Source: Bacteroidales bacterium (GTDB lineage Bacteria > Bacteroidota > Bacteroidia > Bacteroidales > JAFGHD01). From it: DNA of 34,339 nt. The notes below the pieces were generated by a model that had not been told where the DNA came from, ran no database searches, and saw only the letters and a program-made list of their open reading frames with translations. Below, one piece after another: positions 1-34,339 of this stretch (position 1 is the stretch's first letter; each line of letters starts with the position of its first letter). The translations under genes and the position numbers were made by a program. The stretch covers positions 1-34,339 of the forward strand of contig JAFGME010000098.1 in assembly GCA_016927695.1 (NCBI GenBank), given 5' to 3'.

Positions 1-48
1 AGTCTTTCCAGGAACAAAACTTAAGCTGGTCTACAAAACCGCGACACT

Positions 49-72
49 AACTCCTGCGTGAGATCAGGAGTT
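49..72. repeat. Perfect 8-bp inverted repeat (hairpin)
   Basis: AACTCCTG at 49-56 is the exact reverse complement of CAGGAGTT at 65-72, with an 8-base loop. No T-run follows on either strand, so it is not a standard intrinsic terminator. It lies just upstream of the in-frame TGA (74-76) where the nuclease remnant's readable frame begins, so it may mark an element boundary or the 3' end of an upstream transcript. Its function is unknown. Confidence 0.6.
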
Positions 73-76
73 CTGA

Positions 77-739
77 AATTATAGAGTAGATATACTAGCA
101 ATTGACACAGATTCGAATAATATAGTAATCATTGAAAATCAGTTAACAGAATCCGACCATAGTCACTTAGGAAAATTGATTACATATGGGTCACATTATA
201 ACTCAAACTTTGTAATTTGGATTGTCAATGAACTAAGGATTGAGCATGAGAATGCAATAGACTGGCTAAATAAGAATACAAATACGGATATTTCGTTTTT
301 TATAGTTAGGTTCGAGCTTTTAAGTATTGGGTACTCAGAACCAGCTCCCAAATTTACCTTATTACTAAAACCTTCAAGTTGGGTAAGAAAAACTTTTGAA
401 AATCAAATTGAGACTCCTCCAACTAGGGAAGCTTTCATACAAAAATCTAATATTGAGATTCCAAGTTTCATTGAATTTCTTGATTTATATATTCTTAAAG
501 ATAAAAGATATCCAAGATTGACTTCTAAAAATGGAGAATTTGGACTTCTTAGTGAATATCAAAAAATATTTCCTAAGGATTCTCAATTTTTTGATGAGCA
601 TCCAAAATTGTTTAGAAAATACCTTGAAATTTGGGCAGATTATAAAGGTTATATAATAAACAAAAAATTTCAAAACAAAAGATTTAATGGACATGATAAG
701 TCTAATGGAACTTATTATTACACCTTTAGTGAAAAATAG
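77..739 (+). pseudogene. 5'-truncated PD-(D/E)XK nuclease-like protein (DUF4268-associated type)
   Basis: The frame is open from 77 to the TAG at 737-739, with an in-frame TGA at 74-76 and another at 59-61. It reads N-Y-R-V-D-I-L-A, then I-I-E-N-Q-L around 128-145, then TESDHSHLGKLITYGSHY and AIDWLNKNT. This is the D...E-x-Q core and following helix of restriction-endonuclease-like proteins that often carry DUF4268. The N-terminal domain expected before the core is absent. Family members have a residue such as Gly before the N-Y/F-R-V-D strand, so TGA could derive from GGA (inference). The first usable start, TTG at 176, lies after the catalytic motif, so a product from it (187 aa) would lack the active site. 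The DNA is visibly AT-rich compared with the genes from 1157 onward, which fits acquired defence-type DNA. The C-terminal half is not recognised. Confidence 0.6.
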
Positions 740-966
740 ATGCGCCAACCACTAATAGTAGGTATAAACAAGCCCGTAGGTCGGTGCGACTTGACAAGGA
801 TGGAAGCAAAGCAAACGAAATCAAAAATTGAAAATGAAATTAATAGAAAATGCGGGCCTGCTCATACCTGCGGGCCGTTTGTTCGGCCATCTAATTTGAT
901 ATGCTTCTTGTTTTGTTTTACTCGGTTACTCTTTAAGATATTACCTTAGCACTGTTGGTAGATGCG
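737..966. mobile_element. MITE-like 214-bp insertion with 8-bp target duplication
   Basis: TAGATGCG occurs at 737-744 and again at 959-966. The segment between (745-958, 214 bp) begins CCAAC and ends GTTGG, an inverted terminal pair directly abutting the direct repeats. Inside are a GC-rich direct repeat (CCTGCGGGCC-like, twice within 851-887) and a small inverted repeat GGCCG/CGGCC near 883-898. No transposase fits in this length. The architecture is that of a small non-autonomous transposable element. The target duplication contains the stop codon of the preceding nuclease remnant. The terminal repeats are short and become imperfect after five bases, so a chance match is possible. Confidence 0.5.
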
Positions 967-1156
967 GAAATTTATCCTGTAAGTATAAACGGCCTGCGCT
1001 CAGAAATATAAAAAAAAGCAGAGTATTTCCCCATGGAAATCCACTTCATGAATTTCCCCCATATTATGCAATAAGCTGTTCAATAATTTGTTAATTTAGC
1101 AGGCTGTTCTTCAAACCCTTTGATCTGAATTGACAGGTAAAAAAAAATATTTGGCA
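967..1156. other. Intergenic region before the TolB/OMP gene
   Basis: No gene is supported here. A short inverted repeat (ATTTCC/GGAAAT) lies around 1026-1041. The stretch presumably holds the promoter of the gene starting at 1157 (or 1130), but no convincing TAnnTTTG element was found. Confidence 0.5.
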
Positions 1157-4100
1157 ATGCTGTATGGCTTTATAAGGCCTCTGCTGTTAGTATTTTTTAC
1201 TTTTCTTTTATTACCAGGGGCAAAGGCCCAGTTTTACAACGGCTCCCAGATGAGTTTCGGCAAAAACAGGGTGCAATACAATGAATTTTACTGGACGTTT
1301 TACAAATACAAGGATTTTGATGTCTATCATTATCTGGGGGGCCAGGAATTAGCCTTATACACTGCCAGGGCTGCCGAAAAATATATAAAAGAAATTGAAG
1401 GGATCATGGACACAGGTCTGGATGACAAAATCCAGTTCATCGTTTTCAACAGCCTTTCCGACCTGAAACAAAGCAATATCGGCCTGGTCAGCGATGAAAG
1501 GTACAATACGGGCGGAATAACCCATATCGTAGGAAAAAAGGTTTTCCTTTATTTCGACGGAAGCCACCGCAACTTCAACAGACAGATCAAATCAGGAATT
1601 GCCCAGTCCATCGTTAACATACTTCTTTATGGAAGCAGCATAGGCTCACAGATCAAAAACACCTCCCTTTTTCCATATCCTGAATGGTACATTGAAGGGC
1701 TGGTATCCTATCTTTCTGAAGACTGGAGCACAGAAACCGACAGCCGGGTGAGGGATGGCATACTTTCCGGGAAATTCAACAAGTTCAATCACCTCACCGG
1801 CGAAGAAGCAATATATGCCGGTCATGCATTCTGGAATTATATCGCCAATCGCTATGGTGAATCCTCAATCTCCAATATCATTTACATGGCCAAAGTAAGC
1901 CGTAAGCTGGAAAGCGGCTTCCTGTACATTCTTGGAATCTCTTTCAAAAGCCTGGTGGAAGAATGTCTGGATTACTACCGCACCATGTATGGCAAAGATG
2001 AAGAAAACCGTGAAATGCCTGCCGGCAGCCTGATCAAAAAGATCAAACCCTCCACCGTCTATTTTCATCTTAAAGTCAGCCCCGACGGAGGTCATGCCGC
2101 TTATGCCACCAACCAGTCAGGCCAATACAAACTCTGGCTTCACGACCTCTATACCGGAAAAAGGAAAAAACTCATGAAAGCCGGTTTCAGGATAGATGAA
2201 AAGGTCGATTACTCCTATCCCCTGATGGCATGGCATCCTTCAGGACGCATACTCGCGATCCTGATCGAAAAAAAAGGGGAGATTTACCTCTATTACTATT
2301 CCCTGGACGAAAAAAAATCGGGAAGGGTCATCCTTTACCAGTTCGAAAAAGTGCTTGACCTGGCATATTCCGGCGACGGCCGTAAACTGGCGATGTCGGC
2401 GGTGCAGCGGGGACAATCAGATATTTTTGTGTATGACATTGGATCCAACTCTTACGATCAGGTCACCAAAGATCATTTTGACGATCTGAACCCCCGTTTT
2501 ATCCGAAATTCGGAATATATCCTTTTCAGCTCAAACCGTTTTAGTGATACCATTCGGTTCGAGAATAAATACAACCCAGTGGAGACACAGGGAAAAACAG
2601 ATCTTTTTCTGTATGATTATGCCCGGAAAGACAATATCCTGCGAAGGGTAACCTCCACCCCGGGCGCCAATGAAATGGCCGGCATGGAATACGAAACCGG
2701 GAAGATCACTTTCCTGAGCGATGAATACGGGTTGTATAACAGGTACATCGGCTGGTTCGACAGCACCATCAATTATATCGACACGGCCATTCACTACCGT
2801 TATTTCACCAACTATTATCCCATAACCAACTATTCAAGAAATATCCTCGAACATGATTACGCCCCCGGCACCGGGAAGTTCGGGCAGGTGGTTTTCCATC
2901 AGGGCAACTATGTAATGCAGATCCACGATATCACTGATATTTCAGGGATGTCTGCCATCAGCCCGGAGAAAACAGGATATATGCAGAACATGGCAGTAAT
3001 AGAAATAAAAAACAAACAAAAGGAGCAGGATGAAAAGGGGGCTCAAAAAGGGGACGGGCAGCCCAAAAAAGGATTTTCCTCTGTAAAGGTAAGTGAGTTG
3101 CTGGCTGATACCACGGCAGCAGCAAAGGAATATCAGAAAACGATCAACATACACGACTATAACTTCGGAACACAACAGCAGATACCCGGTAAAGACGGAT
3201 ACTCGGTCATACGGGTTCCCTTACCCGGGCAGGGCTCACCAGGAGGGGACGAACCGCCGAAAAGGCTCAATTACAATGTTGAATATTTCCTGAATGAGAT
3301 CACCACACAAATCGATTTCTCTTTCCTTAATGCTACCTACCAGCCATTTACAGGTGGACTCTACCCTGTTTACCTCAACCCGGGATTCAATGCCCTGATC
3401 AAAGTCGGGGTGACCGACCTTCTCGAAGACTACAGAATCACCGGGGGAGTCCGGATCAACCTGAACCTGATCAACAATGAATACCTTCTCAGCTTTGCCA
3501 ATCTGAAAAAAAGGCTCGACAAAGAGATCGTCTTTCATCGCCAGGCAGTTGAAAACTATTACGGTTATGACATCGTACGGGTTTACTCCCACGAACTTTT
3601 CTATATCCTGAAATGGCCTTTCAATCCGGTGATGAGTGTGAAGGGTACATTCTCCTACAGAAACGATATGGCCGTTAACCTCTCCACAGAATCCACCAGC
3701 CTGCGCAGGCCTAATTTCTATCAAAACTGGTTGGGGTTAAAGGCTGAGTTTATTTATGACAATACGAAAAATTTAGGGTTAAACCTGTATCATGGAACCA
3801 GGTATAAAATCTTCGGAGAGAATTACCAGCTTGCCGATGATCTCAATCAGAACCTCATTGTGGTGGGATTTGATTACAGGAATTATCAACGGCTATACAG
3901 GACTTTTATCTGGGCCAACCGGATTGCAGGAAGCAGCTCTTACGGCAACAACAGGCTGATATACTACCTCGGGGGCGTAGACAACTGGCTGGTTCCGAAA
4001 TTCAACCGGACCACGCCGGTCGATTTTTCGCAGAATTATACCTATCAGACCCTTGCAACAAACATGAGGGGATTTAACCAAAACATCAGGAACGGAACCA

Positions 4101-4456
4101 GTTTTGCAGTCATCAACACAGAGCTGAGGTTTCCCCTATTCAGATTCTTCGCCAATCAGCCCCTGAAGTCTGACTTCCTGAACAATTTCCAGATTGTAGG
4201 TTTTGCTGATGCAGGTACAGCCTGGACAGGTCCGGACCCATACTCTGAAGACAACTTCCTGTACACCAACATCATCGATCAGAATCCTTTGCATATTACT
4301 GTGAAGCAACAAAAAGACCCCCTTGTTGCCGGTTTTGGCGGCGGTCTGAGAACCCGCCTTCTGGGTTATTTCATCCGGGCCGACCTGGCCTGGGGAATTG
4401 AAGACCGCGAAGTGCAACCCTCGGTATTCTATTTTTCACTGAGTCTCGATTTCTGA
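1157..4456 (+). CDS. TolB-propeller / outer-membrane beta-barrel protein with degenerate peptidase-like N-terminus
   Basis: This large envelope protein has about 1,100 residues. The start is ambiguous: TTG at 1130 gives a basic n-region (KKK), while ATG at 1157 (MLYGFIRPLL) also gives a complete signal peptide ending near GAKAQ. Domains in order: an exported N-terminal region of about 300 residues with the M1/MA-type peptidase feature W-Y-I-E-G-L but no HExxH where it would be expected; a TolB/PD40-type propeller with repeated S-P-D-G, S-G-D-G and L-F-S-S-N-R strands (about residues 300-520); a charged Lys/Gln-rich linker near 620-650; and a C-terminal Omp85/surface-antigen-like barrel. The barrel contains F-A-D-A-G-T-A-W and G-F-G-G-G-L-R-T and ends in Phe, the usual barrel-assembly signal. 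Related 1,000-1,100 aa proteins are common in Bacteroidota and are usually annotated as TolB-like. The function is unknown; by architecture it is an outer-membrane protein with a periplasmic scaffold. Confidence 0.85.
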   Translation: MLYGFIRPLLLVFFTFLLLPGAKAQFYNGSQMSFGKNRVQYNEFYWTFYKYKDFDVYHYLGGQELALYTARAAEKYIKEIEGIMDTGLDDKIQFIVFNSLSDLKQSNIGLVSDERYNTGGITHIVGKKVFLYFDGSHRNFNRQIKSGIAQSIVNILLYGSSIGSQIKNTSLFPYPEWYIEGLVSYLSEDWSTETDSRVRDGILSGKFNKFNHLTGEEAIYAGHAFWNYIANRYGESSISNIIYMAKVSRKLESGFLYILGISFKSLVEECLDYYRTMYGKDEENREMPAGSLIKKIKPSTVYFHLKVSPDGGHAAYATNQSGQYKLWLHDLYTGKRKKLMKAGFRIDEKVDYSYPLMAWHPSGRILAILIEKKGEIYLYYYSLDEKKSGRVILYQFEKVLDLAYSGDGRKLAMSAVQRGQSDIFVYDIGSNSYDQVTKDHFDDLNPRFIRNSEYILFSSNRFSDTIRFENKYNPVETQGKTDLFLYDYARKDNILRRVTSTPGANEMAGMEYETGKITFLSDEYGLYNRYIGWFDSTINYIDTAIHYRYFTNYYPITNYSRNILEHDYAPGTGKFGQVVFHQGNYVMQIHDITDISGMSAISPEKTGYMQNMAVIEIKNKQKEQDEKGAQKGDGQPKKGFSSVKVSELLADTTAAAKEYQKTINIHDYNFGTQQQIPGKDGYSVIRVPLPGQGSPGGDEPPKRLNYNVEYFLNEITTQIDFSFLNATYQPFTGGLYPVYLNPGFNALIKVGVTDLLEDYRITGGVRINLNLINNEYLLSFANLKKRLDKEIVFHRQAVENYYGYDIVRVYSHELFYILKWPFNPVMSVKGTFSYRNDMAVNLSTESTSLRRPNFYQNWLGLKAEFIYDNTKNLGLNLYHGTRYKIFGENYQLADDLNQNLIVVGFDYRNYQRLYRTFIWANRIAGSSSYGNNRLIYYLGGVDNWLVPKFNRTTPVDFSQNYTYQTLATNMRGFNQNIRNGTSFAVINTELRFPLFRFFANQPLKSDFLNNFQIVGFADAGTAWTGPDPYSEDNFLYTNIIDQNPLHITVKQQKDPLVAGFGGGLRTRLLGYFIRADLAWGIEDREVQPSVFYFSLSLDF

Positions 4457-4537
4457 TATTGAACAATGCCGTTTGACAGGTGTTAAATAATAATGGGTTT
4501 TATCTTATGTAAGTCACTCAATTAAAATAATAAGAAT

Positions 4538-5047
4538 ATGTTTTCCAAAAAAATTCAAAAAGCCCTCAACGATCAGATCCAACTGGAAGAGCAATCCTCA
4601 AGGATTTACATGGCCATGGCTTCGTGGTGCGAAGCCAATGGATACGCCGGGGCCGCAGGTTTCCTTTTTATGCATTCCGATGAGGAAAGAATGCACATGA
4701 CAAAACTTCTCGGATATGTAAATGATAAAGGAGGCCATGCATTGCTTCAGGCCCTTGAAATGCCCCACAACGACTTTTCATCCCTCCAGCATGTCTTTGA
4801 AGAAATCCTCCGGCATGAAGAGCTTGTATCTGCTTCCATCAACAATATTTACGATCTCACATTAAAGGAAAAAGATTATACCACAGGCCAGTTCCTGCAG
4901 TGGTACATCATGGAACAAATCGAAGAGGAGAGCCTTTTCAGGAGTGTTTTAGACAAGTTCAAACTTGCCGGCGACCAGAAAGGGGGGTTGTTCCACATCG
5001 ACAAGGAACTCGCCTCCATGGCAAACGCGCCCTCGGCTAAGGAGTAA
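4538..5047 (+). CDS. ftnA: Ferritin (bacterial non-haem, FtnA-like)
   Basis: This cytoplasmic iron-storage protein oxidises Fe(II) at a di-iron ferroxidase centre and stores it in a 24-mer shell. At 169 aa it has the normal family length. The ferroxidase ligands sit at the FtnA positions: Glu17, Glu50 and His53 (motif DEERMH), Glu94 (RHEE), and Gln127 and Glu130 (MEQIEEE). It starts at ATG in MFSKKIQKAL and follows the barrel gene by 81 bp, so it is probably transcribed separately. Its downstream neighbour is convergent. Storage of iron makes sense in a genome segment with many haem proteins, but no Fur-type operator was recognised. Confidence 0.95.
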   Translation: MFSKKIQKALNDQIQLEEQSSRIYMAMASWCEANGYAGAAGFLFMHSDEERMHMTKLLGYVNDKGGHALLQALEMPHNDFSSLQHVFEEILRHEELVSASINNIYDLTLKEKDYTTGQFLQWYIMEQIEEESLFRSVLDKFKLAGDQKGGLFHIDKELASMANAPSAKE

Positions 5048-5072
5048 TATTTCCAATAACGGCAAACCCATT

Positions 5073-5121
5073 AAAAAAAACATCCCCGCCTCGCATCTTT
5101 TTTTGATGTATGGCGGGGATG
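5073..5121 (-). terminator. Strong intrinsic terminator of the ECF/GIN operon
   Basis: The 10-bp perfect stem CATCCCCGCC (5081-5090) / GGCGGGGATG (5112-5121) encloses an inner CATC/GATG pairing. On the minus strand it is followed by a run of T (complement of the A-run at 5073-5080). It sits 23 bp past the stop of the minus-strand gene ending at 5144. A T-run on the plus strand falls in the loop, so it is less likely to serve the ferritin gene. Confidence 0.85.
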
Positions 5122-5143
5122 GAAAACCATTAAGGTATTGCCG

Positions 5144-5878
5144 TCAATGTATGCTTTTAATGCTGCCTGCCCCCGAAACGTCCTGCTGCCTGATCCTCGG
5201 TTCTCCCTTGTATTTCAGGCTTCCCGCTCCCGACACATCGGCCGAGAGTTCATCAGATACACGAATGCGTGCATGCGAAGCGCCGCTCACATCGGCATCC
5301 AGCACTTTAACTGAAAATTCCTCTGCATCCAGGTTGGATGCTCCGGAAATATCAAGGTCCACCCTGTTGGCGCTTCCCTCCAGGTCAACGGAACTTGCCC
5401 CGCTGAAATCAAAAGTCACATCCCCGGCTTCCATGGCAAGGTCAATGTCTGAAGCGCCGCTGCACCCAAGGTCTAAGTTACCTAAGGTGAACCGGTTCCT
5501 GCCTTTGAGTTCACAGGCTCCGCTGATGTCCATGGCTGTCAGATCTTTGAAGGTGATATAAATATTGAGTGCAGTAGGATTGTTGATATTATCCTTTGTG
5601 GAGATTTTCAGTTTGCCCATACTCACCTCAGTCTCAATAAGATTCATGAGGTTTTCGTCCGCTTCCACCACCACCGAGATCACATCCCCCTGGGTAAGGA
5701 AAACCTTAAATGCGCCCCCGACTTTGATCTGGTCAAAACCGGAAACTTTTCTTTCTTCTTTCACAACATTTCCATCGCCTTTCACCCCGTTAATCCCGTA
5801 AATGCATCCCGAATTCAGGGTCAGAACTAAGGTTGCCAGAAGGGCGGCATTGATACTTTTTTGCAGATAATCTTTCAT
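5144..5878 (-). CDS. GIN-domain (DUF2807) lipoprotein, putative auto-transporter-adhesin head
   Basis: The 244 aa protein begins with a lipoprotein signal peptide with lipobox L-N-S-G-C (Cys near residue 24), so it should be anchored to a membrane by lipid. The rest is a GIN/DUF2807 right-handed beta-solenoid. It opens with the family signature E-R-x-V-S-G-F-D-x-I-x-V-G-G-A and then repeats D-x-S-G-A-(S/G) about seven times (DISGAC, DFSGASS, DISGASN, DVSGASH, DVSGAGS). The molecular function of the family is not established. It is the last gene of a four-gene unit with an ECF sigma factor, 21 bp after the preceding gene, and a terminator follows. Such operons in Bacteroidota suggest an envelope-stress role (inference). 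Confidence 0.9.
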   Translation of the reverse strand: MKDYLQKSINAALLATLVLTLNSGCIYGINGVKGDGNVVKEERKVSGFDQIKVGGAFKVFLTQGDVISVVVEADENLMNLIETEVSMGKLKISTKDNINNPTALNIYITFKDLTAMDISGACELKGRNRFTLGNLDLGCSGASDIDLAMEAGDVTFDFSGASSVDLEGSANRVDLDISGASNLDAEEFSVKVLDADVSGASHARIRVSDELSADVSGAGSLKYKGEPRIRQQDVSGAGSIKSIH

Positions 5879-5899
5879 TGCATTGAATTTTTAATGGGT

Positions 5900-6955
5900 T
5901 TATTTGAAATCAATTTTGACATCGGCATTCCCGGCCACGATAACCACCTTTGAAGTGATATTGCTTCCCGACCCAATGGTCCCTTTGTATTTATGGGAGG
6001 TAAAAGACAATTCCTGTGAAGTAACATTGGAATTGCTTTTCGGAAAATAAAAGTCTCCCATCTTCATGTTGACATCCACAGAAAATGAGGCTGCCACATC
6101 AAACCAGAGCTTTGTGTCGGCAAAATTGTTATCAATATCGATGAGGGAAAAACCTTTGCCGACGTTCCTTACTGTAATGTCACCGTATCCCGATTCGGCC
6201 ACCAGCCTTTCGGTGAGGGAAGCAATATTTATTTCTGAAAAGCTTGCTTCTGTTTCCATATCATTCACATCTCCCACCGTAATTTCGTCATAGCCGGAGT
6301 CCAATACAACTTTGCCCACCTTAACGAACTCCAGTTCGGAGAACCTGGTGTCGGCGATCAGTTCATTGGCCTCATCTATGGTCAACTCGGTGTATTTCAC
6401 ATCCATTTCCGCACGGTTGACATAACCGAAATTCCCTTCGCTGAATTTAATATCCAGGTTGTTGCTGCTGTTGTTTAATTTCTTTACTTTAACCATACCA
6501 TATCCAAGGTCGATACGGGCTTTTCCGTCCACCTCATCGATAAAAATATCCCCGAACTTATTGTCGATATCCACGCTCATACTTTTGGGAAACTGAATCT
6601 TATAATCGATACTGAGTTCTGTGCTGCCCTTGTTGAACGCGCCGCTTTCGATGGATGTTTCGGCCCTCACCATCGAAGGATTGCCTGTGATATCAATGCC
6701 AATCTTGTTGAATATCTTATTGGCCTTGTCCTCGCTTGTGGCTTCCACGGTGATGGTCACTTCGACCGATACTTCGTTTTTGGTCCAGTTTTCACAATAC
6801 ACCTTACCATATTTGTTGAACACCACCAATTGTGCATCGCCGTTTACGACAAAACTTTTTGTAATTTTTTTCGAGTAATCTTCTCCTGCATGGAGTGTAA
6901 GAAACCCGAATGTAAAAAGTATGATCAGGGTCATACGGTATTTATTCCTTTCCAT
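5900..6955 (-). CDS. Secreted DUF4097-like beta-solenoid protein
   Basis: About 350 aa with a signal peptide (MERNKYRMTLIILFTFGF, cleavage near HAG). The start ATG at 6955 is preferred because it gives a short n-region and overlaps the upstream gene by only 14 bp. In-frame ATGs at 6982 and 6967 are possible. After the signal comes a beta-rich domain (V-V-F-N-K-Y-G-K-V, W-T-K-N-E-V-S-V-E-V) and then repeated short strands (DIDNKFGDIFIDE, VKYTELTIDEAN, LVAESGYGDITV, DIDNNFADTKLW). This pattern is typical of DUF4097/GIN-type adhesin-like solenoids. It sits between the anti-sigma-like gene and the GIN lipoprotein, so the three probably act together in the envelope. The specific function is unknown. 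Confidence 0.8.
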   Translation of the reverse strand: MERNKYRMTLIILFTFGFLTLHAGEDYSKKITKSFVVNGDAQLVVFNKYGKVYCENWTKNEVSVEVTITVEATSEDKANKIFNKIGIDITGNPSMVRAETSIESGAFNKGSTELSIDYKIQFPKSMSVDIDNKFGDIFIDEVDGKARIDLGYGMVKVKKLNNSSNNLDIKFSEGNFGYVNRAEMDVKYTELTIDEANELIADTRFSELEFVKVGKVVLDSGYDEITVGDVNDMETEASFSEINIASLTERLVAESGYGDITVRNVGKGFSLIDIDNNFADTKLWFDVAASFSVDVNMKMGDFYFPKSNSNVTSQELSFTSHKYKGTIGSGSNITSKVVIVAGNADVKIDFK

Positions 6956-7514
6956 TGCCGTTAACATTTGAATTGCTTTCATCTTTTACCGTTTTAATAA
7001 TTTTATCCAATAATTCTGCTTTCTTTTTCCTGTTAAGGACGAGGGCGGCTTTAACCCTTTCGTTTTTGTGATTCACCGCCAGTTCTTCTTTCAGTTGCTC
7101 GGCATATCTGTCGAGTTCCACCATTTCCTGACCGGCCAAAGTTTTAATTTTTTCCGATTCTTCGGGAGTCACATCAAGCTCATCGATCTCATCCACTTTT
7201 TTATCGGTGATGACAATGTAATACTCCAGCATTTCCCTTACCTCCAATGGCAACTCGGCGGCTGACAGTTGTTTGAACACCAGGTTTTTAAACGATCCGA
7301 AAGTTCCTGCATAAAACAGCACGGCAAGGGTAACAAACACGGCAAAGCCTGCTGCCAGCCTGATTTCAAAGCCATATTTTGCCCACAGGCCCTCTCTTTT
7401 AATGGGCATGGCCTCATCGAGCCTGTCGCGGAACCGTTCCGTGTGGCCGGAAGAGGGTTCCGCCTCGTCGAAGGCGTTCCGGTTGTTTCTGATAATATCT
7501 TCAAGTTGGGTCAT
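6942..7514 (-). CDS. Single-pass membrane protein, putative anti-sigma factor
   Basis: The 190 aa protein has a soluble N-terminus of about 48 residues (MTQLEDIIRNNRNAFDEAEP and an R-F-x-x-R-L segment), one transmembrane helix at about residues 52-70, and a highly charged, probably coiled-coil C-terminal region (residues 80-180). Topology and position, 8 bp after the ECF sigma gene, match the sigma/anti-sigma pairs of Bacteroidota. No HxxxCxxC zinc anti-sigma motif is present, so this is not a ZAS-type protein. The assignment rests mainly on context. Its 3' end overlaps the next gene. Confidence 0.7.
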   Translation of the reverse strand: MTQLEDIIRNNRNAFDEAEPSSGHTERFRDRLDEAMPIKREGLWAKYGFEIRLAAGFAVFVTLAVLFYAGTFGSFKNLVFKQLSAAELPLEVREMLEYYIVITDKKVDEIDELDVTPEESEKIKTLAGQEMVELDRYAEQLKEELAVNHKNERVKAALVLNRKKKAELLDKIIKTVKDESNSNVNGNGKE

Positions 7515-7522
7515 GACTGTAA

Positions 7523-8101
7523 TTAATTAGGATGAACGAAAGAGCCTCTGGCCCTGTTTTTTTCCAGAAGGTGAAGCAACCTCGACTTTGCCCTTGAATA
7601 GCGCGTGCGGGTTGCATTGTAAGAGATGTTGAGGATGGCGGCAATTTCTTCGTGGTCATACCCTTCAAACAAAAACAATGAAACGATGACCCTGTCTTCC
7701 TCTCTCATGAGCGGCATGGTCTTTTTGATTTCTTCTATCAGATATTCTTTTCCGCCGGTATCGGGTTCATCAACGGAACCCTGCAACGATTCAGAATCTT
7801 CTATGGGCAAGGTTTCCCTGTGTTTTTTTACGGCATCCACGGATTTATTGACCACAATCCTTTTCAGCCAGCCTCCGAAAGAACCTTCGCCCGTGTAGTC
7901 GCTTATTCTTGTGAAAGCGGTCAGGAATGACTCCTGCATTATATCTTCCGCTTCATCGGGCCGGTTTACTATTCTCAGGCTGGTGTTGTACATCGGTTTA
8001 TAATATAATTTGTAAATTTCCATTTGTGCCTGCCGGACTCCCTTCCGGACTTGCTCTATAAGATCTGCATGTATTTGCTTTGTCTGTGCCAAATCTTTCA
8101 T
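7523..8101 (-). CDS. ECF-type RNA polymerase sigma factor
   Basis: The 192 aa protein has the two helical regions of group 4 sigma-70 factors. Region 2 lies at about residues 20-100, with DEAEDIMQESFLTAF, the G-S-F-G-G-W-L segment and I-V-V-N-K-S-V-D. Region 4 lies at about residues 127-182, with the helix-turn-helix Y-D-H-E-E-I-A-A-I-L-N-I-S followed by TRTRYSRAKSRLL. It should direct polymerase to envelope-response promoters and heads a four-gene minus-strand operon. A possible -7 element TAAGTTTG lies at 8208-8215 on the minus strand, but without a good -33 partner. Confidence 0.93.
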   Translation of the reverse strand: MKDLAQTKQIHADLIEQVRKGVRQAQMEIYKLYYKPMYNTSLRIVNRPDEAEDIMQESFLTAFTRISDYTGEGSFGGWLKRIVVNKSVDAVKKHRETLPIEDSESLQGSVDEPDTGGKEYLIEEIKKTMPLMREEDRVIVSLFLFEGYDHEEIAAILNISYNATRTRYSRAKSRLLHLLEKNRARGSFVHPN

Positions 8102-8247
8102 TCTTTACACCTATGACTGCGATAATTTTCAAATGTTACATCTTTACAAAAATTGAGATAAAACGAAACTGCAATCTCCGCTTTTGCGTATCAATGAAAC
8201 AATAATACAAACTTAATAAAGTCATAGAAAAAAGATATGTTATAACC

Positions 8248-10209
8248 ATGAAAACAACCATACTTTTCATCACCCTGGCCGTTGCCATGAGCGGAATTTT
8301 ATATTCCGGAGCCGGACAGGCACAGCAAGACAAAGAAAAATCACTATATCTGGATGCATCCCAGGAGCTGGCAGACCATTATACTTCGGCGCTTAACACC
8401 CTGCTTTCGGATAAATCGGGTAAATCCGTTTCCATATCCAATGCAATGGCATCTTCGAGGGCGCTTTTTACCAACGGAGCCACCGGTTTTGATCTGGGGT
8501 TTGCCGCCCTGTCAGCCGCCGGCGAATCTCTGGAAAAATTTCTTACCGCTTATTACGAGGAATATGCCGGTTACCATGAAGCAAAAATCAGCCTGGTTAC
8601 AAATGAAGTAATAAACATTTTGCCGGATGGATCAGATGAAATGTGGCAGGCAGTGATCAACAGGAAGCTTCTGTTCAGGTTGTCCGGCAACGATGATGTG
8701 GGTGATCAGACAGCTACCCTGTATTTCTGGTTTGAGAAAAAAAATAACACCACCCTGATCAGGAGTATATCCACCGACAAATGCAGCAACCTGCCTTTCA
8801 TTCCGGTGCCTGACAAGATAGAAGCCACATCCGACTGTGCCACCGATCAGATATCCGTAAGCTGGGATTATCCATACGATCTTTGCGGGGAACAACCTGT
8901 ATTTAAACTTTTTAAATCCCTGGATGGAAATCAGTTCGATTTGCTTTCGGAAGTTACGGCACATGAATTTCTGTTTTACCCGAACAGAGGTGAAATAATC
9001 ACTCTGAAAGTCAAAGTGGCGGTTGAAGGAAAAGAAAGTCCATACAGCGCCCCCATTGAAGTCAAGGCAAAAAATTCGCCAACCAACGTAAAGGCAAGGG
9101 AAATCATCCTCCTCAGCCATATAGAACTTTCATGGGACGCATTGAAAGGAACGGAGTACAATATATACCGGCGCGAAGCCGGCAGACGGTCCGGGCCAAA
9201 AGTCAAAATAGCAAAAACCTCAAAAAGCCCTTTTCTGGATGCAGATTACAAACAGGGGAAAACCTTTGAATACCTCGTTGTTCCCCTTTGTGGTGAAGGT
9301 GTGGAAGCTACCGCAGCATCAGCGGAGGTTACTACTGCACCCTTCGTCAAAATCTACACCAGCTCACCGGATATAAGGAAGCCCTACATCCTTGTAAAAT
9401 GGGACAAGCTGAACATTGACCGCAGTTACAGATATTGCCTTTACAGGGCGGAGCAGAGAAGAAACCGTTTCAGGAAAGTTGCCGATGATAAAATGCTGAG
9501 CGATACTACCTACTTCGACAACACGGTTTCATTGGGAAATGACATTTACTACAAAGTAACGCTCACGGCAGACACTACCACTGCCGAAAGGGACATTTCC
9601 AATGTCAAATCTGTTAAGTTCTCCTATAAAGGAATTTATTTCGGATTTGAATTCAGGCCCCTGAGATCAAGAGTGGAAAACGAATTCCTGGATATCAACC
9701 CTTACAGCGAAAAGGGAAAAAATTCCTATGCCAGCTTTGCATTTACAGCGGACTACTTTTTTCATGACAGGATAGGCGTTAGCTCCGGACTTGGAATAAG
9801 CACTTTTTCGGGTGAAAATATAGCAGATTCAGGCTACGCCTATAACCTTACCTATCTTGACCTGCCCATTATGATCAAGTCACCGGTGATCAGGCCTTTC
9901 AACTACAAGAACAAACTTGTGATTAACCCCATTCTGGCCGCCGGGATCAATTTCTCCTTCCTCGTTTCAAAGAAAGAAGACACCCAACTTGAATTCAGGG
10001 ATCTGAATCCCGTGAATATCAGTTTTGTCGGCGCTTTTGGCGTTAATTATTACATCAGCAGAACGCTTATGATGAGTTTCAACAGGTTCTACTCTATAGG
10101 TCTGATGGACATTGCCACGGTGTATGACGCCAAAACTGATACAGAATATCCTGGTTCCAACACCATGGCAAAAGGTTTTATCATCGGGGCAACATATAAA
10201 TTCAAATAA
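8248..10209 (+). CDS. Secreted fibronectin III-like protein with C-terminal outer-membrane barrel
   Basis: The 653 aa protein has a signal peptide (MKTTILFITLAVAMSG, cleavage near GQAQ). Residues 30-175 form a novel-looking N-terminal domain with helical and mixed segments. Residues about 180-455 contain three fibronectin type III-like beta-sandwich repeats, seen as ISVSWDYPY, IELSWDALKG and ILVKWDKLN, each followed by a Y-x-L/I-Y-R-x type strand. From about residue 460 the sequence (GIYFGFEFRPL, ASFAFTADYFF, IGVSSGLGIS, AKGFIIGATYKFK) looks like an 8-strand PorT/OmpA-type outer-membrane barrel. It is divergent from the ECF operon across a 146-bp spacer, so the two could share regulation. The function is unknown. 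Confidence 0.75.
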   Translation: MKTTILFITLAVAMSGILYSGAGQAQQDKEKSLYLDASQELADHYTSALNTLLSDKSGKSVSISNAMASSRALFTNGATGFDLGFAALSAAGESLEKFLTAYYEEYAGYHEAKISLVTNEVINILPDGSDEMWQAVINRKLLFRLSGNDDVGDQTATLYFWFEKKNNTTLIRSISTDKCSNLPFIPVPDKIEATSDCATDQISVSWDYPYDLCGEQPVFKLFKSLDGNQFDLLSEVTAHEFLFYPNRGEIITLKVKVAVEGKESPYSAPIEVKAKNSPTNVKAREIILLSHIELSWDALKGTEYNIYRREAGRRSGPKVKIAKTSKSPFLDADYKQGKTFEYLVVPLCGEGVEATAASAEVTTAPFVKIYTSSPDIRKPYILVKWDKLNIDRSYRYCLYRAEQRRNRFRKVADDKMLSDTTYFDNTVSLGNDIYYKVTLTADTTTAERDISNVKSVKFSYKGIYFGFEFRPLRSRVENEFLDINPYSEKGKNSYASFAFTADYFFHDRIGVSSGLGISTFSGENIADSGYAYNLTYLDLPIMIKSPVIRPFNYKNKLVINPILAAGINFSFLVSKKEDTQLEFRDLNPVNISFVGAFGVNYYISRTLMMSFNRFYSIGLMDIATVYDAKTDTEYPGSNTMAKGFIIGATYKFK

Positions 10210-10229
10210 ACAGGTCGCCTCCTTTTCCT

Positions 10230-10237
10230 TAGCTTTG
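10230..10237 (+). promoter_or_regulatory. Bacteroidota -7 promoter element for the GtrA-family gene
   Basis: TAGCTTTG followed by CA matches the Bacteroidota -7 consensus TAnnTTTG and lies 19 bp before the ATG at 10257. No clear TTG at -33 was found, so this is a partial match. Confidence 0.45.
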
Positions 10238-10256
10238 CAGAAATTTTTCAAACATT

Positions 10257-10652
10257 ATGTCGGAGTACCTTACCTGGGCATTTTTGTGGAAGTTTATTAA
10301 GTTTGGTGTTGTAGGATTTTCAGGCCTGCTGATCGATTTCGGGTTTACATATATCTGTAAGGAATGGCTGAAAATACAAAAATACGTTTCCAATGCCATC
10401 GGTTTTACCCTGGCCGCCTCTTCCAATTATTTCCTCAACAGAATATGGACCTTTCACAGCCACAACCCCCAGATAGCCAGGGAATACACACAGTTTCTCC
10501 TTATCTCCCTGGTAGGTCTGGGCATAAACACCCTCGTGCTATGGGTACTTGTGAGTAAATACAAGAAAAACTTTTACCTTTCCAAATTGATTGCCATCGG
10601 AGTGGTCACCCTCTGGAATTTCCTGGCCAATTATTTCATCACCTTTGCTTAA
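10257..10652 (+). CDS. GtrA-family membrane protein (putative polyprenyl-linked sugar flippase)
   Basis: 131 aa with four predicted transmembrane helices (about residues 10-30, 40-58, 75-97, 104-128). The family signature is clear: F-x-x-V-G-x-x-G-x-x-I-D in helix 1 and S-N-Y-F-L-N-R-I-W-T-F at the end of helix 2. GtrA proteins are thought to move undecaprenyl-phosphate-linked sugars across the inner membrane for surface glycan decoration. Here the gene stands alone, without the usual gtrB glycosyltransferase neighbour. It is convergent with the large cytochrome gene, with only 7 bp between stops. Confidence 0.9.
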   Translation: MSEYLTWAFLWKFIKFGVVGFSGLLIDFGFTYICKEWLKIQKYVSNAIGFTLAASSNYFLNRIWTFHSHNPQIAREYTQFLLISLVGLGINTLVLWVLVSKYKKNFYLSKLIAIGVVTLWNFLANYFITFA

Positions 10653-10659
10653 CCCGACA

Positions 10660-13458
10660 CTATTGGTACCCAAAAAGCATGGAATAAATGATGAGCACAA
10701 CCAGCAATAAACCCAGAGAAAGAAAAGTGTAGCCGAATAACCTCACAGCCTTCTCGTACTTTGGCTTTTCTTCCCTCCTGATGACCATTTTTTTCAGTTT
10801 GCCTGATTTCTTTAACTCTTCATATTCACGTGGCCGGTCATATTTGTATTCTTCAAAAGGAACGGTTCCGGTGAAGATCACGGTATCCATAGGGAAGGCA
10901 TCCGGACGGAGGTGGGTGTTAAAAAAATGAATGGTAAAGATGAAGCCGACCGCCAGCAAAGCTTCATCACTGTGGATGATCATGGCCACATTGATCAGCC
11001 AGCCGGGCATCAATTTGGTAAAATACTCCGGAAACCACAGTATCAATCCTGAAAATCCGATCACTGCAACCCCCCAGAATACGGCCATATAATCGAACTT
11101 CTCCCAATAGGTCCAGCGACCATAATCAGGCCGGGGGCCGGCCCCGACAAACCATTTCAGGGTGGCCCAGAAATCTTTAATGTCCTGCCTGTTGAACATC
11201 AGGGAGTTCTTCCCGAAAACAAAACGTCCCAGAGGTATCCGGCGCCTGAACTTCATCCGTAGCAGGGAAACAATGTGAAACAGAAAATAACCAAAGGTAA
11301 TGACAGCGGCAAACCTGTGAATCTTACCTGCAACCTCAACCCCTCCCAGTACTTTTGCAAACCATGCCGCCCAGGGCATTCCTGCGAATTTCAGCATCAT
11401 CCCGGTCAAAGCCAACATCATGAAACTCAGGATGACGAAAAGATGGGTCGCCCTCTGGCTTCTGGTGAAACGACGGATGTAATACCTGGGACCCTCTGCT
11501 TTATGGCGCTCCCTGCGCTTTTTCATGGACTGTATTGACCGGGGCAGCCACATCAACAAATGGATGCCGAAGAAGCCAAATACTCCTATCAACAGAGAGG
11601 TCATGCCCCAGAAAGTGTAATATAAAGCTGGATATTTGGCTTTGTTGTGGTGTGTGGCATGGGTCAGGTACCCGGTAAATCTCATGTTGGCATCAGGGTG
11701 ACATTTCCGGCATGTTTCCACGATATTCCTGCTCCCCACAGAGGAAAGCGGATTATTGGAATTGTATATCCTGTGGGCTCCATGACAATCGGAGCATTTG
11801 GCGGCTTTCAGATAGCCTAACCGGTAGGCTTTTCCATGATAGGTCTCCATATACGTTTCTGCCAGATCCCCGTGGCAGGTGCCACACTGATGCGTCACCT
11901 CGTTCATGAACTGGTCACGGCTGATCTCAGAGATCACATGCGCCGTATGGCAATCGGCACAGGTGGGATACTTCTTTCTGCGGTCGCCCTGGTTGATGGC
12001 ATGGTCGCTGTTGATATAATCGTCGTAAATGCCCTTATGACAGGTGGCGCATGTTGCAGGGATGTTTCGGGGGTGTATGGATGACCGCTCATCCACCTCC
12101 CTGAGGACATAATGGGTTGTATGGCAGTCGGTGCAAACTGCGCTGGGCAGCAGTCCCTTTTCGGTTAAACCCCGGCCATGCACACTGGAGGAATAATCCC
12201 TGAAAGCATCTACCTCTTTCAGATCAGCCATTTCGGAAGCTCTTCCGTCTTCCCGGTGACAACTCCCGCATAGCGCGGGAATGGCCGACCGGTAAGTCGG
12301 AGAGGTGTCGTCGTACCTTGATTTCACAATATGCCTTCCATGGCAGTCAGTACAATACGGGGCATTGGCCTCTTTCCTGGAACGGGATTGCCCGTGACCG
12401 CTTGCATTATAAACATTGGAAACTTCAGCATGGCAGTTGGAACAGTTGACCTGTCCGGCGGTTTCACAGGGCCTGGCAAGCTGTGTTGATACATCCGAAT
12501 GGCATTTCACACAGGCAATATTCTTGTGCACCGAATTCGTAATGTCTTCCTTGTTTACCAGCAGGGAAAAAACCGTGTCGCCCACCACTTTATGAATGCC
12601 CTGCTTTTCATGGCAATGGAGGCAGGACCTGTCAGATATGGTATTCACAATGTTCTGAATATTCACCTTGTGAGGAGGATGGCAATCGGTACAGGCAGGG
12701 ATGGCGCCTGGCTCCTTTTCCCAAAGTTCCTTTCTGATGATCTTGGTGTGGACTTTCTCAATCTCAGCATGGCACTGCATACATGTAGTTGCAATATTGC
12801 TGACAGAAATGGAGGAATTGGGGCTGGTATGGGGCAGTATCAGGTGGTTTCCGTGGCAATCGTTGCAGGTTGCCGAAACAATAAGCCCTTTTTTGAATAA
12901 GCCTTCACCATGAATACTCTGACTGTAATTCTCCAGGATGTTGTGCTCGTTAATGTTGTAAATCCGTGCCACCGGAGCGCCTTCCCTGTGGCATTTGCCG
13001 CAAAGAACGGGTATATTCATCTTATAAGTCCGGGAATCCGGCTGCCTGCTCGGCAAAATATCGTGGCCGCCATGGCATTCCTTACAATCGGGCGCATACA
13101 ATGCTTTCAGTTTCAGAGCCTGGCCATGTATGCCTTTATCAAATTCATCCTGAGGCTTCTCGTGACAATCGCCACAGTTGACCGGGGCAAGAATCTCTGC
13201 GTGGGGGAAATCATCGCCGGCAGCATCTGCATGACAAAGCACGCAATCCACATCCCTGTGTACGGAATGCTCAAGGATTTTAATGTTCACGAATAATGAA
13301 ACACTCTTCCCCTGCCGTTCCGCGGTTAATTCCGGATCTTCATGGCACATCATGCAATCTTCATTGGTCTGTCCCGCGATTTTGATGCAGATGACCATTA
13401 AGACAAGAAACACCAGTGGTGAAATTGCACCCATAAACCTTTTGCTCTTTGTTTCCAT
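10660..13458 (-). CDS. 19-haem cytochrome c fused to a membrane cytochrome b-type domain
   Basis: About 932 aa from ATG 13458 (an upstream in-frame ATG at 13500 adds 14 residues without improving the signal). Residue numbers below count from 13500. A signal sequence lies at 23-44. Nineteen CxxCH haem c motifs run from residue 49 to 601, starting with CMMCH and ending with CRKCH. The spacing and flanking text repeat: haems 1-8 align with 9-16 (for example CGKCHRE with CGSCHRE, SIHGEGL with SVHGRGL), and 17-19 resemble haems 3-5. Next come about six transmembrane segments (near 627-650, 685-705, 730-748, 805-823, 838-860, 920-943). Histidines H686, H728, H742, H843 and H858 suit b-haem ligation, as in cytochrome b561/FdnI-like proteins. 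It likely moves electrons between the quinone pool and periplasmic haems. Partner, direction and terminal acceptor are unknown. Confidence 0.9.
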
Positions 13459-13725
13459 TCCCCGGTCATTTTCCTCCGAAATTAAGCAAATATTTAACAT
13501 TATGCATATCAGTCCGCTAATTTAAAAAGATTCTAAAAAACAGCTTTTCAACCTGGTTTACATGCAATAGCAGCTAACTCAGGTATAATTCTCAAAACAG
13601 GAAAAACAAAATATCTTAAAATCTATATGCTTGTATGAATAAAAATAACTAAATTAGTGGCCTGCTTTTTGAAGCAGAGGCTATATCACATGACACAAAT
13701 AATAACTAACTTAAATGACACAGCT

Positions 13726-14253
13726 ATGTTAAAAAAAAGTATGATCTTTCTTTTGGGCCTCGTTTTTATCAGCGGAGGAGCTCTGGTTGCCCAGGATTTT
13801 GAATATATCGGGGCAACAAAATGTAAAATGTGCCATAATAAACCGGCTACGGGCGAACAGTACAATAAATGGCTTGCCGGACCTCATGCCAAAGCTATGG
13901 CCTCCTTGAGCAATGAAAAATCCAAGGCCTATGCCAAAGAGCACAACATTGCCGATCCCACAAAAGAAGCCAGTTGTATCAAATGCCATTCCACTGCCGG
14001 CGGAATTGATGCAGGTGTTAATCTTGGGATAAAGATTGAAGAGGGTGTTTCATGCGAATCCTGCCATGGCCCCGGAAGCGTTTACAAAACGAATGTTATC
14101 ATGAAGGATAAAGCAAAAGCCCTGCAAAGCGGTTTAGTTGAGCAGTCCAAGGAGGTATGCGAAAAATGCCATAACAAAGAAAATCCCTTCCACAAACCAT
14201 TCAATTACGCTGAATACGCAGCAAAAATTGCCCATCCGAACCCGGCCAAGTAA
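13726..14253 (+). CDS. Tetrahaem cytochrome c554-like periplasmic protein
   Basis: 175 aa from ATG 13726 (MLKKSMIFLLGLVF, signal cleavage near VAQ). Upstream in-frame starts at 13690 and 13657 would bury the signal peptide and are rejected. There are four CxxCH motifs: CKMCH, CIKCH, CESCH and CEKCH. The order and surroundings (an A-T-K-C-K-M-C-H start, W-x-x-G-P-H-A-K-A, E-G-V-S-C-E-S-C-H-G-P-G, E-V-C-E-K-C-H-N) match the cytochrome c554 family. It is divergent from the 19-haem cytochrome, so it is a natural candidate for its soluble electron partner (inference). A terminator follows the stop. Confidence 0.92.
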   Translation: MLKKSMIFLLGLVFISGGALVAQDFEYIGATKCKMCHNKPATGEQYNKWLAGPHAKAMASLSNEKSKAYAKEHNIADPTKEASCIKCHSTAGGIDAGVNLGIKIEEGVSCESCHGPGSVYKTNVIMKDKAKALQSGLVEQSKEVCEKCHNKENPFHKPFNYAEYAAKIAHPNPAK

Positions 14254-14280
14254 TATCCGGAAACCCGAAAACGAAACAAA

Positions 14281-14310
14281 AAAAAGAGGCCCGAAAGAGC
14301 CTCTTTTTTT
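14281..14310. terminator. Bidirectional intrinsic terminator
   Basis: The stem AGAGGC (14285-14290) / GCCTCT (14299-14304) is flanked by an A-run before and a T-run after, so it can terminate both strands. It serves the cytochrome gene ending at 14253 (plus) and overlaps the last base of the stop codon of the minus-strand gene at 14310, the end of the nine-gene run. Confidence 0.85.
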
Positions 14311-15197
14311 TATGGCATGGATGAAATATACGTCTTGGTCATCGACGAGGGAACACAGAGAATATAATCTGCTTTCCCTATAAATTCCTCTTTTAGCGAA
14401 GTGATTGTATCCTGCTCCACAGTAGTGATGGTCAGTATATTCAGACCGGGGTTTTCCTTTTTCAGCCACCATACGATACCTTCATGATTATCTGAGTGGT
14501 AGCTGCCATTATAATGCAGAAAGGTTTGCCCATTATCCCGGTTTTTATGGATGGAAACGGCCATAGTCGCATCCTTGATGGCCTGCGCTCTTGCAATATT
14601 CATGGTGTCATGCATACCCGGCCCTCTCATCATCGCCATCATGGACTTATAACACTCCACTTCAGGATCGAAATCAACAGGAAGAGGAGCCATATACTCC
14701 ATAGCTTCAGGCTCCAATCCGTCCAATCCTTCAAAGCCCTTTTTATTGACAATGGCTGCGTATCGCCTGGGAATATTGGTAGCAATGAAAGCCAGTTTAT
14801 GTTCTTTGGCAAAAACCACAAGAGGCTTATAATCTGTTTTATAATTATTCCAGAGTTTCGCTTCCGCTTCAAAATTCCTTTCTGCTATTTTTCCTGAAAG
14901 ATATTCATTCAGCAAAAGCTGATTGTCGGTTTCAAACATTTCTGCGCCAAGAACCAGCTTCTCTTTTTTTTCATTGTAAATGTCCCCGGTCAGTTCAAGT
15001 TGCATCCAATGGCAAAGGGAGTTATTGTGCAGCTCACCAAAAAAAACAATATCGGCCGCAAGTGCATCTTTGAGCATCTCTTTATAACCGGCTTCCCGGC
15101 CTTTCGAGTTGAACAATTTATAGGCGGGTTTGTCGCCTTTCATCGACAGCAAAAGCAATGCTGCAGGAACCATGCAAAAAATCAGAAATTTCTTCAT
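14310..15197 (-). CDS. ChaN-like (DUF399) haem-binding lipoprotein-family protein
   Basis: 295 aa from ATG 15197 (MKKFLIFCMVPAALLLLSM). The start is chosen because it begins 1 bp after the stop of the preceding gene and gives a clean signal peptide. The family motif F-F-G-E-L-H-N-N lies near residue 55, followed by L-G-A-E-M-F-E, N-I-P-R-R-Y and a C-terminal G-S-Y-H-S-D-N-H-E-G. Family knowledge: ChaN of Campylobacter binds cofacial haems as a dimer and is linked to iron uptake. The residues here match the fold, but haem binding is inferred. It is the last gene of the long minus-strand run. Confidence 0.85.
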   Translation of the reverse strand: MKKFLIFCMVPAALLLLSMKGDKPAYKLFNSKGREAGYKEMLKDALAADIVFFGELHNNSLCHWMQLELTGDIYNEKKEKLVLGAEMFETDNQLLLNEYLSGKIAERNFEAEAKLWNNYKTDYKPLVVFAKEHKLAFIATNIPRRYAAIVNKKGFEGLDGLEPEAMEYMAPLPVDFDPEVECYKSMMAMMRGPGMHDTMNIARAQAIKDATMAVSIHKNRDNGQTFLHYNGSYHSDNHEGIVWWLKKENPGLNILTITTVEQDTITSLKEEFIGKADYILCVPSSMTKTYISSMP

Positions 15198-15198
15198 A

Positions 15199-15591
15199 TC
15201 ATAATGATTTAACAATGTGCAGTCTCACACTTTCTTTAATGGGTATTGCCTCTCCGCTCTCATTGATCCTGACGAACAGCATTTGCGTTGAACACACCAG
15301 CGCTTCGTCTTTGTTTTCAAAATCCACCCGTCTGGCTTCCACCAGAATTTTGATGGAACTTTTACCTACACCCAGAACCTTGGCATAAATTTTAATATGT
15401 TCTTTGACTTTTACCGGCTTTTTAAACAATACCTCATCTATTTTCAGTGTGATCATATTGGGGGTGCAGCATCGGGTACAGGCAAACGATCCGCCGGCCT
15501 CATCCATCCATGATAAGAGCGCTCCTCCGAAAAGGTTGTTGTTTACACCGATATCGCTGGTTTTACAAATTTTCGTGGATACAAGTTCCAT
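15199..15591 (-). CDS. Hotdog-fold acyl-CoA thioesterase (YciA/BFIT type)
   Basis: The 130 aa protein has the acyl-CoA thioesterase hotdog motif N-N-x-L-F-G-G-A-L-L-S-W-M-D-E-A-G-G at about residues 18-34. The Asp on the central helix is the catalytic residue in YciA-like enzymes. Later strands (V-K-V-K-E-H-I-K-I-Y-A-K-V, S-S-I-K-I-L-V-E-A) complete the fold. It should hydrolyse acyl-CoA to free acid and CoA in the cytoplasm; the chain length is not predictable. It lies 12 bp after cdd and 1 bp before chaN, which implies co-transcription. Confidence 0.88.
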   Translation of the reverse strand: MELVSTKICKTSDIGVNNNLFGGALLSWMDEAGGSFACTRCCTPNMITLKIDEVLFKKPVKVKEHIKIYAKVLGVGKSSIKILVEARRVDFENKDEALVCSTQMLFVRINESGEAIPIKESVRLHIVKSL

Positions 15592-15603
15592 AAATTTTAT
15601 CTG

Positions 15604-16110
15604 CTATCTTGATTTTTTCTTTAAATTTTCCGCCCTGAACATCAGCGGCAAAAGATTATCTACTCCGTCAACCAGGTAAATAATACCTGCTTCACCCTGC
15701 AGGATAAGGCGAATCCCCTGGTTATACCTGTTTTCCCATTCCGCCATCACCTGCCTGCATGAACCGCATGGTGTTACAGGCGAATCGATCAGAAAATCGG
15801 CTGCCCTGGCCGTGATGGCCACGGCTTGCACAGGAATATCGGGATATTGCGAGGAGGCATAGAACAGCGCAACACGTTCGGCGCACATGCCATCAGGATA
15901 GGCAACATTTTCCTGGTTGTTGCCCTGAACAGTCACACCGTTGGCGAGCCTTACCGCAGCCCCTACATGATAGCCGGAATAGGGCGCATAGGCATTACCG
16001 ACAGCCTCCCTGGCTTTTTCAAGAAGCCCAAGGTCGCCCGGTTCCAGTTCATGCTCATCCTGAATCTCAAAAATGGTGATCTTTTTTTCATTAATAATCA
16101 TGCCAGGCAA
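15604..16110 (-). CDS. cdd: Cytidine deaminase
   Basis: 168 aa, consistent with the small homotetrameric class. The zinc/catalytic motifs are G-M-C-A-E-R-V-A (Cys ligand and catalytic Glu) and P-C-G-S-C-R-Q (two Cys ligands). Substrate-binding A-Y-A-P-Y-S-G-Y-H-V-G-A-A and N-Q-E-N-V-A-Y-P are present. It converts cytidine or deoxycytidine to uridine or deoxyuridine for pyrimidine salvage. Either of two close in-frame ATGs (16110 or 16101) could be the start. It has an unusually long N-terminus of about 35 residues before the core. Confidence 0.95.
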   Translation of the reverse strand: MPGMIINEKKITIFEIQDEHELEPGDLGLLEKAREAVGNAYAPYSGYHVGAAVRLANGVTVQGNNQENVAYPDGMCAERVALFYASSQYPDIPVQAVAITARAADFLIDSPVTPCGSCRQVMAEWENRYNQGIRLILQGEAGIIYLVDGVDNLLPLMFRAENLKKKSR

Positions 16111-16137
16111 ATTTTGACGAAGATAGTAAACATAAAT

Positions 16138-17730
16138 TTAACCGGCCTCTGTTTTTTCTCCCATATCCTGCCCGAAAAGAAGCCATGCATTGAAAAAGGC
16201 AAACAAACTTGCTCCCGCCTGGGTTTCAAGAGTGTCTTCGGTAAGCATCGATAACATCATGATGGCAAGGAAAACGGGATACAAAAAAGTCCGGCTTTTT
16301 TTAAGCGCTATGCCGGGAAAAAGGAGTGAAAACAGGAAATATATCAATCCGGAAATTCCAAAGGCCACAAAAACCGCCAGATACTGGTTGTGCGCCCTCC
16401 AACGGAATTGCTTTTCGAGCCTTGTGTTCATGGTTTCATACTGTTCATCGAAAGCCTGCTGAACATCCCCGGTGCCTACACCCCACCAGAAGTTCCTTTC
16501 AATAATCATTGAAGCGGTCTTCCAGAACTCAACCCTTTGCATCACTGTGTGTCCGCCGGGATTCTCCCCTCTGCGGTATGCGTCATATTCATATAAAGCC
16601 TGATAAAGCCTGGATTTGAAACTGAATTTTTTAAGGTAAACGGCATTGGCTGTCCCCTCTTCAATGGCCTGGATATCAGAACTGTCAAGCCTGGAAATGC
16701 CTTCAGTATCCTTGCGCAGATTTTTCGAATTGAGATATCTGATCAGTGTATTGCTCAGTTTCTGACCCTTTTTGTCCCCGCCATCATAATCCAGGTTGCT
16801 TCTTTTGTTCCAGGCTTCCCTGAGCTCTGTTTCACACACATACATCCCGGTGTAACTTCCGTTTTCCACCGGATGGCCAAGGGTATCGTGACTGTACGGG
16901 TTACCATTTGCAGTGTATGCATCAGGGATTGTCTGTTTGTTCAGGTAAGGCGTTCTGTATGCTTTCACCATGTCATGTAAATAGAATCCGGAAAATACGA
17001 GAGCCACAGTCAAAGCCAGAAGGAGCGCAATACGGCTGAAAATTTCTCCTGTTTTCATCGTCCTGATTACGGCAATAAGAAAAAGGAGTGTCACCATGAT
17101 GGTAAAACCGGTGAGCGAGGAGGTGATGATAAGAAAGGCGGTAAACCAGGCCATCAGAAGGGCAGGTACAATCCCTGAAAAAGAGAACAGTTGCACTTTC
17201 CGCTTCATTAGCCAGGCAGCTACAAAAAATGCAAAGCACACATGAAGGCTGTACCTGATGTGGGATATGAACGGAAATGCTTCACGGGGGTCGATGATAT
17301 CCTTCACAAGGATCATTCCTGCCGTAACCATAGTGCCTGTCAGTACAGCACCGAGATAAAGCCACCAAAGCCATATTGTCTTTTTCTCACTCAGCCTTTC
17401 GGCGCTCACAAAAACAACAGGCAGCAACAGCAATGGCAACTTAGTCCGTATGTCCTTAAACCCGTAATCGAAATCCGATGTATGGATAAGACCTGCTACA
17501 TGGATGAGAAAAAAAAACACCAGCACCAGGGCCGGAAGGGAAGAGGTCAAAGATTGCCATTTTTTTTTGAAGCCCCCCTCAAGGAGCCAGCTTCCCAGAA
17601 TAATGAACTGGGCTACGCTCATACCAAACCTTGACAAAGGCAGGCTAATGACCATCAGGGCAAGGCCCGCGAAATAGATCCGGGCATTGATTTCAGAAAG
17701 GGTAAGGTTGAATACTCTGATGGTGTTCAA
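16138..17730 (-). CDS. O-antigen ligase / Wzy-family polytopic membrane protein
   Basis: The 530 aa protein has about ten hydrophobic helices, most between residues 15 and 260 and the last three after 450. Between them is one large periplasmic loop of about 190 residues (about 255-445). The loop contains the conserved R-V-E-F-W-K-T-A segment and the downstream W-G-V-G-T-G-D and R-A-H-N-Q-Y-L motifs typical of the Wzy_C/WaaL superfamily. These enzymes transfer undecaprenyl-linked glycans to an acceptor, or polymerise them, at the periplasmic face. No other glycan genes lie next to it, so ligase versus polymerase cannot be decided. It is 9 bp downstream of the S41 peptidase gene in the same run. 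Confidence 0.82.
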   Translation of the reverse strand: MNTIRVFNLTLSEINARIYFAGLALMVISLPLSRFGMSVAQFIILGSWLLEGGFKKKWQSLTSSLPALVLVFFFLIHVAGLIHTSDFDYGFKDIRTKLPLLLLPVVFVSAERLSEKKTIWLWWLYLGAVLTGTMVTAGMILVKDIIDPREAFPFISHIRYSLHVCFAFFVAAWLMKRKVQLFSFSGIVPALLMAWFTAFLIITSSLTGFTIMVTLLFLIAVIRTMKTGEIFSRIALLLALTVALVFSGFYLHDMVKAYRTPYLNKQTIPDAYTANGNPYSHDTLGHPVENGSYTGMYVCETELREAWNKRSNLDYDGGDKKGQKLSNTLIRYLNSKNLRKDTEGISRLDSSDIQAIEEGTANAVYLKKFSFKSRLYQALYEYDAYRRGENPGGHTVMQRVEFWKTASMIIERNFWWGVGTGDVQQAFDEQYETMNTRLEKQFRWRAHNQYLAVFVAFGISGLIYFLFSLLFPGIALKKSRTFLYPVFLAIMMLSMLTEDTLETQAGASLFAFFNAWLLFGQDMGEKTEAG

Positions 17731-17739
17731 GCTTGCGGA

Positions 17740-19419
17740 TTAAGGTTGTTTGTCGGTTTTTTCAGGATCGTCCGGCCCTGTTGACCCGCCAATGATGGCC
17801 AGATAGGCCATTTGGTCATCCAAAACTTCCCTGGCTTTAATTATCACCGGATCATCACTCAAAGAAGAGATTATCTTACCCTTTTGGAAGTAATACCGTG
17901 AAATGATTTCCAGTTTCAATAATTTCCTGATTTCGATATTATGTTTTTCAATGTCTTTTAACTTCAGGGCTGCAATGCTTTGCTCCAGCGCTTTGAATTC
18001 AGATTCGAGGCTGGCATAATAGCCTTCCTCCTCGGCAGCGGCTTTCATTTCCCTGAGGGCCAATTCACTCACCGGCACATAATCGTAATCCCTTTCTGAC
18101 GCATACGCCAGGAAATCGGCAAAAATATCATCAGAAATATGAAATTCTCCGGGTGGATCAATGGCCGGATGTTCTTTTGCAAAGCGTGTGGCATAATCAA
18201 AAATAACAAATTCCGTCAACAGTGCATAGCTTATCTCGCTCAGGCTTTCGGCGTCAATTTCAATATCGGGCTCAATGCCTCCCCCGTCGTACACTGTTCT
18301 CCCGTTCAGTGTTTTGAAGGCAGTGAACAAAGAGTCCGGTGTTTTTTCAGTCTTTCCGTTTTCGTCTTTATGGGTATAATCGATGGCTTGAATGCATCTT
18401 CCGCTTGGGATATAGTATTTGGCCACGGTAACCTTCATCTGGGTATTGTAACTCAGGGGGATCACATTTTGCACGAGTCCTTTTCCATAGGTATTCTGCC
18501 CGATGATGATACCCCGGTCAAGGTCCTGTACTGCACCGGCCACAATTTCGGAGGCAGAAGCGCTCGAAGTATCCACCAGTATCACCAAAGGGATTTCCTG
18601 ATCCAGGGCCGGCAGGGTGGTTTTGTAGGATTTGTTTTTGTTCGCCAGTTTGCCTTTTGTGCTGACAACAAGCCGGCCTTTATCAACAAACAGATTGGTT
18701 ATGCTGACGGCCTCATTGAGCAATCCGCCGCCATTCCCTCTCAGGTCAAGGATCAGGCCTGTCATGGCATTGTTTTCTTTGAGTCCGGTAAAAGCCTTTT
18801 TCACATCCTGACCGGCATCCTGGGTAAAACCCGAAAGTTTAATGTAACCCGTTCCTTCATCTAACATGGCATAATAAGGGATGTTGTCGATTTTCACATT
18901 TTCCCTGATGATTGTTTTCTCAATGCTTTCGCTCTCTCTTTCGACAGTAACAATGACAGAGGTTCCGGGCTGGCCCTTCAGGATAGCGCTTACGTCAGTG
19001 GTAGAATAGCCGGTAACATCCTTTCCGTCCACTTTTGTGATCCTGTCGCCTGCCAGCAGGCCCGATTTTTGAGCAGGGTTGCCTTCGTAAGGCTCAGCGA
19101 TAACAACGTAATCACCCTGTTTATGGATGAGGGCGCCTATTCCTCCGTATTGCCCTGTAGTCATGAATCTGAAGTCCTCCACTTCAGCTTCGGGAATAAA
19201 AACAGTGTACGGGTCAAGGGTTTTGAGCATGGCATCAATGCCTGCCTCCATCAGTTCTCCGGGCTTTATATCATCTACATAGTTGGTGTTGAGCTCCTTG
19301 TAAAGAGTAGTGTAAATCTCCAGATTTTTAGCAATTTCAAAATTATTTGAATTTTGTGCGATGGTTGCTGCACAATGAAATACCAACACCATCGAAAGAA
19401 AAAATATTGACTTTTTCAT
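17740..19419 (-). CDS. S41-family C-terminal processing peptidase
   Basis: About 559 aa from ATG 19419 (MKKSIFFLSMVLVFHCAATI, a signal peptide). A longer frame from 19479 would overlap yidD and is rejected. A PDZ domain follows (Y-G-G-I-G-A-L-I, A-Q-K-S-G-L-L-A-G-D-R-I). The protease core has D-L-R-G-N-G-G-G, the nucleophile region S-S-A-S-A-S-E-I-V-A-G-A and the general-base Lys in T-Y-G-K-G-L-V-Q. It is a periplasmic tail-specific serine protease of the Ctp family. The C-terminal region of about 170 residues is helical and charged, ending in a Pro/Asp-rich tail. It lies between yidD and the Wzy-like gene with tight spacing. Confidence 0.93.
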   Translation of the reverse strand: MKKSIFFLSMVLVFHCAATIAQNSNNFEIAKNLEIYTTLYKELNTNYVDDIKPGELMEAGIDAMLKTLDPYTVFIPEAEVEDFRFMTTGQYGGIGALIHKQGDYVVIAEPYEGNPAQKSGLLAGDRITKVDGKDVTGYSTTDVSAILKGQPGTSVIVTVERESESIEKTIIRENVKIDNIPYYAMLDEGTGYIKLSGFTQDAGQDVKKAFTGLKENNAMTGLILDLRGNGGGLLNEAVSITNLFVDKGRLVVSTKGKLANKNKSYKTTLPALDQEIPLVILVDTSSASASEIVAGAVQDLDRGIIIGQNTYGKGLVQNVIPLSYNTQMKVTVAKYYIPSGRCIQAIDYTHKDENGKTEKTPDSLFTAFKTLNGRTVYDGGGIEPDIEIDAESLSEISYALLTEFVIFDYATRFAKEHPAIDPPGEFHISDDIFADFLAYASERDYDYVPVSELALREMKAAAEEEGYYASLESEFKALEQSIAALKLKDIEKHNIEIRKLLKLEIISRYYFQKGKIISSLSDDPVIIKAREVLDDQMAYLAIIGGSTGPDDPEKTDKQP

Positions 19420-19436
19420 AAACTGATATTTACGGT

Positions 19437-19658
19437 TCAAGGCACCGGATCGTAGCCGCTGCCTCCCCAGGGGTGACATCTGACGATCCTTTTTAAAGTG
19501 AGCCGGCCTCCTTTCCAGGGCCCGTGTTTCCTGATGGCTTCAATACCGTATGCCGAACATGAGGGTACGAACCTGCATGAAGGCATCAGGTAGGGTGAAA
19601 CTGCATATTGATAAAACCTGATCAACGCAACAAAAATGACTGAAAAAACTTTACTCAC
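19437..19658 (-). CDS. yidD: Membrane protein insertion efficiency factor YidD
   Basis: 73 aa, the usual length. The family signature is complete: [24 protein letters not shown][23 protein letters not shown]. It assists YidC-dependent membrane insertion. Its start overlaps the 3' end of rnpA by 8 bp, as is common. The usual companions rpmH and yidC are not present here. Confidence 0.96.
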
Positions 19659-20031
19659 CTTTTGCTATCAAACGTTGCAAAACTAATATTATTTTTTGTT
19701 CAATCCTTCGATAATCCATTATTTCATGGCTGATATACAGCAGTCCGAAATTCAGGTTTCCGGAAGTAACTTTCAATCGTTCACAAAAAGATTCCTTGTT
19801 CTTCCGGTAAGCTTCCCTGATTCTTCTTTTCAGCAGGTTTCTCGTCACCGCTTTTTTGTGATATCTTTTTGAAACGGAGATCAATATACGGGGTTGAACA
19901 GGATTGCCCGCCTGCCCTTCGATCCAGACCACCCTGAAGGGGTATTCGATGAAACTGTGCCCTTTGGTGAATAGCTCATGGATCAGCCTCACACCTGAAA
20001 GGCGTTCATTTTTATTGAATTTTTCTGACAA
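19651..20031 (-). CDS. rnpA: Ribonuclease P protein component
   Basis: 126 aa. The RNR motif region is clear: [16 protein letters not shown] around residues 62-77. Upstream are F-x-x-x-x-R-L and P-F-R-V-V-W, and I-S-V-S-K-R is the third conserved block. It binds the RNase P RNA for tRNA 5' processing. It lies 28 bp after hemD, overlaps yidD by 8 bp, and is not preceded by rpmH, the arrangement seen in Bacteroidota rather than the classical dnaA-rpmH-rnpA locus. Confidence 0.95.
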
Positions 20032-20059
20032 ACTCCATGGAAATTAGGCTCGGGTGAAA

Positions 20060-20809
20060 TTACTTCTTCGCTTCCCTGATCATATACTCATCAATGGCCA
20101 TCGTCATGGATAAGGCAGTTTTCGTAGGGGCGGCAATATTCAGTTTTAATCCGGATTCCTTAACCGCTTTGGCCGTAGTGGGCCCAAAAGCGCCTATCAG
20201 GGTTGAATTTTGCTCAAACTCCGGGAAATTCCTGAACAATGACTTTACCCCTGCCGGGCTGAAAAAGACAATCAGATCATACCTGCTGATGTCCACATCT
20301 GAAAGGTCGCTTGCCACGGTTTTGTAAATCACTGCCTTGGAATAGTTTATCTTTTTTGCATCCAGCATTTTTGGAAGACTTAGTTTGTGGATGTCGGAGC
20401 ATGGGAGAAGGTATTTTTCATCATTATGTTTTACAATAATTTCCAACAAATCCTGAAAATCCTGCTTCCCGTGGAAAATTTTTCTCTTTCTGAATTGAAC
20501 GTATTTCTGCAGATAAAAGGCGGTGGCTTCAGATATGCAAAAATACTTCATGGTATCCGAGATTTCCACCCTCATATCCCTGGCTATCCTGAAAAAATGA
20601 TCCACAGCATTCCTGGAAGTGAAAATAATGGCAGTATGGTCCTGGATGTAAACCTTGTCTTTCCTGAACTCGCTTGCTGTAACCCCTTCAATTTTAATGA
20701 ATTTTTTAAATTCTATATTCAGTTTGAATTTCCTGACAAGCTCTCCATAAGGTGATTTCTCAAGTTCTGCCGGCTCGGGTTGTGAAACAAGTATATTTTT
20801 AATTTTCAA
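20060..20809 (-). CDS. hemD: Uroporphyrinogen-III synthase
   Basis: About 249 aa. The start is best placed at TTG 20809, giving the family-typical MKIKNILVSQPEP. A GTG at 20848 would add 13 unusual residues. Motifs include I-I-F-T-S-R-N-A-V-D-H-F-F (residues about 70-82), the mid segment L-L-P-C-S-D, and I-V-F-F-S-P-A-G-V-K-S-L near 175-186, then G-P-T-T-A-K-A-V. The enzyme cyclises hydroxymethylbilane to uroporphyrinogen III in haem synthesis. It is coupled to DUF4271 upstream and rnpA downstream, as in many Bacteroidota. Confidence 0.9.
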   Translation of the reverse strand: MKIKNILVSQPEPAELEKSPYGELVRKFKLNIEFKKFIKIEGVTASEFRKDKVYIQDHTAIIFTSRNAVDHFFRIARDMRVEISDTMKYFCISEATAFYLQKYVQFRKRKIFHGKQDFQDLLEIIVKHNDEKYLLPCSDIHKLSLPKMLDAKKINYSKAVIYKTVASDLSDVDISRYDLIVFFSPAGVKSLFRNFPEFEQNSTLIGAFGPTTAKAVKESGLKLNIAAPTKTALSMTMAIDEYMIREAKK

Positions 20810-20856
20810 TTCCTGACCCTCCCTTTTTTGTTTTACCAGTTGGCACACAAAAACAA

Positions 20857-21714
20857 CTAATTATTAAAAACCATTACCCCCTTTATCAACAATAAAAGCG
20901 GTAAAATTTCGAGGGTGCAAAGATATAAAAATATATGAAACAGAGAAAATTTTCTTACTGACAAAATAAACATGAATTGCCTTATGATCCTGTAAATCAA
21001 CACTGTTGTTATCAGCACAAACACCACCCAGTCAATAAACCCGAAGGGGGTATAAGAGATCACAATGAGCGCCGGAAGGGTTATTATCCCCAAAACAAAA
21101 ATGACAACCATATTGTATGAATTATAAACCTGGGCTGTCTCCTTTTCTTTGAACACCACGCCACTGATGGCAATGGCCATGGTTTTGACAAACCATCCGG
21201 CCGCTACGGATAACAAAATCCACAGGAAAGGTACAAATCCGGAAAAGGTGCCGTATCCATCGACTTTGGATAAAAATTCATGGATAAGCCCTGAAACCGT
21301 AAACAGGTATATCACGATCAGAGGAAACACAATCTGCTCCCTGCGTATATCTCCTTCCCTCATAAACTGGCTGAAGGCCCTTCCGGAAAAGAATGCGCCC
21401 AGCAACTGCTTCAGCCGCCTCCTGCTATTGTAATTCATCCATATAATCAGTATCGAAGACACTAAAATGATTATCGTAAGCCAGTCCTTTCCATAGCCAT
21501 CGTAAGGGACCGGAAGGATTTCCTGACTGCTTTCACCCGAATGCCTGATAAAAGTTTTCACAATGACCGGATCTTCTGAGGGTATGATATCACCACTGCA
21601 GGTATCCTCCCTGAAAAGGGTGTCAAAGATCCCTGGTGAACCGGATGAATCACTGTAACTGAATATTTTTTCGGGAACGGAATCCAATTTTATTTTTTTT
21701 GCATAAGCCTGCAT
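20857..21714 (-). CDS. DUF4271 membrane protein
   Basis: The frame encodes 285 aa. The N-terminal 75 residues are soluble and Ser/Asp-rich. The remainder has about six hydrophobic helices (near 78-95, 127-148, 158-180, 198-220, 222-242, 262-282). DUF4271 proteins commonly precede hemD in Bacteroidota; their function is unknown. The ATG at 21714 lies right beside a -7-like element (TAACTTTG, 21716-21723 on the minus strand), so if that promoter is real the message would begin at or inside this codon. A leaderless message or an internal TTG at 21687 would then be likely. It heads the nine-gene minus-strand run. Confidence 0.85.
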   Translation of the reverse strand: MQAYAKKIKLDSVPEKIFSYSDSSGSPGIFDTLFREDTCSGDIIPSEDPVIVKTFIRHSGESSQEILPVPYDGYGKDWLTIIILVSSILIIWMNYNSRRRLKQLLGAFFSGRAFSQFMREGDIRREQIVFPLIVIYLFTVSGLIHEFLSKVDGYGTFSGFVPFLWILLSVAAGWFVKTMAIAISGVVFKEKETAQVYNSYNMVVIFVLGIITLPALIVISYTPFGFIDWVVFVLITTVLIYRIIRQFMFILSVRKFSLFHIFLYLCTLEILPLLLLIKGVMVFNN

Positions 21715-21715
21715 G

Positions 21716-21723
21716 CAAAGTTA
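21716..21723 (-). promoter_or_regulatory. Candidate -7 element for the DUF4271–chaN run
   Basis: On the minus strand the sequence reads TAACTTTG followed by CA, an exact TAnnTTTG match. No TTG was found 19-21 bp upstream. Its position next to the annotated ATG is odd and bears on the true start of the DUF4271 gene. Confidence 0.4.
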
Positions 21724-21742
21724 CCGTTTGTTATTCAATTAT

Positions 21743-21750
21743 TATATTTG
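21743..21750 (+). promoter_or_regulatory. Candidate -7 element for adk
   Basis: TATATTTG matches TAnnTTTG and lies 35 bp before the adk ATG. No convincing -33 TTG at the right spacing was seen. With the minus-strand element at 21716-21723 it would make a compact divergent promoter region. Confidence 0.4.
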
Positions 21751-21785
21751 CCGATTGGTAAATGAACAACTTAAAATCTTAATGT

Positions 21786-22355
21786 ATGGTTAATCTGGTT
21801 TTATTCGGCCCTCCGGGCTCAGGCAAAGGCACACAATCGGTAAAGATCGCTGAAAAGTATAAACTGGTTCATATTTCAACGGGAGATGTGTTCAGAAGGG
21901 AAATAAGGGCTAAGTCTGAACTTGGCCTGAAGGTTCAAAGCATCATCGAAAAAGGGGAACTGGTTTCGGACGACCTCCTCATTCAAATCCTTGAAAATGA
22001 AATAAAAAAATACCCGGATGCACAGGGTTTTGTGTTCGATGGTTTTCCGCGTACCATCAGGCAGGCAGAAGATCTTGACAAGCTGATGGCAAAGATGGGG
22101 GAAAAACTCACGGTTGTGCTTTCGCTCACCGTCAATGACAATGAGATACTCCAAAGGTTATTAAAAAGAGCGGAGATTGAGGGAAGAAAAGACGACACCA
22201 GGGAAGTGATTGAAAACCGTATCAGTGTTTACAACGCACAGACGCAACCCCTTATTGATTTTTACAAAGCAAAAGGCATCCTCACGGATGTGGAAGGAAT
22301 AGGCTCCATTGATGAGATATTCAGCCACCTTTGCGCTGTCATTGACGCACATTAA
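21786..22355 (+). CDS. adk: Adenylate kinase (short, LID-less form)
   Basis: 189 aa. The Walker A loop is G-P-P-G-S-G-K-G-T near residues 8-16, followed by I-S-T-G-D-V-F-R-R-E and the AMP-binding F-D-G-F-P-R-T near 78-84. In place of the zinc/LID insertion it goes straight from L-K-R-A to E-G-R-K-D-D and then Y-N-A-Q-T-Q-P-L-I-D-F-Y. That is the short variant usual in Bacteroidota. It catalyses ATP + AMP to 2 ADP. It is convergent with the acyl-CoA synthetase/GNAT gene, with 18 bp between their ends. Confidence 0.97.
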   Translation: MVNLVLFGPPGSGKGTQSVKIAEKYKLVHISTGDVFRREIRAKSELGLKVQSIIEKGELVSDDLLIQILENEIKKYPDAQGFVFDGFPRTIRQAEDLDKLMAKMGEKLTVVLSLTVNDNEILQRLLKRAEIEGRKDDTREVIENRISVYNAQTQPLIDFYKAKGILTDVEGIGSIDEIFSHLCAVIDAH

Positions 22356-22373
22356 GGCGGGCGGCGGTGAACA

Positions 22374-25058
22374 TTACACCAGGTCCTTGGATACCGAAAC
22401 AGTAGAATCGCCGTTAAACACGACCTTAAACCCAAACTTCTTAAAAACTGCAACCATAGGTTTATTATCTGTGGTAGTTTCTGCCACCATCCGTTTCATA
22501 TTGTGCTGTTTGGCTATTTCAAGGCAATACTCTGTCAGCATTTTGCCCAGGTCTTTATGTTGCCATTTGTCGGTGATGAGCACGGCATATTCGACAGTTT
22601 CAAGATCGGGATCGGCAATGAGCCTGCCTACGCCAATGAGTTTTCTTTTGCCTTCTTCTTCAATTTCGGCCACAATGGCAATTTCACGGCTGTAATCGAT
22701 AAAACAAAACTGTGTGGCTACTTCATGCGAATCATAATGAAAATTATACCTGAATCTCGAATAGATGGATTCCCTTGAGCAGCTTCCCAGCATTTCGAGC
22801 CACATTGGCTCATCTTCAGGTTTTATGGGCCTTAGTAAAACATCTGATCCATCGGCAAGCTTTATCGGCTTGATGAGGCTCTCCGGATATGGCCTCAACA
22901 GCAGGTGCGAATAGGGATCCCCGGGGGTTGCGGTGTAGGTTTCATCAATCACCACCCTTGCATCAAGAGCGGTAACATCTTCCGGCGTAACAATAAGAGG
23001 GTTGATGTCCATTTCCTTTATCTCCGGATAATCGGCAGCCAGATACGACAACCTGATCATCACTTCCACAAGTTTCTGGACGTTTTTGGGTTTGCTTCCC
23101 CGGTAGCCGGTGAGCAACGGGTAAATTTTCAACGACTGCAACATCTGGATGGCAAGTCTTTCATTCAAAGGGGGAAACTCCAGCCTTTTGTCGCCAAAAA
23201 GTTCAGCGGTGGTGCCTCCCATACCTGCCAGCATTACCGTACCAAACATCGGGTCTTTTTTGATGCCCAAAATAAGCTCAACGCCATCACGGGTATCCAC
23301 CATGGGTTGAATGCTGACACCAAGGATCTTTGCTTCCGGGACCAGACGGGAAACATTTTCTATCATATCCCTGAAGTTCACTCTTACCATTTCAGCATGG
23401 CGGACGTTCAGCATCACGCCACCGACATCCGACTTATGAAGAACATCGGGTGATACGATTTTCATCACCACAGGAAAGCCACATTTTTCGGCAGCGGCAA
23501 CAGCCTGGTCTTCATCCTCCGCCAAAATGGATTCTGTTACCGGAATACCATAAGAGGCAATAAGGGATTTAGAATCACTCTCCGAGAGCAGGAGGGCTTT
23601 CGGAAACACCTCCTTGACAAATATTTCACGCAATTTGTCGTGGTCATAGGTAAAAGTGAGAGGAACTTCCTTTGGAGTTTCAAACAGGGAATCGAGGTTG
23701 CGGGAATAATGCACCAGGGTCATAAATGCCCTGATGGCCTGCTCCGGCGTATCGTAAACGGCGATTCCCGAATTATTGAAGATGGTGATCCCTTCACGCA
23801 TGCTGGTGCCGCCCAGCCAGGCGGCCATGATCGGTTTGGTGGTATTTTCAGCAATCCTGACAATGCTCAGGGCTGTTTCAGTGGGGGCCGTCATTGCCTG
23901 GGGCGTCAGGATCACGAGGACTGCATCCACTTCCTTGTCGTCCAGCACAATCTCAAGGGCTTTCGAGAAACGTTCGGGAGTGGAATCCCCTAAAACGTCC
24001 ACCGGGTTGCCCCTCGACCAATAAGAAGGCAGCAGATCATTCAGCCGTGAGATGGTTTCCGGCGAAAGCTCAACCAGTCTTCCATCCATTGAAATGAGCG
24101 CATCGGTAGCCATAACGCCGGGACCCCCGGCATTGGTGACAATGGCCAGTTTAGACCCTTTGGGAATCCTTCTTCTTCCGATCAGGTCAGTGAATTCAAA
24201 AATATTTCCTATTTCAAAAACCCTTGCAACGCCAGCTCTTCTGAACAGGGCATCATATATGGCATCTTCGGAGGCGAGAGCTCCGGTGTGCGAAGCGGCA
24301 GCCCTGGCCGATTCGGGATAACGCCCGGCCTTATATACGATAATGGGCTTTTTCCGGGCAAAGGCGCGGGCCGCCGACATAAACCTGCGTGCATTGGCAA
24401 TCGATTCGACGTAGAGGACGATCGATCTTGTGTTGGGATCCTGCCCGAAGTAATCGATAAGATCACCGAAGGTTACATTCATGATGTTGCCTATCGAAAC
24501 AAAATAGGAAAAACCCAGGTTCTCTTCTGAAGCCCAGTCTAAAACGGAAGTACCCAAAGCCCCTGATTGCGAGATGAAAGCCACATGACCGTTCTTGGGC
24601 ATCCCTGCGGCAAAGCTTATGTTCATCTGGAGCCCCGGAACAATAAGCCCCAGGCAATTCGGACCTATCACCCTCATGTCTTCAAACCTGGCCACCTCTG
24701 CTTTTACCTGCTCCTCCAGCTTCCATCCCTCAGGGCCGGCCTCCTTGAAACCCGCCGACATGATGATGATGCCGTTGATGCCTGCTTCTCCGCATTCCCT
24801 GACAAGCTGGGGCACCAGCTTCGCAGCGGTCATGATCACTGCCAGGTCGGGTGTCTTGGGCAGGCTTTTCACACTGGGAAAACAGGGTATTCCCAGTACC
24901 GCTTCATGCTTGGGATTTACAGGGTACACCACTCCCCTGAACCCTCCCCCGACAAGATTTTTAAGGGTTATTCCCCCTACGCTGTTGGGGTTGGTTGGCA
25001 CTCCGATGAGGGCAATCCGGTTTGGACGGAAAATACTGTTTAACTTCTTTATTGGCAT
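22374..25058 (-). CDS. ADP-forming acyl-CoA synthetase fused to GNAT acetyltransferase (Pat/ACD-like)
   Basis: 894 aa. Domains in order: CoA-binding Rossmann domain (about 5-135); succinyl-CoA-ligase-like domains (about 150-455) with A-A-S-H-T-G-A, putting the candidate phospho-histidine at His257; ATP-grasp (about 480-705) with V-M-K-I-V-S-P-D-V-L-H-K-S-D-V-G-G-V (His541) and D-I-N-P-L; and a C-terminal GNAT domain (about 738-892) with Q-H-K-D-L-G-K-M-L and V-F-K-K-F-G-F. Separate alpha and beta subunits of archaeal ACDs make acetate and ATP from acetyl-CoA. Fusions to GNAT include the Pat lysine acetyltransferases. Here both candidate catalytic histidines are kept, so enzymatic synthetase activity is plausible as well as protein acetylation. 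A good promoter lies just upstream. Confidence 0.93.
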   Translation of the reverse strand: MPIKKLNSIFRPNRIALIGVPTNPNSVGGITLKNLVGGGFRGVVYPVNPKHEAVLGIPCFPSVKSLPKTPDLAVIMTAAKLVPQLVRECGEAGINGIIIMSAGFKEAGPEGWKLEEQVKAEVARFEDMRVIGPNCLGLIVPGLQMNISFAAGMPKNGHVAFISQSGALGTSVLDWASEENLGFSYFVSIGNIMNVTFGDLIDYFGQDPNTRSIVLYVESIANARRFMSAARAFARKKPIIVYKAGRYPESARAAASHTGALASEDAIYDALFRRAGVARVFEIGNIFEFTDLIGRRRIPKGSKLAIVTNAGGPGVMATDALISMDGRLVELSPETISRLNDLLPSYWSRGNPVDVLGDSTPERFSKALEIVLDDKEVDAVLVILTPQAMTAPTETALSIVRIAENTTKPIMAAWLGGTSMREGITIFNNSGIAVYDTPEQAIRAFMTLVHYSRNLDSLFETPKEVPLTFTYDHDKLREIFVKEVFPKALLLSESDSKSLIASYGIPVTESILAEDEDQAVAAAEKCGFPVVMKIVSPDVLHKSDVGGVMLNVRHAEMVRVNFRDMIENVSRLVPEAKILGVSIQPMVDTRDGVELILGIKKDPMFGTVMLAGMGGTTAELFGDKRLEFPPLNERLAIQMLQSLKIYPLLTGYRGSKPKNVQKLVEVMIRLSYLAADYPEIKEMDINPLIVTPEDVTALDARVVIDETYTATPGDPYSHLLLRPYPESLIKPIKLADGSDVLLRPIKPEDEPMWLEMLGSCSRESIYSRFRYNFHYDSHEVATQFCFIDYSREIAIVAEIEEEGKRKLIGVGRLIADPDLETVEYAVLITDKWQHKDLGKMLTEYCLEIAKQHNMKRMVAETTTDNKPMVAVFKKFGFKVVFNGDSTVSVSKDLV

Positions 25059-25093
25059 TTTTTTTGTATTTCAACCCATTGTTAACGGATTCA

Positions 25094-25123
25094 CAAAAAT
25101 AGGAAACATATTTCAGCCCACAA
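25094..25123 (-). promoter_or_regulatory. Bacteroidota-type promoter of the acyl-CoA synthetase/GNAT gene
   Basis: On the minus strand TTG (complement of 25121-25123) is followed by 19 bp and then TATTTTTG (complement of 25094-25101). This matches the TTG-N19-TAnnTTTG promoter of Bacteroidota. It ends 36 bp before the ATG at 25058, giving a short leader. Confidence 0.65.
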
Positions 25124-25147
25124 GGATTAATCAATAATTTAATTTCC

Positions 25148-25180
25148 AAAAAAAGAAGCTGCCTCAACCGGGGCAGCTTC
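25148..25180 (-). terminator. Terminator of the GEVED protein gene
   Basis: The 9-bp perfect stem GAAGCTGCC (25155-25163) / GGCAGCTTC (25172-25180) has an 8-base loop. On the minus strand it is followed by seven T (complement of A at 25148-25154). It lies 22 bp beyond the stop of the gene ending at 25202. Everything except the loop is identical to the terminator at 29127-29159. Confidence 0.9.
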
Positions 25181-25201
25181 TCCATTTCATCATACAGGTT
25201 T

Positions 25202-28200
25202 TTACGGGATCAGACTCCCTTTTCCAACGTTGGGCACCCAGTTGTCGTTTTTATCCCCGTTGTTTACCTGGACGTCCATACTAAAGTCCCCTTCTTTGTA
25301 TCCCGAAGAGCCTGCCTGGACCCTCCATATATCATTTTTATCCCCGTTGTTAATCTGGCCGTCGGATTTGCCGTCTCCGCCAACCAAACCCCAGATTCCG
25401 CCTCCAAGGTGTTTATGACCGTTCACGTTTCCATACACCTGGCCAGCATCAATTGAATAATCATAAGTGTAGAGATTACCCGTGGGAATAATCGGATAGG
25501 CCGACATAATACCAAGGTGGTTTCTATGGTAAATTACAGCATAAAGGTTGTGGGTAACGGTGACAGGGAATATGGGAAAGTTGATTCCGTCCAATGCCAC
25601 TACATTGCCGCTCTTTGTGAGGAAGCAGGCCTGCTGTGCAATCATGGTTGATTTGTCTGCCCCTCCCGCTGTGGTGGCGTCCCTGAGTTCAACCAGTATC
25701 CAGTCGACCACATCGGCATTGGGAATGGCTGCAACCTGCTCGGTTCCGGTGTAATACCAGGTAGCTAAAGGATCAGAACCGTAAGGTTGAGAGAGCGGAA
25801 TCACGTTACCGAGATTCAGATCGGTATTCATGTCTGTTCCGTTGAAAGGCCCTTCGAGGAAGAGTTTAAGATCAAGCACAATGACAGGTTCTTCAATGAT
25901 CACGAGGTAGTCTTCCACTTCACCATCGGGAGCCTGACCGGTGTAGCTTAATCCCTGGTAAGTGCTGAAACGGAATCGGGCAAAGGAGAAGCCCGGCACA
26001 GCCGGTTGAGGCACAACAAAGTTTAAAATATTGCCACCGGGCATCAATGTGCAGTCAGAAAAAATATGCTCATTGGGTTCGGCCCAGCTTCCGTTTGCAT
26101 CAAAGTCGATCCATCCGTTGAAGAAACCCGGGGTAGAGGCTGTGACTATGATAGTGACAGGCTGACCTGGAATCAGGGTGGATGGTAACAATACCCCGTC
26201 TTCGTCATTGTTGCCGTCGTTATCATCACCCAGCGCATTGGGATCGGGCTGCCCGTCCGGATCGGGATCAATGCTGTTGCCAAGATAGACGTTGTAATCA
26301 ATGATATGGCGTGCGCCATCGTTCATGAGGAGAGTTGGATAGTATGGATCGGGTGTATCGCCGAAGTCGAGTTCAACCGGTGTTTCATCAGAAATAAATA
26401 CTTCATAATCTTCCACCTCGCCGTCACTGGCATATCCTGTAAAGGTCAGGCCCTGGGACGATGCAAACCTGAAGCGGGCAAACGACTGGCCGGGAAGGGA
26501 GACGGGAGGCACTATAAAATTCAGTACATTGGGACCTGCCACAAGGGGCATATCAAAAAAAACATGCTCAATGGGATCGCCCCAGAATCCGTTCCTGTTG
26601 AAATCGATCCAGGCATTCAGGTATCCGGGAACAGATGCTACCACAGTAACCGTAGCCGGCTGACCGATCAACAATCCTGAGTTAAAGGTAACACCGTCTT
26701 CATCATCGTTACCATCGCTATCGTCACCGAGAGCATTGGGACAGGACTGCCCGTCGGATTCACCGTCTGCCTGTAGGCCCAGGAAGCTTATTCCATCGAT
26801 AAAATGGTGGGCGCCGTTGTTGGTGGCAAGGGTGGGATATGGCTGATCGGGCGCATCACCCCAGTCAAAAAGATAACCTTCTGTCATGAACAGATAATCC
26901 TCGGTTTCGCCATTGTCAAATATACCTGAACCATCCCAGTTTTGGGGTACCTGTTGCTCGCTGATGGCAAATCTGGCCCAGACATATCCTGCATTCGGTC
27001 CAACCATTATGGGAGGGGGCATCAGGGCAGAGAGAGGCCCAATGAAACCATTGGGTACAGGGAAGTTAACAAGGGCATGCTCGGGAGCAATTGGCATACC
27101 CGGCCCGCAGGAATAAGTTCCACCCCAAACACCGTCCTGGTTCCAGTCGATCAACACGTTTACATAGCATATAGCCTGGTTGATGCTGATATTTTGAAGA
27201 TGGATATCAATATTCGGTCCCCAAAGGGCAGGAGAGCACACCATACCCAAAGGCATTGGCGGCGATCCGGGGCACAGAACCACTGTTTCAGCGCCCGGAG
27301 GGCCAATGATGGTGTAGGAGGCCGGAACCATGAGACCTGCATCACCGTCGCCATAACATTCATCCTGGTTGTATAAACCCGGAGTAAAAGAGGGGCAGAG
27401 TCCTGCGTTTCCATCAGGTTCCTGATCAGCCATTAGCCCGAAGAAGGCTCCGCCGGGGCTGTGCTGAACATAACCGGAAGGTCCAACACCAATACATGTT
27501 GGAAACTGGCCAACTACACCTAATCCGGCATAGGCAGGGGCGCCTTCAGGGGCATCGCCGAAATCAAAAACATCCGGACCATCGATCACTATCAGATAAT
27601 CCTCCACTTCACCGTCCGGCGCTACCCCGGTATAGGACAGGCCGGGTACTGAGGTGAGTCGGAACCTGGCAAAGGTGTTACCGGGTGTGGCATAGGGTGG
27701 AACGTTAACCAGGACAATATTTGACCCATCATTAACAGTAAAATCGATGATCACATGCTCCTCCATATCTGCCCATGATCCGTTCTTGTTCCAGTCAATC
27801 CAGGCGTTTACAAATCCCATGACAGGATTTCCCGTAAAATCGCCGCCCACATGGATATGAACCTGTGTTGTGCTTCCCGGTACAAAAGGATCGACAAAAA
27901 TTACATCCTCTTCGTCATCAATACCGTTCAGATCATCCCCCAACGCCAGCGGGTCAGGTTGTCCGTCTGGTTCGTGGTCCGGCCAATCAAGACCGAGATA
28001 GAGTGTGGAAATATGATGCATTGCCCCATTGTTGGCCAGTGTAGTAGGATATGGCGCAGGTGCATCGCCCAGATCGGTGCCGCCGACAAATAAAAGATAG
28101 TCTTCGGTTTCGCCTAAATCAAACTCCCCTGCCCCGGTCCAGGGAAGAGGAACCGGTACTTCGGTAAAAGAAAACCGGGCCCACACAAAACCGGTGTTGG

Positions 28201-28900
28201 GTCCGATAGTAAACGATGGAGGGCTGAGGATGGAAAGGGATCCCTGAAAGAAATTATATACCGGAAAATTGACCAGAACGTGTTCAGGAACGCTATTCCC
28301 GTTGCAGGAGGTGGAGGAACCACCCCAGGCTCCGCTCTGATCCCAGTCGATCAATACATTCACATATCCTGTATTCGGCCAGTTGTTTCCCGGTTCAGTA
28401 GTAAAGGAATTCAGGAAAATATCAATGTTGCTGCCCCAATAGGCTGTTTCGCAAGCAACGCCAATGCTTCCCCCGGGTGAAGCCGGACAGGTGGTAACCG
28501 CAAGTCCCCCTGTAAGATAGTTTTCAATAATGGTGTATGCGCCCGGAGTAATAAGACCTGCATCGTCTCCGAAACATTCATCGTTGTCATATGGCGGGAA
28601 ATCGGGGCAGCCATTTGCGTTTCCGTCAAATTCTGTATCTTTGTAAAAACCAAAATAACCTCCGCCAACATCCTGAATAAAGCCATGCCTGATAAATGAT
28701 CCGGGAAGTCCGGAATTAATACAGGTTGGAAACATGCCTTGAACCCCTTTTGAGGGATAGGCAATCGCCTCTTCCGGTGCATCTCCAAAATCAATTTCGA
28801 CAAGGCCTTGAGCCTTCACTACTTCAAATGACCACACGGCCAGAAAAAGAATGGCTGCCAGTAAGCAACCCATCATTCGTTTGTAAATTGTTGTTTTCAT
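25202..28900 (-). CDS. Secreted multi-module GEVED protein with agglutinin-like and dockerin-like C-terminus
   Basis: 1,232 aa with a signal peptide (residues 1-31, ending V-V-K-A-Q). Five GEVED modules follow, each opening D-F/L-G-D-A/T-P and closing G-E-(V/T)-E-D-Y. They are a long type A at about 36-271 and 446-672, with paired Cys and the V-L-I-D-W-(D/N)-Q motif, and a short type B at about 276-438, 678-835 and 845-1002, with G-D-D-x-(D/N)-G-x-(D/N)-D-E and W-I-D-(W/F)-N. Order is A-B-A-B-B. A conserved Bacteroidota region follows (about 1008-1170: L-F-L-E-G-P-F-N-G, P-L-S-Q-P-Y, V-E-L-R-D). The C-terminus has two D-G-Q-I/V-N-N-G-D-K-N-D-type calcium-loop repeats, ending G-K-G-S-L-I-P. 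It is probably cell-surface or extracellular and calcium-binding; ligand and function are unknown. No standard T9SS sorting domain was recognised. Confidence 0.88.
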   Translation of the reverse strand: MKTTIYKRMMGCLLAAILFLAVWSFEVVKAQGLVEIDFGDAPEEAIAYPSKGVQGMFPTCINSGLPGSFIRHGFIQDVGGGYFGFYKDTEFDGNANGCPDFPPYDNDECFGDDAGLITPGAYTIIENYLTGGLAVTTCPASPGGSIGVACETAYWGSNIDIFLNSFTTEPGNNWPNTGYVNVLIDWDQSGAWGGSSTSCNGNSVPEHVLVNFPVYNFFQGSLSILSPPSFTIGPNTGFVWARFSFTEVPVPLPWTGAGEFDLGETEDYLLFVGGTDLGDAPAPYPTTLANNGAMHHISTLYLGLDWPDHEPDGQPDPLALGDDLNGIDDEEDVIFVDPFVPGSTTQVHIHVGGDFTGNPVMGFVNAWIDWNKNGSWADMEEHVIIDFTVNDGSNIVLVNVPPYATPGNTFARFRLTSVPGLSYTGVAPDGEVEDYLIVIDGPDVFDFGDAPEGAPAYAGLGVVGQFPTCIGVGPSGYVQHSPGGAFFGLMADQEPDGNAGLCPSFTPGLYNQDECYGDGDAGLMVPASYTIIGPPGAETVVLCPGSPPMPLGMVCSPALWGPNIDIHLQNISINQAICYVNVLIDWNQDGVWGGTYSCGPGMPIAPEHALVNFPVPNGFIGPLSALMPPPIMVGPNAGYVWARFAISEQQVPQNWDGSGIFDNGETEDYLFMTEGYLFDWGDAPDQPYPTLATNNGAHHFIDGISFLGLQADGESDGQSCPNALGDDSDGNDDEDGVTFNSGLLIGQPATVTVVASVPGYLNAWIDFNRNGFWGDPIEHVFFDMPLVAGPNVLNFIVPPVSLPGQSFARFRFASSQGLTFTGYASDGEVEDYEVFISDETPVELDFGDTPDPYYPTLLMNDGARHIIDYNVYLGNSIDPDPDGQPDPNALGDDNDGNNDEDGVLLPSTLIPGQPVTIIVTASTPGFFNGWIDFDANGSWAEPNEHIFSDCTLMPGGNILNFVVPQPAVPGFSFARFRFSTYQGLSYTGQAPDGEVEDYLVIIEEPVIVLDLKLFLEGPFNGTDMNTDLNLGNVIPLSQPYGSDPLATWYYTGTEQVAAIPNADVVDWILVELRDATTAGGADKSTMIAQQACFLTKSGNVVALDGINFPIFPVTVTHNLYAVIYHRNHLGIMSAYPIIPTGNLYTYDYSIDAGQVYGNVNGHKHLGGGIWGLVGGDGKSDGQINNGDKNDIWRVQAGSSGYKEGDFSMDVQVNNGDKNDNWVPNVGKGSLIP

Positions 28901-29002
28901 AAATCTGTTTTTTTGTTTACAATGTCTATTTAAAATGTATTTACTGTTGTTGCCTTTTCAATGTCTGTAAGAATTTTATGACTCATTTGTTGCTTTTTAA
29001 AC

Positions 29003-29033
29003 CAAAAGTAGGTTCCGGCGAAAGCCATTGCAA
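29003..29033 (-). promoter_or_regulatory. Bacteroidota-type promoter of the GEVED protein gene
   Basis: On the minus strand TTG (complement of 29031-29033), 20 bp, then TACTTTTG (complement of 29003-29010). This matches TTG-N20-TAnnTTTG. It predicts a leader of about 95 bases before the ATG at 28900. It falls inside a 63-codon open frame, which argues against that frame being a gene. Confidence 0.6.
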
Positions 29034-29126
29034 CACTGATTGATGTAAAGGCATAACCGGAAGGGTAAATGGCAGGGGAAAATGATTGAGTGGTTGGGAA
29101 AATGGTTCTGAAATCCTGCAAAGTGC

Positions 29127-29159
29127 AAAAAAAGAAGCTGCCCCGACAGAGGCAGCTTC
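29127..29159 (-). terminator. Terminator downstream of the tail-fibre-like gene
   Basis: GAAGCTGCC (29134-29142) / GGCAGCTTC (29151-29159) with an 8-base loop, and seven T on the minus strand from 29133 down to 29127. It is 117 bp beyond the stop of the gene ending at 29276. It is a near-copy of the terminator at 25148-25180 and shares the flanking TCCATTTC. Confidence 0.88.
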
Positions 29160-29275
29160 TCCATTTCCATAGAGGGGTTGTATGGGAATTAGTGTATACT
29201 TCCCTTGTTCAGGGTAGTTTATGAGAATAAACTCCGGTTTATATTGAAAATTTCAGGTATAATTTACCGGCAAGG

Positions 29276-31585
29276 TCATTCCTCCCTGAACACTTCTATG
29301 GATTCCGGAATGTTTACCTTTTCAAACCTGCCGCCTTTGCTTTCGTTATCGCGGGCTACGATGCGGTAATCGAAACTGCATGTTGCGGGTTTCCCGTCCA
29401 TGGTAACACCTTTAACGGCAAAAGAATGGGGCGTCTTATTGCTGATAACCATCACGACAATATCTTCCGATACCGGAGTCAGGAATACCTGATAATTACT
29501 TACCGTGTTGGCTATTTCGGTAAAAGTTTCGTCGATCATCACGACCGCAGTTCCATTCACCAGTTCTGCAGAACCGCAATCTTCCAGGAGCGCCTCCGGG
29601 CTTTGGGTAGCCGCCATAGCGACATGTTGATTGGTTCCTTTTGAGGGGACACCCTTGAAGGTAAGCCAGGAGCCATCGATGTAAGCATTGCCGCTGTTGG
29701 TAATATAAAACCTTAGTGCCCCTCCCGGCCAGTCGCCGTCATAGGCCCGGATCAGGTCACCATTATAGCTCCAGGCGCCGACTCCGGTTCCATCATAATA
29801 ATTATGCCCGGCTACTCCAAACGAATTTGGCTGGTAATAACCATATGCCTGCCCATAAACGCCGGCGACTAAATTAGTTGCGTTATTCCCTGCGTTATGA
29901 AAACCAAAAACCCCGACATTTCCATTCGCATTGGTTTCATTTGACACATACAGGCCTCTTGACAGAGAAGTTTCCAATATATGCAACTTATAAACAGGAT
30001 TGTTAGTGCCTATTCCAAGGTAGCCATTATCATTGTTCCAGTGTAAATTACTATTATAGCCGAGTACACCCGGCCCCGTCCATATTGCTACTTTGTTTGC
30101 AGCGCCCGTGCCGGCCGGCGAGGGATTGTCAATCCAATCAATTCCCGCTCCGGTGGCGGATAGTATCTGACCACCCGTGCCGGCGGTATTATTAACATCA
30201 TACAGGGAGCCGGTAAGCCGCATGTTGCCGGTGATATGCAGTTTCTGCGTCGGAATGCTTTGATTGATCCCTATGTTGCCGGTTTCGGTAATGACAAGAC
30301 GGTCGTCCACACCGGCGGTAATAAATGTCAACGCGTCGTCGGAGTACCTGAAAAACATACCCGACCTTATGGCGGTGTTATCATCGTTAAAGGCGACGCC
30401 TGCGTAACTACCTCCGTTCAGTTCGAGATAGGCATAATCATTATCCTCTACAATCAAATCCGACAGACCTGAATAAATTCCACCTCCTGCTCCCGGTCCG
30501 CCATAAACATGCAACAAGGTAGAAGGAACGTTTGTTCCAATTCCAACATTTCCCTGTTCGGAAATAACCATACGGTTGTCAAATCCACCGGTTCTGAACG
30601 TCATGGCATCATTACTGTAACTAAACAGCAGACCCGCCCTGACGGATTCGTTGTCATCGTTGAAGGTAATACCGGCATAGCTACTGCCATTTAACTCCAG
30701 ATATGCATAATCGTTGTCTTCAATAATGGCATCCAGTAATCCCGGGTTATAAGAACCCCCGCCTCCCCCAGCGCCATTAAAAAGGTGAAAACCTGCTGCC
30801 GGACTTGTTGTTCCCAGTCCCAGCCTGTTGTTGATGGTGTCAAAATGGAAGCTGTTGGCATATCCGAGAGTGCTGTTACTTTTCCAGATGGCTACTTTAG
30901 GTCCCAATCCTGCACCTGTCAGCCCTGAGGGCAGATTAATCCAGTCGGTACCCCCAGCAGTGGACGACAGCACCTGCCCGCTGGTTCCTGCCTGATTATT
31001 GAGATCATACAATGCGCCACTAAGTCGCATGTTGCCGTTGACATGCAATTTTTGGGTAGGTGAGGCCACTCCGAGACCCACATTGCCGTTCACAGCAGGA
31101 TAGAGGTTAGCCCCCGAAACAACCCAGTCCTCGTCGGGTGCGCTCCCGGCCTGCATGGCATAGGGCACGCTCAAGAGCTCCGATGTACCCATATTGACAT
31201 AGGATGAACCGCCTGCCGGATCGAGTTCGGTCTTTAGATATTTAGGGTTTATACTCCAGTCAATGGCGCTGAAAACGCCGCTTACCGGAATTCCTTTCCC
31301 TATCTCAAGGGTAGCCAGGCCAAACCCGTTGGTGGTGGCATTGTGGGTTTCTGAATACACAACCGTTCCGGGAAGCGTTCCCTGGATAACCGACATCCGG
31401 AAGGAGACGCTCTGGTTGGCAATGATTGCCCCTGTATTATCCCTGGCTACTGCCTGGTATTTGAAGGCCTGCGGGACTTGTGAAAAGCCGGCTGCGGATA
31501 TAAGTGCTAAGAAGGCACCTAAGATAATCCCGGGACTGAGGTCCAGGGAAAGACCTTTTCTGAAAACTGAATACATCTGACTCAT
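29276..31585 (-). CDS. Secreted phage-tail-fibre-like repeat protein
   Basis: 769 aa. After a basic N-terminus and hydrophobic signal (to about 35, F-S-Q) comes a conserved N-terminal domain seen in Bacteroidota fibre proteins (Q-A-F-K-Y-Q-A-V-A-R-D-N-T-G, Y-V-N-M-G-T-S-E-L-L-S-V-P-Y-A-M-Q-A). Repeats of the tail-fibre type follow: G-N-V-G-I-G-T-x-x-P-x-x-x-L-H-V at about 168-182, 255-268, 345-360, 436-450 and 523-536. Two long internal duplications are visible (about 171-240 with 440-510; about 265-350 with 358-440). The C-terminal domain (about 660-765: V-M-I-D-E-T-F, Y-Q-V-F-L-T-P, F-D-Y-R-I-V-A-R) occurs in similar fibre proteins. No S74 auto-protease Ser-Lys motif was seen. It is probably a trimeric surface fibre; the target is unknown. 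Residue-rich Gly/Ala loops separate repeats. Confidence 0.8.
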   Translation of the reverse strand: MSQMYSVFRKGLSLDLSPGIILGAFLALISAAGFSQVPQAFKYQAVARDNTGAIIANQSVSFRMSVIQGTLPGTVVYSETHNATTNGFGLATLEIGKGIPVSGVFSAIDWSINPKYLKTELDPAGGSSYVNMGTSELLSVPYAMQAGSAPDEDWVVSGANLYPAVNGNVGLGVASPTQKLHVNGNMRLSGALYDLNNQAGTSGQVLSSTAGGTDWINLPSGLTGAGLGPKVAIWKSNSTLGYANSFHFDTINNRLGLGTTSPAAGFHLFNGAGGGGGSYNPGLLDAIIEDNDYAYLELNGSSYAGITFNDDNESVRAGLLFSYSNDAMTFRTGGFDNRMVISEQGNVGIGTNVPSTLLHVYGGPGAGGGIYSGLSDLIVEDNDYAYLELNGGSYAGVAFNDDNTAIRSGMFFRYSDDALTFITAGVDDRLVITETGNIGINQSIPTQKLHITGNMRLTGSLYDVNNTAGTGGQILSATGAGIDWIDNPSPAGTGAANKVAIWTGPGVLGYNSNLHWNNDNGYLGIGTNNPVYKLHILETSLSRGLYVSNETNANGNVGVFGFHNAGNNATNLVAGVYGQAYGYYQPNSFGVAGHNYYDGTGVGAWSYNGDLIRAYDGDWPGGALRFYITNSGNAYIDGSWLTFKGVPSKGTNQHVAMAATQSPEALLEDCGSAELVNGTAVVMIDETFTEIANTVSNYQVFLTPVSEDIVVMVISNKTPHSFAVKGVTMDGKPATCSFDYRIVARDNESKGGRFEKVNIPESIEVFREE

Positions 31586-32354
31586 AATTTTTTGTATAAG
31601 AGGTTAATAATAATTTCATGTGCCTGCATCGCCCTTACAGTATCTTTTTTATTCTAATACCATAAATCCGCAATAATGTGATTAATAAACCCTATTAAAA
31701 CATTGCGCAGATGTATCACAGACAATGCTTTGAGGGCTGAAAAACATCACCTGGGTCAGCGCTATAAAACAAACAAAGTATGACCGACAACAATTCCGGT
31801 ATCAAATTACAAAAAAAATCAATCTTGTAACCCTTTTGCAGAAATTTTTTTGTCAATCACGGGTTTCTGCCGCTACTGATCGGATTTGCGAAAAATACTG
31901 TGCTAAAAATAGCTGCATAACTGCGTCTATCAGAAAAACGCCTGGCATATTTACCGGCGGTGCAATCACCTATTTCCCCCCATCGGCTCACCGGCGACCC
32001 GTCTTATAATCGATATGGGTTGCAAATAATTTCCTGCAATATAATCCCTGTTTGTTGTTTTGATTGCATTTTTTTGTAAACTGAGGGCAGGTGGAAATAT
32101 CCGCTGGCAAGCGTTGTAAACGTTTTATTTGGTTTCATAATTGGTTTAAAGTGCGTTAAAATGAAAAAAATTGCCGGTACTTACCAGCAGCGCAAAAAGA
32201 CAGAACCGAAAGCAGAAAATTGAAAGGAAACCATTGTGAAAGGAAAAGAAATAAATGAAATATTGACAGTACATAGAATAAGCCGACACCCATTGCCGAC
32301 CCTTCTGTATTTATTATTTTCCCAACCGGACATTTTTAATTTTTCTGCCAGCCC
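31586..32354. other. Long non-coding stretch upstream of the tail-fibre-like gene
   Basis: About 770 bp without a supported gene. No tRNA, rRNA, riboswitch or array was recognised. An ATG at 32161 begins a 20-codon frame (MKKIAGTYQQRKK start) with no homology that I can recognise. The region presumably contains the promoter of the minus-strand gene starting at 31585, but no TAnnTTTG match was found in it. Base composition shifts to AT-rich toward 32100-32350. Confidence 0.5.
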
Positions 32355-32430
32355 ATCCCGAAAGCTTTTGGGAGCGCATGGTCAAGCCCCACAAGCCCGC
32401 GCTGAAACCAATCCCGAAAGCATTCGGGAT
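32355..32430. repeat. Pair of REP-like palindromes
   Basis: ATCCCGAAAGC occurs at 32355-32365 and again at 32411-32421, each time starting a hairpin. The second is perfect: ATCCCGAA (32411-32418) / TTCGGGAT (32423-32430) around AGCA. The first, TCCCGAAAGCTTTTGGGA at 32356-32373, is palindromic apart from one G:T-type position. Paired short palindromes of this kind are typical extragenic repeats (REP/REPIN-like) in Bacteroidota. They sit 54 bp before the broken 5' end of the helicase. Confidence 0.65.
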
Positions 32431-32483
32431 GCCAAAGAGCCCAATTTTCCTTCGAACATAAGACCGGAAACAAAATATTCTGT

Positions 32484-34339
32484 ATCTTTGACAAAATTCC
32501 AAAAATCAGAATTCTTGTAGGTATAAATGTTGACCAACTCATTAAAAAATATCACGACAAAGGACAACTCTATCTCGAAAATCCTGACGAAACAAAAGCC
32601 AACTTCCTTGAAGAAATCATAAAAAACATACAGGAAGCCAGTTATGACGAAGCTACAGAAAAAGGAATTCTTCAATTCATTGATGATTTGGTTATTGGGA
32701 AAATTGAACTCAGAGCTCATCCAAAAAAGAAAATCCACGATAAAGTTTATATTTTCAGACCTGCGACTTTCAATGAATATGCACCTTGTGAAGTAATTAC
32801 CGGTTCATCTAATCTTACTGATGCAGGGCTTGGCGCAAACCCTGAATCAAACTATGAGTTTAACGTCAGTTTGCGGGAATATGAAGATGTAAAATTTGCA
32901 ACCGAAGAATTTGAAAGGCTGTGGGCTGAATCTGTACCGATTTTACAGGCTGAAGCAGAAAGAATAAAGAACCAGACTTATTTACGTGATGACTTTACAC
33001 CATTTGAGTTGTATATCAAAATGCTTGTTGAATATTTTGGTAAACGTGTTGATTACGACCCTTACAATATTGATTTACTCCTTCCACCAAAATACATTCG
33101 GTTAAAGTACCAGTCGGATGCCGCCAATCAGGGTTATGCAATCATGATGAAACATAATGGTTTTGTTTTGGCCGATGTGGTTGGTTTGGGCAAAACAATT
33201 ATTGCCTGTATGATTATTAAAAAGTTCATTTATGAAAATGGCACCCATACTAAGGTTTTGGTGGTAGTACCTCCGGCAATTGAGGACAGTTGGAGACGTA
33301 CAGAAAAGGATTTTGAACTGGATAATCATTTTACTTTCATTACGCTTGGAAGCCTGCACAAAATTCCTGACCGAAATATTTACTCTTATCCCAATCCGGA
33401 AGAAATTGATTTAGTTGCAGTTGATGAATCCCATAAATTCAGAAATGACTATACTGAAATGTATTTGGCATTGCAGGAGATTTGTAAAATGCCACGTTCA
33501 AGAGCAGCTGAAAATGGTGATTCAAGAAAGAAAGTAATTCTGATTTCAGCCACTCCCTTAAACAACAGGCCACAGGATATTGAAAATCAGCTTTACCTTT
33601 TTCAGGACAGAAGAAACAGCACGCTTGAAAACATCAGAAACCTGCAGGAATATTTCAAACCAACAAATGAGCAATACAAAAAACTGGCTTACGAGAAAAA
33701 ACTGAATATCAAAAAACTTAAAGCCCTGTTCCAGAAATTACGTGATGATGTGGTTGAACCGCTTGTAATTCGCAGAACAAGAACTGATATTGAAAGCAAC
33801 AAGGAATATCTGGAGGATTTGGAAGTTCAGGGAATTAAATTCCCCAAAGTGGGCGATCCAATTGCACTGTATTATGAATTAGATGGAAAACTTAGCCAAT
33901 TATGTTTCGAAACTGTTTCGCTTATTACAAACCTCGATGAGAATGGTAACGAAGTTGATGGATTGGGTTATTACCGTTACCGGGCTATTGAATTTCTTGT
34001 AAAGGAAGAAGACCGGAAAATATACGGTAAAGTGGAATCCATTTCAGGCAGGTTATCCGCTATCATGAAAACGCTGTTGGTTAAGCGTCTTGAAAGTAGT
34101 TTTTATGCCTTTACCCAATCATTATCAAGATTTCAGAAGGCAATTGATAATATGCTTGCAATGTTTGAAGAAAACAGAGTTTTTATAGCGCACGATTTAG
34201 ACATCAACAAGTTGCTTGAAGAAGGTTTTAGTTACGATGAAATTGAAGCTAAAATCAACGAAAAGGGCGGAAACAACAAGGAGTATAAAAAAGATGCTTT
34301 TGATAAAAAGTTTGTTGCCCTTTTAAAGCAGGATAAAGA
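32484..34339 (+). CDS. PLD-domain SNF2-family helicase, N-terminally truncated, runs off the window
   Basis: One frame is open from 32406 to the window end without a stop; homology begins at about 32484 (F-D-K-I-P-K-I-R-I-L-V-G-I-N-V-D). A phospholipase D-like half follows: I-H-D-K-V-Y (His codon at 32736) with G-S-S-N-L-T about 22 residues later. Then comes the helicase core: Walker A D-V-V-G-L-G-K-T (33174-33197), L-V-V-V-P-P, V-D-E-S-H (33420-33434) and S-A-T-P-L-N-N (from 33546). The helicase C-terminal domain lies beyond the window. Related proteins start about 45 residues earlier; here that part is replaced by the REP-bearing sequence and no ATG, GTG or TTG precedes the conserved block. 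The family is frequent in restriction and defence loci. It is either a recent pseudogene or uses a non-standard start. TATCTTTG at 32483-32490 resembles a -7 element but overlaps the coding homology. Confidence 0.8.
   Translation, partial: MFDKIPKIRILVGINVDQLIKKYHDKGQLYLENPDETKANFLEEIIKNIQEASYDEATEKGILQFIDDLVIGKIELRAHPKKKIHDKVYIFRPATFNEYAPCEVITGSSNLTDAGLGANPESNYEFNVSLREYEDVKFATEEFERLWAESVPILQAEAERIKNQTYLRDDFTPFELYIKMLVEYFGKRVDYDPYNIDLLLPPKYIRLKYQSDAANQGYAIMMKHNGFVLADVVGLGKTIIACMIIKKFIYENGTHTKVLVVVPPAIEDSWRRTEKDFELDNHFTFITLGSLHKIPDRNIYSYPNPEEIDLVAVDESHKFRNDYTEMYLALQEICKMPRSRAAENGDSRKKVILISATPLNNRPQDIENQLYLFQDRRNSTLENIRNLQEYFKPTNEQYKKLAYEKKLNIKKLKALFQKLRDDVVEPLVIRRTRTDIESNKEYLEDLEVQGIKFPKVGDPIALYYELDGKLSQLCFETVSLITNLDENGNEVDGLGYYRYRAIEFLVKEEDRKIYGKVESISGRLSAIMKTLLVKRLESSFYAFTQSLSRFQKAIDNMLAMFEENRVFIAHDLDINKLLEEGFSYDEIEAKINEKGGNNKEYKKDAFDKKFVALLKQDK

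Follow-up and report, generated by a model that had tools for sequence, protein, structure and literature searches.

The window, by which we mean the whole stretch of 34,339 nucleotides analysed here (contig JAFGME010000098.1 of a Bacteroidales bacterium, C152 among the contigs of its genome), opens with the 3′ end of an insertion sequence at positions 1–79, about 80 bases of which recur near the ends of three other contigs of the same genome (C202, C278 and C75) and eight times in another genome (G049). Beside it lies an AT-rich open frame (104–739, listed as ORF 176–739; 28% GC), possibly a foreign gene with a truncated 5′ side, for which we found no Pfam family above cut-off and no NCBIfam match. 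The next gene follows at 1130. In a genome of the same genus we found no empty site; the alignment of the orthologous locus, whose upstream gene we take by eye to be lepA, starts at window position 1229, apart from matches of 11–12 bases. Our analysis of the stretch between the frame and the gene (Table 1) indicates that positions ~892–987 are very probably the decayed, minus-strand, transposase-side end of an element of the IS630 family, within the IS630/Tc1/mariner group, or, somewhat more likely, of a miniature non-autonomous derivative of one.

Table 1. Sequence features between the upstream open frame and the gene at 1130, with the intact left end of the repeat family for reference
Feature	Position	Strand	Remarks
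TAGATGCG octamer, left copy	737–744	+	Overlaps the TAG stop of ORF 176–739; at chance level (shuffles)
CCAAC, claimed left end	745–749	+	Unsupported; without homologous end
Stretch between upstream ORF and element end	745–891		Possible site of a left end since lost or eroded; class-wide matches short only
Hairpin 5′ arm	892–911	−	Pairs with the transposase start codon in IS630 copies; similarity to other copies stops here
Leader between end and hairpin arm	912–962	−	87% identity to own-genome C87 (911–977); 66/90 to L031 (892–980)
GTTGG, claimed right end	954–958	+	Within the aligned region; C87 has GTTAA there
TAGATGCG octamer, right copy	959–966	+	Inside the element, overlapping its end motif
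Terminal inverted-repeat end, IS630-type element	963–985	−	Outer edge 985; sequence-only end model and nhmmer end profile
TA, would-be right-hand TA of the target duplication	986–987		Position by analogy with other copies; left copy not placed
Intact family left end			TATACnnnnACGGGATAAATTT

The original prediction had placed here a 214-bp miniature inverted-repeat transposable element (MITE) at 745–958, whose ends were CCAAC and GTTGG and whose target duplication was 8 bp long. Its letters are exact: the two octamers are identical, are the only two occurrences in the window and directly abut the inverted pair. To gauge this arrangement we counted, in the window and in dinucleotide shuffles, every 5-bp inverted pair bordered directly by a perfect 8-bp direct repeat and with an interior of 50–1500 bp, and found two such composites in the window versus a shuffle mean of 1.41, with at least one in 78% of 200 shuffles. 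Restricted to bases 1–1300 and interiors of 50–400 bp, one composite arose in 3.5% of 200 shuffles; the arrangement is thus locally uncommon, yet expected somewhere in a window of this size. Because the count is at chance level, the pattern alone is no evidence of a transposon and does not serve as the signature it had been taken for; the inverted pair and the octamers are coincidental. The case shows how easily an 8-bp repeat and a 5-bp inverted pair come together by chance. The compositional contrast that had been proposed stands for the AT-rich flank (24.5% GC over the upstream 200 bases) but not for a GC-rich interior, since 745–958 has 40.7% GC, below the 45.1% of the whole window, except at 841–893 (52.8%).

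Two further repeats in this stretch were considered. A 12-base direct repeat, GTAGGTATAAAC at 758–769 and GTAAGTATAAAC at 979–990, has nearly the same offset as the octamers and is slightly out of the ordinary, at 0.3% of 2000 shuffles and 1.07% of 3000 random window pairs. The resemblance of its two copies raised the idea of a diverged second end at 737–769 in direct orientation, which we rejected as the end profiles find nothing there. An integron attC site, prompted by CCAAC...GTTGG, was likewise set aside, its boxes being by eye unlike the consensus.

Homology redraws the borders. A search of the own genome with 700–1000 returned contig C87, at 87% identity over window positions 911–977 (E 3.8e-16), the rest of its matches being weak, with E no better than 0.05, and short, and a local alignment to L031, a locus on contig C725 of the related genome G048, has 66 of 90 positions identical over 892–980. 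Both alignments run unbroken across 958/959, an outcome that the original prediction had itself named as refuting it, so that GTTGG lies within them rather than at an end, and AGATGCGGAAATTTATCC, at the right octamer copy, carries on in C87. With both matches extending past 958/959, we put the right border near 985, some 27 bases beyond 958. On the left side, neither the ungapped end profile nor the nhmmer end profile detects a family end in 700–895, and nothing homologous to the 744/745 side turned up, so that a left border at 744/745 is unsupported.

The proposed interior does not recur as a unit: the search with 700–1000 found no second copy of 745–891 in the own genome, and no copy of the full segment was found in 395 genomes of the class or in 60 relatives, the latter searched with 1–1130. 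At E up to 0.001, 738–905 has matches in 15 of these 395, the own genome among them; outside it the matches are short and mostly AT-rich. Within this stretch, 860–890 is GC-rich and hairpin-like (CCTGCGGGCCGTTTGTTCGGCC), with a 31-base match of 90% in the flank of locus L251 (G294, C41); as an exact pattern with one N it gave no matches in viral contigs. Given the chance level of the composite, the homology through 958/959 and the missing further copies, a 214-bp MITE with the borders and duplication first proposed has next to no chance of being correct, exact though its letters are. What survives of the original prediction is the kind of entity, since this stretch does contain one end of a transposable element, probably a non-autonomous one; its ends, its duplication and its right border do not.

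Positions 961–988 match the repeat-family end TGCGGAAATTTATCCCGTnnnnAGTA followed by TA at E 4.4e-4, using a sequence-only model of 33 ends that includes none from the own genome, and an nhmmer end profile matches 960–980 at E 5.3e-5; the window thus carries at least one terminal end of an IS630-derived MITE family. With the ungapped end profile the window reaches 7.2, against 12.9 for the best of 100 random windows (mean −2.2). Both this score and the window match are weak because the outer spacer is about three bases short of the consensus, and we therefore base the identification on the homology to C87 and L031 together with the end, and not on a profile alone. On the minus strand the arm AAGAAGCATATCA comes 53 bases after the end motif, and similarity ceases near 892; positions 891–921 are identical to locus L075 at 28 of 31 bases. 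The leader motif TTGATATGCTTCTTNTTTT, allowing up to two mismatches, does not stand out clearly from its control in several genomes. The end profiles find no second inverted end within a few hundred bases in the window, and no left TA could be placed to match that at 986–987. With one end only, the window copy is classed as a relic or fragment and not as an intact IS630-derived MITE.

The end motif belongs to a family with several members in the same genome. At E < 1e-3 the model finds six ends, on C80, C53, C87 (two), C13 and the window's own C152, and relaxing the threshold to E 0.1 gives 8 matches, to E 5 gives 17; six ends and 177-bp copies are what would be expected of an IS630-derived MITE present in several copies. 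The C87 copy, bounded by inverted GGGATAAATTTCCGCA and TGCGGAAATTTATCCC and sharing the leader of the window, is a complete short element. A 177-bp mini-element family of IS630 type, better preserved than the window copy, is represented at L291 (C13 of the own genome, G000, 12115–12293) and L295 (C24) and by two further members, one cut by a contig start (L266, C53) and one longer and rearranged (L265, C80).

Across the order, the core GGAAATTTATCCCGT turns up in 8 genomes out of 247, with 21 occurrences apiece in G048 and G145 and 4 in G013, versus a single match across all 247 for its reversed control. A scan of genome contigs with ACGGGATAAATTTCCGCA returned 81 stretches; among the matches listed, 77 of 80 bear titles from the phylum Bacteroidetes and 3 do not. 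The end model, run over 60 genomes (own included), matched 26 at E up to 0.1, many of them with single and weak matches, and gave zero matches at that threshold in the same-genus genome; the matches number 117 in G048 (all scored), 23 in G013 and 55 in G011, those listed for the last covering the outer part of the model. Many of the ends form inverted pairs 93–540 bp apart, while others are single or near contig ends, and the copies sit in differing contexts. In 30 end pairs of other Bacteroidetes genomes, picked from the 80 loci listed, TATA stands at the outer side of 29 left ends and 28 right ends, and of both ends in 28 pairs, so that copies elsewhere are flanked by TA/TATA where an 8-bp target duplication had been predicted.

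A plausible parent is found in G048, where a 390-aa open frame on contig C274 carries a DDE_3 domain (E 5.1e-24; 5.6e-24 in a second search) and matches the NCBIfam IS630 transposase model NF033545 at 187.1 bits (cut-off 100), with IS481 and IS3 models far under their cut-offs. Family ends lie on either side of it, as weaker matches (nhmmer E 7.8e-5 and 0.004). By eye, a broken IS630-like transposase also lies between two family ends at L187. No DDE_3 transposase was detected in the own draft genome (92.9% complete) or in the same-genus genome; the transposase expected of an autonomous IS630 element is found in G048 and not in the own genome. For want of such a transposase in the draft, the window copy is probably immobile. 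An origin from IS200-like/RAYT elements (Y1_Tnp), suggested by a minus-strand EAYQIR stretch, was abandoned: of 29 Y1_Tnp loci in 6 genomes only one has a match to the ends at up to 4 mismatches in 18, a poor one lying 1.2 kb away, and in the IS copies the EAYQIR stretch is a hairpin arm preceding the start of the transposase.

The leaders of L238, L193 and L187 each carry a AAGAAGCATATCA-like arm that pairs with the region containing the presumed transposase ATG, giving hairpins with z-scores of −6.70, −5.45 and −5.99, respectively. The arm lies 70–84 bases from the end in these three copies and 53 bases from it in the window and L031. We suggest that such a predicted hairpin over the start codon may restrict how much IS630 transposase is translated. 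The mini-elements (window, L031) keep the leader as far as the arm and break just after it; that their minus-strand RNA, if transcribed, could bind the transposase start region in trans and so damp its translation is a speculative idea, to which we attach a very low probability.

Two other readings of the segment deserve weighing against a mini-element relic. It could be what remains of a plain, full-length IS630 copy after deletion of its transposase gene, with just the end and leader left, and the window does keep only the transposase-side end; at L187, by eye, a decayed transposase lies between family ends. Against this, L031, in another genome, has the same 53-base spacing and the same break after the hairpin arm, and there both ends, including a recognisable left one, are present within 256 bp in all; C87, with the same leader, is itself a complete short element. 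The spacing, break point and left end of L031 moderately favour a mini-element over a truncated insertion sequence, which we regard as possible but less likely.

The segment might instead be a conserved regulatory element that serves the downstream gene as promoter or leader rather than anything mobile, as it adjoins that gene on its upstream side and L031 by eye likewise sits just upstream of a gene. The other copies, however, lie in different contexts, the orthologous locus of the same-genus genome shows nothing beyond 12-base matches upstream of 1229, and DNA folds of 730–975 are no better than those of shuffles (z −0.07 and 0.72). Nor does the segment match Rfam, where a search of 1–3000 gave a single sub-threshold and unrelated match at 1510–1550. 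We consider this reading very improbable. Among plasmid and phage records, 9 and 20, respectively, have short matches, all to less than 80% of the query, and each of four exact patterns gave zero matches in viral contigs. The best reading of the window copy remains an immobile relic of an IS630-derived element or mini-element.

Relics of IS630-derived mini-elements are a known kind of sequence. Elements of this type have inverted ends of ~23–28 bp between TA dinucleotides and would move by cut and paste, with the IS630 transposase supplied from elsewhere; the window copy presumably arrived by such transposition, its left end would have been lost or eroded within ~737–891, and it would now be unable to move. 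The IS630 family makes a TA target duplication (PMC7325037), and the family copies resemble it in their inverted ends, their outer TA on both sides and, in the related genome, the DDE_3 transposase between the ends, whereas the copy in the window has a single end and lacks both a transposase and a second TA. A parallel within the Bacteroidetes is MITECca01 of Cardinium, ~240 bp long and without a transposase, which derives from a parental insertion sequence by internal loss and keeps the inverted repeats and a little parental sequence (PMC9769881). It is likewise a short, transposase-less derivative, but its parent belongs to the IS982 family and not to IS630 (PMC9769881). Porphyromonas gingivalis carries BrickBuilt and other MITEs, and its assembly gaps coincide with insertion sequence and MITE copies (PMC5771137); by description these too are interspersed mini-elements of a Bacteroidetes species, and IS630 goes unmentioned in the main text of that report (PMC5771137). 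Among the matches listed by our literature search there was nothing on IS630-derived MITEs of Bacteroidetes, nor a name for the ends of this repeat family.

By following homology across the right border first proposed, our study corrects a false element call and yields an end motif that can now be used to find IS630-derived mini-elements in Bacteroidetes genomes, several drafts of which carry many copies. The window copy, for its part, is a commonplace genomic fossil. Should the speculation about the leader arm hold, such mini-elements would be built-in silencers of their parent IS630 element.
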